Below, piece after piece: positions 1 to 64,000 of a stretch of 64,000 bases of DNA; positions within the stretch are counted from its first letter, which is position 1, and each line of letters opens with the position of its first letter. Below the pieces are notes generated by a model that was not told where the DNA came from, ran no database searches, and saw nothing but the letters and a program-made list of their open reading frames with translations. The stretch comes from Vulcanimicrobiota bacterium (GTDB lineage Bacteria > Vulcanimicrobiota > Vulcanimicrobiia > Vulcanimicrobiales > Vulcanimicrobiaceae), in contig PLJL01000001.1 in assembly GCA_003140215.1 (NCBI GenBank), positions 824,390 to 888,389 of the forward strand, read 5' to 3'. The translations under genes and the position numbers were made by a program.

Positions 1-121
1 TCGCCCAGTGGGCCGGGAGCGGCAAGACGCAGGTCACACGGCAAGATCGTGCTTCGTGTGGCCTAGACATCTCCAACGAGTGACCTCGGCGATCAGATCT
101 GGCCTTAGAGCGTTGGTAGAT

Positions 122-361
122 ATGATGACCCTCGCAATGAGTGTGGCCGTGCTGATGAGTGCGCCGGTGCTTGCGTCTCCCGGCTCGCAGTCGCACGCAC
201 GACTCCACTGGAGTGAGCGGACGAAGGTTCTATCACCGGACCGAGCATGGCAACTGGCGGTGTTTCCGGCGCTCCACTCCGAGAACAACGACACACTGAC
301 GCATCGCAAGGGAAAGAAGGCGCGTGCCGAGTTTTTCCGTGACTCGAGATGGCCACGCTTC
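122..361 (+). pseudogene. Possible truncated secreted-protein fragment
   Basis: The plus frame opening at the ATG pair at 122/125 begins with a signal-peptide-like stretch (MTLAMSVAVLMSAPVLA) followed by ordinary-looking sequence (KVLSPDRAWQLAVFP, FPALHSENNDTLT). Past about 360 the frame stays open but turns arginine-rich and runs antisense to the sigma-factor partner, so I read it as shadow there. The result looks like the N-terminal third of a secreted protein that lost its C-terminus. No family is recognised and no ribosome binding site stands out. It could also be chance, because long open frames are common in this DNA. Apart from it I see nothing in the first 361 bases. Confidence 0.25.
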
Positions 362-1150
362 TCATTGCGGGATCACGAAACGCTCCACGCGCTCGACAGG
401 TTTACTCGCGCGGCCGTCATGGCGCGGCAAAGGGATACCGTGCATTGCCGTGCGGATGAGATCGATCTCGCGGGCACTGATCGCCGCCGAGGTCACGACA
501 TGCAGCACTTGGTCGCCATTGCGCCAAACGAAGTTTTCCTTCCGGTTTCTCGGATTCGGCTTACCGTCACGCGGGACATCGTCGGCATCGTAGATGTAGC
601 GCGCCGCCGGCAGGCTCAGGGCCGAATAGCGATCCGCGACAATCTGGAACGTGCGGCCACCTGCACGGACATATGCAAAGGTGACTTGCAGGCCGTCGGT
701 AGTCCATGCGTTTGTTTGTCTCGACCACACGGCGAGCGGAGCAGTAAGAACCTTTCGGCTCACGATATCGGCCGGTAGGCCAATCGGTGCAACAACGGTG
801 AAGTTTGCTCGTTGCTTAGCCTCGGCGAGTGACGCCTGAACCGGATTGACAACGCGCATGGCCTCGGGCAGAGCTTTGGGGATTCTCGGCCCGATTACAG
901 CTGCGTGCAGCGCAGCAACGTACCGTTCTTCGATGCTCTGCATAAGTGCCGGAGAACGCGCCGTTAGGAACAAGCCCGCGACGATCACTGCCGCTGAGGC
1001 TACCGCAATACGAGCGCGAAGAGGGCTCCCGGACGGGTGTTCGCGCCGGGCGTGCATTCGGCGACGAATTGCACTGAGATCGATCGGTGGGATGGCTGCT
1101 TTCATCAGACTGCTCCGTATTTCAGTGCAAGTGCGTGCGTCATCGAACAT
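362..1150 (-). CDS. Membrane-anchored protein paired with ECF sigma factor (possible anti-sigma)
   Basis: The protein is about 262 residues from the ATG at 1150, which overlaps the sigma-factor stop by 11 bases, an arrangement typical of translational coupling. A cytoplasmic basic N-terminal stretch of about 50 residues precedes one hydrophobic segment (AVASAAVIVAGLFLTA), and a C-terminal domain of about 180 residues would lie outside the membrane. Gene order (sigma first, one-span protein second) matches sigma/anti-sigma pairs. I see no zinc-finger HxxxCxxC motif, so the anti-sigma role rests on context only. An internal ATG at 1105 is an alternative start. Confidence 0.7.
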   Translation of the reverse strand: MFDDARTCTEIRSSLMKAAIPPIDLSAIRRRMHARREHPSGSPLRARIAVASAAVIVAGLFLTARSPALMQSIEERYVAALHAAVIGPRIPKALPEAMRVVNPVQASLAEAKQRANFTVVAPIGLPADIVSRKVLTAPLAVWSRQTNAWTTDGLQVTFAYVRAGGRTFQIVADRYSALSLPAARYIYDADDVPRDGKPNPRNRKENFVWRNGDQVLHVVTSAAISAREIDLIRTAMHGIPLPRHDGRASKPVERVERFVIPQ

Positions 1151-1694
1151 TAGGGCAGGCCTCCAGGCCGGGCGAAGTGCTCGAATCGATAACGGCGAGA
1201 GCCCTGCGAAGAGCACGCCGAGCTAGCATCAGGTGGAACCGGATCGTCGCAGCGGGCGCGCCCATAACGGACGCAATCTCGCTGCTGTTGAAGCCGGCGT
1301 AGTAGCGCAGCACCACCGCGGTGCGCTGCGACTTCGGCAGCGTTGCGATGGCAGCGAGGATATCCAAACGTTCGACGTCGCTCGACACCGCGTGCGGCTC
1401 AACCGGTGAGCTGAACTCCGCCATCTTCTTTAGCCGTTTGGCGGACACCATTGCATGGCGGATAATGATCCGATACATCCACTGGTAGAACGCTTCGGTG
1501 GAGCGTAACGCCGGGAGGCCGAGCGCAATGCTGGCGCACGCCTCTTGAGCGGCATCTTCGGCCAATCCCCGATCGTGCAACACACCCAATGCGACGCGAA
1601 ATGCCTCCGGCCAAAGCGCGACGAGGAGCGTCTCCAGAGCGGCACCATCGCGCTGCGCCTCACGTACGAGACCGGGATCGACCGTGAACCCCAT
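1140..1694 (-). CDS. RNA polymerase ECF-type sigma factor
   Basis: 184 residues, the usual size for extracytoplasmic-function sigma factors. Region 2 is at about 25-95, with an acidic AEDAAQEACASI stretch and a YQWMYRIIIRHAM helix in the core-binding and -10 recognition area. Region 4 is at about 110-170 (LPKSQRTAVVLRYYAGFNSSEIA), the helix-turn-helix that reads the -35 element. The gene is transcribed with the membrane protein immediately downstream and divergently from a secreted serine hydrolase, which might be a regulon member. The regulatory signal is unknown. Confidence 0.88.
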   Translation of the reverse strand: MGFTVDPGLVREAQRDGAALETLLVALWPEAFRVALGVLHDRGLAEDAAQEACASIALGLPALRSTEAFYQWMYRIIIRHAMVSAKRLKKMAEFSSPVEPHAVSSDVERLDILAAIATLPKSQRTAVVLRYYAGFNSSEIASVMGAPAATIRFHLMLARRALRRALAVIDSSTSPGLEACPNVR

Positions 1695-1813
1695 TCGGGC
1701 TTCTCCGTTTCGAGGGCTGGTTATCCCTTACAGAGTGGCCGCCGCGCCAGGGTGTTGGCAGGGCAGCGGTGTTCGAGGGGTCGCAATTCGCGCGGAGCAG
1801 AAAGTCGACCGCG

Positions 1814-3742
1814 ATGCGTCTTCAGGCCAGCCTCGTCGCTATCGTACTGTGGTTTGCTGCGGCGCCGTCGGTGCAGCCCGTCTCGGCTGCTCCTTCGCAG
1901 CAGGCGCCGCTCCTCAAGGCAGCCATACAGTCGAAGATCGATACCGACGTCCGGGCGCTCTTGAGCGCGGCGCACGCCCAGGGGGCGACGATCGCGATCG
2001 TTCAAGGCGGAGCGATCGTCTACACGCGCGGTTATGGACTGCGCGACGTTGCAAACTCATTGCCGTCCGACGCCCATACGCGCTACGAGATCGGGTCGAT
2101 CACGAAGCAGTTCACCGCGGCCGCGATTCTGCAACTGAAGGAAGCCGGCAAGATCGATCTCGACGCGACGGTCGCCACGCATCTTCCGTCGATCTCGCAC
2201 GCCAGGGAGATCACGGTCCGGCAGCTTCTGACGCATACGAGTGGGCTACAGGATTACGTCAACATCCCGAACTTCGAGACGCTTGCCGGAACGCCGGCGA
2301 CGTTCGATCAGTTGATGTCGCGAATTTCCAAAGAGCCGCTCGCCTTCACGCCTGGTGCACAGTTTGCGTACTCGAGCACGAACTACTTGATGCTCGGCCG
2401 GATCATCGAGCTCGTTTCAGGTCAAAGCTGGGAAGCGTACGTACAGCAGCACCTCTTCGCCCCTGCCGGCATGATGGATTCGGCGACGATGGCACAAGAA
2501 GGCCAGCTTGCGGACATGGCGCGTGGTTACGTGTATGCGCAGGGCCACACCGCCGAGTCCAAGCCAATCGCCGAATCCTGGGCGTCCTCCGCCGGAGGCA
2601 TCGTGTCCACGGCCGGCGACCTGCAGAAATGGGCCGAGGCGTTGTCTTCGGGCCGCATCATCTCGACATCCGACTACCAGCTCCTCACCAGCCCTGCGCG
2701 GCTGACGGACGGTTCTGCCGGCGAATACGGATTCGGAATGAAAATCGATCGCTTTGAGGGTCAGCCGCGAGTCTGGCACGACGGCAACACCAATGGCTTC
2801 GATGGAAGTGACCAGTTTTTTCCGAGCCAAGACGTGCGCATCATCGTCTTGACAAACAGCCTAGACGGCGGCAGCAGCCAAATCGCCCAACACATTTACA
2901 ACGACCTCTTTCCCGCCATTGCGGCCGCCGCTCTGCGGGCGGAAGAGGCCGCGCAGCATTCCGCATCGGCGTTACTCTATGCTCGCTCACTTCGGGTGAT
3001 GAACGGCCTTCGGCAGCCGAAGTATCTCGCATACCGCCTGGAAAGCTCGAGCGACGGTCTGGAGTTTTATCTTTGGGCCGACGCTCGCGGTCAGGTTTGG
3101 CTGCGTGGCCACGACGGTTCGACCACCGATGCCTGGACGTTTCGTCACCGCACATTCGACTACATGAGTGAAATCGTTCACGTCTCGGACGGTCGTCGTT
3201 TCGTTTCAGCACGTTCGGTTTTCGATCCGACGTGGTACGGCGCGGTTCGTGCGATGCGTCTTGGGATGTTCCTCAACCAACAAGTCCCGGTGGCACCTCG
3301 CGATAGTACCGAGGCAAGTGACGCCGGTGAGCCGCTCAAGGCGATCGGGGCGGTCTCCGTGACGGGCCCCGCCGTGTACGACATCGAGGATCGTGGTGCC
3401 GCATCGTGCCCGAACGGGCAGCCAGGCCACGCCTTGCACTTCACCTCGCGCAGTAGCGTCTACGAGCATCAGTTGAGCGACGTCGTCATCGAGACCAGCT
3501 CGGCACGCCTTTGTGTCATCAGATTCCTGGCTCGCGGCGCGGGAACTGTCGTAACCTCCGGTTCGTTCGAGCAACACTACGCCGACGTCAACGGCTACTG
3601 GGTGCAGACGGACGGCGTGCTCGATGGGATGTGGCAGGCTTCGAGGCTTTCACGGAAGCGTCACGGCGTTTGGCGCTATCGCTTGGTCGACATGAGCTTC
3701 CCTGCTACGCTATCAAACGAGATTTTCGCGGCGCACTTGTAA
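1814..3742 (+). CDS. Secreted serine hydrolase, beta-lactamase/PBP4* (class C) family
   Basis: About 642 residues from the ATG at 1814, chosen because it starts a clean signal peptide (MRLQASLVAIVLWFAAAPS); an in-frame start at 1769 adds 15 residues. The N-terminal 370 residues carry the class C beta-lactamase fold: the nucleophile motif SITK (S95, K98), the tyrosine motif in FAYSSTNY (Y186; the usual third-position Asn is Ser), and HDG (in VWHDGNTNGF) in place of KTG. Such proteins are usually D,D-peptidases, esterases or amidases acting in the periplasm rather than true lactamases. A C-terminal region of about 250 residues has no recognised domain. Substrate is unknown. Confidence 0.85.
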   Translation: MRLQASLVAIVLWFAAAPSVQPVSAAPSQQAPLLKAAIQSKIDTDVRALLSAAHAQGATIAIVQGGAIVYTRGYGLRDVANSLPSDAHTRYEIGSITKQFTAAAILQLKEAGKIDLDATVATHLPSISHAREITVRQLLTHTSGLQDYVNIPNFETLAGTPATFDQLMSRISKEPLAFTPGAQFAYSSTNYLMLGRIIELVSGQSWEAYVQQHLFAPAGMMDSATMAQEGQLADMARGYVYAQGHTAESKPIAESWASSAGGIVSTAGDLQKWAEALSSGRIISTSDYQLLTSPARLTDGSAGEYGFGMKIDRFEGQPRVWHDGNTNGFDGSDQFFPSQDVRIIVLTNSLDGGSSQIAQHIYNDLFPAIAAAALRAEEAAQHSASALLYARSLRVMNGLRQPKYLAYRLESSSDGLEFYLWADARGQVWLRGHDGSTTDAWTFRHRTFDYMSEIVHVSDGRRFVSARSVFDPTWYGAVRAMRLGMFLNQQVPVAPRDSTEASDAGEPLKAIGAVSVTGPAVYDIEDRGAASCPNGQPGHALHFTSRSSVYEHQLSDVVIETSSARLCVIRFLARGAGTVVTSGSFEQHYADVNGYWVQTDGVLDGMWQASRLSRKRHGVWRYRLVDMSFPATLSNEIFAAHL

Positions 3743-3820
3743 TCTCAGAGATCCTCGTAGCGTTCTCATTGCACTTGCAATGCGTCGCTGCCTATCGGTG
3801 GCACGGCGCAGTCCCGCGCT

Positions 3821-4835
3821 TCAGTGGGGGCGTGCCACGGCGATCCCGTCGGGAGTGAGGCCCGCCACAAAGGGCGACCCGGCTACCGGCGTCAGCGCGC
3901 CGCTTGTCGCGTCGATGGTATACGCGGAAACACCGCTGAGGCCGGCTGCATAGGCGAACTTGCCCGCAGGGTCGGCGGCCACGGCAACGGGCGCAGCGCC
4001 CGACCCGAACGGCGATCCCGCCACCGGCGTCAGCGCACCACTGGTCGCGCTAATGGTGTAGGCGGAAACAGCGTTGGAGCCGAGATCGGCGACAAACGCG
4101 AACCTACCGGTCGGATCGACGGCGATGCCGGCAGGAGCGTTTCCCGTACCGAACGGCGACCCGGGTACCGGCGTCAACGCGCCGCTCGTCGCGTTGATTG
4201 CCGATCCCGAAACGGTGGAGTCGCTGACGTTGGTCGCATACGCGAACTTGCCCGCCGGATCAACTGCGACGCCGGGACCCTGGCCCGCCGCAAACGGCGA
4301 CCCGGGCACAGGCGTCAACGCGCCGCTCGTCCCGTCGATCGCAAAGGCGGAAACAGTGCCGTCGGCGATGTTCGTCACGTACGCGAACTTGCTCGTCGCC
4401 GCCACGCCCTGGGGGCTGGTGCCCACCGCATAGGGCGAGCCCACGACCGGCGCCAACGCACCGCTCGCCGCATTGATCCGAAAAGCGGAGATGGTGTTGT
4501 TACCCTGGTTGGTCACGAAGGCGAACGTGCCCGTCGGATCAACGGTTACGGCTGTCGGGTTGGGACCGCCGGAGAACGGCGACCCCGCTACCGGCGTCAG
4601 CGCACCGCTGCTCGCGTTGATCGTGTAGGCGTAGATGAATACGCTTGGGGAACTGGGCTCCCCGATCGTCGTCACATAGGCGAACTTGCCCGAGGGATCG
4701 ACAGCGATGCTGTCAGGGTTCGTGCCGGTCGCAAACGGCGAACCCGGCACCGGGGTCAGCGCGCCGCTGGTCGCGTTGACGGCGTAGGCCGAAATCGTGT
4801 TGGAACTGAGGTTCACCGCATAGGCGAACTCAACG
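3821..4835 (-). repeat. In-gene tandem repeat, seven propeller units
   Basis: The coding DNA repeats with a period of about 135-155 bases, seven times, each unit containing a recognisable ggcgayCCgggyACcGGCGTCAacGC-like core. The copies are diverged at synonymous and some coding positions, so this is an old protein repeat rather than a recent DNA duplication. Confidence 0.8.
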
Positions 4836-5296
4836 AGGGAGCCGACGACGTTCACCGCGACCGTTGCATTGTCGTCTTTGCCCTGCTTGCCGGTCACCGT
4901 AATCGTACAGGTTCCCGGACCGACGGGTGTCACCGTAAACGTAGCGCCCGACCCGCCGTCATCGCCTTCATGATGCCTGGTGTCCCGCTCCTCATCATCT
5001 CTTTTTGGCGGCTTGGTGGTTGCGGCCGACACGGTGGCGCAGCTCGTATTGGACGAACGCGCGGTGATGTCGCGAGAATCTTCGCCCGTTACCGTGAACG
5101 TTTGCGGCGCACCGCCCACCGAAAACGTGAGAGAATTTGGCGCGACCGCGATCTGCGAAGCGTCGCCTTGCCGACTCTCGCCGCGGGGAACCGATTTGCT
5201 TTGCGCTGCGGGAACGAGCCCGGCGGACGGCGTGCCGGTCCCCGACGAACCTGCGCATGACGCTAAGAACCCGGTCACAGCCAGAAGCGCGAGCAT
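3821..5296 (-). CDS. Seven-bladed beta-propeller lipoprotein (YVTN/lactonase-like)
   Basis: About 491 residues. The start at 5296 opens a lipoprotein signal with lipobox LASC (MLALLAVTGFLASC); an in-frame TTG at 5323 would add nine residues and a basic n-region. Residues about 45-150 look like an Ig-like (Big-type) domain interrupted by a charged insert rich in K, R, D, E and H. The rest is seven copies of a unit of about 45 residues starting SGALTPVxGSPF and holding VDPxGKFAYV. The last unit is cut short after two strands, and the missing strands are supplied by the segment before the first unit (FAYAVNLSSNTISAYAVNA), the usual circular closure of a propeller. Probably surface- or periplasm-bound. 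Enzymatic activity is not evident. Confidence 0.85.
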   Translation of the reverse strand: MLALLAVTGFLASCAGSSGTGTPSAGLVPAAQSKSVPRGESRQGDASQIAVAPNSLTFSVGGAPQTFTVTGEDSRDITARSSNTSCATVSAATTKPPKRDDEERDTRHHEGDDGGSGATFTVTPVGPGTCTITVTGKQGKDDNATVAVNVVGSLVEFAYAVNLSSNTISAYAVNATSGALTPVPGSPFATGTNPDSIAVDPSGKFAYVTTIGEPSSPSVFIYAYTINASSGALTPVAGSPFSGGPNPTAVTVDPTGTFAFVTNQGNNTISAFRINAASGALAPVVGSPYAVGTSPQGVAATSKFAYVTNIADGTVSAFAIDGTSGALTPVPGSPFAAGQGPGVAVDPAGKFAYATNVSDSTVSGSAINATSGALTPVPGSPFGTGNAPAGIAVDPTGRFAFVADLGSNAVSAYTISATSGALTPVAGSPFGSGAAPVAVAADPAGKFAYAAGLSGVSAYTIDATSGALTPVAGSPFVAGLTPDGIAVARPH

Positions 5297-5542
5297 CCGG
5301 GATGCGAGGCTGAATTGAATCAAGGGAGTCGCCTTCGGGGCCCTGCAAAAGCGAGGCCAAGTGCGCGCGCCAACGCTGCTGGACCCGACCCGGCGGGCGA
5401 GGTGTAGAGCCCAAAGCCTGCCACACCGAGGACCTGTCAGCTTGCACGAGCACACAAACACTCCTCTGCTGTCGCTACTGTCGCGCCACACGGTCAATAT
5501 TGAACAGGGCGTTGATCCGGCGCTTCGAACCCGGAACATATC

Positions 5543-6499
5543 GTGAGCAAGCAGCGGCCGCCGGGTTCGAATTGGGGCGACTACGGAGTCGACGACCGCG
5601 TCGGGCGGCTCAACGAGCTCACGCCCGACCGCGTCGTGCAGGCGGCGGCGGAGATTCGGACGGGGCAGCGGTTTTGCCTCAGCCTTCCGCTCGACTATCC
5701 GGGCGGAAACGTCGTCTTTCCGTTCCGCCTTCCACCGCAGCGCAAGGTCGTCGACCGGATGGGGTTCGTGGCGCACGACTTCCCGTTCTCGCGCCAGCGC
5801 GAAGGCGCGACCGGCGTCGTCAACGACGATATCGTGACGCTGTGGACGCAGTACTCGACGCAATGGGACGCGTTCGGGCACGTCGGTTCGCACTTCGACG
5901 CGAACGGCGACGGCGAGGCCGAGGTCGTCTACTACAACGGCCACTATCCGGGCCCCGACGTCGACGGGATGGCGACGATCGGGCTGCAAGGCCGCGGCGT
6001 CATGGTCGACCTCCATCGCAAGTACGGACACGCGAAGATCGCCGTCGACCACGCCATGTTCGAGGAGATCTTGCGCGAGCAGGGCGTGGTCGTCGAGCCG
6101 GGCGACATCCTCGCGCTGCGCACGGGCTGGGCGCAGCTCTTGGTCGACATGAAGGGCTCGCCGGACAAAGAGGTCGTGCACAACTCCGGCGCCGGGCTCG
6201 ACTCGCGCGACCCGAAGATGCTCGAGTGGATCGCTCGGAGCGGCGTCGCGGCGATCGTCGCCGATAACCTCGCCGTCGAAGCCTACCCGCCCAAACCGGG
6301 CGAGGCCGGCACGCCCTACTTGCCGCTGCACGAGCTCTGCCTTTTCAAGCTCGGCATCAACTTGGGCGAGATGTGGTATCTCACCGAGCTGGCCGACTGG
6401 CTTCAACACAACGAGCGCACGCGCTTCTTCTTGACCGCGCCACCGCTGCGCTTGCGCGGCCACGTCGGTTCGCCCGTCACCCCGATCGCAACGGTCTGA
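5543..6499 (+). CDS. Cyclase family protein (kynurenine formamidase-like fold)
   Basis: 318 residues with a GTG start at 5543. The protein resembles the cyclase family (PF04199), metal-dependent hydrolases that include bacterial kynurenine formamidase. The family metal site is normally HxGTHxDxP; here the equivalent is GHVGSHFDANGDG, so the first His, second His and Asp are kept. The C-terminus holds PYLPLHELCLFKLGINLGE, a stretch typical of larger family members. Many proteins of this length are annotated only as cyclases acting on small cyclic amides or esters. Substrate cannot be told from sequence and neighbours are unrelated. Confidence 0.82.
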   Translation: MSKQRPPGSNWGDYGVDDRVGRLNELTPDRVVQAAAEIRTGQRFCLSLPLDYPGGNVVFPFRLPPQRKVVDRMGFVAHDFPFSRQREGATGVVNDDIVTLWTQYSTQWDAFGHVGSHFDANGDGEAEVVYYNGHYPGPDVDGMATIGLQGRGVMVDLHRKYGHAKIAVDHAMFEEILREQGVVVEPGDILALRTGWAQLLVDMKGSPDKEVVHNSGAGLDSRDPKMLEWIARSGVAAIVADNLAVEAYPPKPGEAGTPYLPLHELCLFKLGINLGEMWYLTELADWLQHNERTRFFLTAPPLRLRGHVGSPVTPIATV

Positions 6500-6510
6500 G
6501 GAGATTGACT

Positions 6511-6561
6511 ATGGACCTGGATCCGGACGGCAACCCGATTCTAGTGGATCAACACCTCTAG
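6511..6561 (+). CDS. Possible 16-residue peptide ORF
   Basis: An ATG at 6511 follows a GAGGAG sequence with six bases between and opens a 16-residue acidic reading frame (MDLDPDGNPILVDQHL) ending in TAG. It lies 11 bases after the cyclase stop and would be co-transcribed with it. The peptide has no signal or motif. It could be a real micropeptide, or simply a chance start next to a purine-rich stretch. Its stop region overlaps the convergent exonuclease stop. Confidence 0.2.
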   Translation: MDLDPDGNPILVDQHL

Positions 6562-7412
6562 GTACGATTGGCAGGTTGATCGCGCGAGGCGTTCGGCGGG
6601 AAATCCGGCAGCGATTGGATTTGGCCGTTCCAGCGAAGTGCTTCTACGTCGTCGAACAACGCGATGTCGGTGCGGAGCGTCGCGAGCGTCCGAAAGAGCA
6701 GCACCAGGTCGCGGTCGCGCGCGAGAATCTGCGCCAGCTTGGCGGGACTCGCAACGCTGACGTTCCAGTCGCGCGGGTCAGCCGGGATCGCTTCGAGGTG
6801 CCCGTACTTGGCAAGGACGGCCGCGGCTGATTTCGCGCCCCACCCGGCTAACCCCGGGAAGCCGTCCGCCGCGTCACCGACCAGCGCCAAATAGTCCGGA
6901 ATGCTCTCCGGCCGAACGCCGAACTTGGCGACGACCCCAGCTTCGTCGAAAAATGTCCGGGTACGGCGATTGAGCTGCACGACGCGGGTGCCGCGCACGC
7001 ACTGCGCGAGGTCTTTGTCCGGCGTGCAGATGATCACGCGCTCGACGCGCGGATCGCCGGCTGCGGCGGCGGCCGCCGCCGCCAAAGCGTCATCGGCTTC
7101 GAATTCGACCATCGGCCACACGACGATCCCGGCTTCGACGAGCGCCTCTTCGAGCAGCGGGAACTGCGCGAAGAGTTCGGGGTCGATCCCCTCACCCGTC
7201 TTATATCCTGGCCACAGGCCATTGCGGAACGATTCGATCACGTGGTCGGTGGCGACGCCGAGATGGGTCGCACCCTCGCGCAGCAGGCCGCGGATCGACG
7301 CGAGCACGCCGCGGACCGCCGCAATCTCCCGGCCCTGGGCGTCACGTGCCGACGGCAGCGCGTAGTAGTGGCGAAACAGCTCGTAGGTGCCGTCGATGAC
7401 GTGGACTAGCAC
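6558..7412 (-). CDS. Stand-alone 5'-3' exonuclease (PolA N-terminal-like, FEN superfamily)
   Basis: 284 residues, GTG start at 7412. It matches the 5' nuclease domain of DNA polymerase I without a polymerase. Visible features are the N-terminal Asp (VIDGTYELFRHY), the acidic pair EADDALAA, TPDKDLAQ, and the helix-three-turn-helix stretch LVGDAADGFPGLAGWGAKSA that binds DNA and metal. Such proteins remove RNA primers or flap structures, and solo copies are known alongside a full-length PolA. The C-terminal 20 residues are polar and probably disordered. It stands alone between convergent and divergent neighbours. Confidence 0.9.
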   Translation of the reverse strand: MLVHVIDGTYELFRHYYALPSARDAQGREIAAVRGVLASIRGLLREGATHLGVATDHVIESFRNGLWPGYKTGEGIDPELFAQFPLLEEALVEAGIVVWPMVEFEADDALAAAAAAAAGDPRVERVIICTPDKDLAQCVRGTRVVQLNRRTRTFFDEAGVVAKFGVRPESIPDYLALVGDAADGFPGLAGWGAKSAAAVLAKYGHLEAIPADPRDWNVSVASPAKLAQILARDRDLVLLFRTLATLRTDIALFDDVEALRWNGQIQSLPDFPPNASRDQPANRT

Positions 7413-7496
7413 GAAGGCAGTGTTGCTGAGGACCGGCGCATATCCCGCTCACGCCCCCGGAAGGCCCGGCGTGCGCTGGTGGTGGAATTGGGCTTC

Positions 7497-8048
7497 ATGT
7501 ATCACTTTTTGCTTCAACGGTTATTTCGGCGCTCCGTAGCGGCGACCATTGCCGCGGTCGTGGCCGCGCTTCCGGTCGTGGCCGCTGCCGCCGGGTTTAC
7601 GCTGGCCGCCCCGACACCGGCGACGGTGACCGTCGGAACGAAAGGCATGGTGATCATCCACATGAAGATGACGCCGCCGAATGCCGGTACGAACCCGCCC
7701 ACCGGTTTCATGACCGTGATCCGGCAAGGCGACACCGACCCGATCTGGTGTTTCCCCAACGCGGGCACCCTGTGCTACACCGGCTCGATCGTGAACGGAA
7801 CGGTCGACGTCCACGTCTACATGACGAAGCTCGCCGCTACGACGGGGATACTGCTGTTCCAACTTCGCGACCCGAAATCGAGCGCGCTCTATTCGAACGC
7901 GCTCCCTGTCCCGGTCCGAGTAAACCCTTTCACGAGCGGCGGCGCAGTGCTAAACACCGGAAAAGGCAAAACGCTCGACAAGACGTCGGTCCCGCTGAAC
8001 AAGACCGCGCCGGTCACCCCGGTGCCAGTGGCGTCACCCAAACCCTAA
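7497..8048 (+). CDS. Secreted protein of unknown function
   Basis: About 183 residues from the ATG at 7497; an in-frame GTG at 7479 is possible. A basic N-terminus (LLQRLFRRS) and a long alanine/valine-rich hydrophobic stretch ending AAAAG form a Sec signal peptide. The mature part is beta-rich and has two cysteines in ten residues (CFPNAGTLCYTG) that could form a disulfide, and the tail is Pro/Val/Thr-rich. No family recognised. The context (exonuclease, amine oxidase) gives no hint. Confidence 0.65.
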   Translation: MYHFLLQRLFRRSVAATIAAVVAALPVVAAAAGFTLAAPTPATVTVGTKGMVIIHMKMTPPNAGTNPPTGFMTVIRQGDTDPIWCFPNAGTLCYTGSIVNGTVDVHVYMTKLAATTGILLFQLRDPKSSALYSNALPVPVRVNPFTSGGAVLNTGKGKTLDKTSVPLNKTAPVTPVPVASPKP

Positions 8049-8114
8049 CGTAGCGGCGTGGTCGTGTCCGTCGCGCAGACGATGTCGCGCACCCGCGCCG
8101 GATGAAGGCTCGGT

Positions 8115-9437
8115 ATGGACGCTGACGTCCTGGTGATCGGCGGCGGCGCTGCGGGCCTAGCCGCGGCGCGCAGCCTCGCCCGCCGCTCGTTGCGGGTACT
8201 CATGCTGGAAGCGCGCGACCGCACCGGCGGCCGCGTCTGGCCGGCCGCGCCTGCGCGGGCCGGAGTGGCGGCCGAACTCGGCGCCGAGTTCATCCACGGT
8301 CCCGCGCCGGAGACGATGAAACTGCTCCGCGACGCCGGGACCGCGGCGGCCGGCACGGCGGGCGAGTCGTGGAAGTGCGGTGAGGACGGGGAACTGCAAC
8401 GCGACGACGACGACTTCATCACGGGCGCTGCAGCCATCCTCGAGCGGGCGCGCGAGCTCGCCGCCGACGAAAGCGTCGATCGGTTTCTGCGGCGTTTCGC
8501 GAACGACCCGGCAGCGCGAGAAGCGATCGCGACCGCGCGCGCATTCGTCGAGGGCTTCGAGGCCGCGGATCCCGCGATTGCGAGCGCGCAAGGGATCGCG
8601 GACGAGTTGGCGTCGGGCGTTGATTTTGCGAGTGCGCGGCCGCTCGCCGGATACGGGCCGATGCTCGAGCTGCTGCGCAGCGACTGCGCCGCGGCGGGCG
8701 TGCAGACGAGCCTGTCGACCGTCGTGCGACGCATCTCATGGCGCCGCAACAGCGTCGCCGTCGAAACGCGCAGCGGCGACGGGGAGTCGCGAACGATTCG
8801 GGCGCGAGCCGCCATCGTAACCCTTCCGGTGGGGGTGTTGCGGCACAGCGGCGACGAGTCGGAGGTCGTTTTCGACCCGGGCCTGCCCGAGGGCAAGCGC
8901 GACGCGCTGGGGAGCATCGAGATGGGGCACGTGGTCAAGGTGGCGCTCTGGTTTCGAGCGGCGTTTTGGGAGCAGGTGCAAAGCGGGCGCTACCGTGACG
9001 CGGCGTTCTTCCGGTGCATCGGGCAGCCGTTTGCGGCGTATTGGACGCAGTCACCGCTGCGCAGCGGGCTGATCGTGGCCTGGGCCGGCGGCCCGAAGGC
9101 AACCGCGTTGAACGCCGGCTCGCAGGAAGAGCTGATCGGGCACGCGCTCGAAGGCTTCGGGGCGTTGTTCGGCGAGGCCGCGCGCGCGCGCAAAGAGTTC
9201 GAAGGTGGTGTCATGCACGATTGGGGCCACGACCCGTTCGCACGCGGTGCGTACAGCTATGTCGCGGTCGGCGGCGGGGACGCGCGCGCGGTACTGGCGG
9301 CGCCCGTCGACGACACGTTGTTCTTCGCCGGCGAGGCGACGTCGACCGACGGTCAGGGCGGCACGGTGAACGGGGCGCTCGAAACCGGCGAGCGCGCCGC
9401 CCGCGAAGCGGCAGCTGTGCTCGGCGCCACGGTGTGA
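8115..9437 (+). CDS. FAD-dependent amine oxidase (flavin monoamine oxidase family)
   Basis: 440 residues. The N-terminus has the dinucleotide-binding GxGxxG motif (VLVIGGGAAGLAAARSL) followed by the acidic residue and GGRVW of the amine-oxidase family. The FAD-closing motif near the C-terminus is present (FFAGEATSTDGQGGTVNGA). Family members oxidise primary or secondary amines or polyamines to imines with release of hydrogen peroxide. No signal peptide, so probably cytoplasmic. It lies three bases upstream of a small membrane protein, so the two are likely co-transcribed. The substrate is not predictable. Confidence 0.88.
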   Translation: MDADVLVIGGGAAGLAAARSLARRSLRVLMLEARDRTGGRVWPAAPARAGVAAELGAEFIHGPAPETMKLLRDAGTAAAGTAGESWKCGEDGELQRDDDDFITGAAAILERARELAADESVDRFLRRFANDPAAREAIATARAFVEGFEAADPAIASAQGIADELASGVDFASARPLAGYGPMLELLRSDCAAAGVQTSLSTVVRRISWRRNSVAVETRSGDGESRTIRARAAIVTLPVGVLRHSGDESEVVFDPGLPEGKRDALGSIEMGHVVKVALWFRAAFWEQVQSGRYRDAAFFRCIGQPFAAYWTQSPLRSGLIVAWAGGPKATALNAGSQEELIGHALEGFGALFGEAARARKEFEGGVMHDWGHDPFARGAYSYVAVGGGDARAVLAAPVDDTLFFAGEATSTDGQGGTVNGALETGERAAREAAAVLGATV

Positions 9438-9440
9438 TCG

Positions 9441-9989
9441 ATGGCTGAAAGCGCTTCGTCCGTCCTCACGCCTTGGTCGAACTTCTACATCATGACCGGC
9501 TCGGCGGCTGCATCCCTGACCGGGTTGATGTTCGTCGTGATCACGTTGGTCACCGGAGTGGAGCGCTTACGCCGGGCCCCCGACGGAATCTCGGCCTTCA
9601 GCACGCCGACGGTCGTGCACTTCGGCACCGTACTGCTCGTCTCGGCGATTCTCAGCGCTCCTTGGCGCTCGCTGGCCTACCCCGCCACGGTGCTCGGGAT
9701 CGCCGGCCTGTGCGGGATAGCATACCTGTCGCGTGTGACGTTCCTTGCGGGGCGGCTCAGGGCGTACAAGCCGGATCTCGAGGACTGGGCTTGGTATATG
9801 TTCCTGCCGTTCGTCGCGTACGGCACGGTCCTCGCGAGCGCGATCGTGCTGTTCGCCTTCCCGGTGCAAGCGCTATTCGTGCTCGCAGCGGGCGTCGCGC
9901 TGCTGACCTTCATCGGCATTCGCAATGCCTGGGACATCGTGACGTTCATTGCGATCGGCGACCACGACGAACCGCCGAAGCCGCCCTAG
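9441..9989 (+). CDS. Small integral membrane protein, unknown function
   Basis: 182 residues with about five hydrophobic segments: SAAASLTGLMFVVITLVTG, TVLLVSAILSAPW, ATVLGIAGLCGIAYLS, FVAYGTVLASAIVLFAF and QALFVLAAGVALLTFIGI. The ATG at 9441 is three bases after the amine-oxidase stop. No catalytic motif is visible. The stop overlaps that of the convergent TP-rich protein by four bases. Function unknown. Confidence 0.7.
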   Translation: MAESASSVLTPWSNFYIMTGSAAASLTGLMFVVITLVTGVERLRRAPDGISAFSTPTVVHFGTVLLVSAILSAPWRSLAYPATVLGIAGLCGIAYLSRVTFLAGRLRAYKPDLEDWAWYMFLPFVAYGTVLASAIVLFAFPVQALFVLAAGVALLTFIGIRNAWDIVTFIAIGDHDEPPKPP

Positions 9990-10966
9990 GACTTCACCTT
10001 AGGCGTCGGCGAGGGTGACGCCGCGGTCGCGGCCGGTTGCGGCGATGCGGCTGGAATCGCCGGCGCCGGCGCCGGCGAAGATGTCGGCGTAGTCGACGGA
10101 CTGGGCGCCGGCGGCGGAACGCATGCGGGCGTTTCGATCTGCACCTTGAGGCCCTTCGCGATCACTCGTGGCGTCGGCACGGGGGTCGGTTCCGGAGACG
10201 GCGTGGCCGTCGGTTCCGGAGTCGGCGTCGCAGTCGGTCGCGGCGTGGGCGTTGTTCTCGCCCGCGCCGGCCCCTTTCGCGGCGCCGCCGTTGCTACGAC
10301 GGCCGGGGTCGGCGTCTCGGGACGCGTCGCTTGCGGCGTCGGCGTCGGCACCGGCGTCGGACAGGGAACGGCGTCGGAATAGTAATGCTCGGTAAAGCCT
10401 ATCGCGATGTCCTTCTTGATCAATTTACCGAAGTAGGTCGTCGGGAACTGCGTCGTAATCCGATTGATGTAGGTCCACGCTCTTTCCTGATTCGGCTTCA
10501 ACCAGATCTTGCGATGGATATCGATCGCCAGAAAGTAGGTGCGTGCTAGCTGCGGGTCGTGCGGAAAATGGTTGGTCCAATCACGCAGCGCGTCGTCCGC
10601 AAACTCGACCTTGTTGACGATCGCCGGGTCCACGGTATGATCCCCCGCAGTTATCGCCGCATCTCGAAACGTGTTGTTGATCCCGAGAAAGCTCAGCTTC
10701 ATTCGCCCGAAATATTGATCCGCAGGCGCAGAGGCATGGTATTCTTCCTGCTGCTGGCGTTGGAATTTTGACGGCGGCGCTGGCGATCGTGCCGGCGGAC
10801 TCGCGGACGATCGTGCCGGCGGACTCGCGGACGATCGTGCCGGCGACGGCGCGGGTGTAGGCTGACTACTCGGCGCAGCAGCAAGGAGGCTGATGACGCT
10901 GATCATCACAACGGCGACGGCAAGAACGTTCACGGGAACCCTTTTACCACCATAGCGCACATCCAT
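9986..10966 (-). CDS. Exported protein with Ser/Pro/Ala-rich linker and Pro/Thr-rich tail
   Basis: About 326 residues from the ATG at 10966, chosen because it gives a signal peptide or membrane anchor (VLAVAVVMISVISLLAAA); the open frame reaches 11149. After the anchor comes a Ser/Pro/Ala/Arg linker with an 8-residue repeat. A globular part of about 130 residues (about 65-190; FADDALRDWTNHFPHDPQL, AWTYINRITTQFP) has the helical spacing of TPR-like proteins. The last 110 residues are TPTP/PTPEPTATP-type low complexity ending in a second proline-rich stretch. It may be a cell-envelope protein with a wall- or envelope-spanning tail. Confidence 0.75.
   Translation of the reverse strand: MDVRYGGKRVPVNVLAVAVVMISVISLLAAAPSSQPTPAPSPARSSASPPARSSASPPARSPAPPSKFQRQQQEEYHASAPADQYFGRMKLSFLGINNTFRDAAITAGDHTVDPAIVNKVEFADDALRDWTNHFPHDPQLARTYFLAIDIHRKIWLKPNQERAWTYINRITTQFPTTYFGKLIKKDIAIGFTEHYYSDAVPCPTPVPTPTPQATRPETPTPAVVATAAPRKGPARARTTPTPRPTATPTPEPTATPSPEPTPVPTPRVIAKGLKVQIETPACVPPPAPSPSTTPTSSPAPAPAIPAASPQPAATAASPSPTPKVKS
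10785..10850. repeat. 24-bp tandem repeat (about 2.7 copies) inside CDS
   Basis: The unit gatcgtgccggcggactcgc plus gac is repeated at 10785, 10809 and 10833, the last copy partial. It encodes eight-residue steps (SPPARSSA) of the linker in the exported protein. Copies are nearly identical at the DNA level, so copy number may vary between strains. Confidence 0.85.
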
Positions 10967-11170
10967 GCGAACGACGATGCTCGTTCGATTGCATGCAGGC
11001 ATGGGCAGCGTTACAAGGTAGCGGCAGGCGTGCGCCGCTCCCCTATGCCGAGACGTGCGGCCAACGATGCGCGCCAGGTGGCAGCGACTACATAGGGCGA
11101 AGACGCGGGGCCCCGCGCGACATTGTCGTCGATCCGCGGGTCGCTCCAACCTGGGTTTTCCAAGCGATAT

Positions 11171-11490
11171 ATGCTCCCTAGCCTAGTCGCCGCCGCGCTG
11201 TCCAGCGCCGCGGTGAACTCCGACGTTGAAGTCGGTTGCGCAGCGACACCGTCACCAAGCGGCGCTCTCCACTTTGGGGCACACTTGGGGGCGGCGGGAC
11301 CCGCCATTACCATCGACCCGAACGGCGGCCAGTTCGTGGTCGCTGAGGAGGACGGCTCGCATGCCACGATGGGGTGCGAAGCTGCTCGGCGACCCTCGCG
11401 CCGGCGAGGTCGTCACCGTCGATTCGCTTGTCATCGCGCGGCGCACGACGTTCGGCGCATCGAGCGCCGCCGGCTCGAACGTCAGAGGCC
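11171..11490 (+). pseudogene. Possible frameshifted remnant of a secreted protein
   Basis: The 515-base gap between the TP-rich protein and the NTF2-like gene holds two consecutive plausible plus-strand segments in different frames. From the ATG at 11171 the first frame reads MLPSLVAAALSSAAVNSDVE then a GC3-rich coding-like stretch to about 11355 (GGQFVVAEEDGSHA). The second frame takes over at about 11358 (MPRWGAKLLGDPRAGEVVTV, then DSLVIARRTTFGASSAAGSN). Joining them needs one frameshift. No family recognised, so a broken gene is only one reading of this stretch; the rest of the gap (10967-11170) shows nothing. Confidence 0.25.
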
Positions 11491-11949
11491 GAGCTCGGAC
11501 AAGCCGGGATGGTCGTCCGGTCGCCGCACACCTGCCCACCGAAACCGCCGCTCGGCCTCGGCGATCGGGGCGTCGTTGATGCTCGCCTCGCGGCGACGCA
11601 TGAGGCCGCTCGCGTCGAACTCCCACTGCTCGTTTCCGTGGCTGCGAAACCAATTGCCGTCCGCGTCATGCGACTCGTACGCGAAACGCACTGCAATGCG
11701 ATCTCCGTGGAACGCCCAGACTTCCTTGACGAGCCGGTACTCGAGCTCGGCTGTCCATTTTCGGTGCAAGAACGCCACGATCGCTTCGCGTCCGGAGAAG
11801 AACTCCGAGCGATTTCGCCAGCGGCTGTCCGCGGTGTAGGCACCGGCGACCCGCTCGGGGTCGCGGCTGTTCCAAGCATCCTCGGCAAGGCGCGCCTTGA
11901 GGGCCGCAGTTTCAGCGGTAAACGGTGGGAGCGGCGGACGTTCAGACAT
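11482..11949 (-). CDS. NTF2-like protein, DUF1348 family
   Basis: 155 residues, the family's normal size. The sequence follows the DUF1348 pattern of a cystatin/NTF2-like cone: a helix beginning [20 protein letters not shown], then [28 protein letters not shown], and the closing [18 protein letters not shown]. Members are small soluble proteins with a deep pocket, and function is not established for this subfamily. The gene stands alone. Confidence 0.88.
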
Positions 11950-12042
11950 CAGGCCCGAGGCTTCGCCACGGGGTCGGCGTCAGCCATCTAGCGGCGGACA
12001 AGGGCCCGCACCGGCGGCACCAGAACCGCCTCCGATTCAACC

Positions 12043-12597
12043 GTGCGTGCCGACGAGATCCCGGTCTTGACGACCGAGCGCCTGCGGCTTCGCGCCCATC
12101 GGCTCGAAGACTTCACCGCGTTCGCGGCGATGTGGGCCGATCCGCGCGTGACGGAGTTCATCAGCGGTCGGCCCTCGACCGAGGAGCTCTCGTGGGCGCG
12201 GCTGTTGCGCTACGCCGGGCACTGGGCGCTGCTCGGATTCGGGTACTGGGCGATCGAGGAGCGCGCGAGCGGCCTATTTGCCGGCGAGCTCGGCTTCGCC
12301 GACTACCGTCGCGCGATCGAGCCGCCGCTCGACGGCGTGCCGGAATTGGGCTGGATCCTCGCGCCGGCATTTTTCGGCAAAGGCTACGCCACCGAAGCCG
12401 CGCGCGCGGTGAGTGCGTGGGGCGACGCGCATTTCGGCGGGCGCACCGTTTGCTTGATCGATCCGCGCAACGTTGCGTCGATCCGCGTCGCCGAAAAGTG
12501 CGGCTTTCACGAATCGGCGCGGCCGCTCTATCTCGGCGAGCCGACGATCCTGTTCGAGCGCGTCAATTCCCGTCGAGCACCTCCTTCACAGCCGTGA
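12043..12597 (+). CDS. GNAT N-acetyltransferase, RimJ/RimL-like
   Basis: 184 residues with a GTG start at 12043. Begins with the TERLRLR motif usual for RimJ/RimL-type GNATs; the acetyl-CoA loop is GWILAPAFFGKGYATEAARA (R/Q-x-x-G-x-G/A variant). The C-terminal NVASIRVAEKCGF strand-helix is typical. These enzymes acetylate N-termini of ribosomal proteins or small amines; the exact acceptor is unknown. It converges with the creatininase-fold gene, overlapping its stop by 12 bases. Confidence 0.88.
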   Translation: MRADEIPVLTTERLRLRAHRLEDFTAFAAMWADPRVTEFISGRPSTEELSWARLLRYAGHWALLGFGYWAIEERASGLFAGELGFADYRRAIEPPLDGVPELGWILAPAFFGKGYATEAARAVSAWGDAHFGGRTVCLIDPRNVASIRVAEKCGFHESARPLYLGEPTILFERVNSRRAPPSQP

Positions 12598-13761
12598 AGC
12601 GCGGGGCGCGGTCGCGCGCCGGATCGCTTGCACCGCTGCCGTGACCTGCGCGTCCGCCAACGCGCGGCCGCGCTCGGCGCTCGCCGCTCGCGGATCGGTT
12701 CCGTAGACGCCGTCCGCCGCGACCGGTTGCGGCGCCGAGCGCAGCGCTTGCAACCGCACCATCGACGGATCGACCGCGAGCATCAGCGAGGTGTCGTCGA
12801 GGTCGGCGTGGCCGCCGCCGGTGCGGTAGTAGCCGGCGATGAAATGTGCGCGCGCGGGCGTCGATGCCCAGCGCCGGTTGAGTCGCTCCGCTACGGCCGC
12901 GAGGTTGGCCTGATAGCCGCCGTGGTCCCCGAGCAGTACGACGTCCTTGAATCCATGGACGCGAAAGCTGTCGGCCGCCGCTTCGAGCGTTGCCTCGAAC
13001 ACGCCGGGCGGCACGCTGATCGTGCCCGGGAAGCGCATGTGCGCCGCCGCCGGATGGAGCGCTCCTTCGGGAACGTACGCGATCACCGGCGCGACCAGCG
13101 CGTTGCGCAGCGCCCGCGCGATCCGCTCCGAAAGGACTTCGACGCGCCGGTTGTGCTTGCCCAGCGCAACGTACGGTCCGCTCTGCTCGGTGCCGCCGGC
13201 CGGAAGGATGATCGTCGTCTTCCCGGCGTGTACCGCGTCGCGAACTTCGGTCCAGGTGAGGCGCTCCACGAAGACGGTATCGGGGACGGCGGTGTTCTGC
13301 GGCGCCGCTACCTTGGTGAGCTTTCCGGCGCGTAGCGCGTAGGTCGTCTGCGCCCTTTTCGTGCAGTCGGTGTCGTCGCATTGGTCCACGTACAAACGCT
13401 GGTTTGCGAAGCGCACGTGGATCGAGCTGGGCCCGCTTCCCCAGTCGGCACCCCAGTTGGCAACGGCGACCTGCGCAAGGAACACCGCGCCGGCATTGCG
13501 CTCGGCGAACACGTAGGCCGCCGCTGTTCCGCCGACCGGATAGTCGCAGGCCAGCACGACCACCGCCTGACGCGTCCCCGCTTGGAGGCTGCCCTCCTTG
13601 ACGGAGTCGACGTGCAGGTCGAACCCGGCCGCCATCTTGGGGTCGAAATAGGAAAAGCTGCCCCGGCGCATCACGGCCGCGACGGGTACGTTCGCCCAGC
13701 ACGGATTGGTGGCGTAGGTGAAGTTCATGAAGTCGACAGCACCGAGCAACGCGACGATCAT
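12586..13761 (-). CDS. Creatininase-fold protein with N-terminal extension and altered metal ligands
   Basis: 391 residues, about 130 longer than creatininase. Residues about 1-150 form an extra domain of no recognised family. The C-terminal 230 residues have the creatininase fold: LPAGGTEQSGPYVALGKHN, HMRFPGTISV, LLGDHGGYQ and GHADLDDTSL. In classical creatininase the first motif is ExH...D; here it reads E-Q-S and K-H-N, so one His and one Asp ligand are replaced, as in a known EQ(x)GPxxALGKHN subgroup. Probably an amidohydrolase with a changed metal site. It follows the winged-helix/TPR regulator by 15 bases on the same strand. Confidence 0.78.
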   Translation of the reverse strand: MIVALLGAVDFMNFTYATNPCWANVPVAAVMRRGSFSYFDPKMAAGFDLHVDSVKEGSLQAGTRQAVVVLACDYPVGGTAAAYVFAERNAGAVFLAQVAVANWGADWGSGPSSIHVRFANQRLYVDQCDDTDCTKRAQTTYALRAGKLTKVAAPQNTAVPDTVFVERLTWTEVRDAVHAGKTTIILPAGGTEQSGPYVALGKHNRRVEVLSERIARALRNALVAPVIAYVPEGALHPAAAHMRFPGTISVPPGVFEATLEAAADSFRVHGFKDVVLLGDHGGYQANLAAVAERLNRRWASTPARAHFIAGYYRTGGGHADLDDTSLMLAVDPSMVRLQALRSAPQPVAADGVYGTDPRAASAERGRALADAQVTAAVQAIRRATAPRASRL

Positions 13762-13776
13762 GCTGCCGAACCGCGC

Positions 13777-15108
13777 TTACGCGTACATCCCCGTATGATG
13801 GCCGCGCCGTTCCGATCGCCACCCTACGCCGCTGCCCGGATCGGCGACGACCGCCGCGGCTGCGGCGAGATCCTCCGGATCGATCTCGCTTGCGTGCGCG
13901 CGAGCATACGCGAGCTCGGCGCGCGCTTGCGCGCCGCGATGGTCGAGCGCGTAGGCCCGCGCCAGGAGCACGGCGGCTTGCGGGCGGTAGTAGCGGTTCA
14001 CCGCGCCGAACTGCCTGAAGGCTTCGATCGCGCGCCCGATGTCGCCCCGCGCTGCGTACGCTTCACCGATCGTCGCCAGCACGTCCGTGCGCTGGGGCGA
14101 GAGTTCGAGCGCCTCGCGCGAGTACGCGATGGCGTCGCCGAAGCGCCGGTCTTGATACGCGGCCTTCCCGAGCCACGCGACGGCCGCTACCGACAGGGGG
14201 TCGAGGTCGGCAGCGAGCTTCAGCCGGGCGACGCCTTCGGACATCCGGCCGCGAGCGATCAGCGCGATGCCGTACCATTCCTGAGCCGGGCTGTAGGTCG
14301 GGTCGAGCACGATTGCGCGTTGCAGCTCGGCCAGCGCGGCCGTCGCGTCGTTGCGGTAGAGCGCGACGAAGCCGAACGCGGCATGTGCCTCGGCGGAGTT
14401 CGGGTCCAGCGCGACCGCCTTGCGAGCGTACTCACGCGCGCGCGCAAAATACACCGCGGGCCGATGCGTTCCGTAGCAGTAATCGCCCATCGACAGGTTC
14501 GCGTCGGCGAGCGCCGCATAGCCGCGCGCGCTGCCCGGATCGCTGTCGACGACCTGCGCGAAGTAGCCCAAGCTCTTGCGCACGCCCTCGCGCGTGCGCA
14601 GGTTCCAGTAGTAGCGCCCGATTTGATACAGGCGCGCCCCGTTGTCGGAGAGCGCTCCCGGCGCCGCCCGGTGCTCTCCGGAGCCGTAACCCGGCGCGAG
14701 CGCCAGCGATGCCGCGACGAATGCGACGCCCGCGAGCGCGGCGGCCAGCCGGCGACCGAACGCGCGCTGCGCCGGCGGGCGCGGCGGCGCGAGCGCCGCG
14801 GCCAGCCGCACCGGCAAGGTCAAACGGTAGCCGCGGCGCGGTACGGTCTCGATCGGATCGGGGCTTCCGTGCTCGCGGAAGGTTTTGCGCAGCACGTGGA
14901 TGTTCTGCGTGAGATTCGCTTCTTCGACGAAGCCTTCGGGCCAAATGCGATCCATGAGGCCCGTTTTGGCGAGCACGTCGCCCGGATGCTCGGCGAGCGC
15001 CAACAGCGTTTCCACGACCTTGCGCCCTAGCGCCACGGGCTGTGCGCCGCGCATCAGCAGCAACTGATCCGCGTTCAGCCGGAAGGGGCCAACCTCGTAG
15101 ACACGCAT
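13777..15108 (-). CDS. CadC-like winged-helix transcriptional regulator with TPR repeats
   Basis: About 443 residues from the ATG at 15108, which has GGGGAG six bases upstream; an in-frame ATG at 15174 is possible. Residues 1-100 are an OmpR/PhoB-type winged helix (FRLNADQLLLMRGAQPVALG, NIHVLRKTFREHG, VPRRGYRL). A single membrane span follows (LAAALAGVAFVAASLALAPG), then about seven TPR-like helix pairs with AxxY-x-N/A-x-AxxxLxxAIxLDPxxxxA spacing. The layout resembles CadC/ToxR-type one-component membrane regulators in which the TPR part would be extracytoplasmic. The downstream creatininase-fold gene is likely co-transcribed. Confidence 0.87.
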   Translation of the reverse strand: MRVYEVGPFRLNADQLLLMRGAQPVALGRKVVETLLALAEHPGDVLAKTGLMDRIWPEGFVEEANLTQNIHVLRKTFREHGSPDPIETVPRRGYRLTLPVRLAAALAPPRPPAQRAFGRRLAAALAGVAFVAASLALAPGYGSGEHRAAPGALSDNGARLYQIGRYYWNLRTREGVRKSLGYFAQVVDSDPGSARGYAALADANLSMGDYCYGTHRPAVYFARAREYARKAVALDPNSAEAHAAFGFVALYRNDATAALAELQRAIVLDPTYSPAQEWYGIALIARGRMSEGVARLKLAADLDPLSVAAVAWLGKAAYQDRRFGDAIAYSREALELSPQRTDVLATIGEAYAARGDIGRAIEAFRQFGAVNRYYRPQAAVLLARAYALDHRGAQARAELAYARAHASEIDPEDLAAAAAVVADPGSGVGWRSERRGHHTGMYA

Positions 15109-15121
15109 CGCGCTCTCCCCG

Positions 15122-15137
15122 TCAAAGAGATCTTTGA
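15122..15137. promoter_or_regulatory. AT-rich 16-bp inverted repeat upstream of the CadC-like regulator
   Basis: tcaaaga-ga-tctttga is a perfect 7+7 inverted repeat 13 bases upstream of the chosen start of the regulator. It is unusually AT-rich for this DNA. It could be an operator used for autoregulation. If translation instead starts at 15174 the same bases encode IKDLFD and the symmetry would be coincidence. Confidence 0.35.
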
Positions 15138-15274
15138 TGGTTTTCTGAGGACGGTCTTCGGGGTCCGGGGTCATGCTTGACCACGATGACGACGCACCTC
15201 GACCCTGCTGGATATCCGCCGGCCGCCCGCGGGTTTCGCCGCACCGGCCAAGGGTCCCCATCCCGGGAGGCATC

Positions 15275-15784
15275 ATGAGACGATCCTTGGTTTTGCTCGT
15301 GGCGGCCGTGCTGCTGCTCCCCGCGCCTTCCCAGGCGTATGCCGACGCGGCGGATCGGAGCGCGATGCGATCCGTGCAGTATCTCGTCGGCACGTGGAAC
15401 TGCGCGCACACGGTCGGCGACTTCTCGGGGACGTACACGACGAGCTTTGCGAACGCGTTCGACAACACGTGGCTCAAGCAACGCTACGACTTCCCCGCGA
15501 CGAAGACCGAGCCGGGCTGGTACGGCGAATTCTTCTTCGGCTACGATGGGCGCGTCCCGCGCTGGGTGCGCTTCGGCGCGATGAGCACGGGCCAGTATTT
15601 CGCCATGGTCAGCAACGGCGCCGGCGTCGCCAGCATCATCTGGGACTACCGCCTGCCGAGCGTGGTGAGCGGCAACGCGACGTGGACGAAGAAATCCGAT
15701 ACGGAGTTTACGATCGACGGCCCCAGCTATCCCGAGAACGGGCGGACCGTCACCGAACACCACATCTGCAAGAAGTCTTCCTAG
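15275..15784 (+). CDS. Secreted small protein (DUF1579-like)
   Basis: 169 residues from the ATG at 15275, preceded by GGGAGG at 15265-15270. Signal peptide MRRSLVLLVAAVLLLPAPS cleaves near AYADA. The mature part starts with the pattern LVGTWNCAHTVGDFSGTYTT, then FFGYDGRVPRWVRFG and a WTKKSDTEFTIDG strand, reminiscent of lipocalin-like DUF1579 or heme-binding-like barrels. Two cysteines remain, one near the C-terminus (HICKKSS). Transcribed divergently from the winged-helix/TPR regulator, which could control it. Ligand unknown. Confidence 0.78.
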   Translation: MRRSLVLLVAAVLLLPAPSQAYADAADRSAMRSVQYLVGTWNCAHTVGDFSGTYTTSFANAFDNTWLKQRYDFPATKTEPGWYGEFFFGYDGRVPRWVRFGAMSTGQYFAMVSNGAGVASIIWDYRLPSVVSGNATWTKKSDTEFTIDGPSYPENGRTVTEHHICKKSS

Positions 15785-15793
15785 GCTTCCTAG

Positions 15794-16168
15794 CTAGCGA
15801 ACGGTATGCCCGGCCATCTCGAGCGCGGCCGTCGCTTGCGCGAGATCGTCCTGGCGGACCAGGATGTGGTCCGTGTCGTAGGTTGAGATGCCGAAGATCG
15901 AGATGCCCGCATCGGCGAGCGGCTGCGCGAGCTGCGCGATGATGCCGGTCTGCGCGAAGTCCAGCGTTCCGGCGACCACCAAACACCGAAACGCGCGCTG
16001 CACCTCGGTGTGCTCGGCCGGCACCGCGTCCTCGCGGCAGACGATCGAGAGCTCGGTCCGCGAACGAACGACGGCCACGAACTCGTGCCCGGCGACCCAG
16101 GGCGGTACGGCGGCATCCGCGCCAAGCCGCGCGATGGCGTAGGTTTCGGAGAGCGTGCGCAGTTCCAC
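15794..16168 (-). CDS. ACT-domain (CASTOR-like) small-molecule-binding protein
   Basis: 124 residues with a GTG start. Two ACT-like halves are visible: VVRSRTELSIVCREDAVP in the first and the typical LDFAQTGIIAQLAQPLADAG followed by IFGISTYDTDHILVRQDDL in the second. This is the tandem-ACT architecture of the small aspartokinase-regulatory-like or CASTOR-type proteins, which sense amino acids. The partner it controls is not evident, since neighbours are unrelated. Confidence 0.85.
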   Translation of the reverse strand: MELRTLSETYAIARLGADAAVPPWVAGHEFVAVVRSRTELSIVCREDAVPAEHTEVQRAFRCLVVAGTLDFAQTGIIAQLAQPLADAGISIFGISTYDTDHILVRQDDLAQATAALEMAGHTVR

Positions 16169-16242
16169 GCAACCCGCTTCAGCTTCGCGTGGAGCGCTCC
16201 TCGCGACAGGCCCCCCGGGGCCGCCGAGCCAAGCCTCTTGGC

Positions 16243-16449
16243 ATGGACGAAGACAGGTTCAACATATCGGTCCGCAAGTTTCTCAAGGAAGTCGGCGTGA
16301 CGTCGCAGCGCGAGATCGAGAAGGCCGCCCGCGAGGCCCTGGGCAGCGGCCGGCTCGACGGAACCGCGACGCTCGACGCGACGATGACCCTGCGGATCGG
16401 CGCGCTCGGCGTTACGCACGTCGTCGACGGCCACATCGACGTCGGCTAG
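16243..16449 (+). CDS. DUF6494 family small protein
   Basis: 68 residues from the ATG at 16243; the open frame reaches 16189, but the family starts at MDEDRFNISVRKFLKEVGVT as here. The pattern KFLKEVGVTSQREIEKAA followed by a short beta hairpin ending HVVDGHIDV is that of DUF6494. Function is unknown. The stop overlaps that of the convergent cysteine-rich protein by four bases. Confidence 0.8.
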   Translation: MDEDRFNISVRKFLKEVGVTSQREIEKAAREALGSGRLDGTATLDATMTLRIGALGVTHVVDGHIDVG

Positions 16450-16643
16450 AGCGTCTCTTTTCCGATGCCGCCGTGGAGCTGCTCGTCGATCTCGGCTTGG
16501 CAGCCGCCGTGTCCGCAGCCGCAGGTGATGATGGCTGGGTCGCGCCCGTCAGGCGAGTCGCAGTACGAACTGCACGTCGCATCCTTGAGCGCAACCTGGC
16601 ACAGGCAGGCAAGGTTGTCGCAGCGCTTCATGTCCTCGTTCAT
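16446..16643 (-). CDS. Cysteine-rich metallothionein-like protein
   Basis: 65 residues with eight cysteines and several histidines: C8, C13 and C15 (LACLC), C24 and C28 (CSSYC), then CGCGHGGC near 41-48. The order C-x4-C-x-C ... C-x3-C ... C-x-C-x4-C resembles bacterial SmtA/MT-like metal-thiolate proteins that sequester zinc, copper or cadmium in the cytoplasm. It starts 60 bases from the nitrile hydratase genes on the opposite strand, so a shared metal response is possible but unproven. Confidence 0.8.
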   Translation of the reverse strand: MNEDMKRCDNLACLCQVALKDATCSSYCDSPDGRDPAIITCGCGHGGCQAEIDEQLHGGIGKETL

Positions 16644-16703
16644 GCCTAACGTCTACCCCTGCGAGCAAGGCTCGACGCGCGCAACGATCCCAGGAAGGGC
16701 TCG

Positions 16704-16979
16704 GTGAGCAAGATCCACGACATCGGCGGCTTACACGGGTTCGGCGAGCTCGCGATCGAGAGCGACGAGCCTCCGTTTCACCACGAGTGGGAGGCGCGCG
16801 TCTTCGGCATCAACCGCATCTTGCTGGGCGCCGGTTGCTACACGCTCGACGAGTTTCGCGACGCCATCGAACGGATGCCGCCCGCACACTATTTGGCGGC
16901 GTCGTACTACGAGCGCTGGCTGCACGCAATCGAAACGCTCGTCGCGGCCAAGGGAGTGCTCGATGTACGCGGTGGGTGA
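16704..16979 (+). CDS. Nitrile hydratase beta subunit, N-terminal half (split)
   Basis: 91 residues, GTG start at 16704 with AGGAAG upstream. It corresponds to the helical N-terminal part of nitrile hydratase beta: IHDIGGLHGFG, then HEWEARVFGINRILL, DEFRDAIERMPPAHYLAASY and YERWLHAIETLVAAKGVL. In ordinary nitrile hydratase this continues into the SH3-like C-terminal domain; here a stop codon ends it and the next gene begins inside its last 17 bases. The same split occurs in thiocyanate hydrolase and in the three-subunit toyocamycin nitrile hydratase. Confidence 0.9.
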   Translation: MSKIHDIGGLHGFGELAIESDEPPFHHEWEARVFGINRILLGAGCYTLDEFRDAIERMPPAHYLAASYYERWLHAIETLVAAKGVLDVRGG

Positions 16980-17232
16980 CGCGGTCCGCACGCGGGTGAT
17001 GAACCCCGCCGGACACACGCGCCTGCCGGTCTACGTGCGCGGACGTCCCGGCCGCATCGAGCACGTGCTGGGCGCGCTTCCGTTCCCCGACGCGCGCGCC
17101 GCCGGTGTCGCCGGCGCGATGCAGACCGCGTATACCGTGCGCTTCGCGAGCGCGGATCTCTGGGGCGTCGATGGGGATCCAGGCGCCGGCGTCTGCGCCG
17201 ATCTGTTCGAATCCTATCTGGAGATGCGATGA
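16963..17232 (+). CDS. Nitrile hydratase beta subunit, C-terminal half (split)
   Basis: 89 residues. It matches the SH3-like C-terminal domain of nitrile hydratase beta: GDAVRTRVMNPAGHTRLPVY, VRGRPGRIEHVLG, then YTVRFASADLWG and the closing LFESYLEMR. It overlaps the upstream half by 17 bases in another frame and the alpha subunit by four bases (ATGA), so the three polypeptides should be made in equal amounts. The separate start codon and intact family ends argue for a natural split rather than a sequencing frameshift. Confidence 0.9.
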   Translation: MYAVGDAVRTRVMNPAGHTRLPVYVRGRPGRIEHVLGALPFPDARAAGVAGAMQTAYTVRFASADLWGVDGDPGAGVCADLFESYLEMR

Positions 17233-17819
17233 GCCACGTGCACGCGACGTCGGGGAGCGCGGCGAACCGCGTGAAATCGCTCGTCGCGGCGTTGGAGGGA
17301 GCCGGGCTGCTGACCGAGCAGCGGCTCGATGACGCCGTCGCGTCGTTCCTGGGCCGGGCGCAGCCCGCGACCGGAGCTCGCGTCGTCGCACGTGCCTGGG
17401 TCGAGGCCGGCTTTCGCGGTCGTCTGCTCGACGACGCCAACGCCGCCGTCGCCGAGCTGGGCATCGACCTGACGCATTGGGCTCCGGTCAAGCTGCGCGC
17501 GGTCGCGAACGAGCCCGGCCGGCACAACCTCATCGTGTGCACGCTCTGCTCGTGCTATCCGCTCGCGCTGCTGGGTCCGTCGCCGGCCTGGTATAAGAGC
17601 GAGGCATACCGTTCCCGCGCGGTTCGCGATCCGCGCAGCATCCTGGCCGAGTTCGGGACGCAGCTCGCTCCGGGCGTCGAGATCACGGTGTGGGATAGCA
17701 CGGCCGAAGTGCGCTACCTGGTGCTGCCGGAGCGCCCCGCGGGCACCGCGGGCGCGCGTGAGGACGAGTTGGCCGCGCTGGTGACGCGCGACGGCCTCAT
17801 CGGCACGGCATTGGTATAG
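17229..17819 (+). CDS. nthA: Nitrile hydratase alpha subunit (cobalt-type motif)
   Basis: 196 residues. The metal-binding claw is VCTLCSC with C104, C107 and C109; threonine after the first cysteine is the signature of the Co(III) enzymes, iron types having serine. The two claw cysteines are expected to be oxidised to sulfinic and sulfenic acid. Other family elements are WVEAGFRGRLLDDANAAVAE and PSPAWYKSEAYRSR. The enzyme hydrates nitriles to amides in the cytoplasm; the three-subunit form equally fits thiocyanate hydrolase, whose gamma subunit is homologous. No separate activator gene follows. Confidence 0.92.
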   Translation: MSHVHATSGSAANRVKSLVAALEGAGLLTEQRLDDAVASFLGRAQPATGARVVARAWVEAGFRGRLLDDANAAVAELGIDLTHWAPVKLRAVANEPGRHNLIVCTLCSCYPLALLGPSPAWYKSEAYRSRAVRDPRSILAEFGTQLAPGVEITVWDSTAEVRYLVLPERPAGTAGAREDELAALVTRDGLIGTALV

Positions 17820-17864
17820 GCGCGCCCGACAGGTTCGCTTCGCCGCTCGCGGTACTCTAGGCGC

Positions 17865-19037
17865 ATGGCTGAAGCCTACATCGTCGGCGCCGTGCGGACC
17901 GCCGGCGGTCGCAAAGGCGGGAAGTTGGCGGAGTGGCATCCCGCCGACCTCGCGGGGCACGTGCTCGATGCGCTGCTCGAACGTACCGGCACCGATCCCG
18001 AGGCTGTCGAAGACGTCATCCTGGGCTGCGTCGTGCAGATCGGCCAGCAGGCGGTCAACGTCGCGCGCAACGCCGTCCTGGCGTCGCGACTCCCCCAGAG
18101 CGTGCCGGGAACGACGATCGACCGGCAGTGCGGATCGTCGCAGCAGGCGCTCCACTTCGCGGCGCAGGCGGTGATGTCGGGCGCGATGGACATCGTCATC
18201 GCGGGCGGCGTCGAGAGCATGAGCCGGGTCCCGATCGGTCTGTCCACCGCCTTGCCCGCGCAGAACGGTTTCGGCACGTACAAGAGCCCGGCCATGGAGG
18301 CAAAGTACCCGGGCGTGAAGTTCAGCCAGTTCACCGGCGCGGAGATGATGGCACGCAAGTACGATCTCTCACGCGAGCAGCTCGACGCGTACAGTTACGA
18401 CAGCCACCGCAAAGCGATCGCAGCGACCCAAGCCGGATCGTTCGCCGAAGAGATCGTTCCAGTCGACGTGTCGCTCGCCGACGGCACCACCGTTCGACAT
18501 GCGGTCGACGAGGGGATCCGATTCGACGCGAGCCTCGAAGCGATGCGGGCCGTAAAGCTGCTGCACGAAGACGGTCGCGTCACCGCCGCGAGCTCGAGCC
18601 AGATCTGCGACGGCGCCTCGGCCTGCCTGGTCGTCAACGAGCGTGGGCTCGCGTCGCTGGGCGTCACGCCACGCGCGCGCATCCACCACATGAGCGTGAT
18701 GGGCCACGATCCGGTGATCATGCTCGAAGCCCCGATCCCCGCGACCCAACGCGCGCTGCGCAAGGCGGGGATGACGATCGACGACATCGACCTGTTCGAA
18801 GTGAACGAGGCGTTCGCGCCCGTCCCGCTGGCGTGGCTGCGCGAGACCGGCGCCGACCCCGCCAAGCTCAACGTCCACGGCGGCGCGATCGCGCTGGGGC
18901 ATCCGCTGGGAAGTTCCGGGACGAAGCTGATGACGACGCTGCTGCACGCGCTCGAACGCCGCGGCGGGCGGTACGGCCTCCAGACGATGTGCGAAGGCGG
19001 CGGCCTGGCGAACGTCACCATCATCGAGCGGCTCTGA
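17865..19037 (+). CDS. Thiolase (acetyl-CoA C-acyltransferase family)
   Basis: 390 residues, normal thiolase length. The nucleophile C89 lies in IDRQCGSSQQALHFAAQA, the catalytic His in GGAIALGHPLGSSG, and the second Cys, C376, in CEGGGLANVTIIERL. The HPLGSSG and RQCGSSQQ variants are common in 3-ketoacyl-CoA thiolases acting on longer or branched substrates (steroid or fatty acid catabolism) rather than acetoacetyl-CoA synthesis. It heads a three-gene run with an SDR and a CaiB-type protein, suggesting degradation of a branched acyl-CoA. Confidence 0.92.
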   Translation: MAEAYIVGAVRTAGGRKGGKLAEWHPADLAGHVLDALLERTGTDPEAVEDVILGCVVQIGQQAVNVARNAVLASRLPQSVPGTTIDRQCGSSQQALHFAAQAVMSGAMDIVIAGGVESMSRVPIGLSTALPAQNGFGTYKSPAMEAKYPGVKFSQFTGAEMMARKYDLSREQLDAYSYDSHRKAIAATQAGSFAEEIVPVDVSLADGTTVRHAVDEGIRFDASLEAMRAVKLLHEDGRVTAASSSQICDGASACLVVNERGLASLGVTPRARIHHMSVMGHDPVIMLEAPIPATQRALRKAGMTIDDIDLFEVNEAFAPVPLAWLRETGADPAKLNVHGGAIALGHPLGSSGTKLMTTLLHALERRGGRYGLQTMCEGGGLANVTIIERL

Positions 19038-19039
19038 CG

Positions 19040-19825
19040 ATGCAGCTCGATGCGGGTCTCTCCGCCGTCGTCACCGGCGGCGCTTCGGGACTCGGACTGG
19101 CCACGGCGCGAGCGCTGCGTGCGCGCGGCGTGAAGGTCGCACTCTTCGACGTCAACGCCGCGGCGGGCGAGCCGGTCGCGCGCGAGTTGGGCTGCGTCTT
19201 CTGCGCCGTCGACGTCACCTCCGATGCGCAAGTCGACGCGGCGTTCGCGAAGGCGCGCGCGGCCAACGGTCAGGAGCGGATCTTGGTGAACTGCGCCGGC
19301 ACCGGCAACGCGTTCAAGACCGCCGGGCGCAACAAGCAGACCGGCGCGATCGGGCACTTCCCGGTCGACGCGTTCGAACGCATCATCCAGATCAACTTGA
19401 TCGGAACCTTCCGCTGCATCGCCAAGTCGGCGGCGGGGATGCTGACCCTCGAACCGCTCGGCCCGGACGCGGAACGCGGCGCGATCGTCAACACCGCATC
19501 GGTCGCGGCGACCGACGGCCAGATGGGTCAAGCGGCCTATTCGGCCTCTAAAGCCGGCATCGTCGGGCTGACGCTGCCGGTCGCGCGCGACTTGATGAGC
19601 GAAGGGATTCGGGTCAACACGATCCTGCCCGGCATCTTCGACACACCGCTGCTCGGAGCGCTGCCCGAGAACGTGAAGAGCGCGCTGGCCGCATCGGTGC
19701 CGTTTCCCAAACGCCTGGGCAACCCCGACGACTTTGCCTCGCTGGCGTTGGAGATGATAACCAACGGCTACTTCAACGGCGAGCACGTCCGGCTCGACGG
19801 CGCGATCCGCATGGCGCCGCGCTGA
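19040..19825 (+). CDS. SDR, 3-hydroxyacyl-CoA dehydrogenase type (HSD10-like)
   Basis: 261 residues from the ATG at 19040, two bases after the thiolase stop. The Rossmann motif is VTGGASGLGLATA, the structural NAG motif reads NCAGTGNA, the active-site Ser is in NTASVAATDG, and Tyr/Lys in AYSASKAG. The long insert before the catalytic Ser (LEPLGPDAERGAIVNT) is typical of type II 3-hydroxyacyl-CoA dehydrogenases (HSD17B10), which oxidise branched 3-hydroxyacyl-CoAs. The partner thiolase would then cleave the product. The upstream open extension from 17933 is shadow of the thiolase. Confidence 0.9.
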   Translation: MQLDAGLSAVVTGGASGLGLATARALRARGVKVALFDVNAAAGEPVARELGCVFCAVDVTSDAQVDAAFAKARAANGQERILVNCAGTGNAFKTAGRNKQTGAIGHFPVDAFERIIQINLIGTFRCIAKSAAGMLTLEPLGPDAERGAIVNTASVAATDGQMGQAAYSASKAGIVGLTLPVARDLMSEGIRVNTILPGIFDTPLLGALPENVKSALAASVPFPKRLGNPDDFASLALEMITNGYFNGEHVRLDGAIRMAPR

Positions 19826-19829
19826 GCCG

Positions 19830-20921
19830 ATGAGCGGGCCGCTCGACGGCGTTCGCATCCTCGAATTCGCCGGCATCGGCCCGGCGCCGTTCTGCGCGAT
19901 GCTGCTCGCCGACTTGGGCGCCGACGTCGTGCGCGTCGACCGCGACGACGACCCGGCCGCGCCCAACGAGGTGACCCGGCGCGGCCGAACGTCGGTGGTG
20001 CTCGACCTCAAAGCGCCCGGCGACATCGCGTTCGCGCTGGCGGCGATCGACTGCGCCGACGTGCTCATCGAAGGCTTTCGTCCCGGCGTCATGGAGCGGC
20101 TCGGCCTGGGCCCCGACGAGGCGTTGCGCCGCAACTCGCGGCTGGTCTACGGCCGCATGACCGGCTGGGGACAAAGCGGGCCGCTCGCGCACGCGGCGGG
20201 GCACGACCTCACCTACATCGCGCTCACCGGTGCGCTCGCCGCGATGGGGCCGCCCGACGCGCCGCCGGCGCCGCCGCTCAACCTCGTCGGCGATTTCGGC
20301 GGCGGCGCGCTCTATCTCGCACTGGGGATCGCGGCGGCGCTCTACGAGCGCGAACGATCCGGCCGCGGTCAAGTGATCGACGCGGCGATCGTCGACGGCA
20401 CCGCGTCGCTGATGGCGTTCTTCAACGGCGCTGCGGCGAGCGGGCTCATCTCGCTCGAGCGCGGCCGCAACCTGCTCGGCGGCGCCGCTCCGAACTACCG
20501 CTGTTACGAATGCGCCGACGGCCGCTACGTCGCGGTCGGCGCGCTCGAGCCGAAGTTCAACGCGATCCTGCTGCAGCGGCTCGGGGTCGACGCACACCAA
20601 GAGCCCGATTGGGCGACGCAGTCGCGCACGCTGGCGGCGGTCTTCAAGCAACGCCCGCGCGACGAGTGGGCCGCCATGTTCGAAGGGACCGACGCGTGCG
20701 TCGCTCCGGTCCTCGCGCTGAGCGAGGCGCCCGAGCACCCGCACCTCCGCGCGCGCGGCGTCTACGTCGAACAGGACGGCGTGGTGGGTCCGGCGCCGGC
20801 GCCCCGCTTCTCGCGCACCCCCGGCGCCGTGCAACGCGGCGCGCCGCAACGCGGCGAAGGCGGGCGTGAAGCCCTGCGGCGCTGGGGCGTTACGTTGCCG
20901 TCGCCGGCGCAACCCCGCTGA
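19830..20921 (+). CDS. CaiB/BaiF CoA-transferase family, alpha-methylacyl-CoA racemase-like
   Basis: 363 residues, the length of alpha-methylacyl-CoA racemase and shorter than formyl-CoA transferases. Start MSGPLDGVRILEFAGIGPAP, then MLLADLGADVVRVDR and the acid-containing GHDLTYIALTGAL that in racemases carries the catalytic Asp after His. Racemases epimerise 2-methylacyl-CoA so that beta-oxidation can proceed, which suits the thiolase and HSD10-like SDR upstream. The stop overlaps that of the convergent gene by 32 bases. Confidence 0.88.
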   Translation: MSGPLDGVRILEFAGIGPAPFCAMLLADLGADVVRVDRDDDPAAPNEVTRRGRTSVVLDLKAPGDIAFALAAIDCADVLIEGFRPGVMERLGLGPDEALRRNSRLVYGRMTGWGQSGPLAHAAGHDLTYIALTGALAAMGPPDAPPAPPLNLVGDFGGGALYLALGIAAALYERERSGRGQVIDAAIVDGTASLMAFFNGAAASGLISLERGRNLLGGAAPNYRCYECADGRYVAVGALEPKFNAILLQRLGVDAHQEPDWATQSRTLAAVFKQRPRDEWAAMFEGTDACVAPVLALSEAPEHPHLRARGVYVEQDGVVGPAPAPRFSRTPGAVQRGAPQRGEGGREALRRWGVTLPSPAQPR

Positions 20922-21177
20922 GCAGTTGCGCCACCTCGAGCGCGATCGCCGGGAGATCCTCGGTTACCAGGTGGGTACTCTGCGTGAGGGTCTCGTCGCC
21001 GCGGCCGGAGATGATCACCATCTGCATCGTGGTCACGACCTCGACGCGCACCCAACGGTCGCCGAGCCGCCAGATCGGATCGGCGCGATCGCTCCAGCCC
21101 ACGACGAGCTCGCCCTCGCCGACCACCAGCGTCGGAACGAGCTCGCGTAGGCTGGCGTAGAGGTCACGCGTCCGCAT
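20890..21177 (-). CDS. Small conserved-looking protein, unknown function
   Basis: 95 residues from the ATG at 21177. The open frame continues upstream to 21510 but there runs through the FecR gene on the same strand in another frame, so a longer form is unlikely. The sequence LYASLRELVPTLVVGEGELV then WRLGDRWVRVEVVTTMQMVI alternates strands and helices like a small cytoplasmic fold. No family recognised. It converges with the CoA-transferase. Confidence 0.55.
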   Translation of the reverse strand: MRTRDLYASLRELVPTLVVGEGELVVGWSDRADPIWRLGDRWVRVEVVTTMQMVIISGRGDETLTQSTHLVTEDLPAIALEVAQLLSGVAPATAT

Positions 21178-21226
21178 CGCGGACTGATCCGCCGAAACTC
21201 GCGCGAGACCTTGCCCGCCGGAACGG

Positions 21227-23080
21227 TCAGGGCCGGTGGTGGTGTTCTGCCGGCGCGCGCTCGGTGTGTGGCGGGGTGGTGTGCGGTTGGGTTGCCGGTA
21301 CGGCCCGCTCGTGATGCGGCTGTTCGGCGGGTGCGTGGTAAACGGGCGCCTCGCGCGTGCTGCGCGGGACGTCGTTCGCCCGCACCGCGTCGTTCGAGCG
21401 CTCGGCAGCACCGTGCGACCGCGGTGCGGCGGCATCGAAGCGGCTCCACGGCGACACCGGGTGGGCGGACTCGGTGCCCGTCGCCGGCAACGTCGAGGTC
21501 GCGCGTGCATGCACCACGGGGACGCCGCGGCTCTGACCGAAGCGCGACCACGGGTCGGTCGCGGGATGCGTGACCGTGGTGCCTTCGATGACCTCGACGG
21601 TCCGGTGGCCGATCACTTCGCTCGCCCCGAACGCGGCGTGCGTCACCTGCGCGACCGCGCTGCGCTGTTGTTGGAACGGCACGCGCACGACCGGCGCCGA
21701 TTCGCCGGCGAAGTGACGTTGCAGACCCGGCCGCAGCGCCAGCTCCGTCCCCACCGGTCGATCGCTGAAGCGCAGGTTCTCGGTGCCGGGGACGACGCGC
21801 AGCGGACCGCGCACGACCGTGACCGAGCCCAATTGCGACGACGCGATCGGCCGCCCGCGCTCGAAACTTCCTTGCGCGAAGCGCTGGTACGGCAGATACG
21901 AAACGCCGTTGTAGCGCGCGTTGCCGTAGTAGCGGGTGAACTGGCCGTGATTGAAGTGGCCGTAGTAGTTGTTGTTCACGTAGGTGATGTTGTTCACGAT
22001 CGTGGTGTTGCCGAAGCGCGGCCCCCACCACGGATAGTACGGCTCGAACGGGGCGAGCGGGACCCATGCGATGTTGCCGAACCCCAGGCCGAAGCCGTTG
22101 CCGAAGGTCAGAAACCCAACCAGCGCCGGACGCCACGCGACGTACGCGCGCTGCGGATACCAGCACCAGCCGTAGTGCGTGCTGTGGTACCAGCGCCCGT
22201 AGTGATACGGCGCCCAACCCCAAGGCTCGTAACCGATCCAGGTCCAGCCGAAGCCGTCCTCCCAAACCCAGCGACCGTCGCGATACGGCGCCCAGTTTGC
22301 CGCGGTCGCGTACGGCGCCCAGACCTGACCGTACGGCGCGTCGGTAACCCAATGCCCGTAGGTGTCGAGATCGTCGATCCCCGACATCCCGGTCGCGGTG
22401 TACCCCAGATTCGCCAGCGCGCGCACTTCGCCGCGGTCGCGCTCTTCGTTGAAACGGTCGAAGTCGTCGAGGGCGACGGTGGCGGCGGTCTCGATCGACG
22501 GACTCGCCGCGCTGCCCGATGCGATCAGCGTCGTGCCGGGGAGGAGCGCTTGCACCAGTTGCGGCGAGGTCACGTCGGCACGGCCCGAACGCACGGTAAC
22601 CTGCGTGCGCCCGTCCGTCCCGACGGTGACGCGATAGCTGCCGGCACTGCGCGGGACGACCGAAACCGAGGGGGTATCGATCTGTAGGCGGCCCTCTGCG
22701 CTGCGCAGCAGGCGTAGTTCCACGGTGCCCTCCGCGAGCGCAACCTCGCGGTTCGCCGTATCGAGGTGGGTGAACCGCATCTGCACGTTCGAGCTCAGCC
22801 GCAGCGCGGTCGTCGCGTCGAGCTGCAGCTCCGCGCGCGACGCGTCGCCGGTCGTCACGTAGTCGCCGCCCAGAATCGGCGCGTTGATCACCGCGCTGGT
22901 CTGGGTGGTCGCGTCGCCGCGTTGCACGGCGACCGACCCGCCGATGACGCTGATGCGGGCCACGCCGACCCCGGCGTTCGAGCCGTCGTCGGCGCGCGCG
23001 GCGAGGGGCGCGCCCAGGACGAGTGCCAGGGCGACGATCGCCCCGAGCGAGCAAGGAATCCGGGACGAGGATGATTGCAT
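21227..23080 (-). CDS. FecR-domain protein with DUF6600 region
   Basis: About 617 residues from the ATG at 23080, preceded by GGAGG with eight bases between. A signal peptide (IVALALVLGAPLAARA) is followed by a FecR-type jelly-roll at about 35-190 (GGSVAVQRGDATTQTSAVIN, LDATTALRLSSNVQMRF). Residues about 230-320 are the tryptophan/tyrosine-rich DUF6600 region (GRWVWEDGFGWTWIGYEPWG). The C-terminal 200 residues are low-complexity and His/Pro/Ala-rich, ending in a run of histidines. Likely periplasmic or surface, not a TonB-sigma regulator because it has no cytoplasmic part. Histidine clusters might bind metal. Confidence 0.85.
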   Translation of the reverse strand: MQSSSSRIPCSLGAIVALALVLGAPLAARADDGSNAGVGVARISVIGGSVAVQRGDATTQTSAVINAPILGGDYVTTGDASRAELQLDATTALRLSSNVQMRFTHLDTANREVALAEGTVELRLLRSAEGRLQIDTPSVSVVPRSAGSYRVTVGTDGRTQVTVRSGRADVTSPQLVQALLPGTTLIASGSAASPSIETAATVALDDFDRFNEERDRGEVRALANLGYTATGMSGIDDLDTYGHWVTDAPYGQVWAPYATAANWAPYRDGRWVWEDGFGWTWIGYEPWGWAPYHYGRWYHSTHYGWCWYPQRAYVAWRPALVGFLTFGNGFGLGFGNIAWVPLAPFEPYYPWWGPRFGNTTIVNNITYVNNNYYGHFNHGQFTRYYGNARYNGVSYLPYQRFAQGSFERGRPIASSQLGSVTVVRGPLRVVPGTENLRFSDRPVGTELALRPGLQRHFAGESAPVVRVPFQQQRSAVAQVTHAAFGASEVIGHRTVEVIEGTTVTHPATDPWSRFGQSRGVPVVHARATSTLPATGTESAHPVSPWSRFDAAAPRSHGAAERSNDAVRANDVPRSTREAPVYHAPAEQPHHERAVPATQPHTTPPHTERAPAEHHHRP

Positions 23081-23136
23081 GAACCGCCTCCGGAGGGTGG
23101 TGAACTTCAAACGGAACGAGCGCGGGGGAACGTTGC

Positions 23137-24819
23137 TTATCGCTCCAGGACGTAGGTCCCCGGTGCGGCCGCGACCGGGGCGTGTTCGGCGCTCCCCGGA
23201 CCCGGCGGCGCGGAGACCGTTTCGGCGGAGCGCTGCGCCAGCCACTCCGTCCAGTCGGGCCACCACGACCCCTCGTGCTTGGGGGCCGCGGCCAGCCAGG
23301 CGTCGGGATCGGGCGGGTTGGCGGTGCCGGACGGCGCGCCCCACCACACCGACTTCTTCTTGCCGGGCGGGCTGATGATCCCGGCGATGTGCCCCGAGGC
23401 GCCCAGCCGGAACGTCGTCGCGCCGCCGATCAACCGCGTCATGGCATAGACCGAGCGCCACGGCGCGATGTGGTCCTCCGACGTCGCGACGCAGTAGGTA
23501 TCGAGCCGTATGCGTCCCAGGTCGATCGGGACGCCGTCGACCTCGAGCGCGTCAGGCTTGGCCAGGTTGTTCTCGACGTACATCTGGCGCAGGTAGTACG
23601 AGTGGGTCGCGCGCGGGATGCGCGTCGCGTCGCTGTTCCAATAGAGCAGGTCGAAGGCCGGCGCGTCCTTGCCGAGCAGGTAACGATTCACCGCGACGTT
23701 CCAGATGAGATCGTTGGCGCGTAGCATGTTGAAGGTGTCCGCCATCTCGCGCCCGCTCAGCACGCCTTGCTCGTTCATCCGCTCTTCGATGTTCGCGAGC
23801 GCCTCGCCGGAGAGAAACGCCATGACCTCGCCGGGATCGGTGAAGTCGACCAGCGCCGCGAAGAAGGTGGCCGTGTTCACGAGCTTCTGCTCGGTCCGCG
23901 CCAGGTACGCCAAGGCCGTCGCCAGCAGCGTTCCGCCGATGCAGTACCCGATGGCGTCGACGTCGGTGCTGCCGGCGATCTCGGCCGCGACGCGCACGGC
24001 GGTGAGCGGGCCCAGCTTCACGTAGTCGGCCCAGGTCAGGTGCGCCAGCGACGCGTCGGGATTGCGCCAGGACACCACGAACGTGTTGCGCCCGGCATCG
24101 GTCGCATACTTGACGAAGCTGTTGGCCGGCTGCAAGTCGAGGATGTAGAACTTGTTGATCCAGGGCGGCACGATGACCAACGGGCGCGCATAGATCCGCT
24201 CTTGCGTGGGCGTGTACTGGATCAGCTCGATGAGCTCGTTGCGGAAGACGACCGCACCGGGAGTGGTCGCCACGTTGGTGCCGACCTCGAACGCGGCCGC
24301 ATCGACGAGCGCCGGCCGCCCGGCGTTGTCACGTTGATCGGCGATCACGTTCTGCAGGCCACGCTGGAAGTTCGCGCCGCCGCTGCGCATCGTCTCTTCG
24401 AGAACGTCGGGATTGAACCACGGCACGTTGGTCGGGCTCATCGCGTCGCAGAACTGCTTGGCGAAGAACTTCACCCGCTTACGCGTCGCATCGTCGACGC
24501 CTTCGGCCCGGTCGACCGAGTCCAGTACCGCCTTGGTCGCGAGCAGATAGCCCTGCTTGAGCGCGTCGAAGTACGGGTTCGACGTCCAGGCCGGGTTGCT
24601 GAAACGGCGGTCGGCCGGGTCGGGCACGACCACCGGCTCGCCGCCGGGCGGCTCTCCCTCCGCCGCGGCGTTCGCATCGCGCGCGATGACGCCGGCCAAC
24701 GACGTGCCCAGCTCGAGCTGCGTTTCGAGCAGCTTCCCGGGCGTCGTCATCATGGCGCGCCAGACTTCCATCGACATGGCGCCGACGCCGAGCGGATCGA
24801 ACGGGTTCTTGGCGCTCAT
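23137..24819 (-). CDS. phaC: Class I poly(3-hydroxyalkanoate) polymerase
   Basis: 560 residues, typical for class I PhaC. The lipase-box-like motif is GYCIGG with nucleophile C293, and the catalytic His is in LGASGHIAGIISPPGKKK. Other family marks are the N-terminal LLETQLELG helix, the PPWINKFYILDL strand and GSWWPDWTEWL near the C-terminus. The enzyme polymerises 3-hydroxyacyl-CoA on granule surfaces. No phaR, phaA or phaB lies beside it; the 3-hydroxybutyrate-dehydrogenase-like gene at 55.6 kb would serve the degradation side. Confidence 0.95.
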   Translation of the reverse strand: MSAKNPFDPLGVGAMSMEVWRAMMTTPGKLLETQLELGTSLAGVIARDANAAAEGEPPGGEPVVVPDPADRRFSNPAWTSNPYFDALKQGYLLATKAVLDSVDRAEGVDDATRKRVKFFAKQFCDAMSPTNVPWFNPDVLEETMRSGGANFQRGLQNVIADQRDNAGRPALVDAAAFEVGTNVATTPGAVVFRNELIELIQYTPTQERIYARPLVIVPPWINKFYILDLQPANSFVKYATDAGRNTFVVSWRNPDASLAHLTWADYVKLGPLTAVRVAAEIAGSTDVDAIGYCIGGTLLATALAYLARTEQKLVNTATFFAALVDFTDPGEVMAFLSGEALANIEERMNEQGVLSGREMADTFNMLRANDLIWNVAVNRYLLGKDAPAFDLLYWNSDATRIPRATHSYYLRQMYVENNLAKPDALEVDGVPIDLGRIRLDTYCVATSEDHIAPWRSVYAMTRLIGGATTFRLGASGHIAGIISPPGKKKSVWWGAPSGTANPPDPDAWLAAAPKHEGSWWPDWTEWLAQRSAETVSAPPGPGSAEHAPVAAAPGTYVLER

Positions 24820-24878
24820 ACAGGGCCTGCGTAGTTCTACGGACGCCGCCGCCGCCCCCTAGCCGTTACCGTAGGTTC

Positions 24879-25748
24879 ATGGGATCGTCCGAGCACGCCG
24901 CAGCGCTCCGTCGCTTCGCCGCGCTCGCGTTGCGCGACGACGACACCATCCATCCCCGCGGCGGCAGCATGCTGCTGGCCCACCGGTCGCCGACCCGGCG
25001 CGCGTTCGTGTTCCTGCACGGGCTGACCGCCAGCCCGATGCAGTGGGACGCGCTCGCGCGCCGGCTCCACGGCCACGGCGACTCGGTCGTCGTCCCGCGA
25101 CTGCCGGGACACGGCGCGCGCAACCAACTCACCACCCAGCTGCGCGACCTGCGCACGCCGCACCTCATCGGCGCGGCACGGGAAGCACTCGCGATCGCGC
25201 GCGGGCTGGGCACGTCGGTGACGGTCGTCGGGTTCTCGCTGGGCGGGCTGCTGGCAGCGTGGCTCGCGCAACACGAGCGCGTCGAGCATGTCGTGGCCAT
25301 CGCACCGGTTCTGGGCATCGCGGGGATCCCGCAAATCGCGACGCCGCTGCTCGCCGCGGGGCTCAGCGCGCTGCCCAACGTTTTTCTGTGGTGGGATCCG
25401 GTGCGCCGCGGGCGCAATTTGCCCGACCACGGCTACCCGCGCTATCCGACGCACGCGATCGCCGAAGCGCTGCATCTCGCCGGCGCGCTCGCCCGCTTCG
25501 CGCGCACGACCCCGCCGGCGACGCGGCGGATCACCATCGTGACCAACGCGAGCGAGACGGGCGTGAACAACGGTGCAGCGCGCGCGCTGGCCCGCTTGTG
25601 GCAGGCGCACGACGCGGGCGCGGTCCTGCTGCGGCGGATCACCGGACTGCCGCCGTCGCACGACGTGATCGAACCGCTGCGCCCCGGCACGCTGGCCCGG
25701 CGCGCCTATCGGCAGCTCCTACCGATCCTCTACGACGACGGACCTTAG
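24879..25748 (+). CDS. Alpha/beta hydrolase, carboxylesterase-like
   Basis: 289 residues. Oxyanion strand FVFLHGLTASPMQWDALARR, nucleophile elbow VVGFSLGGLLAA and C-terminal LPPSHDVIEPL with a candidate His. It resembles short-chain carboxylesterases or monoacylglycerol lipases. No signal peptide. Divergent from phaC with a 59-base gap, so it might act on PHA oligomers, but no depolymerase box is visible and that is only a guess. It converges with a GNAT gene with a four-base overlap. Confidence 0.82.
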   Translation: MGSSEHAAALRRFAALALRDDDTIHPRGGSMLLAHRSPTRRAFVFLHGLTASPMQWDALARRLHGHGDSVVVPRLPGHGARNQLTTQLRDLRTPHLIGAAREALAIARGLGTSVTVVGFSLGGLLAAWLAQHERVEHVVAIAPVLGIAGIPQIATPLLAAGLSALPNVFLWWDPVRRGRNLPDHGYPRYPTHAIAEALHLAGALARFARTTPPATRRITIVTNASETGVNNGAARALARLWQAHDAGAVLLRRITGLPPSHDVIEPLRPGTLARRAYRQLLPILYDDGP

Positions 25749-26554
25749 AGCGAGAATCGCATGCGACGTTGGGAGGCGATTTCTTTCCACGATTCGTTCG
25801 ACTCGAGCGCGACGTGAAGGGGTCCGTGCCGCGGTTCGTTCAGGAGAATCAGCGTGTGCTGCGCGAAGCGCGCAGCCAGGGCGTCGAGCAACGCCGCCGC
25901 GGACTCCGCGTCCGGCACGCCGGCGTCGAGAATCATGGCTCGCTCGCCGTCACGGCGCACGAACGCGTACGCATCCTGGTCCCCGGCGGCAGCGACGCTG
26001 AGCGACTCGAACGGTGCGGCAGCGGCGACGCTGCGCGGCTCGCGTTGCCAGCAGGCGAACGGCGCTCGTGGGTACCCCTCGGGCGCTCCGGTCCGATCGA
26101 TGCGCGCGCCGGCCGGCGCGCGGCCGCCGCGAACCGCTCCAGGCGCCCGCGACCACACGCCGAGCCGGCCGATCTCGTCGAAGCCGGCGTGGGCGTAGAG
26201 CCCGATCGCAGCGGCGTTGTTTTCGAGCACCTCGAGCTCGATGCTGCGCGCGCCGGAGTCGCACGCGATCGCCAGCGTTTCCGCAAGATAGCGCTGCGCG
26301 TAGCCGCGCCCGCGGTGCTCGGGGACGACGCCGAACGCTCCGACCCAGGCGCGGTCGCCGCGAAATGCCAGCAGCGCAGCAGCCGAGAGCGTCCCGTCCA
26401 CGGTCCAGCGTGGCGAGCGGGCGAGGTCGACGTCGTTGTGGCCGACGTGATCGCGAAACCAGGCCGCCGTCATCGCCGGCGGATCGCCGAACACCTCGCC
26501 GCGAAAGGTTGCGTTGAGGTCGCCGACCGTCACCGGCCGAGCGAGGTCACGCAT
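25745..26554 (-). CDS. GNAT family N-acetyltransferase
   Basis: About 269 residues from the ATG at 26554, overlapping the stop of the upstream hydrolase gene by eight bases. The acetyl-CoA site is VVPEHRGRGYAQRYLAETL (Q/R-x-x-G-x-G) preceded by the beta-bulge strand AWVGAFGV, and the NNAAAIGLYAHAGFDEIGR strand-helix closes the first GNAT domain at about residue 150. The remaining 110 residues probably form a second, degenerate GNAT-like half. Acceptor unknown. Confidence 0.83.
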   Translation of the reverse strand: MRDLARPVTVGDLNATFRGEVFGDPPAMTAAWFRDHVGHNDVDLARSPRWTVDGTLSAAALLAFRGDRAWVGAFGVVPEHRGRGYAQRYLAETLAIACDSGARSIELEVLENNAAAIGLYAHAGFDEIGRLGVWSRAPGAVRGGRAPAGARIDRTGAPEGYPRAPFACWQREPRSVAAAAPFESLSVAAAGDQDAYAFVRRDGERAMILDAGVPDAESAAALLDALAARFAQHTLILLNEPRHGPLHVALESNESWKEIASQRRMRFSL

Positions 26555-27344
26555 CGGGGTCGCGCGCCGTCTCGGCCACGAACGCCGCGACCTGCGCGAG
26601 CACGAGCTCCGGCGCGTCGCGGTGCGGGCTGTGACGAGCGCCCGCGACGAGCAGCGTCCGGCTGTCGCGGACGCGCGCTGCGATGGCGTCGAGCTGCGCG
26701 GTCGTGCCGTACTCGTCGGCGTCGCCTTGGATGAGCAGGACCGGACAGCGCACGCGCTGCGCATACGCCTCGATGTTCCAGCTGCGAAAGCGCGCGTCGA
26801 GCCAGATGTCGTTCCAGCCGTAGAAGGTCGCATCGGGGTCGTCGTGCCAACGTTTCAACTTGGCGGGCAGGTCGGTGACGGCGTATGCGGATTTCGCCTC
26901 GGCGATGCTGCGCACGCTGATCTCTTCGACGAAGACGTGCGGCGCTTCGAGGATCAGCGCACGCACCGCCCCGGAATGCGTCCCCGCGTAGATCAGCGCG
27001 ATCGACGCGCCGTCGCTGTGCCCGAACAGGATCGGGCGGACGAGGCCGAGCTGCGCGAGCAGCGCCGGGAGCACGACGTCGGCCTCGCGATGCATGTAGT
27101 CCGGCTCGCGTTTTGCGCGCAGCACGTCGGAGCGTCCGTAGCCGTGGCGCGAGTACGCCACGACGGTACGGCCGGTGCGTTCGGCCAGCGACCGTGGAAA
27201 ATCGCGCCACAGCCCGACCGACCCGAGCCCTTCGTGCAGCAAGACGATCGCCGGGCGCATCGCATCGCCGTCGTAACGAAGCGTCTCGAGCCGCGCGCCG
27301 CCGACGTGGACGTCCTGCGTCACCGAGTCGAGCGGCTCGGGCAA
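26547..27344 (-). CDS. Alpha/beta hydrolase
   Basis: 265 residues with a TTG start at 27344. The HG oxyanion motif is LLHEGLGSVGLWRDFP, the nucleophile elbow GHSDGAS, the acid LLIQGDADEYGT and the catalytic His in GARHSPHRDAPE. The HEGLGS variant is shared with a group of hydrolases often found near aromatic or acyl-CoA catabolic genes. Its stop overlaps the following GNAT start and it lies three bases downstream of the acyltransferase, so all three may form one transcript. Confidence 0.87.
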   Translation of the reverse strand: MPEPLDSVTQDVHVGGARLETLRYDGDAMRPAIVLLHEGLGSVGLWRDFPRSLAERTGRTVVAYSRHGYGRSDVLRAKREPDYMHREADVVLPALLAQLGLVRPILFGHSDGASIALIYAGTHSGAVRALILEAPHVFVEEISVRSIAEAKSAYAVTDLPAKLKRWHDDPDATFYGWNDIWLDARFRSWNIEAYAQRVRCPVLLIQGDADEYGTTAQLDAIAARVRDSRTLLVAGARHSPHRDAPELVLAQVAAFVAETARDPDA

Positions 27345-27347
27345 GCG

Positions 27348-29366
27348 CTAGCGCTCGAGGGTGAAACTGGGGATGGCCGCCACCACGCCGGTCTTCTCGC
27401 CGGGCCGGTCGAGCCGCCGCACGTGCGGCCACAGCATCGTGTCGGGCCACGCCGGCGAGTGCGGCCGCGCGGCGCGCGGCGGGTTGCAGCCCACCATGCA
27501 CGTCGACCGCGCGGGGACCGGCGCGCCGCGCAGCTTGCGTGCCGTCGCGTCGAGCGCCGCGACGACCGCGTGCGTGTACGCCCGGGCGCCCATGACGTTC
27601 GGATGCACGCCGTCGGGCGCGAAGTAATCCAGATGGTGCGCCGACGCGCCATACCAGTCGGCCAGCGCGGCGTTGGCGTACAGCGGGACCACGCGCCGCA
27701 TGAGCGCGTCGTTGTCGTCCTGCCACGGCCTGGGGACGCGCGCGTTGACGACCACGACGTGTTGAGAGGCTTTGAGCGCGCTCAAGATCGCGCGCAGGGT
27801 CGGCTCGTCGACCGTCCCGTTGTTTCCGAGATCGAGGATCATCGTCGGCTGCGCGATCCCGTCGCGCACGAGCCGCCGCACGACGTCGAGCGTCGTCGTC
27901 GCCTGGCGGCCGACGACCGCGTCGACCCGCACGACGTTGACCTGATGCGCGATCCAGCTGCTGACGCCGAGCATGACCGAATCGCCGACCAGCATCGCCG
28001 GCACTTTCGCAGCTGTGTGCACCGCGGCGGATCGTGCTTTGGCGCCCGGACGGCCGTGCCGCGCAAGCTTGTGAACCTGCTCGCCCGGCGGTGCGGCAAG
28101 CGGCGCGAGCGAGGCGGCGTACACACTGATGGCGCGGTTCGCCAGCACGGCCTCCGCGCAAGCGGCACACAGGACCAGCGCGGCCGCCGAGACACTGACC
28201 CAGCGGAACTTCGCGGGGCTCCAAGCGCGAACGCGCGACCACAACCGGCCCAGCGCGCCGCGCCGCACCGGCATCTCGACGAAGCGGTATGACGCTTCCG
28301 CAACGAGCGCCGTGATCGACACGCGTAACACGAAGTCGGGGAGTGCGCTCAACGCAACGTCGACTCCTGGTCGCGTCGCTTGGAAGATCGGCCAGTGCCA
28401 CAGGTACATTCCGTACGAACGCTCGCCGATCCAACGCAGCGGCCGCCAGGCCAGCACTCGGCCCAGACGCAGTGCCGGATGCGTCGCGACGACGATCAAA
28501 ACGACCGTCAAGGCGCCGGCGATGGGGAAGCCCACCAAGTAGAGCCTGCCGGTCGCTTCGTTGACCGCGTAAAACGTCAGCGCCAGCGCGACGAGTACGG
28601 CGACACCGAGCAGCTCGAGGATCCAGCGCGCGGGCACCGCGAGTGCGCTCGCGCACGCCGCAGGCCGCCAGGCGGTGGCGAGAGCCGCGCCCAGAAACAG
28701 CCCGACCGAATGCGTGTCGGTGCCGTAGTACAGATGGCTTACCGATGCGCTCGCGGCGTCGAGCCGGACGCCGAACGCAAGCATCACCGCGCAGGATGCG
28801 GCGGCGCAGATCCAGGCGATGCGTCCCACTCCGCGCGTCCCGAGCAGCGAGAGCGCGACGATCATCACCAGCGGCCAAATCAGGTAGAACTGCGCTTCGA
28901 CCGCCAGCGACCAGGTGTGTTGCAGCAGCAACGGCCGGCCGATCGACTCGAAGTACGACTGTTGGTTCAGAACGAACCACCAGTTGCTCAACCCGTTCAT
29001 GACCCAGGGCAGATCGCGCCACGTGGACGCCACCGAATCCGCCATGAACAGCGTGGAGTACGTCGCGACCACCAGCAGCATGACGATCAGCGCCGGCAGC
29101 AGCCGGCGCGCGCGGCTGTGGTAGAACTGGCGCAAATCGATGCGCCCGCCGGCGGCGTACTGATGGATGAGCAGGCTGGTGATCAGATAGCCGCTCAGCG
29201 CGAAGAAGACGTCGACCCCGAGAAACCCGCCCGAGAGCGGGCCGACTCCGCCATGATAGAACAGGACGGCGACGATCGCGATAGCGCGAATGCCGTCGAG
29301 GGCCGGCAGGTACGACAAACGGGCGCCGGACGGTACACCGTCAGGCGCCGCCGATGCGGAGCTCAC
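27348..29366 (-). CDS. OatA-like acyltransferase (AT3 membrane domain plus SGNH domain)
   Basis: 672 residues, GTG start. The first 380 residues are an acyltransferase-3 domain with about ten membrane spans: LSYLPALDGIRAIAIVAVLF, the R/K-x10-His region with FLGVDVFFALSGYLITSLL, and LLQHTWSLAVEAQFYLIWPL. Residues about 440-620 form an SGNH hydrolase: block I VGDSVMLGVSS, block III LGNNGT, block V DGVHPN. This layout transfers acetyl groups across the membrane onto peptidoglycan, LPS or exopolysaccharide. The acceptor glycan is not predictable. Confidence 0.92.
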   Translation of the reverse strand: MSSASAAPDGVPSGARLSYLPALDGIRAIAIVAVLFYHGGVGPLSGGFLGVDVFFALSGYLITSLLIHQYAAGGRIDLRQFYHSRARRLLPALIVMLLVVATYSTLFMADSVASTWRDLPWVMNGLSNWWFVLNQQSYFESIGRPLLLQHTWSLAVEAQFYLIWPLVMIVALSLLGTRGVGRIAWICAAASCAVMLAFGVRLDAASASVSHLYYGTDTHSVGLFLGAALATAWRPAACASALAVPARWILELLGVAVLVALALTFYAVNEATGRLYLVGFPIAGALTVVLIVVATHPALRLGRVLAWRPLRWIGERSYGMYLWHWPIFQATRPGVDVALSALPDFVLRVSITALVAEASYRFVEMPVRRGALGRLWSRVRAWSPAKFRWVSVSAAALVLCAACAEAVLANRAISVYAASLAPLAAPPGEQVHKLARHGRPGAKARSAAVHTAAKVPAMLVGDSVMLGVSSWIAHQVNVVRVDAVVGRQATTTLDVVRRLVRDGIAQPTMILDLGNNGTVDEPTLRAILSALKASQHVVVVNARVPRPWQDDNDALMRRVVPLYANAALADWYGASAHHLDYFAPDGVHPNVMGARAYTHAVVAALDATARKLRGAPVPARSTCMVGCNPPRAARPHSPAWPDTMLWPHVRRLDRPGEKTGVVAAIPSFTLER

Positions 29367-29454
29367 CGTGGCCGTTTCGTACGACCAACCAAGCCCGAGT
29401 CCCGCCGTCGCGTGCGCGCGCTGCGTTAGGTTATGAACAATTGCGGCGCCGCCG

Positions 29455-31032
29455 TCAGCCGCTTTCGCGGGCGCGCAGAACGTGACGGCGGATCTTTCCC
29501 GTCGCGGTCTTGGGCAGCTCCGGGACGAACTCGATCCAGCGCGGGTACTTGTACGGCGCCAAGCGGCTCTTCACGTGCGCCTGCAAGACCTCGACGAGGT
29601 CGGCGCGCGCTTCGATCCCCGGCTTGAGGACCACGAACGCCTTGGGTTTGACGAGGCCGTGGTCGTCGGCGACGCCGATCACCGCAGCTTCGAGCACCTG
29701 CTGGTGTGCGACGAGCGCGGCTTCGACCTCGCTCGGCGACACCCAGATCCCCCCGACTTTGAGCATATCGTCGACGCGGCCGCAATAGACGAAGTACCCG
29801 TCCTCGTCCTGGCGGTACTTGTCGCCGGTGCGCGTCCACTCGCCGGCAAAGGTGCTGCGCGACTTGGCGCGGTTGTTCCAATAGTACGCCGCCGCGGTCG
29901 GGCCGCTGACCTCGAGCTCCCCGAGCTCGCCGGGCGCGACCTCGCGTCCGTCGTCGCCGACGATGCGGGTGCGGTAGCCCGGGACCGGCAGCCCGGTGGT
30001 GCCGTAGCGCACCGCGCCGGGCCGGTTCGAGACGAAGATGTGCAGCATCTCGGTCGAGCCGATCCCGTCGATGATCTCGTGGCCGAAGCGCGCGGTCCAG
30101 TTCTTGCCGATCTCCTCGGGGAGCGGCTCGCCGGCCGAGATGCACAGCCGCAGCGCGAGGTCCTCGCGCGCGGGGAGCTGCGGGTGAACCAGCAGCGCGC
30201 CGAACAGCGTCGGAACACCGCAGAAGATCGTCGCGCGCTGCTCGCGCAACAGCCGGCTCACGACCTCCGGGGTCGCCCGACCGGCATGCAGCACCGCGGT
30301 CGCCCCGACCGACATCGGGAACGTCAGCGCGTTGCCCAACCCGTAAGCGAAGAACAGTTTGGCGGCCGAATAGACGATGTCGCTCTCGCCCAGGCCGATC
30401 ACGTTCTGGGCGAACAGCTCGGCGGTCGCAATCAGGCTCGTCTGGACGTGCACCGCCCCTTTGGGCGTGCCGGTCGAGCCCGAAGAGTAGAGCCAGAAGC
30501 AGGCGTCGTCGGGGCGCGTCGGCGCGGGCTGCGCGAGCGGCGTCGCGTCGAGCACCAGCGACGCCAGCGGTCGGCGTCCGTCGGCGAGCGTGGCGCGCGG
30601 GTCGGAGACGATGATGCGGCCGGGCCAGCCGGCGAGCCGCGCGGCTTCTTCGTAGTGCGCGAGCAGCTCCGCCGAAACGATCGCGACCTTCGCGCGGCTG
30701 TCGGCGAGGATGAACGCGAAGTCCGCCGGCTGGAAGAGCGTGTTGACCGGGATGGGGACGATCCCGGCTTTGATCGCGCCCAGGAATACCGCCGGAAAGT
30801 CGAGCGTGTCGAGCAGTCCCAGCACGACGCGGTCTTCCATCTCGAGGCCCAGCCCCAGGAGCGCGCCGGCGCACCGATCGACCCGTTGCGCGAGCTCGCC
30901 GTACGTCTGCGCGCCGCCGTCATCGATGAAGGCCGTCTTCCCGGCCCTCGCCGGAAGGTTTCGGCCGATGAGGTCCGCGGCCGCGTTGTACAACGACGGG
31001 GCCGCGATCGACGAAGGCTCGGAGGCGATCAT
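29455..31032 (-). CDS. bclA: Benzoate-CoA ligase
   Basis: 525 residues from the ATG at 31032, preceded by GGAGA five bases upstream. It has the ANL-superfamily core motifs: the P-loop YSSGSTGTPKGAVHVQ, GIGSTEMLHIFVSN, TGDKYRQDEDGYFVYCGR and the A10 lysine in LPKTATGKIRRHVL. GIGSTEMLHIFVSNRPG is close to the benzoate/aryl-CoA ligase subfamily (BadA, BclA). It activates benzoate with ATP and CoA to benzoyl-CoA, the entry step of the box pathway whose ring-attack genes lie on the other side of the shared promoter. Fluoro- or hydroxybenzoates may also be substrates. Confidence 0.9.
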   Translation of the reverse strand: MIASEPSSIAAPSLYNAAADLIGRNLPARAGKTAFIDDGGAQTYGELAQRVDRCAGALLGLGLEMEDRVVLGLLDTLDFPAVFLGAIKAGIVPIPVNTLFQPADFAFILADSRAKVAIVSAELLAHYEEAARLAGWPGRIIVSDPRATLADGRRPLASLVLDATPLAQPAPTRPDDACFWLYSSGSTGTPKGAVHVQTSLIATAELFAQNVIGLGESDIVYSAAKLFFAYGLGNALTFPMSVGATAVLHAGRATPEVVSRLLREQRATIFCGVPTLFGALLVHPQLPAREDLALRLCISAGEPLPEEIGKNWTARFGHEIIDGIGSTEMLHIFVSNRPGAVRYGTTGLPVPGYRTRIVGDDGREVAPGELGELEVSGPTAAAYYWNNRAKSRSTFAGEWTRTGDKYRQDEDGYFVYCGRVDDMLKVGGIWVSPSEVEAALVAHQQVLEAAVIGVADDHGLVKPKAFVVLKPGIEARADLVEVLQAHVKSRLAPYKYPRWIEFVPELPKTATGKIRRHVLRARESG

Positions 31033-31064
31033 AGGAATCTCCGTGACGGTGCGGGGGCCGGGCC

Positions 31065-31100
31065 TGGACTCGCGGCCGTGTGTAGCATTATAATGCACAC
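31065..31100. promoter_or_regulatory. Divergent box promoter with palindromic operator
   Basis: gcattataatgc at 31085-31096 is a perfect 12-bp palindrome, extended by gtgt/acac arms (31080-31083 and 31097-31100) with one unpaired A. It contains a consensus TATAAT at 31089-31094 on the plus strand, with TGGACT 18 bases upstream as a -35; because of the symmetry a second TATAAT reads toward bclA. TGCA occurs at 31094 and 31124. Operators of the related BzdR are described as TGCA repeats within palindromes, so this is the natural binding site for the adjacent regulator. Confidence 0.7.
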
Positions 31101-31116
31101 GAGTGGGCACGCCAGC

Positions 31117-32052
31117 GTGATAGTGCATTCGCTCGGCGAAGGCGACGCCGCCTTCCGCGCGCTCGGCGACCGGGTGCGAGAGCTGCGGGCACGCCGCGGG
31201 ATGACCCGCAAGATCCTGGCCAAAGACTCCGGCGTTTCGGAGCGCTACCTCGCGCAGCTCGAGACCGGCCAGGGCAACGCGTCGCTGGCGATCCTGCGCC
31301 GCATCGCGCGCGCGCTGGACGTCCCGCTCGAGGCGCTGGTCGCCGACGCGCCTGAGGCGCCGGCCGACTTGGCGCAGGCCGTCGCGTTGCTGCGGCGCCT
31401 TGGGCCCGAACAGCTCGGCGAGGCGCGCGCGCTGCTGGTGCGTACCTTCGGCGAGGCCGATGCCGCGGGGCGCGCCGGCCGGATCGCGCTCATCGGGCTG
31501 CGCGGCGCTGGGAAAACGACGCTCGGCGCGGCACTCGCGGAACGCCTGGGCGTGCCGTTCGTCGAGCTGGATCGCGAGGTCGAGCGAGCCGGCGGCGTTC
31601 CGCTCGCGACGATCTTCGACTTCTACGGGCAGCCCGGGTTCCGCCGCCTGGAGCGCCGCTGCCTCGACCGCGTGATCGAGGAGCATCCGCGCTTCGTCCT
31701 CGCCACCGGCGGAAGCATCGTCTCGGAACCCTCGACCTTCGAGCGGCTGCTCGCCGCCTGTTTCACGGTCTGGCTCAAGGCCGCGCCCGCCGAGCACATG
31801 GCGCGCGTCGTCGCGCAAGGCGACATGCGTCCGATGGCCGGAAACCGTGAGGCGATGGCCGACCTGCAGCGCATTTTGGCCGGGCGCGAACCGCTCTACC
31901 GCCGCGCCGACGCCGAGGTGGACACGACCGCGAAGGAGGCCGGCCAGAGCATCGACGCCTTGCTGCACGCAATTCCGGGACCCAGCGGCAGACCATCGGC
32001 GGGTAGGATTCGTTACAGCGATAGCCTCGCACCACCGAAGGCCGAAAGGTAG
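31117..32052 (+). CDS. boxR: BoxR/BzdR-type regulator: XRE helix-turn-helix fused to shikimate-kinase-like domain
   Basis: About 311 residues. Residues about 12-75 are an XRE helix-turn-helix (MTRKILAKDSGVSERYLAQL, ETGQGNASLAILRRIA). After a linker, residues about 120-290 are a shikimate-kinase-like ATPase with Walker A GLRGAGKTT, the DxD-like FVELDREVE, ATGGSIV and the RPM lid segment. In Azoarcus such proteins bind benzoyl-CoA and repress box/bzd genes. I place the start at GTG 31117 rather than ATG 31093 because the latter lies inside the putative -10 element. It is divergent from the ligase and precedes boxC and boxB. Confidence 0.9.
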   Translation: MIVHSLGEGDAAFRALGDRVRELRARRGMTRKILAKDSGVSERYLAQLETGQGNASLAILRRIARALDVPLEALVADAPEAPADLAQAVALLRRLGPEQLGEARALLVRTFGEADAAGRAGRIALIGLRGAGKTTLGAALAERLGVPFVELDREVERAGGVPLATIFDFYGQPGFRRLERRCLDRVIEEHPRFVLATGGSIVSEPSTFERLLAACFTVWLKAAPAEHMARVVAQGDMRPMAGNREAMADLQRILAGREPLYRRADAEVDTTAKEAGQSIDALLHAIPGPSGRPSAGRIRYSDSLAPPKAER

Positions 32053-32054
32053 CC

Positions 32055-32189
32055 GTGCCGATACCCCTCCTCCTCAAGCTGCTCGCCGGGACCGCCGTGA
32101 CCTCGATCGTGTGCGCCGGCCTCGTCGCCGGGTTCGGCTGGCCCTGGCCGCTCCGTCCGCCGAAAAAGCGCCCCCGAACGGCACCATAA
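32055..32189 (+). CDS. 44-residue single-span membrane peptide in box cluster
   Basis: A GTG at 32055, preceded by AAAGG, opens a 44-residue frame two bases after the boxR stop and ends at TAA 32189. It has one hydrophobic segment (LLKLLAGTAVTSIVCAGLVA) followed by GWPWPLRPPKKRPRTAP, a positively charged tail expected to stay in the cytoplasm. It fits exactly in the space before the boxC promoter. I recognise no family; it could be a small accessory membrane protein or a regulatory peptide. Confidence 0.5.
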   Translation: MPIPLLLKLLAGTAVTSIVCAGLVAGFGWPWPLRPPKKRPRTAP

Positions 32190-32192
32190 TGC

Positions 32193-32237
32193 TTGCCTGG
32201 CAATGGAAGCTGCAGTATAGTTCATCTCACCCTTGCA
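32193..32237 (+). promoter_or_regulatory. Predicted boxCB promoter with flanking TGCA sites
   Basis: TTGCCT at 32193-32198 and TATAGT at 32216-32221 are 17 bases apart, four and five of six matches to the consensus. TGCA lies immediately before the -10 (32211) and again just after the expected start of transcription (32234). A repressor bound to these would block RNA polymerase, matching the regulator encoded upstream. The boxC start codon follows about 30 bases downstream. Confidence 0.6.
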
Positions 32238-32256
32238 GATGACCGCTGGAGAACGC

Positions 32257-33933
32257 ATGGTCACGGTCGACGCGCCGGCCGAGCCCGGCCTGGTCATTTT
32301 CGAGACCGCACCCGAACGCTATCGCCACTGGCGGCTGAGCGTCGAGGGGCGCGTCGCCACGCTCGCGCTCGACGTCGATGAAGACGCGGGGATCCGCCCC
32401 GGCTACAAGCTCAAGCTCAACTCCTACGATCTCGGCGTCGACATCGAGTTCCACGACGCGCTCAACCGGATCCGTTTCGAGCACCCGCAGGTCGCGTGCG
32501 TCGTGGTGACCAGCGCCAAGGACCGCTCGTTCTGCGCCGGCGCGAACATCTACATGCTCGGCACGTCGTCGCACCACTGGAAAGTGAACTTCTGCAAGTT
32601 CACCAACGAGACACGCAACGGGATGGAAGATTCGAGCCGCCACGACGGGCTGCGGTTCGTCGCGGCGATCAACGGCGCGTGCGCCGGTGGCGGTTACGAG
32701 ATCGCGCTGGCGTGCGACGAGATACTGATGGTCGACGACCGCTCGACCGCGGTCAGCCTGCCCGAGGTCCCGCTGCTGGGCGTGCTGCCCGGGACCGGCG
32801 GGCTCACGCGCGTGCTCGACAAGCGCAAGGTGCGGCGCGACCTCGCCGACCTGTTCTGCACCAACGCCGACGGCGTGCGTGCCGAGCGCGCGAAGGCATG
32901 GAAGCTCGTCGACGACGTCGCGCCGCCCTCGGAGTTCGCCGCGCTGGTACGCGAGCACGCCGCCGCGCTCGCCGCGTCGTCGCCGCGGAGCGCCGATGCG
33001 CAGGGCATCGCGTTGCAACCGCTGGCACGCAGCATCGACGAGCACGGCTACCACTACTCCACCGTCGACGTCACGTTCGAACGCGCGGCACGCCGGGCCA
33101 CCATCACGGTGCGCGCGCCGGGCCAACCGCAACCCGACGCTGCCGATGCCATCGTCGCCGCCGGCGACGCATGGTGGCCGCTGGCGCTCGGGCGCGAGCT
33201 CGACGACGCGATCCTCATGCTGCGCACCAACGAGCCCGAGCTCGGCTTGATCGTCCTGCGTACGCAGGGCGATGCCGCAGCGGTGCTCGCCGTCGACCGC
33301 ACGCTCTTGGCGCTGCGCGAGCACTGGCTGGTGCGCGAGACGATCGCCTTTTTGCGCCGCACGCTGGCCCGTCTCGACGTCACCTCGCGCAGCCTCTATG
33401 CGGTCATCGACCACGGTTCGTGCTTCGCCGGCACGCTGCTCGAGCTGGCGCTGGCGGCCGATCGCACCTTCATGCTCGCGCTGCCCGACGACGTCGAGGC
33501 GGGGCCGGCGATCGTGCTGGGCGAGGCCAACTTCGGCGCCTACCCGGTCGTCAACGGCCGCACGCGCCTGCAGACGCGCTTCGACGGCGAGCCCGCGACG
33601 GTCGAACGGCTGCGCGACCGGCTCGGACGACGGCTCGATGCGCAAGCGGCGCTCGACGCGGGACTGATCACCGTCGCGCCCGACGATCTCGACTGGGACG
33701 ACGAGATTCGCTTAGCGTTGGAGGAGCGCGCCTCACTGTCTCCCGACGCGCTGTCCGCGATGGAGGCGAACTTGCGGTTCCCGGGCGACGAAACACTCGA
33801 GACGAAGATCTTCGGGCGGCTTTCGGCGTGGCAGAACTGGGTGTTCTACCGTCCCAACTCCACCGGCGAGCGGGGCGCGCTCAAACTTTTCGGCAGCGGC
33901 ACCAAGCCGCTCTTCGACCAGGAACGAGTGTAG
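32257..33933 (+). CDS. boxC: 2,3-epoxybenzoyl-CoA dihydrolase (ring-cleaving BoxC)
   Basis: About 558 residues. The ATG at 32257 is chosen for the GGAGAA just upstream; ATG 32239 is also in frame. It is a double-crotonase protein: first half with DVDEDAGIRPGYKLKLNSYD, FCAGANIYMLG and NGACAGGGYEIALACDEIL; second half with VIDHGSCFAGTLLELALAAD and the C-terminal NWVFYRPNSTGERGALK. BoxC opens the epoxidised ring of benzoyl-CoA with loss of formate, giving 3,4-dehydroadipyl-CoA semialdehyde. BoxB follows six bases downstream. Confidence 0.95.
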   Translation: MVTVDAPAEPGLVIFETAPERYRHWRLSVEGRVATLALDVDEDAGIRPGYKLKLNSYDLGVDIEFHDALNRIRFEHPQVACVVVTSAKDRSFCAGANIYMLGTSSHHWKVNFCKFTNETRNGMEDSSRHDGLRFVAAINGACAGGGYEIALACDEILMVDDRSTAVSLPEVPLLGVLPGTGGLTRVLDKRKVRRDLADLFCTNADGVRAERAKAWKLVDDVAPPSEFAALVREHAAALAASSPRSADAQGIALQPLARSIDEHGYHYSTVDVTFERAARRATITVRAPGQPQPDAADAIVAAGDAWWPLALGRELDDAILMLRTNEPELGLIVLRTQGDAAAVLAVDRTLLALREHWLVRETIAFLRRTLARLDVTSRSLYAVIDHGSCFAGTLLELALAADRTFMLALPDDVEAGPAIVLGEANFGAYPVVNGRTRLQTRFDGEPATVERLRDRLGRRLDAQAALDAGLITVAPDDLDWDDEIRLALEERASLSPDALSAMEANLRFPGDETLETKIFGRLSAWQNWVFYRPNSTGERGALKLFGSGTKPLFDQERV

Positions 33934-33939
33934 GCAACC

Positions 33940-35364
33940 GTGTCGATCGACTATGCGGAGCGCATCCCCAACAACGTCGAGCTGGCGTCGAACCGCACGC
34001 TCCAGCGCGCGCTCGAGCACTGGCAGCCCGAGTTCTTGAACTGGTGGAAGGAGATGGGTCCGACCGACTTCAACGCGGCCGACGTCTACTTGCGCACCGC
34101 GATCTCGGTCGACGCCAAAGGCTGGGCCAACTACGGCTACGTGCGCATGCCCGACTACCGCTGGGGGATCTTCTTGGCCGAACCCGAGCCGGATCGTCGC
34201 GTCGGCTTCGGCGACGATTTCGGCAAGCCGGCCTGGCAGCAAGTCCCCGGCGAGTATCGCAGCGCGCTGCGCCGGCTCATCGTGACTCAAGGCGACACCG
34301 AGCCGGCGTCGGTCGAGCAGCAGCGGCTCCTCGGCCACACCGCGCCCTCACAGTACGATCTGCGCAACTTGTTCCAGGTCAACGTCGAGGAGGGCCGTCA
34401 CCTCTGGGCGATGGTCTACCTGCTGCACGCCTACTTCGGGCGTGACGGCCGCGAGGAAGCCGAAGAGCTGCTGGTGCGCCATTCGGGCGACGCCGACAAG
34501 CCGCGCATCCTGGGGACGTTCAACGAGCCGATCAACGACTGGCTGTCGTTCTTCATGTTCACCTTCTTCACCGACCGCGACGGGAAGTTCCAGCTCAAGT
34601 CGTTCGCGGAGTCGAGTTTCGACCCGCTCGCACGCACCTGCCGCTTCATGCTCACCGAAGAAGCGCACCACATGTTCGTCGGCGACACCGGCATCTCACG
34701 GGTGACGAAGCGCACGCTCGAAGTCATGCGCGAGCTGGGGACCGACGAGCCCGAAGCGGTCCGGCGGGCCGGCGCGATCGACTTCCCGACGCTGCAGCGC
34801 TATCTGAACTTCTGGTTCAGCTCCTCGCTGGATCTGTTCGGCTCCGAAGCGTCGTCCAACGCCGCCGCCTATTTCGCCAACGGGATCAAGGGCCGCCCCG
34901 ACGAGAAGAAGTACGAGGACCACCTCGCGCGCGCGACGAGCGTCGAGCTCGACGTCCCCGACGGCAAGGGCGGCATCCGCATCGAGAGCGTGCCGCTGCG
35001 CAACGCGATGAACGAAGTGGTGCGCAACTCGTACGTCGAGGACTGCATGCGCGGTCTGGGGCGCTGGAACCGGCTCATCGAGGCCGCCGGCCACGCGTTC
35101 CGCTTCAGCCTCCCCAGCACGCGCTTTCGGCGCACGATCGGAAACTGGGCCAACGTGGCGACCGATCCGGCCGGGCAGCCGATCTCGCAGGCACAGTACG
35201 ACGCCCAGATCGCGTCGTGGCTGCCCAGCGACGCCGATCGGGCGTTCATCGCGAGCTTGATGGTGCGCGTTGTCGAGCCGGGCAAGATGGCTGGTTGGAT
35301 CGCGCCGCCCGAAAAGGGCATCAAGGACCGCTCCATCGACTACGACTACGTGCGGCTGGCCTGA
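33940..35364 (+). CDS. boxB: Benzoyl-CoA 2,3-epoxidase, oxygenase component BoxB
   Basis: 474 residues, GTG start. The diiron centre is visible as a Glu near 121 (QGDTEPASVEQQR), E151 and H154 in NVEEGRHLWAMVYLLHA, and the C-terminal pair in LTEEAHHMFVGDTG (about 240-244). The N-terminus IPNNVELASNRTLQRALEHW and DWLSFFMFTF stretch closely follow Azoarcus BoxB. With the reductase BoxA and oxygen it epoxidises benzoyl-CoA. No boxA is in the window, so electrons must come from a protein encoded elsewhere. Confidence 0.96.
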   Translation: MSIDYAERIPNNVELASNRTLQRALEHWQPEFLNWWKEMGPTDFNAADVYLRTAISVDAKGWANYGYVRMPDYRWGIFLAEPEPDRRVGFGDDFGKPAWQQVPGEYRSALRRLIVTQGDTEPASVEQQRLLGHTAPSQYDLRNLFQVNVEEGRHLWAMVYLLHAYFGRDGREEAEELLVRHSGDADKPRILGTFNEPINDWLSFFMFTFFTDRDGKFQLKSFAESSFDPLARTCRFMLTEEAHHMFVGDTGISRVTKRTLEVMRELGTDEPEAVRRAGAIDFPTLQRYLNFWFSSSLDLFGSEASSNAAAYFANGIKGRPDEKKYEDHLARATSVELDVPDGKGGIRIESVPLRNAMNEVVRNSYVEDCMRGLGRWNRLIEAAGHAFRFSLPSTRFRRTIGNWANVATDPAGQPISQAQYDAQIASWLPSDADRAFIASLMVRVVEPGKMAGWIAPPEKGIKDRSIDYDYVRLA

Positions 35365-35374
35365 CGCGTTGGCG

Positions 35375-35818
35375 GTGATACGCGGCCGCACGCACGTGAC
35401 CCACACGCGCGTGCGCTTCGGCGAGACGGATGCGGCCGGGATCGTCTTTTACCCGACGTTTTTCGCCTGGTTCGATCTGGGCGCGACGGGCTTGCTGCGC
35501 GCGGCGCTGGGCGAGCTGACCGACGCGCAGGGTCGCCCGCACTGGCCGGTGCCGATCGTCGAGAGCGGAGCGGCGTTCGTCGCGCCGCTGCACTTCGACG
35601 ACGCGATCGCCATCCGCTCGACCGTCGTCGAGCTGGGGCGCAGCTCGTTTCGGTTGGAGCACGTCGTGCTGCGCGGCGACGTCGAAGCGGCGCGCGGGTT
35701 CGAGGTGCGCGTGCTCATCCACAGCGGAGAACCTGGCCGGGTCGCCGCCAAGGTGCTGCCGCCGCAGGTGCGCGACGCGCTGAGCGCCGATACGTCGACC
35801 GAGGACCACGTGGGCTGA
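35375..35818 (+). CDS. Hotdog-fold acyl-CoA thioesterase (4-hydroxybenzoyl-CoA type)
   Basis: About 147 residues from GTG 35375 (TTG 35369 possible), ten bases after boxB. The 4HBT active-site motif is VRFGETDAAGIVFYPTFFAW, with the catalytic acid Asp. Thioesterases of this kind occur in box clusters and may release CoA from dead-end or excess benzoyl-CoA, a proofreading role in the pathway. The exact substrate is inferred from position only. Confidence 0.87.
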   Translation: MIRGRTHVTHTRVRFGETDAAGIVFYPTFFAWFDLGATGLLRAALGELTDAQGRPHWPVPIVESGAAFVAPLHFDDAIAIRSTVVELGRSSFRLEHVVLRGDVEAARGFEVRVLIHSGEPGRVAAKVLPPQVRDALSADTSTEDHVG

Positions 35819-35829
35819 CGAGGCCGCGG

Positions 35830-37287
35830 CTACGCCGGGCTGATGCTCTGCGGGTAGTTGAAGAGGTTGTTCGGGTCGAACCGCGTCTTCACCAGCCGCA
35901 GCTGCGCGGCGTTTTCACCGTAGTACCGCGCTTCCCAGTCCGTCAGGTTGAGATCGCAGTAGTTCCGGTAGCTCGCGTTCGTGCCGATGTGCGGGTCGAT
36001 CGCCTCGAACGTGTCGCGCAGCCAGGTCTCCGAGCCCGGCGCATCCGCCGGATCGGTCCAGTAGGTTTGGTACTGCACGGTGTACGTCATGTCGCGGTGG
36101 ACGAACGCCGACGCGTTCTTGTCCACATCGTTGATCGCCCCGCCGAACGAGTCGAACTGCACGAAGCCCAGCGACGGCACGCCGGCGTGCAGCCGTTGCA
36201 CGAGTGCATCGATCCCCGCCGCGTTCAGCTCGCCGCGGCCCAGGCTCGACGTATTCTTGTAGCTCTCGTGCGCCGCGTCGTCACCGCCGTCCGACTCGGC
36301 CGCGTCGAGCACCGACATCGTCTGCAGCGGCGAGACCGATCCGTTACGCGGCGGCGGCATCGGGTCGCCGTCGAGGAGTGCCGCCAGCTCCGCGCGCGTG
36401 TCGGGCTCGCTGCTGAAGCTTTGTCCGCTGACGTAGATCGAGGCGCCGCCCGCGCGGAACAGGAGCGTCGCGAACATATCGTTCGACGGCTGCCAGCGCG
36501 TGAAGCGCGCGACGAGCTCGCGCGTCGTGTCGTCGCTCGAAGGCCACCCATAGCTGAACGTGGTGACCAGCCCGGTGACGGGAACGAGCTCGAACTCGAA
36601 CTCGGTGACGACGCCGAAGTTTCCGCCGCCCCCGCCGCACGTTGCCCACAGCAACCCGTCCGGGTCGTTGCCGCGCGTCGCCTCTTGCGGCGCGCCGGTC
36701 CCGTCGACCATCCGCACGCGTACGAGCTTGTCGCAGAACATCCCGTACTTGCGGCTGATCAGGCCGAACCCGCCGCCGGTGACCAGTCCGGCGACGCCCA
36801 CCGTGCCGCAGCTCCCACCCGGGAGCGTGAACCCGCGATCGCCGAGCAGGTGGTACAGCGTGCGCAGCGGCGTCCCCGGACCGACCACCGCGGTCTTGGC
36901 GTCCGCCGCGATGCGCACAAAATTGAGCCGGCTCGTGTCGATCACCAGACCACCGTCGTTGTTCGAGAACCCTTCGTAGTCGTGCGCGCCGCTGCGCATG
37001 CAGACTTGCCGGCCGTTCGCGATCCCGTATCGCACCGCGTTGACCACGTCGGTCTCGCCGTAGCAATAGACGACCTCCGCGGGGTGGAAGTCGAGCCGCG
37101 CGTTGTAGTTCTGCCGCGCGAGCTCGTACTCGTCGCCCGCAGAAGAGGTAACCACATGCCCGCTCAACACGGCGGGCGCCACGGCCGTGGGCGCGCTCGG
37201 CGCAGCTACGGCGGCGGCGGCTACGAGAGGGGTTTGTCCTGTGCCCGGCTTGGGGATCGGTTCGGTTCGTACGTGTGTCGCCCACAT
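35830..37287 (-). CDS. FAD-linked oxidase, berberine-bridge-enzyme family
   Basis: About 485 residues from the ATG at 37287. PCMH-type FAD domain with the R-x-G-x-H flavinylation site CMRSGAHDYEGFSN (H102) and the second attachment Cys in GGSCGTVGVAGLVTGGG (C160), so bicovalent FAD is expected. The BBE C-terminal segment is ARYYGENAAQLRLVKTRFDP then NNLFNYPQSI. A hydrophobic alanine/valine-rich N-terminus could be a signal or linker. Family members oxidise sugars, alcohols or alkaloids with oxygen. It converges with the box thioesterase gene but is not part of that pathway as known. Confidence 0.9.
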   Translation of the reverse strand: MWATHVRTEPIPKPGTGQTPLVAAAAVAAPSAPTAVAPAVLSGHVVTSSAGDEYELARQNYNARLDFHPAEVVYCYGETDVVNAVRYGIANGRQVCMRSGAHDYEGFSNNDGGLVIDTSRLNFVRIAADAKTAVVGPGTPLRTLYHLLGDRGFTLPGGSCGTVGVAGLVTGGGFGLISRKYGMFCDKLVRVRMVDGTGAPQEATRGNDPDGLLWATCGGGGGNFGVVTEFEFELVPVTGLVTTFSYGWPSSDDTTRELVARFTRWQPSNDMFATLLFRAGGASIYVSGQSFSSEPDTRAELAALLDGDPMPPPRNGSVSPLQTMSVLDAAESDGGDDAAHESYKNTSSLGRGELNAAGIDALVQRLHAGVPSLGFVQFDSFGGAINDVDKNASAFVHRDMTYTVQYQTYWTDPADAPGSETWLRDTFEAIDPHIGTNASYRNYCDLNLTDWEARYYGENAAQLRLVKTRFDPNNLFNYPQSISPA

Positions 37288-37358
37288 ATCGGCGCCGTTC
37301 GCTTGGCTTGCTCCGAATCCCGCACCGGAGCGCAGCCTCCGAACGCGAACCTCGCGCC

Positions 37359-38165
37359 ATGCCGCTCGACCCGTCGCTGCTGTTGTTCGTCCCCGCCGAC
37401 CGCCCGGAACGCTTCGGCAAGGCGCTCGCCTCAGGCGCGACCGGAGCGATTCTCGACCTCGAGGACGCCGTCGCGCCCGACCGCAAAGCGTATGCCCGCG
37501 AGCAGGTCCGCGCCTTCCTCGATGCCGGCTCCGATCTCGCACGCGTCGCGGTGCGGGTCAATCCGCCCGAGACGCCGGACGGACACAGCGATCTCGCGCT
37601 CCTCGCGGCGACGCGCCGCATCGGCGCGGTCGTCGTCCCGAAGGTAGGCAGCCCACACGATTGCGCGCGCGTCGCCGGCATGGTCGGCGACCTGCCGCAG
37701 ATCGTGATCGTCGAGACGGCGCGCGGCATCGCGCACTGCGAGTCGATCGCCGGCGCGCCGCACGTGCTCGCGTTGGCATTCGGGCCCTACGACCTCGCCG
37801 CCGAACTGGGCGGCGTCACCGACGCCGACGTGATGGACCCGCACCGCGCGCGCGTCCTCGTCGCGGCGCGCGCCGCGGAACGCTGGGCGATCGACGGCCC
37901 GTCACGCGAGTACGGCGACGCGTCGATCCCGGCCGGGGACGCCGTGCGCGCGCGCCGCATGGGCTACGACGGCAAGCTGTTGATCCACCCGGCGCAGATC
38001 GCACCGGTGCGCGCCGCGTTCGCGCCGACCGGCGACGAGGTCGCCTACGCACGGCGCATCGTCGACGCCGCGCAGCGCTCGAACCCGGCGGTGCTCGACG
38101 GCACGATGATCGATCCGCCGATCGTCATCGCCGCAGAGCGCATCCTGCGCCGCGCCGGCGGCTAG
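37359..38165 (+). CDS. HpcH/HpaI (CitE-like) CoA-ester lyase
   Basis: 268 residues from the ATG at 37359. The beta-barrel marks are LLLFVPADRPERFGKALASG, AILDLEDAVAPDRK with the metal-region acids, RVNPPETPDGHSDL, and KLLIHPAQIAPV near the end. CitE-like proteins without citrate lyase alpha/gamma subunits usually cleave malyl-, citramalyl- or methylmalyl-CoA. Its stop overlaps the convergent CoA-transferase by four bases, which is of the type that activates such acids, so the two may share a pathway. Confidence 0.88.
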   Translation: MPLDPSLLLFVPADRPERFGKALASGATGAILDLEDAVAPDRKAYAREQVRAFLDAGSDLARVAVRVNPPETPDGHSDLALLAATRRIGAVVVPKVGSPHDCARVAGMVGDLPQIVIVETARGIAHCESIAGAPHVLALAFGPYDLAAELGGVTDADVMDPHRARVLVAARAAERWAIDGPSREYGDASIPAGDAVRARRMGYDGKLLIHPAQIAPVRAAFAPTGDEVAYARRIVDAAQRSNPAVLDGTMIDPPIVIAAERILRRAGG

Positions 38166-39385
38166 GACGCTGCGCCGAATGCGCCCGCCGCGCGCAGCGC
38201 GGTGATTCGCGCGGCGTCGTAGCCGAGCAGTTCGCGCAAGACCGGCTCGGTGTGTTCGCCGAGTTGCGGCGCGCGGCGGTGCTGCGCGGGGGACTCGCCC
38301 ACGCGTACCGGGCTGGCGATCCACCGCGCGGCGCCGAACGCTGGGTGCTCCGTTTCGGCGACGAGTCCGCGCGCCGCGGTCTGCGGATCGGCCAGCGCGG
38401 CGCGCACGTCGTTGATCGGCCCGCACGGGATACCGGCGGCGGTGAGCGCGCCGACCCAATGCTGCGTCGGCTTCGTCGCCAACACGTCCTGAAGGGTGGA
38501 CACGACCAGGTCGCGATTGGCGCGGCGCGCGGCGAATCCCGCGAAACGCGCGTCGTCGCGGACGTCTTCGATTCCGAGCACGTCGACGAGCCGCTGCCAG
38601 AACTTCTCCTTGGCGCAGACGACGACGATCCAACCGTCGGCGGTGCGAAAGTTTTGGAACGGGACGATCGACGGATGGGCCGAGAACGGCAACCGCTCCG
38701 GTTCGTAGGCGCCGTCGGGCGCCAGCGCCCACGCCGCCACGTAGGTCAGCATGCTCATCGCGGTGTCGAACAACGCCGTATCGCAGTCGCAGCCGATGCC
38801 GTCGCGGCGAGCGGCGTGCACCGCGGCCAGAAGCGCCAGCGCGGCGACGAGGCCGCCGCTGTAGTCGACCAGCGAGAGTCCGGACTTCGTGGGCGGCCCA
38901 GCGGGCTCGCCCGTCAGTGACTGCCAGCCGGCCAGGCCTTGCACGATGTAGTCGTAGGCGGGCTCGGCCCGGCGCGGCCCCGTCATCCCGAATCCGGAGA
39001 GCGAGACGCAGACGATCTGCGGTTTGACGTGGGCCAGATCCGCATAGCGCAAGCGCAGCTTTTCGGGCACGTCGCCGCGCAAGTTCGAATACACCGCGTC
39101 GCTGACGCGCACGAGGTCTTCGAACACCGCGCGACCCGACCGGTTGGTGAGATCGAGCGCGACGCTGCGCTTGTCGTGGTTGAAGGCTTCGAAGAACAAG
39201 GAGTCGGTGCCGGCTTGGTACGGCGGCACCGCCCGCCCGACGTCGCCGCCGCTGCGCACGTCCTCGATCTTGATGACATCCGCGCCGAGCTCGGCCAGGT
39301 GCACGGTTCCGAACGGCCCCGCCCCATACTGCTCGACGGCGAGGACGCGGACGTCGGCGAGCGGACGGGGACGAGCATCGGGCAT
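38162..39385 (-). CDS. CaiB/BaiF family CoA-transferase (formyl-CoA transferase-like)
   Basis: 407 residues, full length for a class III CoA-transferase. N-terminal LADVRVLAVEQYGAGPFGTV, HLAELGADVIKIED, then YDYIVQGLAGWQSLTGEP where the catalytic Asp of formyl-CoA transferase would fall in the preceding AEPAYD, and the PCGPINDVRAALADPQ lid. It would move CoA between dicarboxylic or hydroxy acids. Lies nine bases downstream of the GT39 gene on the same strand. Confidence 0.9.
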   Translation of the reverse strand: MPDARPRPLADVRVLAVEQYGAGPFGTVHLAELGADVIKIEDVRSGGDVGRAVPPYQAGTDSLFFEAFNHDKRSVALDLTNRSGRAVFEDLVRVSDAVYSNLRGDVPEKLRLRYADLAHVKPQIVCVSLSGFGMTGPRRAEPAYDYIVQGLAGWQSLTGEPAGPPTKSGLSLVDYSGGLVAALALLAAVHAARRDGIGCDCDTALFDTAMSMLTYVAAWALAPDGAYEPERLPFSAHPSIVPFQNFRTADGWIVVVCAKEKFWQRLVDVLGIEDVRDDARFAGFAARRANRDLVVSTLQDVLATKPTQHWVGALTAAGIPCGPINDVRAALADPQTAARGLVAETEHPAFGAARWIASPVRVGESPAQHRRAPQLGEHTEPVLRELLGYDAARITALRAAGAFGAAS

Positions 39386-39394
39386 CGGGCATCC

Positions 39395-40915
39395 TTACAC
39401 GAAAGCGCGCACGTCCTTCCAAACCTCGGGGAACGGCTTGCGGATCCCGCGGCAGATCGCGATGGGGAGGTGCTGCTCCCACCCGATCCCCCAGCGCGAG
39501 ATGAACGTGGTGACGATCGTTCGGCTCGCATACAGATGCCGTGAGGCGAAGCACGACCCGCCGACCTGCACCAAGATGTTGCCGCTGTAGCCCTTCGTCC
39601 CCCAAAGCCAATACTGGTTGTGGGTGCTGATCACCGGCACGCCGGGGGTGAAGAACTCGATCGCCGACGCCGTACCGTAGTTGTCGGCAAGCACCACTGC
39701 CTGCGCGCGGTCCTGTGGCGAGAGCCCGTCGTAGACGTGCTGCACGGCGGCGGCCAACTCGGGCCAACCGTGCATGTCGGCCCAGTCGCCGGGCAGCTTC
39801 GAGGTCTCGCGTTCGTGCTCGGTCGCCAACGCGCCGCGCAGGTGCAAGACCGCGTTCACCTTGGCCTCGTAGGCAACGAAGGTGTCCTCGGGTAGCACCG
39901 GGAGCGCGAACGGCACGAACGCGAGTCCAAGGACGAGCGCATACGCGACCATGGCAGTTCGCGCGGTCCGCCGCCCTTGCGTCCAGGCTTCGAGCGGAAC
40001 GGCGCCGGCGGCGATGAGGATCGGATAGACGGCGGCGGGATAGTAGTGCTTGCCGTGCAGTACGATCATCTCGGCGATCACGATGACGTACGCGAACGCC
40101 AGGAATCGAAACGCCGCGCTTCGGACCAGCCAGACCAGTCCGATCATCCACACCGGCGCGAGGAACGGCATCGTGATGACGATCTCCTGAACCACGTAGA
40201 GCACCGGTGAAGCGATGATGTTCTTTCCGTTCTGGCCGTTGTGCAGGAGCTCGAGCATCGGGAAGCCGTGCTGCCACTGCCACACGAAGTTCGGCAACGC
40301 GATCAGCACCGCGACCGCGCAGCCTAGCGCGAACCAGCGCGTGAACAGGATGCGCCGCGCCGGCGTCAGCAGCAACCCGGCGAGGATCGCAGCCAGGAAA
40401 AAGATGACGCTGTACTTGCTTTCCAGCGACACGCCGGCCGCAGCGCCGGCGGCGAGCCACCAGCGCGGATCGGCGCCTTTGCTCAGGCGGACGACGAGCA
40501 GCGCGATGAGCGGCCACGTCCACAATCCGACTTCATCGGTCCCGACCTTGCCGCCGAAGGCGGCCGAGACGCCCGTGAAGAGCACGACAACCGCGGCGAA
40601 GGACTGCGCGAAAACGCCGCCGCCGAACTCGGTGACCAGCCGGCACGTCGCGAACGCGGCGGCAGCCGCAAACAGCGCCGGAACCGCCCGCAGCAGCACC
40701 AGCGAATGCCCGAAGAGCTGCGTCCCCGCCGACATGAGCGGGACGAGCGGCGGCTGGTCGACGTAGCCCCAGTCGGGATGAAAGCCGCAGATGATGAAGT
40801 ACAGCTCGTCGCGGAAGTACCCGTAGTGGGGGTTCGCCGCGAGGTGGAACACAAAGGTCGCCGCGGCGGCCAGCCAGGGGACACTGCGAAGGGCGCGGTC
40901 GGGCGCGGTCGTCAT
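39395..40915 (-). CDS. Glycosyltransferase family 39-like membrane protein (ArnT/PMT type)
   Basis: About 506 residues from the ATG at 40915. An acidic motif in the first extracytoplasmic loop (YGYFRDELYFI, with D and E) matches GT-C transferases, followed by GYVDQPPLVPLMSAG, the typical second signature. About ten membrane spans follow and a soluble C-terminal 170 residues (YDGLSPQDRAQAVVLADNYG). Such enzymes transfer a sugar from a polyprenyl-phosphate carrier to lipid A or proteins in the periplasm. Donor and acceptor unknown. Confidence 0.88.
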   Translation of the reverse strand: MTTAPDRALRSVPWLAAAATFVFHLAANPHYGYFRDELYFIICGFHPDWGYVDQPPLVPLMSAGTQLFGHSLVLLRAVPALFAAAAAFATCRLVTEFGGGVFAQSFAAVVVLFTGVSAAFGGKVGTDEVGLWTWPLIALLVVRLSKGADPRWWLAAGAAAGVSLESKYSVIFFLAAILAGLLLTPARRILFTRWFALGCAVAVLIALPNFVWQWQHGFPMLELLHNGQNGKNIIASPVLYVVQEIVITMPFLAPVWMIGLVWLVRSAAFRFLAFAYVIVIAEMIVLHGKHYYPAAVYPILIAAGAVPLEAWTQGRRTARTAMVAYALVLGLAFVPFALPVLPEDTFVAYEAKVNAVLHLRGALATEHERETSKLPGDWADMHGWPELAAAVQHVYDGLSPQDRAQAVVLADNYGTASAIEFFTPGVPVISTHNQYWLWGTKGYSGNILVQVGGSCFASRHLYASRTIVTTFISRWGIGWEQHLPIAICRGIRKPFPEVWKDVRAFV

Positions 40916-40994
40916 GAACCGAGTTGTAGCGTACCGGATGCGGCTGCGGCAACGCATCCGAGGCGAGCGGGACGCAACGCGTGACGAGCGGGCG

Positions 40995-41750
40995 TCAGCG
41001 CAACAGGTCGGGGCGCTTGGCGGCGTAGCGCCGGCTCCACGCGATCTCGGTCCCGTCGCGCAGCAGCAGCTTCTGGTCGCCGTGGAACCACGGATGGACC
41101 TCGACGATCTCGTCGATGTTGACGACGTGCGACCGGTGCACGCGGGCGAACTGCGCCGGATCGAGGCGCTCCTCCAGCGATTCCAGCGTCGCGCGCAGCG
41201 CGTAGGTCCGGCGGCGGGCGTGAACGATCACCTCGTTGCGGTCGGCTTCGAGCCGCACGACCTCGCGCACGGGAAGGTAGAACGAGCGCTCTCCATCGGG
41301 CAACAGCAGCCGGCGGGCGAACCCCGTCTCGCCGCGCAAGCGCGCGATCAGCTCGGCGACGTGGGCGCTGGTCTCGCCTACAAGCGGCGCCGAGACGGCC
41401 GCGCGCGCGCGGAGCAGCGTGCGGTCGAAGCGCGTTCGGTCGAACGGTTTGAGCAGATAGTCCAGCGCGTCGAGCTCGAACGCGCGCACCGCATGGCGGT
41501 CGAAAGCGGTTACGAAGACGATCCTTGGCGCGTCCTCCTGCGCGGCGAGCGCCTCGGCGACGCGCACGCCGTCGAGGTCGGGCATCTGCACGTCGAGGAA
41601 GACCAGGTCCGGATGCAGCGCGGCGATGAGCGCGAGCGCTTCGCTGCCGCTGCGCGCCTCGCCGACGAGCTCCACGTCGTCGGACTCGCGCAAGAAGCGG
41701 GCCAGCTTGCGGCGCGCCGGCGCCTCGTCGTCGGCCAGGACGACGCGCAC
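40995..41750 (-). CDS. LytTR-family response regulator
   Basis: About 251 residues; start is the GTG at 41750, which overlaps the first base of the kinase stop. The receiver has the acidic pair D7/D8, phospho-acceptor D53 in LVFLDVQMPD, T in VFVTAFD and K in LLKPFDR. Residues about 150-250 are the LytTR DNA-binding domain (LPVREVVRLEADRNEVIVHA, FARVHRSHVVNIDEIVEV). It forms a pair with the LytS-like kinase encoded just upstream, and targets probably include membrane or envelope genes. Confidence 0.93.
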   Translation of the reverse strand: MRVVLADDEAPARRKLARFLRESDDVELVGEARSGSEALALIAALHPDLVFLDVQMPDLDGVRVAEALAAQEDAPRIVFVTAFDRHAVRAFELDALDYLLKPFDRTRFDRTLLRARAAVSAPLVGETSAHVAELIARLRGETGFARRLLLPDGERSFYLPVREVVRLEADRNEVIVHARRRTYALRATLESLEERLDPAQFARVHRSHVVNIDEIVEVHPWFHGDQKLLLRDGTEIAWSRRYAAKRPDLLR

Positions 41751-42835
41751 TATGCCGCTCCGGCGGGCGCCACAGCGAACGGAAATCGCAGCGTGACGCA
41801 GGTGCCGCCCGCGGCGGCGTCCACGATCGACAAGCTCGCGCCGCCGTCGTAGAGGGCGTGCAAACGCGACTCGACGTTCGCGATGCCGTGGCCGCGCCGC
41901 AGCCCGCCGCCGCGCAACCCCACACCGTCGTCGGCCACCGAGATGACCGTCGTATCGAGCTCGCGCGCGACGTCGACCGTGATCGCGATCCGCTCGCGTT
42001 CGCCGGCCATGCCGTGCCGGATCGCGTTCTCGAGCAGCGGTTGCAGCACCAGGAACGGGACGACGGCCTCCCGCGCCGCCGGCTCGACGCGCACGTCGAA
42101 GCGCAGCGCGTGTTCGAGGCGCGCCGTCATCACGTCGAGGTACATGCGCTCCACATCGAGCTCGTCGGCGAGCGGCACCTGCTGCACGTCGCTGGCCAGC
42201 ACGACCCGCAGGAATTCGCTCAACCGCGCCAGCATGGCGTCGGCCCGCCCGACGTCCTCGTACATGACCGACGAGATCGCGTTGAGCGCGTTGAACAGAA
42301 AGTGCGGCTGCAACTGCAGGCGCAAGTTCTCCAACGTCGCTTGGGCCAACTGGGCCCGCAGCTCGACGGCGGCGACCTCGGCCTTGCGGGCGCGCTCCTC
42401 GCGCGCGATGTAGTACACCAACGCGCAGGCGACCGCGTAGGTGACGAAGTCGTTCGACGCCTCCATCGGGTAGCGCCAGAGCATGTTGCCGTAATCGTAG
42501 GGCCCCAGCCCGACGAGCGGCGCGAGCGCCGCCCGGCTCAGCGCCATCAGCGTCGTGTGCAGGACGGTGTAGAGGACCGCACCGCCCAGGTGTGCGAGCG
42601 CCGCGCGCGGCCAATCGGCACGCGCCCAACGCACCCGGCGCGAGACCTCGACGACGATCGGAACGATGACCAGCGCCGTGGCGACGCCGGTGAGCTCCTC
42701 GAAGAGCCGGATCGACATCGTTCCGCTGCGGTGGCGCGCGAGATCGTCGAGGTAGCGGTACGAGAACGCCGAGACCCAGACCAGCGCGAAGAGCGGGATC
42801 AGCCGGACGACCAGCGGCAGGCGGCGTTTGTCCAT
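41750..42835 (-). CDS. LytS/YehU-type sensor histidine kinase
   Basis: 361 residues from the ATG at 42835, which has GGGAG six bases upstream. Four hydrophobic segments (LIPLFALVWVSAFSYRYLD, ATALVIVPIVVEV, LGGAVLYTVLHTTLMALS, TYAVACALVYYIA) form the sensor. The His-kinase motif is LRLQLQPHFLFNALNAISS with H178; the catalytic domain has N-box FLVLQPLLENAIRHGM and G1 box SVADDGVGLRGGG. Ligand unknown. Confidence 0.93.
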   Translation of the reverse strand: MDKRRLPLVVRLIPLFALVWVSAFSYRYLDDLARHRSGTMSIRLFEELTGVATALVIVPIVVEVSRRVRWARADWPRAALAHLGGAVLYTVLHTTLMALSRAALAPLVGLGPYDYGNMLWRYPMEASNDFVTYAVACALVYYIAREERARKAEVAAVELRAQLAQATLENLRLQLQPHFLFNALNAISSVMYEDVGRADAMLARLSEFLRVVLASDVQQVPLADELDVERMYLDVMTARLEHALRFDVRVEPAAREAVVPFLVLQPLLENAIRHGMAGERERIAITVDVARELDTTVISVADDGVGLRGGGLRRGHGIANVESRLHALYDGGASLSIVDAAAGGTCVTLRFPFAVAPAGAA

Positions 42836-42924
42836 TGCGGCTCCCGTCCTCATAGCATCGGCCGTCGCGTCAGGTCAACAGCCATGGGACGAGCGGAGCA
42901 GCGCGGGTGCCGAGCGGAGCGCGC

Positions 42925-43416
42925 TTATGCCGGTTGGATCGTGTCGCGCGGGTCTTGGCCGCGCTTGTAGACCATGAAGGTGCGCTCGTACGAGATTACG
43001 GTCTCGCCGCGCTGGTTCACGCCCGTGGTGCGGGCGGTGACGATCCCGACGTCCTTGCGCTTCGCCGACTCCCGCTTGGCCAAGATCTCACTCGACGCAT
43101 ACATCGTATCGCCGATGAAGACCGGGCTGGGCAGCTTCACGTCGTTCCACTGGAGGTTCGCCATGACGTGCTCGCTCAGATCCGAGACCGAGAGCCCGAC
43201 GGCGAGCGAGAGCGTGAAGCACGAGTTGACCAGAATCTTCTTGAAGGGCGTCTGGGCGGCCAGGTTCTGGTCGAAGTGGATCGGGTTGGTGTTGAGCGTG
43301 AGCATCGTGAACAGGGTGTTGTCGGTCTCCGTCACGGTGCGGCCGAGGCGATGGCGATAGATGTCGCCGACATCGAAATCCTCGTAGTACCGTCCGCGCC
43401 AGCCCTCTTTGATCAC
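42925..43416 (-). CDS. MaoC-family dehydratase
   Basis: 163 residues, GTG start. Hotdog fold with the hydratase-2 motif: TNPIHFDQNLAAQTPFKKIL (Asp and His catalytic pair) and NSCFTLSLAVGLSVSD. YYEDFDVGDIYRHRLGRTVT at the N-terminus is usual. Such proteins hydrate enoyl-CoA, including mesaconyl- or crotonyl-CoA analogues. It stands alone here, possibly serving acyl-CoA catabolism together with the CitE-like lyase and CoA-transferase. Confidence 0.9.
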   Translation of the reverse strand: MIKEGWRGRYYEDFDVGDIYRHRLGRTVTETDNTLFTMLTLNTNPIHFDQNLAAQTPFKKILVNSCFTLSLAVGLSVSDLSEHVMANLQWNDVKLPSPVFIGDTMYASSEILAKRESAKRKDVGIVTARTTGVNQRGETVISYERTFMVYKRGQDPRDTIQPA

Positions 43417-43463
43417 ACCCGGCGCGTTCGCACGGAGGGCGGCGTCTCCCTAGATCGGGCGGC

Positions 43464-43577
43464 CTACAAGCCGGGGACGCGGGGGCCCCAGCCGCCGAAC
43501 GATACGGTGCCGGAGGCGAGTGGGCGGATCGTGCGTACCAGCCGTACTGATTCGCCTGGTGGTGTCGTGGTTTTCAT
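43464..43577 (-). CDS. Possible 37-residue peptide upstream of MaoC gene
   Basis: An ATG at 43577 with AGGG only two bases upstream opens a 37-residue frame starting MKTTTPPGESVRLVRTIRPL and ending SFGGWGPRVPGL, 47 bases before the MaoC start on the same strand. The glycine/tryptophan-rich tail is unusual. The frame is open much further upstream (to 43868) without a better start. It may be noncoding; no modification enzyme that would make it a RiPP precursor lies nearby. Confidence 0.2.
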   Translation of the reverse strand: MKTTTPPGESVRLVRTIRPLASGTVSFGGWGPRVPGL

Positions 43578-43831
43578 GCCCTCATGTACGCGGCGCAGCA
43601 GCCCGTGTTTCGCCGCCGGGGTGTAATGCCGGGCGCCCCTTATGCCGAAAACGAGGTGGGACGATACCGTTCGGTCGAACCTGGAGTCCGAGCGGACGCA
43701 ACCGAGGAGTCGGGACCCGGTTCTCGGAATGTGACGCCCTAACAATCCGGCTCTTGACGGCACGCGAGTGCCTCGAACCGGCCTCTCGCCCCGTCGAGGA
43801 GCGACGGAGCGTTTCCCTCCCCTAAGGCGCA
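43578..43831 (+). other. Intergenic leader region of the helicase gene with two hairpins
   Basis: No convincing gene here. Two strong plus-strand hairpins precede the helicase start: GGCAC-GCGA-GTGCC at 43759-43772, whose loop is a GNRA tetraloop, and CCGTCG-AGGAG-CGACGG at 43791-43807. TTGACG at 43754 resembles a -35 but has no partner. The SD of the helicase (TAAGG) is just before the ATG. The stretch may be a structured 5' leader. Confidence 0.4.
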
Positions 43832-45742
43832 ATGGAACTACACGAAGCGGCGCCGGCCGTGCTTTCACGGCCGCGACGTCGCCCAGCGCACGATACCGCC
43901 CGTCCGGACACGCCGCGGGCGCCGCACCTTCGTCCGTATCAAGTCGAGGCGCAGCAGGCGATCCTCGAGCATCGTGCGCGCGGCGTTCGCAGCCAGCTCG
44001 TTTCGCTGGCGACCGGCCTCGGCAAATCGGTGGTGATCGCCACGCTGCCCAAGCTGCTCTCGCTGCGGCCGGGCGACGTCACCGTCGTCGTCGCGCACCG
44101 GGACGAGCTCATCGAGCAGCTCGTCGACAAGTTCCGCGTCGAGAACCCCGAGGCGCTCATCGGCGTCGAGAAGGCCGAGCGCCGGGCCTCCGACGAGTGC
44201 AACATCGTCGTCGCCACCGTTCAGACGCTGGCCGAGAAGCGGCTCGAGGAGTTCGTCAAGCGGTTCCACCGCCGCATCTCCCTGTTCGTCATCGATGAAG
44301 CGCACCACGCCGCGGCACCGTCGTACCGCGCGATCGTCGACGCGGTCCTCGCGCAGCGCCCCGAGGCGATGATCCTGGGCTTTACGGCCACCCCCAATCG
44401 CGGCGACGGGGTCCGGCTGGTCGACGTCTTCGAGAAGATCGTTTACACGATGGACGCTCGCAAGGGGATCGACGCCGGGTACCTCGTTCCGGTGAAGTCC
44501 TACGCCGTCGCCACCGGCGTCAACCTCGACGAGGTCGCCTCGCGCGGCGGCGACTTCGTGATCGGTCAGCTGGCCCAGGCGGTCAACATCGGGCAGCGCA
44601 ACGAGCGGATCGTCGCCGCGTACAAGCAGCATACGCCCGGGCTCAAGGCCCTCGTCTTCACCGCTTCGGTCGAGCACGCGCGTGACGTCGCCGAGGAGTT
44701 CGTCGCGCGCGGCGTCAACGCGGAGTGGGCCTCCGGCGAGACGCCGCGCGATGAGCGCGAGCGGATCGTGCGCGAGTTCCGCGGCGCCGGGATCGACGTG
44801 CTCGTCAACTGCGGCCTCTACCTGGAAGGCTTCGACGTCCCGTCGGTCCAGGTGATCCTCAACGCCCGGCCGACGAAGTCCACCACGCTCTACACGCAGA
44901 TCACCGGCCGCGCGCTGCGCCCGCTCGACGAGATCGCAGTACCGCTCTCCAATACCAACTCGGGCCTCGAGCGCCGCGAGCTCATCGAGAAATCGCCCAA
45001 GCCCGCCGCGATCATCGTCGACCTCGTCGACCAAGCGCAGCGCCACCAGCTCGTGACGGTCCCGTCGCTCTACGGCCTACCGCCGCACATCGACGCGCAA
45101 GGCCAAATGACCGCGCAGGTCGCCGACAAGTTCGAGGAGCTGTTACGGCGCGATCCCAAACGTGCCGCCAAAGTCCGCAGCGCGGAAGAGATCGTCACCG
45201 CGCTCGTCGAGCTCGACGGTTTCGCCGGGCCGCGCGAGATCAAACCCACCTTTCAACCGATCGATCCCGAGAGCCATTGGCGGCTCGAGATGCCGCCCCA
45301 ACGCACCGCGTACGACCGCAAGGGGCGGCCGATCCCGGATTTCTCGCGCAAGTGGGATCAGTGGGTCGCCGAAGCCCGGCGCGTCGCGCCGCACGAGGAC
45401 GCCGAACGGTTCGCGAACCGGATGCTCGACGTGAATCCCAAGTCGGTGCGCTGGGAAAAACGGCGCATCGACGTCAAACGCGACGGCGACAAGTTCGTGA
45501 CGCTGTACTCCACCGACGAGCTGCCCGAACGCGTGATCGAGGTGGGCTCCTCACTGGTCGGCCTGCTCGGGAGCGCCTACCAGCGGGTCGACGAAATGCT
45601 CTCCGGGTACGCGCAGATTCCGGTCAAAGGCGCGGCGGGGCGGCCGTCCGCCAACGGCGCGCACGCCGGTGGCCACATGACGGCCGAGAAGACCGGCGGA
45701 CGCCGGCGCCGCGGCCGGCGCACGCGCAGCCGCAACGGCTGA
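43832..45742 (+). CDS. DEAD/DEAH-box superfamily 2 helicase (type I/III restriction-like core)
   Basis: 636 residues. Q-like motif LRPYQVEAQQAI, Walker A SLATGLGKSVV (K65), DEAH box FVIDEAHHAAAPS, motif III GFTATPNRGD, motif V GLYLEGFDVPSVQVILN and motif VI YTQITGRALRP, the RxxR finger variant of XPB/type III restriction-like helicases. The last 40 residues are basic (GGRRRRGRRTRSRNG) and should bind nucleic acid. No methylase or specificity subunit is nearby, so a repair or RNA-processing role is more likely than restriction. Confidence 0.9.
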   Translation: MELHEAAPAVLSRPRRRPAHDTARPDTPRAPHLRPYQVEAQQAILEHRARGVRSQLVSLATGLGKSVVIATLPKLLSLRPGDVTVVVAHRDELIEQLVDKFRVENPEALIGVEKAERRASDECNIVVATVQTLAEKRLEEFVKRFHRRISLFVIDEAHHAAAPSYRAIVDAVLAQRPEAMILGFTATPNRGDGVRLVDVFEKIVYTMDARKGIDAGYLVPVKSYAVATGVNLDEVASRGGDFVIGQLAQAVNIGQRNERIVAAYKQHTPGLKALVFTASVEHARDVAEEFVARGVNAEWASGETPRDERERIVREFRGAGIDVLVNCGLYLEGFDVPSVQVILNARPTKSTTLYTQITGRALRPLDEIAVPLSNTNSGLERRELIEKSPKPAAIIVDLVDQAQRHQLVTVPSLYGLPPHIDAQGQMTAQVADKFEELLRRDPKRAAKVRSAEEIVTALVELDGFAGPREIKPTFQPIDPESHWRLEMPPQRTAYDRKGRPIPDFSRKWDQWVAEARRVAPHEDAERFANRMLDVNPKSVRWEKRRIDVKRDGDKFVTLYSTDELPERVIEVGSSLVGLLGSAYQRVDEMLSGYAQIPVKGAAGRPSANGAHAGGHMTAEKTGGRRRRGRRTRSRNG

Positions 45743-45758
45743 GGTTCATCGACCTCGG

Positions 45759-47372
45759 ATGCAGCGCTTGATCCGCGCGCTCGCCGTTCTCAGCCTGTTC
45801 GCCGCCGCCACCGGCCCGGCGCAGGCCCGCAATCCGTGGACCCAGCCCGGGCATCTGCGCTTGGGCGTGCTGCGCACCTTCGACAACCTCAACCCGCTCA
45901 TCTCCGGCCAGGCCGCGACCACCGACGTCGCGCAGTTCGTTTTCAGCGGGCTGATCCGGTTCGACGATCGCGGCGAGCCGATACCCGATGCCGCAACCGT
46001 CGTGCCGACCCGCGAGAACGGCGGGATCAGCGCCGACGGCAAGACGATCACCTACCATCTGCGCAAGGACGTACGGTTCTCCGACGGTCACCCGGTGACG
46101 GCCGATGACGTCGTGTTCACGTGGCAGCAGGACATGAATCCTCGCAACAACGTGCCTTACCATTTTCCCTACGACCAGGCGCTGAGCGTCACGGCGCGCG
46201 ATCCGCACACGGTGGTGGTGCGGCTACGCGCGCCGTCGGCGCCGTTCGTCTCGAATTTCTTTCGCTGTGGCACCCAGGGGGCGATCCTGCCCAAGCACTT
46301 GCTCGACGGCAAGCCCGATCTCAACCACGACCCGTACAACACCAAGCCGGTCGGCAGCGGTCCGTACATGGTCACCCGCTACGACGTGAACGCGACCTTG
46401 GAGATGGTTGCGAACCCGTACTGGTTCGGCGGGAAACCCGGCTTGGAGCGCGTCACGCTGCGCGTCATCCCCAGCGAGAACACGCTGCTTGTTTCGCTCA
46501 AGACGCACGAGCTCGACTTTTACTTCAGCGCACCCGAGCAGCAATACCGCGAGCTCAAGGCGCTGCCCGGCATCTCCGTGAGCGCGATCCCATCCTCGCA
46601 ATTCGAGATGGTCGTTTTCAACGCCGGTCGCGCGCCGCTCTCCGATCTGAACCTGCGCCGTGCCGTGGCGTCGGCGATCGATTGGCCGACCATCGCCCGA
46701 ACCGTGTACCTCGACGTCGATCTCACCGACTGGGGCGACCTCTTTCCGCGCTCGTGGGCCTACACCGCGCAGCCCGACCCGACGCCCTTCGATCCCGCGA
46801 AGGCGCGCGCGCTGCTCGACGCCGCGGGCTGGAAACCCGGCCCCGACGGGATCCGCAGCAAGGACGGGAAACGGCTCGAGCTCGAGATCGTGACGGTCGC
46901 TGGCGTGATCACGCGGCAGAACGCCGAAGTGCTGATCCAGCAGCAGTTGCACGCGGTCGGGATTGATCTGCAGGTCCACAACGCGCCGGCCAACCTGCTG
47001 TTCGCGCCGTTGGGCGCCGGCGGTCTCTTCGCGAGCGGCAAGTTCGATCTCGGCATTTACGCCTGGACGAAGAACCCCGACCCCGACGACACCCAGACCG
47101 CGAGCCCCGACTACATCCCGCCGAAGGGCGCGAACTACGCGCGCGTCCGCGACGCGAAGGTCGGCGAGCTCCAGCGCCGCGCCACGGCTACCTACGATCG
47201 CCGCGCGCGCAAGGCACTCTACGCGCAGCTCGAGCGGCGTCTGGGCGAGGTGCTGCCGTTCCACACCATGGTTTGGCGCGCAAACGTGAACGCTTGGAAC
47301 GACGACCTGCACGGCGTCAAGCCGGCCCAATCAGTCAGCGACTTCTGGAACGTCGGCAGCTGGACGTTATGA
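45759..47372 (+). CDS. Peptide/nickel-type ABC transporter substrate-binding protein
   Basis: 537 residues with a signal peptide (LIRALAVLSLFAAATGPAQA) and no lipobox, so free in the periplasm. The SBP_bac_5 pattern is clear: LRTFDNLNPLISGQAATTDV, LRKDVRFSDGHPVTADDVVF, KPVGSGPYMVTRYD, then NLRRAVASAIDW. It would capture oligopeptides or similar for an Opp/Dpp permease. No permease or ATPase is adjacent, so it must borrow one encoded elsewhere. The downstream DUF885 peptidase overlaps its stop. Confidence 0.9.
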   Translation: MQRLIRALAVLSLFAAATGPAQARNPWTQPGHLRLGVLRTFDNLNPLISGQAATTDVAQFVFSGLIRFDDRGEPIPDAATVVPTRENGGISADGKTITYHLRKDVRFSDGHPVTADDVVFTWQQDMNPRNNVPYHFPYDQALSVTARDPHTVVVRLRAPSAPFVSNFFRCGTQGAILPKHLLDGKPDLNHDPYNTKPVGSGPYMVTRYDVNATLEMVANPYWFGGKPGLERVTLRVIPSENTLLVSLKTHELDFYFSAPEQQYRELKALPGISVSAIPSSQFEMVVFNAGRAPLSDLNLRRAVASAIDWPTIARTVYLDVDLTDWGDLFPRSWAYTAQPDPTPFDPAKARALLDAAGWKPGPDGIRSKDGKRLELEIVTVAGVITRQNAEVLIQQQLHAVGIDLQVHNAPANLLFAPLGAGGLFASGKFDLGIYAWTKNPDPDDTQTASPDYIPPKGANYARVRDAKVGELQRRATATYDRRARKALYAQLERRLGEVLPFHTMVWRANVNAWNDDLHGVKPAQSVSDFWNVGSWTL

Positions 47373-49069
47373 CCGCCCAGCCACTATGGATACGGCGCAG
47401 CGACGAGCTCGCCCAGCCCGTCGTCGCGCTGTACGTCTTGGCGGGCCCCGAGGTGGCTTCCCATCTCGGGCTGACCCCCGCCGACGCGCACACGTCCGAC
47501 TATCGCGCCGGCCGGCGCGACCGCATTCGCGAGGCCGCGTTCCGTGCCGCCGAGACGCTGCGTGCCGCCGAATCGGCGGAGACGGACGCCCGGATCGGCG
47601 AGGACCTGACCATTCTGCTGCGAGCGGTGGACGACGTGGTCGGCACGCTCGACGTCCGTGACGCGCACCTCGTCGAGCTCATCGACGTTGCGCGGCTCGC
47701 GTTCACCGGGATCCGCGTGCTGCTCGACGAGCAGAACCCGGTCGAGCGCAAGCGGCTCGCGGTCGTGCGACTGCGCCGCTACGCCGGCCTCGCCGAGGGA
47801 ACGCTCCCGCTTGCGCAGAGCGCGTGCGCGGAGACGCGCGCGCGCTTGGCGCTCGACGGCTTGACCGGCCCGTACGTCGTTGCCGTGCGCACCGCGCTCG
47901 CGCTCGGCCCGGTGCTGCTCGAGGGGATCGGCGAGCTGTTGCGCGACTCCGGGCTCGAGGGCTGGCAAGACGCGTATGACGCGTTTCGCGAGCAGTGCGC
48001 CGAATACGCGCGCTTCCTCGAGACCGAGCTGCTGCCGCGCGCGCGCAGCGACCATCGCCTGCCCCCCGAGGTCTACGCCTTCGAGCTGCGCACCGTCGGC
48101 GTCGACATCCCTCCCGCCGAGCTGGCCGCGCTCGCGCACGCGGCGTTCGATGCGATCCGTGCGGAGATGCAGGCGCTCGCGCCGCGCGTCGCAGCGGAGC
48201 GCGGCTTCGCGTCCCACGACTATCGCGACGTCATTCGCGACCTCAAGCGCGAACAGATCACCGGGGGCGCCGACGCGATCGTCGCGTTCTATCGCGCGCG
48301 ACTCGAAGCGATCGAGGAGGTGGTGCGGCGCGAGGACCTCGTGACGCTCCCGCAACGGCCGGCGCGGATCCGCGTGGGATCGCTCGCCGAGAGCGCCGAG
48401 ATGCCGGCCGCCCACATGAACCCCGCGCCGCTGGTCGGCAATACCGGACAGGTCGGCGAGTTCGTCCTGCCGCTCGACGTCCCGCCGGCGGCCGGTGGAA
48501 CGGCGACCGAACGCTCCGACGACTTCACCCACGACGCGGTGACCTGGACGCTCGTCGCGCACGAAGCGCGCCCGGGTCACGAGGTACAATTCGACCGGAT
48601 GCTCGAGGGCGGCTTGTCGCTGGCGCGCGCGGTGTTCGCGTTCAACTCGGTCAACGTCGAAGGCTGGGCGCTGTACGCCGAGCACGTCATGCTGCCGTAC
48701 ATGCCGCCGGCCGGCCAGCTGTGCTCGCTCCAAATGCGGCTGCACCGCGCGGCGCGCGCGTTCCTCGATCCCGAGTTGCAGAGCGGCGACCGCACGCCGG
48801 CCGAGGTCCAAGACTTCTTGGAGCGCGAGATCGTCTACTCGCCGCCGTTTGCGCGCAGCGAGGTGGAGCGCTACACGTTTCGCTCTCCGGGCCAGGCGAC
48901 GTCGTACTTCTACGGGTATGCCAAGCTGCTGGCGTTGCGCGACGAAACGCGAGCCCTGCTCGGCGCGCGCTTCGACCAGCGCGCATTCCACGACTTCATC
49001 CTCGACCAAGGGCTCGTGCCGCCCGACGCGCTGCGCGCCGCCGTGCTGGCGCGCTTCGTCACGATATGA
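47369..49069 (+). CDS. DUF885 predicted zinc peptidase
   Basis: 566 residues from the ATG at 47369, overlapping the previous stop (ATGA). DUF885 proteins carry an HExxxxxH-type motif, here LVAHEARPGHEVQFDRML, followed by FNSVNVEGWALYAEHVMLPY that supplies the third metal ligand. No signal peptide is visible. Family members are thought to be metallocarboxypeptidase-like enzymes. Coupling to a peptide-binding protein supports peptide hydrolysis after uptake. Confidence 0.85.
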   Translation: MTAQPLWIRRSDELAQPVVALYVLAGPEVASHLGLTPADAHTSDYRAGRRDRIREAAFRAAETLRAAESAETDARIGEDLTILLRAVDDVVGTLDVRDAHLVELIDVARLAFTGIRVLLDEQNPVERKRLAVVRLRRYAGLAEGTLPLAQSACAETRARLALDGLTGPYVVAVRTALALGPVLLEGIGELLRDSGLEGWQDAYDAFREQCAEYARFLETELLPRARSDHRLPPEVYAFELRTVGVDIPPAELAALAHAAFDAIRAEMQALAPRVAAERGFASHDYRDVIRDLKREQITGGADAIVAFYRARLEAIEEVVRREDLVTLPQRPARIRVGSLAESAEMPAAHMNPAPLVGNTGQVGEFVLPLDVPPAAGGTATERSDDFTHDAVTWTLVAHEARPGHEVQFDRMLEGGLSLARAVFAFNSVNVEGWALYAEHVMLPYMPPAGQLCSLQMRLHRAARAFLDPELQSGDRTPAEVQDFLEREIVYSPPFARSEVERYTFRSPGQATSYFYGYAKLLALRDETRALLGARFDQRAFHDFILDQGLVPPDALRAAVLARFVTI

Positions 49070-50112
49070 AAGCCACCGTATTCCACGCGGCGCGCGACGT
49101 GCGCGTCGAATCCGTCCCCGATCCGGTTCTCAAAGCCCCGACCGACGTGTTGGTGCGGGTCGTCAACGCCGCGATCTGCGGCTCCGACCTGTGGCCGTAT
49201 CGCGGGGTCGCGAAATGGACCGGCGGCGCGCGGCTCGGCCATGAGTTCACCGGCATCGTCGAAGCGATCGGCACCGAGGTCCGCGCCGTGCGGGTCGGCC
49301 AGTTCGTGGCCGCTCCGTTCTCGTATGCCGACGGGTCCTGCGCGTTCTGCGCCGCGCACCTGTACACGTCGTGCGCGCGCGCCGGGTTCTGGGGCGGTCT
49401 GGACGACGACGGCGGCCAGGGAGAGTTCGTGCGCGTCCCGTTCGCGGACGCGACACTCGTCGCGATCCCCGACGCGGTTCGCGACGACCCGGCCAAGCGT
49501 ACCGCGGCGCTAGCGCTGACCGACGTCATGGGAACGGGCTATCACGGCGCGGTGAGCGCCGGGACCGTACCCGGCGGGACCGTGGTCGTCATCGGTGACG
49601 GCGCGGTCGGCTTGTGCGCGGTCCTATCGGCGCGCTACATCGGTGCGGAGCGAATCGTCGCCGTCGGCCATCACCCCGACCGCCTGCAACTCGCGAAGCG
49701 CTTCGGGGCCACCGAGATCGTCGACTCGCACGCTGCCGACGCCGGCCGTTCGATCGTCGAGCTGACCTCCGGGGGGTCTCCCAGCGTCGTGGAGGCCGTC
49801 GGCGTGCAGAGCTCGCTCGACCTCGCGCTCGAGACGGTACGCGACGGCGGCACCGTCGCGTTCGTCGGCGTCCCGGCGGGGATGGAGACCCTCTCGTTCC
49901 GCCGCCTCTTTAGCGGGAACGTCGCGCTACGCGGCGCGCTCGCACCGGTTCGCGCGTATCTGCCTGAGTTGATGTCGGCGCTCGCCGCCGGCGCGATCGA
50001 CCCGTCGCCGGTCTTCACCCACCAGCTGCCGCTGGACGGCGCCCCGGCCGGTTACAAGGCGATGGACGAGCGCGTGGCCATCAAGGTCTGCCTTACGGTG
50101 TCGAGCCCGTAG
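49066..50112 (+). CDS. Zinc-dependent alcohol dehydrogenase (MDR family)
   Basis: 348 residues from the ATG at 49066, overlapping the peptidase stop (ATGA). Catalytic zinc ligands are C38 in AICGSDLWPYRG and the H/E pair in LGHEFTGIVE. The usual structural-zinc lobe is present in part (GSCAFCAAHLYTSCARAG, four cysteines). The Rossmann motif is VIGDGAVGLCAVLSA. Similar to formaldehyde- or sorbitol-type dehydrogenases; substrate unknown. Together with the SBP and DUF885 genes it forms a three-gene overlapping unit. Confidence 0.9.
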   Translation: MKATVFHAARDVRVESVPDPVLKAPTDVLVRVVNAAICGSDLWPYRGVAKWTGGARLGHEFTGIVEAIGTEVRAVRVGQFVAAPFSYADGSCAFCAAHLYTSCARAGFWGGLDDDGGQGEFVRVPFADATLVAIPDAVRDDPAKRTAALALTDVMGTGYHGAVSAGTVPGGTVVVIGDGAVGLCAVLSARYIGAERIVAVGHHPDRLQLAKRFGATEIVDSHAADAGRSIVELTSGGSPSVVEAVGVQSSLDLALETVRDGGTVAFVGVPAGMETLSFRRLFSGNVALRGALAPVRAYLPELMSALAAGAIDPSPVFTHQLPLDGAPAGYKAMDERVAIKVCLTVSSP

Positions 50113-50339
50113 GGCGAGGCTGCGCGCACGAACCATGCCGCCAGCAGCGCCAGCAGCGCGGCGTCGTCGATGATGCCGAGCAGCGGAATGTCGCCGAGGA
50201 TGTTGAGCGGCGAGAGGATGAACAACGCACCAGCGAGCGCCAGCAGCTTGAGGCGCCGCGGGACACGCGGATCGCGGGCCAGCGCGTACGCGCGCAATAC
50301 GGTGCGCCGGGACGTCAGGAGCAGTCGGATGAGACCCAT
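50052..50339 (-). CDS. YkvA-like DUF1232 membrane protein
   Basis: 95 residues. DUF1232 pattern: LIRLLLTSRRTVLRAYALAR, PRRLKLLALAGALFILSPLN, then ILGDIPLLGIIDDAALLALL. Two hydrophobic helices flank the conserved SP(x)DxIPD-type turn, here SPLNILGDIPLLGIIDD. Function unknown. It converges on the alcohol dehydrogenase, overlapping its 3' end by 61 bases. Confidence 0.85.
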   Translation of the reverse strand: MGLIRLLLTSRRTVLRAYALARDPRVPRRLKLLALAGALFILSPLNILGDIPLLGIIDDAALLALLAAWFVRAASPYGLDTVRQTLMATRSSIAL

Positions 50340-50380
50340 ATGCGCTACTAACGGCCACCGTGCCGCAATGTTTCGGCTAT

Positions 50381-50393
50381 CTCGCCAGGCGAG
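50381..50393. promoter_or_regulatory. Inverted repeat just upstream of TPR-LuxR regulator
   Basis: CTCGCC-A-GGCGAG is a perfect 6+6 inverted repeat ending nine bases before the regulator ATG, with a CTATCT element abutting it. It could be the regulator's own operator. GC-rich repeats of this size also arise by chance here. Confidence 0.3.
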
Positions 50394-50402
50394 GACAGCG
50401 CA

Positions 50403-52037
50403 ATGGCGCGTTCGCGGTCCGGCGCGCTGAAAGGCTACGCGACGGTGGGGGGAAACACCAACGTCGTGCCGACATCATCGCGTCGTTCCGCCGTAGCGCA
50501 CCGTGCGGGGACGCCGTTGGATGAGGCTCGCGCGTGCTGGAGCAGCGGCGAGTTCGTTCGGCTGCTGGCAGTGCTGGGCGATGCCCGATTGGAGCGCCGC
50601 GAAGACCGCGTCGCCGCGAGCCACCTCGAGGCGCGCGCGCTGCTTGCGCTCGACCGGCCGAAAGAAGTTGCGGCGCTGCTCCAGCGTGCGATCGACGAGA
50701 ACCACGGCGTCGAGGAAACCGCCCGCTCGCAGATGCTCCTGGGCGCGGCGATGACCCGCACCAACCAGCGCGAGCAAGGTGAGTCGGTGCTCGAGCAGGC
50801 GGCGGAGTTGGCGCAGCGGGGCGCCGCGGGGCTGGCCTCCGAGATCGCATACTATCGAGCGCTGAGCCGCTGGTCGTCGCATCGTCTGACGGAAGCCGAA
50901 GAGATCGTGGAAGCCGCCCTGCCGGCCGCTTCGGGCGTGATCCGTTCGCGTCTGCTCCAGCTGCTGGGCTGGATCGACGTGCGGCGTGAAAACTACGGTG
51001 CCGCCGTGCACGAGTTCAGCGCCGCGCTCGACGAGCTCAAGCAGACGCAGGAAACCGACGTCAAGGGACGGTCGCGGATCTTGAACGCGCTGGGCATCAT
51101 CGCCGCCGAGACGATCGACCTGCGGCTGGGCCGCCTGGTGCGCCGCGAGTACGAGACGAGCACCTGGTCGGACGACACGCGCATCGAGCGCTTTCAGGTG
51201 CTGCAGTATCTGGCCTGGCTGTCGTTGCTCGAAGGCGACGTCGCGCGCGCCTGGGACGAGCGCCAGTTCGCGCTGACGCTCACCGTCGACACCAGCCATC
51301 ACGCCATGGCGCTCGTCAACGCGGCGCACCTCGCCGGCATCGTCGGCGACCGTTTCTCGGAGTCGCGTTACCTCCAGTTGGCCGGTGCGCTGCTGCTGCG
51401 CGGCGATCAGGTCGGGATCGACGTGGAGCGCCGCATCGCATTGTTGGCGTTCGCCGCCGCATCGGCCGCCGATCCCGCCACCGCTCGCAAGGTGCTCGCG
51501 CTCTACGACCGGACACGACCGCGTCGCGCAGAGCTGCTCGCCTTCGAGGGCGACCGCCGCGTCGAGGCCTACGAGCTCTATGCGCGCGGCCGAGCAGCGA
51601 TCGCCGACGGTCAGCGCCAGCAGGGGATCGCGCTGCTCGTGCGTGCGCTCGAGCTGTGGACGCGGCTGACCTACCGGTTGCGCGCCGCGATCACCGCGAA
51701 CGTATTGCGAACGGTGAGCGGAGACCGCGCCCACGCGCAGACAGCCTTGGACGCGTTGCGCAACGCTCCCAAGGCGTGGTTGCGCGTGCCGCTCGAGCAA
51801 CGCTCCAGCGAGGACGGTGCGCTGGGCCAGCTGACCGCCGCAGAGCGGCGCGTCCTGGGCGAGTTGTGCAAAGGGAAGAAGGCGCGCGAGATCGCGGCGA
51901 CCTTCGATCGCAGCTTCAACACGATCAACAATCACACGCGCGCCATCTTCTCCGCCTTCGGCGTTCGCAGCCGCGCGGCGCTCGTCGCGGAGTGCGCGCG
52001 GCTGGGGATCCTCGACGACGTCGGGAACCGCCGCTAA
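50403..52037 (+). CDS. LuxR-type helix-turn-helix regulator with TPR-like sensor region
   Basis: 544 residues. Residues about 40-460 are helical repeats with TPR spacing (ARSQMLLGAAMTRTNQREQG, RLLQLLGWIDVRRENYGAAV, IERFQVLQYLAWLSLLEGDV). Residues about 475-535 are a LuxR/NarL DNA-binding domain: LTAAERRVLGELCKGKKARE, IAATFDRSFNTINNHTRAIF. There is no receiver, no NB-ARC ATPase and no autoinducer domain, so the helical part is the likely sensor. TPR sensors in the RRNPP group bind short exported peptides, and a 43-residue exported peptide gene lies immediately convergent, with its terminator touching this gene's stop codon. Confidence 0.88.
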   Translation: MARSRSGALKGYATVGGNTNVVPTSSRRSAVAHRAGTPLDEARACWSSGEFVRLLAVLGDARLERREDRVAASHLEARALLALDRPKEVAALLQRAIDENHGVEETARSQMLLGAAMTRTNQREQGESVLEQAAELAQRGAAGLASEIAYYRALSRWSSHRLTEAEEIVEAALPAASGVIRSRLLQLLGWIDVRRENYGAAVHEFSAALDELKQTQETDVKGRSRILNALGIIAAETIDLRLGRLVRREYETSTWSDDTRIERFQVLQYLAWLSLLEGDVARAWDERQFALTLTVDTSHHAMALVNAAHLAGIVGDRFSESRYLQLAGALLLRGDQVGIDVERRIALLAFAAASAADPATARKVLALYDRTRPRRAELLAFEGDRRVEAYELYARGRAAIADGQRQQGIALLVRALELWTRLTYRLRAAITANVLRTVSGDRAHAQTALDALRNAPKAWLRVPLEQRSSEDGALGQLTAAERRVLGELCKGKKAREIAATFDRSFNTINNHTRAIFSAFGVRSRAALVAECARLGILDDVGNRR

Positions 52038-52072
52038 AAAGACCCGGAAGGGGCGCGTACGCCCCCTCCGGG
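52036..52072 (-). terminator. Rho-independent terminator of the 43-residue peptide gene
   Basis: A hairpin with two 6-bp stems separated by one mismatch (CCCGGA and GGGGCG on one arm, CGTA loop) spans 52043-52072, and on the minus strand it is followed by TCTTTTT. It lies 29 bases after the peptide stop. The T-run overlaps the stop codon of the convergent TPR-LuxR gene. Confidence 0.8.
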
Positions 52073-52100
52073 CCGCGCGCCGGCCGCGCGCGCCGAGGGG

Positions 52101-52232
52101 CTATCCCGGCGGTCCGGACCCGCTGATCTCGTTCGGGGCGTCCGCGGTGACCGGCAGCGGGGCGACGGCGAGCGCCGAGGTCCCGATCGCGAGCGTGACG
52201 AGAAGCGCGAGCACGGCGAGTGGCGTGAGCAT
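52101..52232 (-). CDS. 43-residue exported peptide
   Basis: The ATG at 52232 is preceded by TTGGAGGAAACCGCT, a strong Shine-Dalgarno with eight bases of spacing. The peptide has a Sec-like hydrophobic N-terminus (MLTPLAVLALLVTLAIGTSA) with a likely cut after LA or VA, leaving about 19-21 residues (PLPVTADAPNEISGSGPPG). It has its own terminator and a structured leader. Options: a secreted signal for the neighbouring TPR-LuxR regulator, or a small hydrophobic toxin of type I systems, which share the leader-hairpin layout. An in-frame ATG at 52301 would add 23 polar residues encoded through the hairpin. Confidence 0.6.
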   Translation of the reverse strand: MLTPLAVLALLVTLAIGTSALAVAPLPVTADAPNEISGSGPPG

Positions 52233-52249
52233 AGCGGTTTCCTCCAAGC

Positions 52250-52277
52250 AGCCGCGTCGCAAGAGCGCGACGCGGCT
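52250..52277 (-). promoter_or_regulatory. Perfect 11-bp leader hairpin directly upstream of the peptide SD
   Basis: AGCCGCGTCGC and GCGACGCGGCT pair perfectly around a 6-nt loop (GCTCTT in the minus strand). Only a few bases separate the stem from the GGAGG of the 43-residue peptide gene, so the fold would set access of the ribosome to the SD. Such placement is common in translationally controlled leaders and in type I toxin mRNAs. Confidence 0.65.
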
Positions 52278-52335
52278 CCGAGGTCTGGCTCCGCTTGCCA
52301 TGGCTATTCCTGGCTACTATCCGCCGGCAGCCGAA

Positions 52336-52353
52336 TTAGCCCGCTTGGGCTAA
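52336..52353. repeat. 7-bp stem, 4-nt loop hairpin
   Basis: TTAGCCC-GCTT-GGGCTAA is a perfect inverted repeat between the terminator of the c-di-GMP gene and the peptide gene. In the minus direction the loop is AAGC. There is no T-run, so it is not a terminator. It may lie in the promoter or leader of the peptide transcript. Confidence 0.5.
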
Positions 52354-52380
52354 CTCGCCCGGTGCCTCCCGCCCACGACG

Positions 52381-52409
52381 AAAAAACCCGGCCTGAACGC
52401 ACAGCCGGG
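52381..52409 (-). terminator. Rho-independent terminator of MHYT-GGDEF-EAL transcript
   Basis: CCCGGC and GCCGGG pair around an 11-nt loop and are followed on the minus strand by six T. It closes a 3' UTR of about 200 bases behind the c-di-GMP gene, longer than usual and rich in structure. Confidence 0.8.
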
Positions 52410-52417
52410 ATCGTGGG

Positions 52418-52470
52418 GGAGCGCCGGCCCGGGTGTGGGACGCCTCGGGTGAGGCATCGACCGGCGCTCC
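52418..52470 (-). ncRNA. Structured 3' UTR element: 10-bp stem enclosing a hairpin
   Basis: GGAGCGCCGG (52418-52427) and CCGGCGCTCC (52461-52470) are perfectly complementary and enclose a second perfect hairpin GCCTC-GGGT-GAGGC (52442-52455). The element sits between the triple hairpin array and the terminator of the MHYT-GGDEF-EAL gene. It is too far from a start codon to be a riboswitch for that gene. It might be the body of a 3'-derived small RNA. Confidence 0.5.
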
Positions 52471-52516
52471 GGAATCATCGTGGCACGACAAGCTGCCGCC
52501 CGGAAGCCTAGAAGTG

Positions 52517-52580
52517 GTCACCCGCAGGTGACAGCACGTCAGTCGCAACTGACAGCACGTCACCCGAGGGTGACAGCACG
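52517..52580 (-). repeat. Three tandem 21-nt hairpin units with compensatory changes
   Basis: Units begin at 52517, 52538 and 52559. Each is a 6-bp stem, a 4-nt loop and a 5-nt spacer (AGCAC on the plus strand). Stems are GTCACC/GGTGAC, GTCAGT/ACTGAC and GTCACC/GGTGAC: the middle unit differs at two base pairs and both partners changed together. Read on the minus strand the loops are TGCG, TGCG and CTCG, all fitting the stable YNCG tetraloop class, whereas the plus-strand loops fit no stable class. The array starts ten bases after the c-di-GMP gene's stop codon. Confidence 0.8.
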
Positions 52581-52589
52581 TCGGCCGCG

Positions 52590-55001
52590 TTAGGCGGCGA
52601 TCGGACCTGCGACCAGCAGCTGCTCGAAGCGCTCCGCGGATACGGGCTTGGAGAACAAGTACCCCTGACCGCAATCGCTGCGCAGCGCGACGAGCGTGGC
52701 GAGCTGCTGCTCCGTCTCGATGCCTTCGGCGACGACTCGCGCGCCGAGCGCGTGGGCCGCGGTGATCACCGCCGACGCGATCGCGCGGTCGACCGGGTTC
52801 TCGACGATGTCGGTTACGAAGCACATGTCGAGCTTCAGCGTGTCGACCACGTAGGAGCGCAGCGTCGCCAGCGAGTTATAGCCGATCCCGAAGTCGTCCA
52901 CGGCGATGCGGACGCCCAGGGCGCGCAGCTCCTTCACGACGGCGGCGTTGTACTCGATGTTCGCGCTGATGGCCGTTTCGGTCAGCTCGAGCTCGAGGAG
53001 TTCCGGGGCCAAGCCCGATTCGCGAAGCGCCGACTCCACGGTGCGGACGAAGTCGGGGTCGACGATTTGCTTCCCCGACACGTTCACGCTCACCCCGAGC
53101 TGGGGCGCGGTGCGGTTCCAGGCGGCATTTTGGATGCAGGCCGTACGCAAGACCCACGCCCCGATCGGCACGATCAGCCCGGATTCCTCGGCGTAGGGGA
53201 TGAAGTCGTTGGGCTGAACGACCGTTCCGTCGGGCTGCGGCCAACGGATGAGCGCCTCGCTCCCTCGCAGCGTGCCGTCGAGCGCGTAGATCGGTTGATA
53301 GGCGAGGGCGAAGGCTTCGTCGTGAAGCCCTTTGCGAAGGCGATAATCGAGGCGGTCCAGCGCAATGTCGTAGAGCACGAAACCGCCGCGACCGCGCTTG
53401 GCCGCGTACATCGCGACGTCCGCTTTCTTGAGCAGGGTCGCCGCATCGCGGCCGTGCAACGGCGACACCGCAAGTCCGATGCTGGCCGCAATGTTGATCA
53501 GACGGCCGTTGATGGCGCACGGCGGCAGCAACGAGGCGAGCAGCCGACGCGCGATCTCGGCGCCATCGGTTTCGCCGGTGCCCGGAAGCAGCACGGCGAA
53601 CTCGTCGCCGCCGAAGCGCGCGACGAGGTCGCCCTCGCGCAGCACGCCGCTGAGCCGCAACGCCACGTCCTGAAGCAAATTGTCGCCCGCAGCGTGACCC
53701 AGCGTGTCGTTGACGTCTTTGAAGCGATCGAGATCGATCAGCGCGAGCGCAACGGGTTCGCCGGTGCGCCCCGCGGCTTCCATGACCTGCGCCAGGCGTT
53801 GGTTCATAGCGGCGCGATTCGGCAGGCCGGTGAGCGCGTCGTGAAGCACTTGATGCTGCAAGGCCAGCTCGGCACACCGGCGCTCCGTGATGTCGGTCGC
53901 GACCGCGACGACACTATCCACTTGGCCGCCGACACGTACCGGCGTCCAGTGTGTCTCGAGAACGACGCCGTCCAGCGTGCTCAGCGCCGTGTGTTCGTCC
54001 CCGGCGAGCGCGCGCCGCGCCTGGGCGATCAGGGCCGGGGCGTCGCTATACAGCGTGAAGAACGAGCGTCCGATCATTTGCTCAGCGGGATGGCGGATCG
54101 CGGCGAGATCGCGTCCTTCGGCAATCGTGATGATGCCGGCTGCGTCGAACGCGAAGAGCACCACCGGCGCGTTCGCTACGACCATGCTGAGCCGGCGCTG
54201 GCTTTGGGCGAGCGCGGAATCCCGCGCGGCGAAGCGTCGATCCACGAATGCCAGCACGCTCGCGAAACCGCTTACCAGCAACGTGACGAACGCGATCGCG
54301 GCGCCGCCCACCGCGTCCCCGGTCAGAAGCCAGCCCGTGCTGGGCAGGCTCGCCACGCCGACGAACGTTGCAGCCGCCATCCCCGTGTAGTGCATCCCGG
54401 CGATCGCGACTCCCATGACGATGGCGGCACTCAGCCGGTGCAATCCAAACCGCCGGCTCGACACGGCCCGGAGATGGAAACTCAGCCGCAGCGCCACAAA
54501 GGAGAAGACGATCGCGACGACCGCCGAAAGCGCGATGATTCGCAGGTCCCAGCGCGTCGCCGCGGGCATCCGCATGGCGAGCATCCCGATGTAGTGCATG
54601 CTCCCGATCCCGGCGCCCATCACCACGGCGCCGCCCAGCGTCGACCGCCAAGTGATTCTCGGGCGTGAAACCGTGAACAAGGCGACCCCGCCGGCGAGCA
54701 TGGCAACCACCAGCGACAGGAAGACGATGGGAATGTCGTAGCTCACGTCGACCGGCAACCGGAACGCCAGCATACCGGTGAAGTGCATCGCCCACACGGC
54801 GCTCCCGAAGGTGATCGCGCCGCCCAGCAACCACACATAGCGGGTCCGGCCCTGGTGTTCGGCGATGCGTTCGCTGAGGGTCAGCCCAACGTACGCACCG
54901 ACGATCGCAATGGCGACGGACAGCGCGACGAGATGAAAATCATAGCCGCCGGCCAGCACGGCGCCGCCCGCCATCGGCATGCCGGCCCCGTGCATCACCA
55001 T
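52590..55001 (-). CDS. MHYT-PAS-GGDEF-EAL cyclic-di-GMP signalling protein
   Basis: About 803 residues from ATG 55001. Residues 1-205 are an MHYT membrane sensor with three motifs (AMHFTGM, SMHYIGM, GMHYTGM), proposed to bind copper, oxygen or similar ligands. A PAS domain follows at about 260-370, then a GGDEF diguanylate cyclase at about 375-540 with intact FGGDEFAVL, and an EAL phosphodiesterase at about 545-800 with SEALIRW, ELTETA, DDFGIGYNS and EGIETEQQ. Both catalytic sites look intact, so the protein could make and break c-di-GMP. Likely target: motility or the Tad pilus. Confidence 0.94.
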   Translation of the reverse strand: MVMHGAGMPMAGGAVLAGGYDFHLVALSVAIAIVGAYVGLTLSERIAEHQGRTRYVWLLGGAITFGSAVWAMHFTGMLAFRLPVDVSYDIPIVFLSLVVAMLAGGVALFTVSRPRITWRSTLGGAVVMGAGIGSMHYIGMLAMRMPAATRWDLRIIALSAVVAIVFSFVALRLSFHLRAVSSRRFGLHRLSAAIVMGVAIAGMHYTGMAAATFVGVASLPSTGWLLTGDAVGGAAIAFVTLLVSGFASVLAFVDRRFAARDSALAQSQRRLSMVVANAPVVLFAFDAAGIITIAEGRDLAAIRHPAEQMIGRSFFTLYSDAPALIAQARRALAGDEHTALSTLDGVVLETHWTPVRVGGQVDSVVAVATDITERRCAELALQHQVLHDALTGLPNRAAMNQRLAQVMEAAGRTGEPVALALIDLDRFKDVNDTLGHAAGDNLLQDVALRLSGVLREGDLVARFGGDEFAVLLPGTGETDGAEIARRLLASLLPPCAINGRLINIAASIGLAVSPLHGRDAATLLKKADVAMYAAKRGRGGFVLYDIALDRLDYRLRKGLHDEAFALAYQPIYALDGTLRGSEALIRWPQPDGTVVQPNDFIPYAEESGLIVPIGAWVLRTACIQNAAWNRTAPQLGVSVNVSGKQIVDPDFVRTVESALRESGLAPELLELELTETAISANIEYNAAVVKELRALGVRIAVDDFGIGYNSLATLRSYVVDTLKLDMCFVTDIVENPVDRAIASAVITAAHALGARVVAEGIETEQQLATLVALRSDCGQGYLFSKPVSAERFEQLLVAGPIAA

Positions 55002-55115
55002 AGCGACGCTGACTCGTGGCTCATGACCGGACGGTACGAGGCTATGGTAACGCGGCACGGTCGGCGCGGGCGGCACGGCGGGCGTTACCGCGCGCAGCCG
55101 CGGGCGGGCGCCTGC

Positions 55116-55316
55116 TTATCGTGCCCGCTCGCCGAGGCCGTAGACCGGATCGTCGTCGAGGACGACGGCGACGACGGTGACCGCCTTGGCCAGCGCGTAG
55201 ACAGCAGCCGCTGCGCGGCGGCGCAACGCGGCGCGCCGGACGAACGCCCGATCGTGAGCGATCGCGCGATGCCGGTCGTTGACCAGCACGGCGAGTACCT
55301 GCTGGGTGTATGGCAC
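55116..55316 (-). CDS. Small protein, unknown function
   Basis: 66 residues from GTG 55316, seven bases after a GGAGG that is itself the 3' arm of the upstream terminator hairpin. The sequence is basic in the middle (AFVRRAALRRRAAAAVYALA) with a valine-rich stretch (KAVTVVAVVLDDDPVYGLG). No signal peptide and no family recognised. It would be expressed only from read-through of the terminator or from an unseen promoter. Confidence 0.4.
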   Translation of the reverse strand: MPYTQQVLAVLVNDRHRAIAHDRAFVRRAALRRRAAAAVYALAKAVTVVAVVLDDDPVYGLGERAR

Positions 55317-55317
55317 G

Positions 55318-55341
55318 AAAAAACCTCCGTCGGTGCGGAGG
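55318..55341 (-). terminator. Rho-independent terminator of the 32-residue ORF
   Basis: CCTCCG-CACCGA-CGGAGG followed by six T on the minus strand. It lies 33 bases after the 32-residue ORF stop. The 3' stem arm doubles as the SD of the next small ORF. Confidence 0.8.
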
Positions 55342-55374
55342 CTTCATCAAGACAGACGTGCCGAAGCGGTCAGA

Positions 55375-55473
55375 TCAGCGTGATGCAGCCTCCAAGAATG
55401 CGAAACCAGGACGCGAAACGACAGGCGCCGTCCACGTGCACATGTGAGCGGGATTGAGCTGAAGTCGGTTCAT
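55375..55473 (-). CDS. 32-residue peptide with its own promoter, strong SD and terminator
   Basis: The ATG at 55473 follows AAAGGAGG with six bases of spacing, about the best SD in this window. The peptide starts MNRLQLNPAHMCTWTA and ends PGFAFLEAASR; it has one Cys and one Trp and no signal sequence. With promoter 55553-55524 and terminator 55341-55318 it forms a transcript of roughly 200 bases. Options are a micropeptide, a dual-function small RNA, or a leader peptide. No known family recognised, no modification enzyme adjacent. Confidence 0.55.
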   Translation of the reverse strand: MNRLQLNPAHMCTWTAPVVSRPGFAFLEAASR

Positions 55474-55523
55474 ACGCGTCCTCCTTTCTCCTGAAATCAC
55501 GCACGATGCGCGAACAGACCAAG

Positions 55524-55553
55524 AATCTATCACGCACGGACGCGATCCGTCAA
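55524..55553 (-). promoter_or_regulatory. Predicted promoter of the 32-residue ORF
   Basis: On the minus strand TTGACG (55553-55548) and TAGATT (55529-55524) are 18 bases apart, five and four of six consensus matches. It begins at the stop codon of the upstream SDR gene. The predicted start of transcription is near 55517, 44 bases before the ATG. Confidence 0.55.
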
Positions 55554-56351
55554 CTAGTGGGCCGCCCAGCCGCCGTCGATGGATATCGGGGCTCCGGTGA
55601 TCGACAGCGCGAAGTCGCTGCACAAGAACGCGCACAGCGCGCCGACCTCGGCCGGTTCGATAAAGCGCCTGGACGGCATCGCGTCGAGGAACGCGCGCTC
55701 GAGCGCTTCTTGTTCGCTGATACCCCCACCGTAGGACGCGACGAGCTCCGGCGCCTGATTGCGCACCAGATCGGTCATTACCGCGCCGGGACAGATCGCG
55801 TTGGCGGTGATGCCGTGCGGCGCACCCTCGATCGCGAACACCTTCGTCATTCCGACGACACCGTGTTTGGACGCGACGTACGCAATCTTGAACGGCGACG
55901 CGACGAGGCCGTGAACGCTCGCGACGTTGACGATGCGCCCGCGCCCGCTCGCGCACAGGTGCGGCCAGGCCGCTTTGGTCGCGTAGAACACGCTGTCGAG
56001 ATCGATCGCGCGCACGTTGGCGTACTTGTCGTCGGGAAAGTCGGCGACCGGTGCGACGAACTGCACGCCCGCGTTGTTGATGAGGTGGTCCAAAGCGCCG
56101 AAGTCGGCAGCGGCGGTCGTCACCGTCGCGCGCACGGCGCCGGCATCGCGTACGTCGCAGGCGTACGCGCGCGCGGTGACGCCGTGGCTCGCCGCGATCT
56201 GGGCGGCCGTGGCGGTGGCGACGTCACCGTCGAGGTCGACCACGGCGACGGCGGAGCCCGCTTGGGCGAGGGCCTCTGCGCAGGCGCGGCCGATACCGCG
56301 CGCGGCGCCGGTCACGAAGCTGACGCGTCCATGGAGATCGATCGAAAGCAA
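55554..56351 (-). CDS. SDR, 3-hydroxybutyrate dehydrogenase-like
   Basis: 265 residues. No ATG lies at the fold start; TTG 56351 with GAGGAGG ten bases upstream is the best start. Rossmann motif VTGAARGIGRACAEA, NNAGVQF, active Ser in VNVASVHGLVAS, Tyr/Lys in YVASKHGVVGMTK and the family-specific AICPGAVMTDLV. The pattern VASVHGLVASPFK is that of D-3-hydroxybutyrate dehydrogenases, which link PHB breakdown to acetoacetate. Divergent from the ABC exporter, with only 34 bases between the start codons. Confidence 0.85.
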   Translation of the reverse strand: MLSIDLHGRVSFVTGAARGIGRACAEALAQAGSAVAVVDLDGDVATATAAQIAASHGVTARAYACDVRDAGAVRATVTTAAADFGALDHLINNAGVQFVAPVADFPDDKYANVRAIDLDSVFYATKAAWPHLCASGRGRIVNVASVHGLVASPFKIAYVASKHGVVGMTKVFAIEGAPHGITANAICPGAVMTDLVRNQAPELVASYGGGISEQEALERAFLDAMPSRRFIEPAEVGALCAFLCSDFALSITGAPISIDGGWAAH

Positions 56352-56385
56352 GGTCGTGGGTCCTCCTCGCGAAGGAGATCGCTTC

Positions 56386-57294
56386 GTGGGTACTCTGGTC
56401 CTCTCCAACGTCGATCGGTCGTTCGGCGACGTCGTCGCGGTGCGCGACGTCTCCTTCACGGTTCCGCCCGGCACGACGTTCGGTTTGCTCGGTCCCAACG
56501 GTGCCGGAAAAACGACCATGATGCGGATGATCCTCGGCATCCTGCTGCCCGACCGCGGCAGCGTGAGCTGGGACGGCGCGCCGGTCGACCTTGCGGTGCG
56601 CCGCCGTTTCGGGTACCTGCCCGAGGAACGCGGGCTGTACGGAAAGCTCAAGGTGCGCGAACAGATCGCGTACTTCGGACGGCTGCACGGCGTGATGCCG
56701 CCGGCCGATACCAAGCGGGCCGACGACTGGATCGAACGGCTGAACCTGACGCAGTACGCCGACCGGCCGTGCGCCGAGCTCTCCAAGGGCAATCAGCAGA
56801 AGGTGCAGATCGCCTGCGCCGCACTGCACGACCCCGAGCTGCTGGTGCTCGACGAGCCGTTCTCGGGGCTCGATCCCGTCAACGCCGAGACGCTGCTCGA
56901 GCTGCTGCGCGGGTTGTGCAACAACGGGACGACGCTGATCCTGTCGTCCCACCAGATGTGGCAACTCGAAGACCTGTGCAAGTCGTTCTGCGTGATCGCG
57001 GGCGGAACCGTGCGTGCCAGCGGCACGCTCGAGGCGTTGCGCGCTGCGTGGCCGACGCGCATCGTCGAGGTCGAGCCGGTCGCCGATCCGCTGCGCAGCG
57101 TGCTCGACGCGACACCGGGAGCGCGGCGCTTGCCCGAAGCCGACCGCCCGACGCTGGCCTACGAGCTGCCGGCGGACGCTGATACCGCGGGGCTGCTGCG
57201 CCGCTTGGTCACCGCCGGAGACGTCACGCGCTTCGAGCGCGTCGATCCGAGCTTGCGCGACATCTATCTGCGCGCGATCGGAGCGGCGGCGTGA
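56386..57294 (+). CDS. ABC transporter ATP-binding protein (NatA-like)
   Basis: 302 residues, GTG 56386 with AAGGAG eight bases upstream. Walker A GLLGPNGAGKTTMMRM, signature ELSKGNQQKVQIACA, Walker B LLVLDEPFSGLDP, and the switch His in LILSSHQMWQLEDL. The C-terminal 80 residues are the DUF4162-type domain of drug/Na export ATPases. It pairs with the permease whose start overlaps its stop. Confidence 0.94.
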   Translation: MGTLVLSNVDRSFGDVVAVRDVSFTVPPGTTFGLLGPNGAGKTTMMRMILGILLPDRGSVSWDGAPVDLAVRRRFGYLPEERGLYGKLKVREQIAYFGRLHGVMPPADTKRADDWIERLNLTQYADRPCAELSKGNQQKVQIACAALHDPELLVLDEPFSGLDPVNAETLLELLRGLCNNGTTLILSSHQMWQLEDLCKSFCVIAGGTVRASGTLEALRAAWPTRIVEVEPVADPLRSVLDATPGARRLPEADRPTLAYELPADADTAGLLRRLVTAGDVTRFERVDPSLRDIYLRAIGAAA

Positions 57295-58535
57295 ACGTCA
57301 TTGCGGTCGTCTTCAGCGCCGAGTTCATGCGCCGCGTCCGCTCGCGCGCGTTCCTGGCCGGGACGATCATCGGTGCGGCCAGCATCCTGCTCATCGCCAT
57401 CCTCCCGTCGCTGCTGGGCGGGATGCTCTCGAGCTCGGGCAAACGCGTCGTCCTCGTCGGCGATCCGGCGCTGACCGTGGCCGCCGGGCCGCTGCTCAAG
57501 CACGACTTCGACATCGCCGCGACGCTGCCGCGGCTCGACGCCGCGCCGTCGCCCGCGTTTCTGGATGCCCACGGCAAGGCTTCTGCGGTCGCCGTCCTGT
57601 CGCGCGGCCGCGACGGTCTGCACGTCGTCGCATACGCCCGCGACCCGTCGGCCTTCCGCCAGGCGTTCGGCCGCGACCTGGCGCCGTTGCAAGTGGCGTT
57701 GGCGATCGGGATCCCGGTGCAACGCGTCGCGGGTCACGTGAAGGTCACCGTCGACGTGCGCGACGTCTCGGGCCGCTTCGCCAACGCGAACGCCGCCGAC
57801 GCGGCCAAAGGCGTGGCGTATCTGTTCGTGATGCTGCTCTACATCGCGATCCTGCTCAACGCGCAGTCGATCATGTCCTCGGTGGCCGAAGAGAAGACCA
57901 GCCGCATCGCGGAGCTGCTCGTCGCGATGGTCGATCCGTCACAGTTGCTCGCGGCGAAGATTCTGGCGGCGGCGGCGACCGGTTTCGTGCAGCTCGGCGT
58001 GTGGGTCGGGACGGGGATGATCGGCGGACGTGCCGTGACCGGGATGTTCGCGAGTTCCGATGCATCGTCGGGGGCGGCCGGCGCCGCCGGGTCGGCAACG
58101 TTCGGCGCGCTCGAGGTCTCCTCGGGCGAAGTCCTCGCCTTTCTGGCCTTCTTCGTGCTCGGCTTCGCGCAGTACGGGGTGCTCTACGCTGCGGCCGCGT
58201 CGTTGATCAATCGCACCGAGGACCTCGGCAGCGTCGCGGGACCGCTGGTCGTCCCGGTCGTCGTCGGAATCATCCTGGCGAATTTCGGCTTGCAGTTCCC
58301 CAACGCGCCCAGCGTCGTCGTCTGCTCGCTGCTCCCGCTCGTCTCGCCCTTCGTGATGTTTACCCGCATCGCCGTGTCCACCGTCCCGGCCTGGCAGATC
58401 GTGCTGTCGTTAGCGATCAATCTGGCGACGGCGATCCTGCTGGCGTGGATCGCGGGGAAGATCTACCGCGTCGGCTTGTTGATGTACGGACGCTCGCCGT
58501 CGTTTCGACAGATCGTCGCGACGCTGCGCACGTAG
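57291..58535 (+). CDS. ABC-2 family transporter permease (NatB-like)
   Basis: 414 residues, GTG start overlapping the ATPase stop by four bases. One N-terminal span (IIGAASILLIAILPSLLGG), a large external domain of about 150 residues, then five to six spans near the C-terminus (YLFVMLLYIAILLNAQSIMS, FGLQFPNAPS loop, IVLSLAINLATAILLAWIAG). This is the NatB/YhaP-like exporter layout; EEKTSRIAELLVAMVDPSQL is the conserved coupling stretch. Export substrate unknown; Na+ or drug are typical. Confidence 0.92.
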   Translation: MNVIAVVFSAEFMRRVRSRAFLAGTIIGAASILLIAILPSLLGGMLSSSGKRVVLVGDPALTVAAGPLLKHDFDIAATLPRLDAAPSPAFLDAHGKASAVAVLSRGRDGLHVVAYARDPSAFRQAFGRDLAPLQVALAIGIPVQRVAGHVKVTVDVRDVSGRFANANAADAAKGVAYLFVMLLYIAILLNAQSIMSSVAEEKTSRIAELLVAMVDPSQLLAAKILAAAATGFVQLGVWVGTGMIGGRAVTGMFASSDASSGAAGAAGSATFGALEVSSGEVLAFLAFFVLGFAQYGVLYAAAASLINRTEDLGSVAGPLVVPVVVGIILANFGLQFPNAPSVVVCSLLPLVSPFVMFTRIAVSTVPAWQIVLSLAINLATAILLAWIAGKIYRVGLLMYGRSPSFRQIVATLRT

Positions 58536-58536
58536 T

Positions 58537-59202
58537 TCAGCCGCCGCAGGAGAGGGCCAGCGGCCCCGTCGCCGGCGTGCCGATCACGTCGGGGACGGTG
58601 GCCGACGACGAGTCGGTGGTCGGATCGACGGAGTGCTCGAAAGCCGCTTGCAGCTCGGCATAGCAGCCGACGAGCGTCGACATGTCGGGGGATTGGAACT
58701 GATTGAGCTTCGCGAGCCGCTGGCGTTGCGGGCCGAGCGCAGGCTGGAGCGCGTCGGGAACGGCGCTGGCCGCCTCGACCGAGATGGTCGATCTTCCGAG
58801 CAGCATCGGCGCGCTCAGATCGGCGCTGGCGGCAACGATCTTATCGCACGTCGTCGACGCCGCCTCACTGCCGGTCAGGGCTTGCCAGAACGGCTGCGAC
58901 TGCGCGGCCGGGGCCGCAAGCGGTCCGCCGTTGTCCATGAGCGCCGTCGGGGGCGCGACGCAGGGGGACGCCAGCGGCGCGCCGCCGGCGGCGCTGTACA
59001 CCGCGTAGAGGCTGTACTGCTGGTAGGGGTTGATACGCGCGGAGACCATGCCGCCGTAGCGCGCGACCATCTCGACGCGCTCGCCCAGGACCCCGATCTG
59101 TAGCGACCACACGACGCCGAACATGACGAGCAGGAAGACCGGCAGCGCGATCGCGGTCTCGACCAGCGCCTGGCCGCGCGCGCGCAGCGTCAGGAAGCGC
59201 AC
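58537..59202 (-). CDS. TadE-like pilus assembly pseudopilin
   Basis: About 221 residues from GTG 59202. N-terminal TadE domain: ARGQALVETAIALPVFLLVM with the conserved Glu five residues into the membrane helix. The large periplasmic part has two disulfide-capable cysteine pairs. Last gene in the minus Tad operon; the start overlaps the previous stop by 13 bases. TadE/F minor pilins prime Flp pilus assembly in the inner membrane. Confidence 0.85.
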   Translation of the reverse strand: MRFLTLRARGQALVETAIALPVFLLVMFGVVWSLQIGVLGERVEMVARYGGMVSARINPYQQYSLYAVYSAAGGAPLASPCVAPPTALMDNGGPLAAPAAQSQPFWQALTGSEAASTTCDKIVAASADLSAPMLLGRSTISVEAASAVPDALQPALGPQRQRLAKLNQFQSPDMSTLVGCYAELQAAFEHSVDPTTDSSSATVPDVIGTPATGPLALSCGG

Positions 59203-60215
59203 GCCACGTTCCCCATGTCGAGGGCACCGCTGAACGGCTTGATCGGGATCGCGTTCCACCACCCCGTCACCGCGGAGAACTCCGGACCGGTGACCTTCAT
59301 CGAATAGGCGTCAAAGCTCGGAAACGCGCGCGCCGAGTTGCCGCCGTAGGCGACGGTGAACCAGTTCCAGTTGCTCGACCCGGTCGACGGTCCCGTGGCC
59401 GTCATGTTCGACAAGCCCAGCGTCTCGGGGGACTGGAACGGGGTGCCGGTAATTGGGTTCACGATCGTTCCGGGCTGAACCCATTCCTGCGTCACCATCG
59501 CCGAGGTCGCGGCGGCGCGGCCGATCGCGGTGAACGTCGGCGGCTTGAAGCTCAAGAACGCCGGGACCGCCGGCGCGATCTTCGCGCAGGTGACGATCTC
59601 GATCTGCGCGGGCGTGTAGTCCGCCTTCACCGCCGCGGTGGTGCCGTTGTTGACGGCCCAAACGCCCGCGGACTGCTCGACGTCGTTGATCGTCGCCCGC
59701 GGCGCCACGCTGACGACGGTGTAGGTGAAGGCGCAGTCGCCGCCGGTCGCCGCGCCGCAGTTCGCCTGCAGGCTGGCGACGACCGCTTTCGCATCGCCGG
59801 TCGCCTGGTCGAACGTGTACTGCGAGGTGCGGTTGACGAGCTGCACGTCGGTGGTATAGCGCTGGACCGCGCGAAAATACTGTTGCTTGAGCTGGTCGAA
59901 CGCCGCCTGGCAGTCGCTGCCGCCGTTTCTGCAGCCGGGATCGGCGTACGCTGCGGCTTGCAGCGCGTTGAGCATGTTCTTGATCCGCCACTCCTCGACG
60001 GCTGCGGCGTATACGAGCGCGAGCTGCTGGTTCCAGGTCTGCGTCTGGACCGAGAGCGCGGCGACCGCCGCGGCGTCGGCCGCGTTCTGTGCGCGCACCT
60101 GCCAGCGCAGGACCTCGCCGTATTGGATCGCGGCGAAGGCCAGCGTCAGCGCCGCCGCGATTCCCATCGCCCAGATCGGCAGCGTCTGGCCGCGTGAATG
60201 CCGCGTTAGGAACAT
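59190..60215 (-). CDS. TadG-like pilus-associated protein
   Basis: About 341 residues from ATG 60215. It opens with the short TadE/G-type membrane helix (RGQTLPIWAMGIAAALTLAF) and then the AQNAADAAAVAAL motif seen in TadG proteins. The periplasmic part of 280 residues is Thr/Ala/Gly-rich with several cysteines and no visible vWA MIDAS motif. It is part of the overlapping pilus operon. Confidence 0.8.
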   Translation of the reverse strand: MFLTRHSRGQTLPIWAMGIAAALTLAFAAIQYGEVLRWQVRAQNAADAAAVAALSVQTQTWNQQLALVYAAAVEEWRIKNMLNALQAAAYADPGCRNGGSDCQAAFDQLKQQYFRAVQRYTTDVQLVNRTSQYTFDQATGDAKAVVASLQANCGAATGGDCAFTYTVVSVAPRATINDVEQSAGVWAVNNGTTAAVKADYTPAQIEIVTCAKIAPAVPAFLSFKPPTFTAIGRAAATSAMVTQEWVQPGTIVNPITGTPFQSPETLGLSNMTATGPSTGSSNWNWFTVAYGGNSARAFPSFDAYSMKVTGPEFSAVTGWWNAIPIKPFSGALDMGNVACAS

Positions 60216-61117
60216 CCGGGCTGCTCGAACATCGGTTGCAGCGGGTTGTGCGAGGTGTCGGTCGAGCCCAGCGGGACCCCGACGGTGACCTGCGCGTCCC
60301 AGCCGTTCACGGTCTGCATGCAGGGCAGCGCCGGATCGAGCACGCTCGAGGACGCATCGCCGCTGGAGACCGAGGACATCGTGTTGAGCTGCTTTGCAAT
60401 CGTCGCGTAGATGCGCTGGTGCAACGCCATCGCTTCGTACACGCCGCCGGGGCCGATCCCGTTCTGCGCCTTGGACCAGTTGCTGCCGTCGAGCATCTCG
60501 GCGAAGCCGCCCGACCACATGTTCCCGTTGGTCGTCGCGGTGCAGCCGTTCTTCGCCTGCGGCACGCAGTGGTAGAGAAACTTGAACCCGATGAAGTACG
60601 GCGGGGCGTTGCCGTCGTCGGCGAAGTAGCTTTTCTGGTCGGCGAAGGTTTGGGCTGAGTTCATCGGCGAGCCGTCGAGGTTGAAGCCGAAGCCCGAGAC
60701 CATCATGTTGGCTTCGATCGCCGCGCTCGACAGGTTGGCCTTCGGAAGAATGTCGCCGATGCCGACGGCCGCGTTGGTCACGGTCACCTGCGTCTGCGCC
60801 GGACGCACGATCTGTACGCCGCCGTGGCGGTTGGTCTGGTCCGAAAGCTGATAGTCGACCGCAATCTGCGAGGCATCAGGCGCGCTCCGCTGGACGTTCA
60901 CCGCCGCGTTCTGCGCGACGAGCGGAAACGGCGCGGCGATCGCGGCGTTGGGATCGTTGCCCAGAACCGAGGCGTGCGCGGCGACGAACGCCGCGCCGTC
61001 GCCCGCCAGCTGCGCGAGGCCGATTAAACCGAGCTCGAACGTGCCGAACAGGATCGTCAGCACGACGCCCAGCATCACCGCCGTCTCGGCCAGCGCCCCA
61101 CCCCGGGAAAAGCTCAC
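60206..61117 (-). CDS. TadE-like minor pilin
   Basis: 303 residues, GTG 61117 overlapping the pilin stop (GTGA). N-terminal TadE domain RGGALAETAVMLGVVLTILF with the conserved Glu. The long periplasmic domain has cysteines at HCVPQAKNGC and near the C-terminus. The stop overlaps the TadG-like start by ten bases. Three TadE/G-type proteins in one operon fit the TadE-TadF-TadG set. Confidence 0.85.
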   Translation of the reverse strand: MSFSRGGALAETAVMLGVVLTILFGTFELGLIGLAQLAGDGAAFVAAHASVLGNDPNAAIAAPFPLVAQNAAVNVQRSAPDASQIAVDYQLSDQTNRHGGVQIVRPAQTQVTVTNAAVGIGDILPKANLSSAAIEANMMVSGFGFNLDGSPMNSAQTFADQKSYFADDGNAPPYFIGFKFLYHCVPQAKNGCTATTNGNMWSGGFAEMLDGSNWSKAQNGIGPGGVYEAMALHQRIYATIAKQLNTMSSVSSGDASSSVLDPALPCMQTVNGWDAQVTVGVPLGSTDTSHNPLQPMFEQPGCS

Positions 61118-61293
61118 GGGCCGCTTTGCGCAGCCGTGAGCTTGTCCGAGACGGTGTTGAGCGTAGCGGACACCGCTTCGTACACGTGCTGCAGCCCGAC
61201 GATGGCGACGACCGCGATGAGCGCCAGCACCAGCGCGTACTCGGTGAGCGATGCCGCACCTTCGTCGCGCAGCATCGCGCCCAGCAGGTTCAT
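61114..61293 (-). CDS. flp: Flp-family type IVb pilin (copy adjacent to secretin)
   Basis: 59 residues from ATG 61293, overlapping the secretin stop (ATGA). The short leader MNLLGAMLRDEGA precedes the Flp-type helix ASLTEYALVLALIAVVAIVG with the EY pair. Prepilin peptidase would cut after GA. The tail (EAVSATLNTVSDKL) is like other Flp pilins. It is too short for many gene finders. A second pilin gene lies at 63571. Confidence 0.88.
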   Translation of the reverse strand: MNLLGAMLRDEGAASLTEYALVLALIAVVAIVGLQHVYEAVSATLNTVSDKLTAAQSGP

Positions 61294-62726
61294 CGCGTGA
61301 CGATCTCCGGCGTCATCACGAAGACGACGTCGGTTTCCTGTTTCTGGTACCGAATCGAACGGAACAGCTTGCCCAAGATGGGGAGATCGCCCAAGCCGGG
61401 GATCTTGTCGACGTTGCGCGTCTCCTGACGGCGCAGCAGGCCCGCCATGACGATGCTCTCGCCCGACTTGGTGACGACGTCGGTGGTGATGCGGCTGGTC
61501 TTGAACGACGGCAGGCTGATGCCGCCGGCGGTGATCCCGTTTTGGAAATCCAAATCGCTCACCTCGGGCGTGATCTTGGTCTCGACGGTGCCGTCGGGCA
61601 GGATCGTCGGCGTGAGGTTGAGCCGCACGCCGTATTCCTTGAACTGCACGTTTACGCTGCCCAGCTGGGTCGAGCTGATGTACGGCACCTCACCGCCGAC
61701 CAGGAACTGGGCCGCCGAGCCCGGCATCGTGGTCAGTTCGGGCGCCGAGAGCACGCGGGCGTTGCCGTTGCGGATCAACGCGTCGAGCGTCGGGGCGAGG
61801 AACGCGGCGCGAATGAAGCGCCCCAAGGTCGTCCCGCGTCCGACGGCGCCGACGTCGGCCGGGTTCTCGAAGATCGGGAACGACGGATCGCCGTAGTGCA
61901 CAACGCCGCTGGGATCGACGGTTGCGCCCTGCAGCCGGATCCCCAGCTGACTCAGCGCGGTCCGGTCGACCTCCAGGATGTAGACGTGGGTGTTGACCTG
62001 CTGGGTGATGTCGAGGATGAGACGGTCGATGATCTTGCCGTCGGCGGCGAGGTTCGCGCCGGCCAGACTGCGCACGCGCTGCAGCACCATCTCGGCCGAG
62101 GCGCGGTCCTTCACGCGCCCGCTGACCATCACGTTTCCTTTGTTGTCGTAGTCGACGCGGACGTCGCGGGCGTCGACGTCGCGCATCAGCTGGCTCTGGA
62201 GCATGCCCAGGGGATGGCTCACCGTGACGGCGTCGACGATGTCGTACTTCTGGTTCTTGGCCAGCGCGGTGAAGCGCCCCAGCACGTCGCTGATCCGATT
62301 GGCCTGGGTCTGGTCGGTAATGTCGCCCTTGACGATGAGCGCCCGGCCGACGGGCTCGACCGACACACCCGGAACGTCGAGCGTGGTGCGCAGCATCTGG
62401 GCCAGATCGTCAAGGGTCTGTTCGGTGACGGTAACGTCGAAGTCGTGGCGACCGTCGCGGGACCACACGATGACGGTGGTGTGCCCGGGCGCCTTCGCGT
62501 TGATGATGAGCTGCTGCGTCCCTAACGGAACGACGCCGGCGATCCGGCCATCGCCTACCGCGACGCGCGAGAGGCCGGGAGCGTCGATCGTGGTCGAACG
62601 CCCCGAGGCGAGCGAGATCGCTGCGAGCGGCTGAGCGAACGCCGGTGCCCGTACTGCGGCAATGCCGGACGGACATGCGATCGCGAGCGACGCGACGAGA
62701 GACGGTACCCATGCCAGCGGTTTCAT
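61290..62726 (-). CDS. cpaC: Type II/IV secretion system secretin (RcpA/CpaC)
   Basis: About 478 residues from ATG 62726. A signal peptide, then the pilus-formation N-terminal domain (about 30-105; LASGRSTTIDAPGLSRVAVG), a BON-like domain (about 110-200) and the secretin domain (about 240-478) with VYILEVDRTALSQLGIRLQG, VLSAPELTTMPGSAAQFLVG and LNLTPTILPDGTVETKITPE. It forms the outer-membrane pore for Flp pili. First gene of the minus operon. Confidence 0.93.
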   Translation of the reverse strand: MKPLAWVPSLVASLAIACPSGIAAVRAPAFAQPLAAISLASGRSTTIDAPGLSRVAVGDGRIAGVVPLGTQQLIINAKAPGHTTVIVWSRDGRHDFDVTVTEQTLDDLAQMLRTTLDVPGVSVEPVGRALIVKGDITDQTQANRISDVLGRFTALAKNQKYDIVDAVTVSHPLGMLQSQLMRDVDARDVRVDYDNKGNVMVSGRVKDRASAEMVLQRVRSLAGANLAADGKIIDRLILDITQQVNTHVYILEVDRTALSQLGIRLQGATVDPSGVVHYGDPSFPIFENPADVGAVGRGTTLGRFIRAAFLAPTLDALIRNGNARVLSAPELTTMPGSAAQFLVGGEVPYISSTQLGSVNVQFKEYGVRLNLTPTILPDGTVETKITPEVSDLDFQNGITAGGISLPSFKTSRITTDVVTKSGESIVMAGLLRRQETRNVDKIPGLGDLPILGKLFRSIRYQKQETDVVFVMTPEIVTR

Positions 62727-62751
62727 CCAGGTTCGTTCTGCCCCCGCAAGC

Positions 62752-62807
62752 CGCGTTAACGCGTCAACGTCCCGTCGACGACAGGTAAAAGTTCCCGCGT
62801 TTACGCG
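62752..62807. promoter_or_regulatory. Two near-identical 12-bp palindromes between divergent Tad operons
   Basis: CGCGTTAACGCG at 62752-62763 is a perfect palindrome, and CGCGTTTACGCG at 62796-62807 differs by one central base. Their start-to-start distance is 44 bases, close to four helical turns. They lie in the 113-base region between the secretin start and the plus-strand operon, so one regulator could control both. TTGACG near 62769 on the minus strand is a possible -35. Confidence 0.5.
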
Positions 62808-62839
62808 AGACCTTCGTCCTACGGCGGTATGACCCAGCC

Positions 62840-63556
62840 GTGACTCTCTCGATGCGGCGTCTCGCCGCGGCAGTCGTCGCGACGACGCTTCTCGCCACTC
62901 CGGCAACCGCCCACACCGGAACCCCGCTGATGCGGGTGGCCGAGTCGGCGGGCTACGTCTACGCGTGGTCGGCGTCCGCATCGGAGGTCATTCTCTCGCG
63001 CCCGGGTCTCACGATCGTCCTTCGTCCCGGCAACCGCCGGTACGAGATCAACGACCGCGTCGCGTACGCTAGCGAAGCCCTCGTCTATGAGAACGGCGAT
63101 CTCGTCGTTCCCTCCGACGTGGTGTCCCAGCTGCGTGCGCTCGCCGGACGCACCCCGGCTGCGCGTGCCATGGAGGGCGCGCGCACCGGATCCGCCACCG
63201 TACCCGCAACAGCGAGCGGTTCGCTGACCCTGCGGGCTCAAGCGGCGGCGGGACGCGAGGCGATCGTAGTCGACGGGACGGCACCAGCTTCCATGCCTGT
63301 CACGCTGACGCTCGTCGGCTCAATCTCTCGCGATCTCCCCGACGTGCTGCTGCGACGGATCACCGTCCAGAGCGACGGCACGTTCCATGCGACGCTCCCC
63401 GTCGCAGCTGCGATGCCTCGCGGCAGCTCCGTCACCGTCACGGCGACGTCGCTGCCCGGGGTTTCGCCGGCCTCCGTGCGCATTGTGCTCGGCGCGCCGA
63501 ACCCCGCGATCGACTCTTCCATCTTCGACCACCTCCCCAAGGACTCAACCCGCTGA
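62840..63556 (+). CDS. Secreted protein with copper-amine-oxidase-N-like domain
   Basis: 238 residues from GTG 62840 (ATG 62852 also possible; neither has a clear SD). Signal peptide RRLAAAVVATTLLATPATAH. Residues about 30-110 follow the stalk-like Cu_amine_oxidN1 pattern: VILSRPGLTIVLRPGNRRYE, INDRVAYASEALVYENGDLV, VPSDVVSQL. The C-terminal half is a beta-rich Ig-like domain. It lies 14 bases before the second flp gene and is probably co-transcribed, so it may act at the pilus base or in the envelope. Confidence 0.75.
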   Translation: MTLSMRRLAAAVVATTLLATPATAHTGTPLMRVAESAGYVYAWSASASEVILSRPGLTIVLRPGNRRYEINDRVAYASEALVYENGDLVVPSDVVSQLRALAGRTPAARAMEGARTGSATVPATASGSLTLRAQAAAGREAIVVDGTAPASMPVTLTLVGSISRDLPDVLLRRITVQSDGTFHATLPVAAAMPRGSSVTVTATSLPGVSPASVRIVLGAPNPAIDSSIFDHLPKDSTR

Positions 63557-63570
63557 GAAGGAGCTCTTCC

Positions 63571-63744
63571 GTGAACAACGCGTTCCTCGACATGATGCAG
63601 GACGACGAAGGTGCCACGCTCGTCGAGTACGGCCTCGTCGTCTCACTGATCGCCGTAGCGGCGATCGTCGCCATCGGCACCCTGGGCCAAAAAGTCAGCG
63701 ACACGTTCAACGCGATCGCCGCGAAGATCACGCCGCCGTCATAA
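63571..63744 (+). CDS. flp: Flp-family type IVb pilin (copy adjacent to prepilin peptidase)
   Basis: 57 residues from GTG 63571 with AAGGAG seven bases upstream. Leader MNNAFLDMMQDDEG, cut after G, then ATLVEYGLVVSLIAVAAIVA with the classical E5-Y6 pair, and a helical tail ending AAKITPPS. Closer to the Flp consensus than the copy by the secretin, so probably the major pilin. Confidence 0.93.
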   Translation: MNNAFLDMMQDDEGATLVEYGLVVSLIAVAAIVAIGTLGQKVSDTFNAIAAKITPPS

Positions 63745-63745
63745 C

Positions 63746-64000
63746 ATGTTGCCCTTCGTTCCCATCCTCGCTGCAGCCGCGCTGGTGGCTGCGGTTAGCG
63801 ATGTGCGTGCACGCCGGATTCCGAACGCGCTCACGGGCGCGCTCGCGGTCGCAGGCGTGGGCACTGCGGGGATGACGAATGGGCTGCCCGGCGTCGGCAT
63901 CGCTCTTGCGACGCTCGCCGTGCTGCTCGCCGCCGGTACCTACGCGTTCGCGCGAGGCTGGTTCGGCGGTGGCGACATCAAGCTGCTCGCGGCAGGATGC
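63746..64000 (+). CDS. cpaA: Prepilin peptidase (TadV/CpaA), cut by window end
   Basis: First 85 residues of an A24-family membrane aspartic peptidase. The first catalytic Asp is in AVSDVRARRIPNALT and the second in GWFGGGDIKLLAAG (GxGD). It cleaves and matures Flp pilins. The start overlaps nothing but lies one base after the pilin stop. The rest, and likely cpaB, tadZ, tadA, tadB and tadC, lie beyond the window. Confidence 0.93.
   Translation, partial: MLPFVPILAAAALVAAVSDVRARRIPNALTGALAVAGVGTAGMTNGLPGVGIALATLAVLLAAGTYAFARGWFGGGDIKLLAAGC

Follow-up and report, generated by a model that had tools for sequence, protein, structure and literature searches.

Directly behind the stop codon of a gene encoding an MHYT-PAS-GGDEF-EAL protein (828 aa), the c-di-GMP gene of this locus, lie three short palindromic units in head-to-tail order, followed by a terminator-like hairpin. 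Positions refer to the window, i.e. the whole stretch of 64,000 nucleotides that was analysed, and R1 denotes a covariance model of the unit that was built from 16 units. The locus comprises the following features:

52381..52409, minus strand: terminator-like hairpin CCCGGC...GCCGGG, then six T (found by eye; the stem is also present in the computed fold)
52517..52574, minus strand: long imperfect hairpin, the preferred predicted RNA fold, unit 1 pairing with unit 3 and unit 2 at the tip
52517..52537: unit 1, GTCACC-CGCA-GGTGAC plus spacer AGCAC (R1 match at 52517-52543, 41.7 bits)
52538..52558: unit 2, GTCAGT-CGCA-ACTGAC plus spacer AGCAC (two paired changes compared to units 1 and 3; without R1 match)
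52559..52579: unit 3, GTCACC-CGAG-GGTGAC plus spacer AGCAC (R1 match at 52559-52585, 36.1 bits)
52580..52585: GTCGGC directly after the array, resembling the GTCAGG found after the linker of dispersed copies
52590..55076, minus strand: gene for the MHYT-PAS-GGDEF-EAL protein, stop codon at 52590-52592

Confirmation of the tandem array

We confirmed that the array at 52517-52579 is real. Its units, each 21 nt long and all three in the same orientation, have perfect 6-bp stems and 4-nt loops and share the 5-nt spacer AGCAC. This agrees with the units and coordinates given by a first-pass annotation of this DNA, and TRF reported a tandem repeat at 52517-52582 with a period of 21 and a score of 90. 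The same annotation had described double changes in the middle unit that keep the pairing, and these were borne out: two stem pairs of unit 2 differ from those of units 1 and 3 (CC/GG to GT/AC), with both partners altered. The minus-strand loops of units 1-3 also read as described (TGCG, TGCG and CTCG). Among the 48 perfect hairpins with a 6-bp stem and a 4-nt loop in the 64-kb window, the array was the sole triple with constant spacing (spacings of 16-40), and evenly spaced hairpin triples (spacing 17-31) were found in 1 of 150 dinucleotide-preserving shuffles of the window (mean 0.007), a count for which likeness between the units was not demanded. No Rfam family matched the window at gathering score; weak matches to mir-602, CRISPR-DR29 and IRES_Bip were far below the cut-offs and were taken as chance.

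Several smaller structures were observed nearby. A 10-bp perfect inverted repeat surrounds a smaller hairpin at 52418-52470, and within it the segment 52443-52452 shows complementarity to unit 3 at 52560-52569. A small 43-aa ORF that begins with hydrophobic residues (52101-52232, minus strand), which by eye resembles a secreted or membrane peptide, is preceded by a further inverted repeat at 52332-52357.

Transcription and predicted RNA fold

The first stem base on the minus strand (52574) lies 15 nt past the stop codon of the MHYT-PAS-GGDEF-EAL gene, so that the position right after the c-di-GMP gene, as originally reported, holds. Because it is directly 3' of this minus-strand stop codon and ahead of the terminator-like hairpin (whose 11-nt loop is beyond the range of the hairpin scan, hence its absence from the scan's list), the array is probably transcribed together with the gene. 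The 63-nt minus-strand RNA was predicted to form a single long hairpin with -39.6 kcal/mol and a z of -5.5, compared to -27.7 kcal/mol for three separate hairpins, and the plus-strand RNA behaved similarly (-33.4 and -26.6 kcal/mol, respectively). The long hairpin is favoured because units 1 and 3 pair mutually while unit 2 forms the tip; as unit 2 is thus a hairpin tip in this structure too, its paired changes cannot discriminate between the two folds. The three hairpins of the first-pass annotation stand as palindromic units in the sequence, but not as the predicted RNA structure, which is a single long hairpin.

The array had been interpreted as a set of sites, specific to this gene, for an RNA-binding protein such as CsrA, or as an mRNA stability cassette. 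CsrA recognises a GGA motif in a hairpin loop. Even spacing, kept pairing and minus-strand loops of the YNCG class would all suit binding sites of this kind, and a CsrA gene is present in the host genome (one copy), yet GGA does not occur on either strand of the array, and the predicted fold provides one long hairpin instead of three.

Homologues of the gene in related genomes

The locus was compared within a set of 98 genomes, the host genome among them. The best homologues in other genomes covered nearly the full-length protein and showed 78% (G001), 65% (G003) and 66% (G008) identity, all within the same genus. On reading, the array was absent from approximately 400 nt past the 3' end of the gene matches in these three genomes, and likewise past two adjacent paralogues in G003 and G008. 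R1, applied to eight gene loci, gave a best match of only E 0.097 (in G001), where a recognisable repeat was absent on reading. G001 has a different downstream gene, and the two adjacent paralogues of G003 lie in one open frame, so the comparison is confined to where the match ends and does not extend to the region as a whole. Absence from close relatives had been named beforehand as the result that would speak against a function in the RNA; the array is missing at the homologues, in three other species which, at 65-78% protein identity, are not very close.

Dispersed copies of the unit in the host genome

When the host genome was searched with the array itself, pieces turned up at other places, and on reading these the unit proved to lie within a longer repeat. 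A covariance-model search, which had been proposed as a check on the array, was run with R1 and retrieved at least 36 places in the host genome at E <= 0.1, with units 1 and 3 of the window making up two of them and unit 2 not counted. At most 77 candidates were scored per genome under strict filters, which makes these counts lower bounds and leaves absence elsewhere unproven. The common pattern in the host genome is TCA, a further stem of 2-3 bp, a loop of 3-4 nt, TGAC, a short linker and GTCA. In the 97 other genomes, R1 gave one or two matches in 17: G013 (E 2.9e-4), G078 (E 0.004) and 15 genomes at 0.013-0.1, a range in which chance alone would account for about ten genomes and E-values are approximate. 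On reading, the G078 match appears to be chance, and the one in G013 (G013:C32:11663-11687), from a different genus, is a genuine copy of the longer element described below. It closely resembles the most frequent subgroup in the host genome, and G013 is without an exact parent repeat; the copy hints at either transfer or old age.

A second search used GTGACASCACGTCA, which fixes the 3' half of the hairpin and the linker. It was found at 9 places in the host genome and at none in the 97 others, and its reversed control once in the 98 genomes. The 5' half, which the search leaves unconstrained, was complementary at all nine places; this is an independent test of kept pairing. At least one copy of the linker, a match with a single mismatch at C5:959769, has the hairpin missing. 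As the R1 counts and the GTGACASCACGTCA pattern agree, the unit has expanded in the host species, within the reach of the searches. Pair counts on alignment A1 (100% of cells paired, nine cells altered on both sides) are circular, because the A1 copies were chosen for complementary cores, and R1 matches are biased to paired copies since the model includes the hairpin.

Across copies the outer TCA/TGA is constant, and the inner stem bases and the loop vary. Inner-stem cores include CC/GG, CG/CG, GC/GC, GGC/GCC and CGC/GCG, with GT/AC in unit 2 of the window, and plus-strand loops in other copies include CCCA, GAT, GAA and GCA, so the YNCG class pointed out in the array is not kept. A constant outer TCA/TGA around variable inner bases and loop is what would be expected of two half-sites, and the units could accordingly be read as a repeated operator, that is, duplex DNA sites of the form GTCA-N8-TGAC for a dimeric DNA-binding or nucleoid protein, for which a 21-bp unit spacing close to two helical turns would also be suitable. 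However, the inner stem bases change pairwise, which a DNA site does not need, and copies also occur inside ORFs and nested in a longer palindrome; we consider this explanation very unlikely. A gene-specific array for an RNA-binding protein appears more improbable still: in addition to the lack of GGA and the single predicted hairpin, the unit is dispersed in the genome, its loops differ between copies and the homologues are without the array. A CsrA array was rejected, and a binding or stability cassette built for this gene is not supported.

Tandem copies were also seen elsewhere. Two units GTCAGC-CGCA-GCTGAC lie at C4:1155780 in the host genome, and two units with linker ATGC, the first imperfect, at C5:449531. 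A strict two-unit pattern, searched in 99 family genomes, was found in the window, at C4:1155791 and at one place in G053. With three regular units, the window array exceeds any other copy read. The two-unit pattern gave no match in a genome-contig and none in a viral-contig collection, both of which may omit the host and near genomes. The one-unit pattern matched once, in a Gammaproteobacteria MAG; the match was inside an ORF and without the arms of the repeat, and was judged chance. Plasmid and phage collections returned 8 and 25 records, respectively, at E <= 10, the best five of each having E 1 to 4 and covering at most 32% of the query.

The longer element and its parent repeat

In 29 of the 36 copies, the unit carries the left arm TTCGAC of a longer palindrome (at most one mismatch); those without it are units 1 and 3 of the window, C4:117675, C4:1155780, C5:449531, C4:619497 and C4:283667. 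Alignment of 28 distinct copies with the arm revealed three nested stems, CCCT/AGGG, GAC/GTC and TCAC/GTGA. Eight copies share the identical 25 nt CTCACGCGCACGTGACTCCGTCAGG, and four elements of this type were each predicted to fold into one rod at -25 to -29 kcal/mol. The longer form corresponds to a parent repeat with the hairpin and linker placed between GCTCA and GG. The parent repeat reads CC(C)TTCGACRRGCTCAGG and, in many copies, continues with GTGACA or ACAGGC. Without the inner hairpin it is abundant across the bacterial family: exact TTCGACRRGCTCAGG was found in 42 of the 98 genomes, some with a single match, with 34 copies in the host genome, 115 in G001, 160 in G002, 162 in G003, 183 in G008 and 255 in G044, and its reversed control gave 0 or 1 per genome. 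Within one genus, exact counts ranged from 0 in G004 up to 183 in G008. In G060, from another genus, three to six parent repeats follow one another head-to-tail at a period of approximately 29 nt, joined by short, similar linkers, which indicates that tandem growth occurs elsewhere in the repeat family. The loci read there (L184, L186, L187 and L191) show such arrays and also a variant in which the stem ATGC/GCAT replaces CCCT/AGGG, a compensated stem change in this genome as well. In the literature text searched, the parent-repeat strings were found in no paper except for one matching miRNA-seq paper.

According to rough, home-made gene calls, 22 of the 36 copies are intergenic, 11 lie inside ORFs and 3 overlap ORFs (the window array accounting for two). 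Twelve copies lie between genes of the same direction, eight opposed to them and four aligned. This spread of placement and strand does not fit a strand-specific RNA signal of 3' regions. The function in the RNA of the c-di-GMP gene, as initially proposed, keeps in its favour the position directly past the stop codon, the probable transcription and the kept pairing, while the dispersal of the unit and the mixed strands count against it. With the same rough calls, 12 of the 14 copies in or overlapping ORFs are on the strand of the ORF, which is non-random. One copy (G000:C5:348517-348543) lies inside an ORF that by eye resembles an ABC transporter, to which it adds a short insert.

Discussion

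Overall, the array very probably derives from a dispersed, REP-like palindromic repeat that has expanded at the species level, its inner hairpin being iterated here as three units head to tail. The units look like copies of a dispersed repeat and not like a purpose-built control device, and the array is not specific to the c-di-GMP gene. Counting against this explanation are the lack of the TTCGAC arm and the three regular units of the window array, the shared strand of the 12 of 14 ORF copies, and the linker without hairpin at C5:959769.

Copies would have spread as short hairpin-forming DNA, via some transposase or through replication errors. The Y1 transposase PF01797 was not found in the host genome (86.7% complete), and one of 13 searched genomes was positive (G006); mobility of the repeat is something we only infer, because no transposase was identified in the host genome. 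The window array may have originated by tandem duplication of one unit, through slippage or template switching at the hairpins and the repeated GTCA, and its outer arms would have been lost or never have been there. The paired stem changes could arise when the palindrome is copied or repaired as a hairpin, or they could reflect selection for pairing.

REP-like repeats are already well known, and many dispersed copies of a short palindrome, the hallmark of REPs in the broad sense, were found here (at least 36 copies of the unit, 34 exact copies of the parent repeat). PMC3733652 describes GTAG and CGTC REPs as numerous dispersed short palindromes with compensating stem changes, which have a patchy distribution among species and frequently lie behind genes, occasionally in ORFs; the repeat described here is similar in all these respects and, like the CGTC REPs of that source, is without a known transposase. 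It differs from GTAG REPs and REPINs in that the conserved GTAG is absent from the flanks of the 36 copies and no RAYT-type Y1 transposase was found in the host genome (86.7% complete), and a RAYT-driven REPIN was rejected for the latter reason. CGTC REPs have an 8-9-bp stem and a loop of 4-5 nt (PMC3733652), whereas the loop of the reversed parent repeat, GAGCYYGTCGA, measures 11 nt. At one end CGTC REPs have an unpaired CGTC or TGTC tag; the reversed repeat starts with TGTCA, but its TCA can pair with TGA. According to PMC3733652, head-to-tail REP dimers are absent or under-represented in most genomes, and the REPs described there differ from our repeat, in which a second hairpin is nested in the loop of the parent repeat and units follow head-to-tail.

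Tandem arrays of evenly spaced REPs are described for Pseudomonas fluorescens SBW25 in PMC3116915, and our array resembles these in hairpin formation, compensatory changes and tandem even spacing. The initial statement that no element of this form had been described was therefore too strong, as tandem short palindromes exist among REPs. REPINs are REP doublets tied to RAYT (PMC3116915), whereas no Y1 transposase was found in the host genome and the units are 21 bp apart. BIMEs, as outlined in PMC2817692, are also regularly spaced clusters of REP-like palindromes, but alternate in REP orientation, whereas all three units of the array have one orientation. Taken together, the repeat family is without the GTAG tag or the CGTC loop size and shows a nested hairpin as well as head-to-tail arrays.

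Within the 3' region of the gene, the RNA of the array would form a single long hairpin that may, as a by-product, shield the mRNA or impede ribosomes at the stop codon. In E. coli, REPs reduce translation when near stop codons and stabilise mRNA when located in 3' regions (PMC12306157). The placement of the array permits either effect, and any effect on the RNA would be secondary. An alternative explanation is that a copy which arrived as a dispersed repeat has been put to use and is now kept as a 3' exonuclease block or as a ribosome hindrance at the stop codon. The 15-nt distance to the stop codon, the predicted stability of the RNA hairpin (-39.6 kcal/mol, z -5.5) and the effects of REPs in E. 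coli are consistent with such a role, but the array is missing at the homologues in G001, G003 and G008 and copies are not restricted to 3' regions, and we regard this alternative as rather unlikely. The proposal of the first-pass annotation is, taken as a whole, partly supported.

Beyond the iterated REP-like repeat, a bolder reading, which we hold tentatively and consider possible rather than probable, is that a previously undescribed hairpin-repeat family of this bacterial group spreads free of RAYT, incorporates a further hairpin in its loop and lengthens by entire palindromic units of 21 bp; in one species, the inner hairpin would have reached dozens of copies and given rise to free-standing tandem arrays. 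If this is true, the copying of a hairpin into a hairpin with complementary stems would be a new route of multiplication for REP-like DNA. The locus also corrects a tempting reading, as pairing kept in a 3' region mimics a regulatory RNA and a dispersed palindrome leaves the same signature. The repeat family is also of use in its own right: comparing parent copies, inner-hairpin copies and tandem arrays across the species of one genus and family may allow the rise and multiplication of REP-like repeats without a known transposase to be traced step by step.
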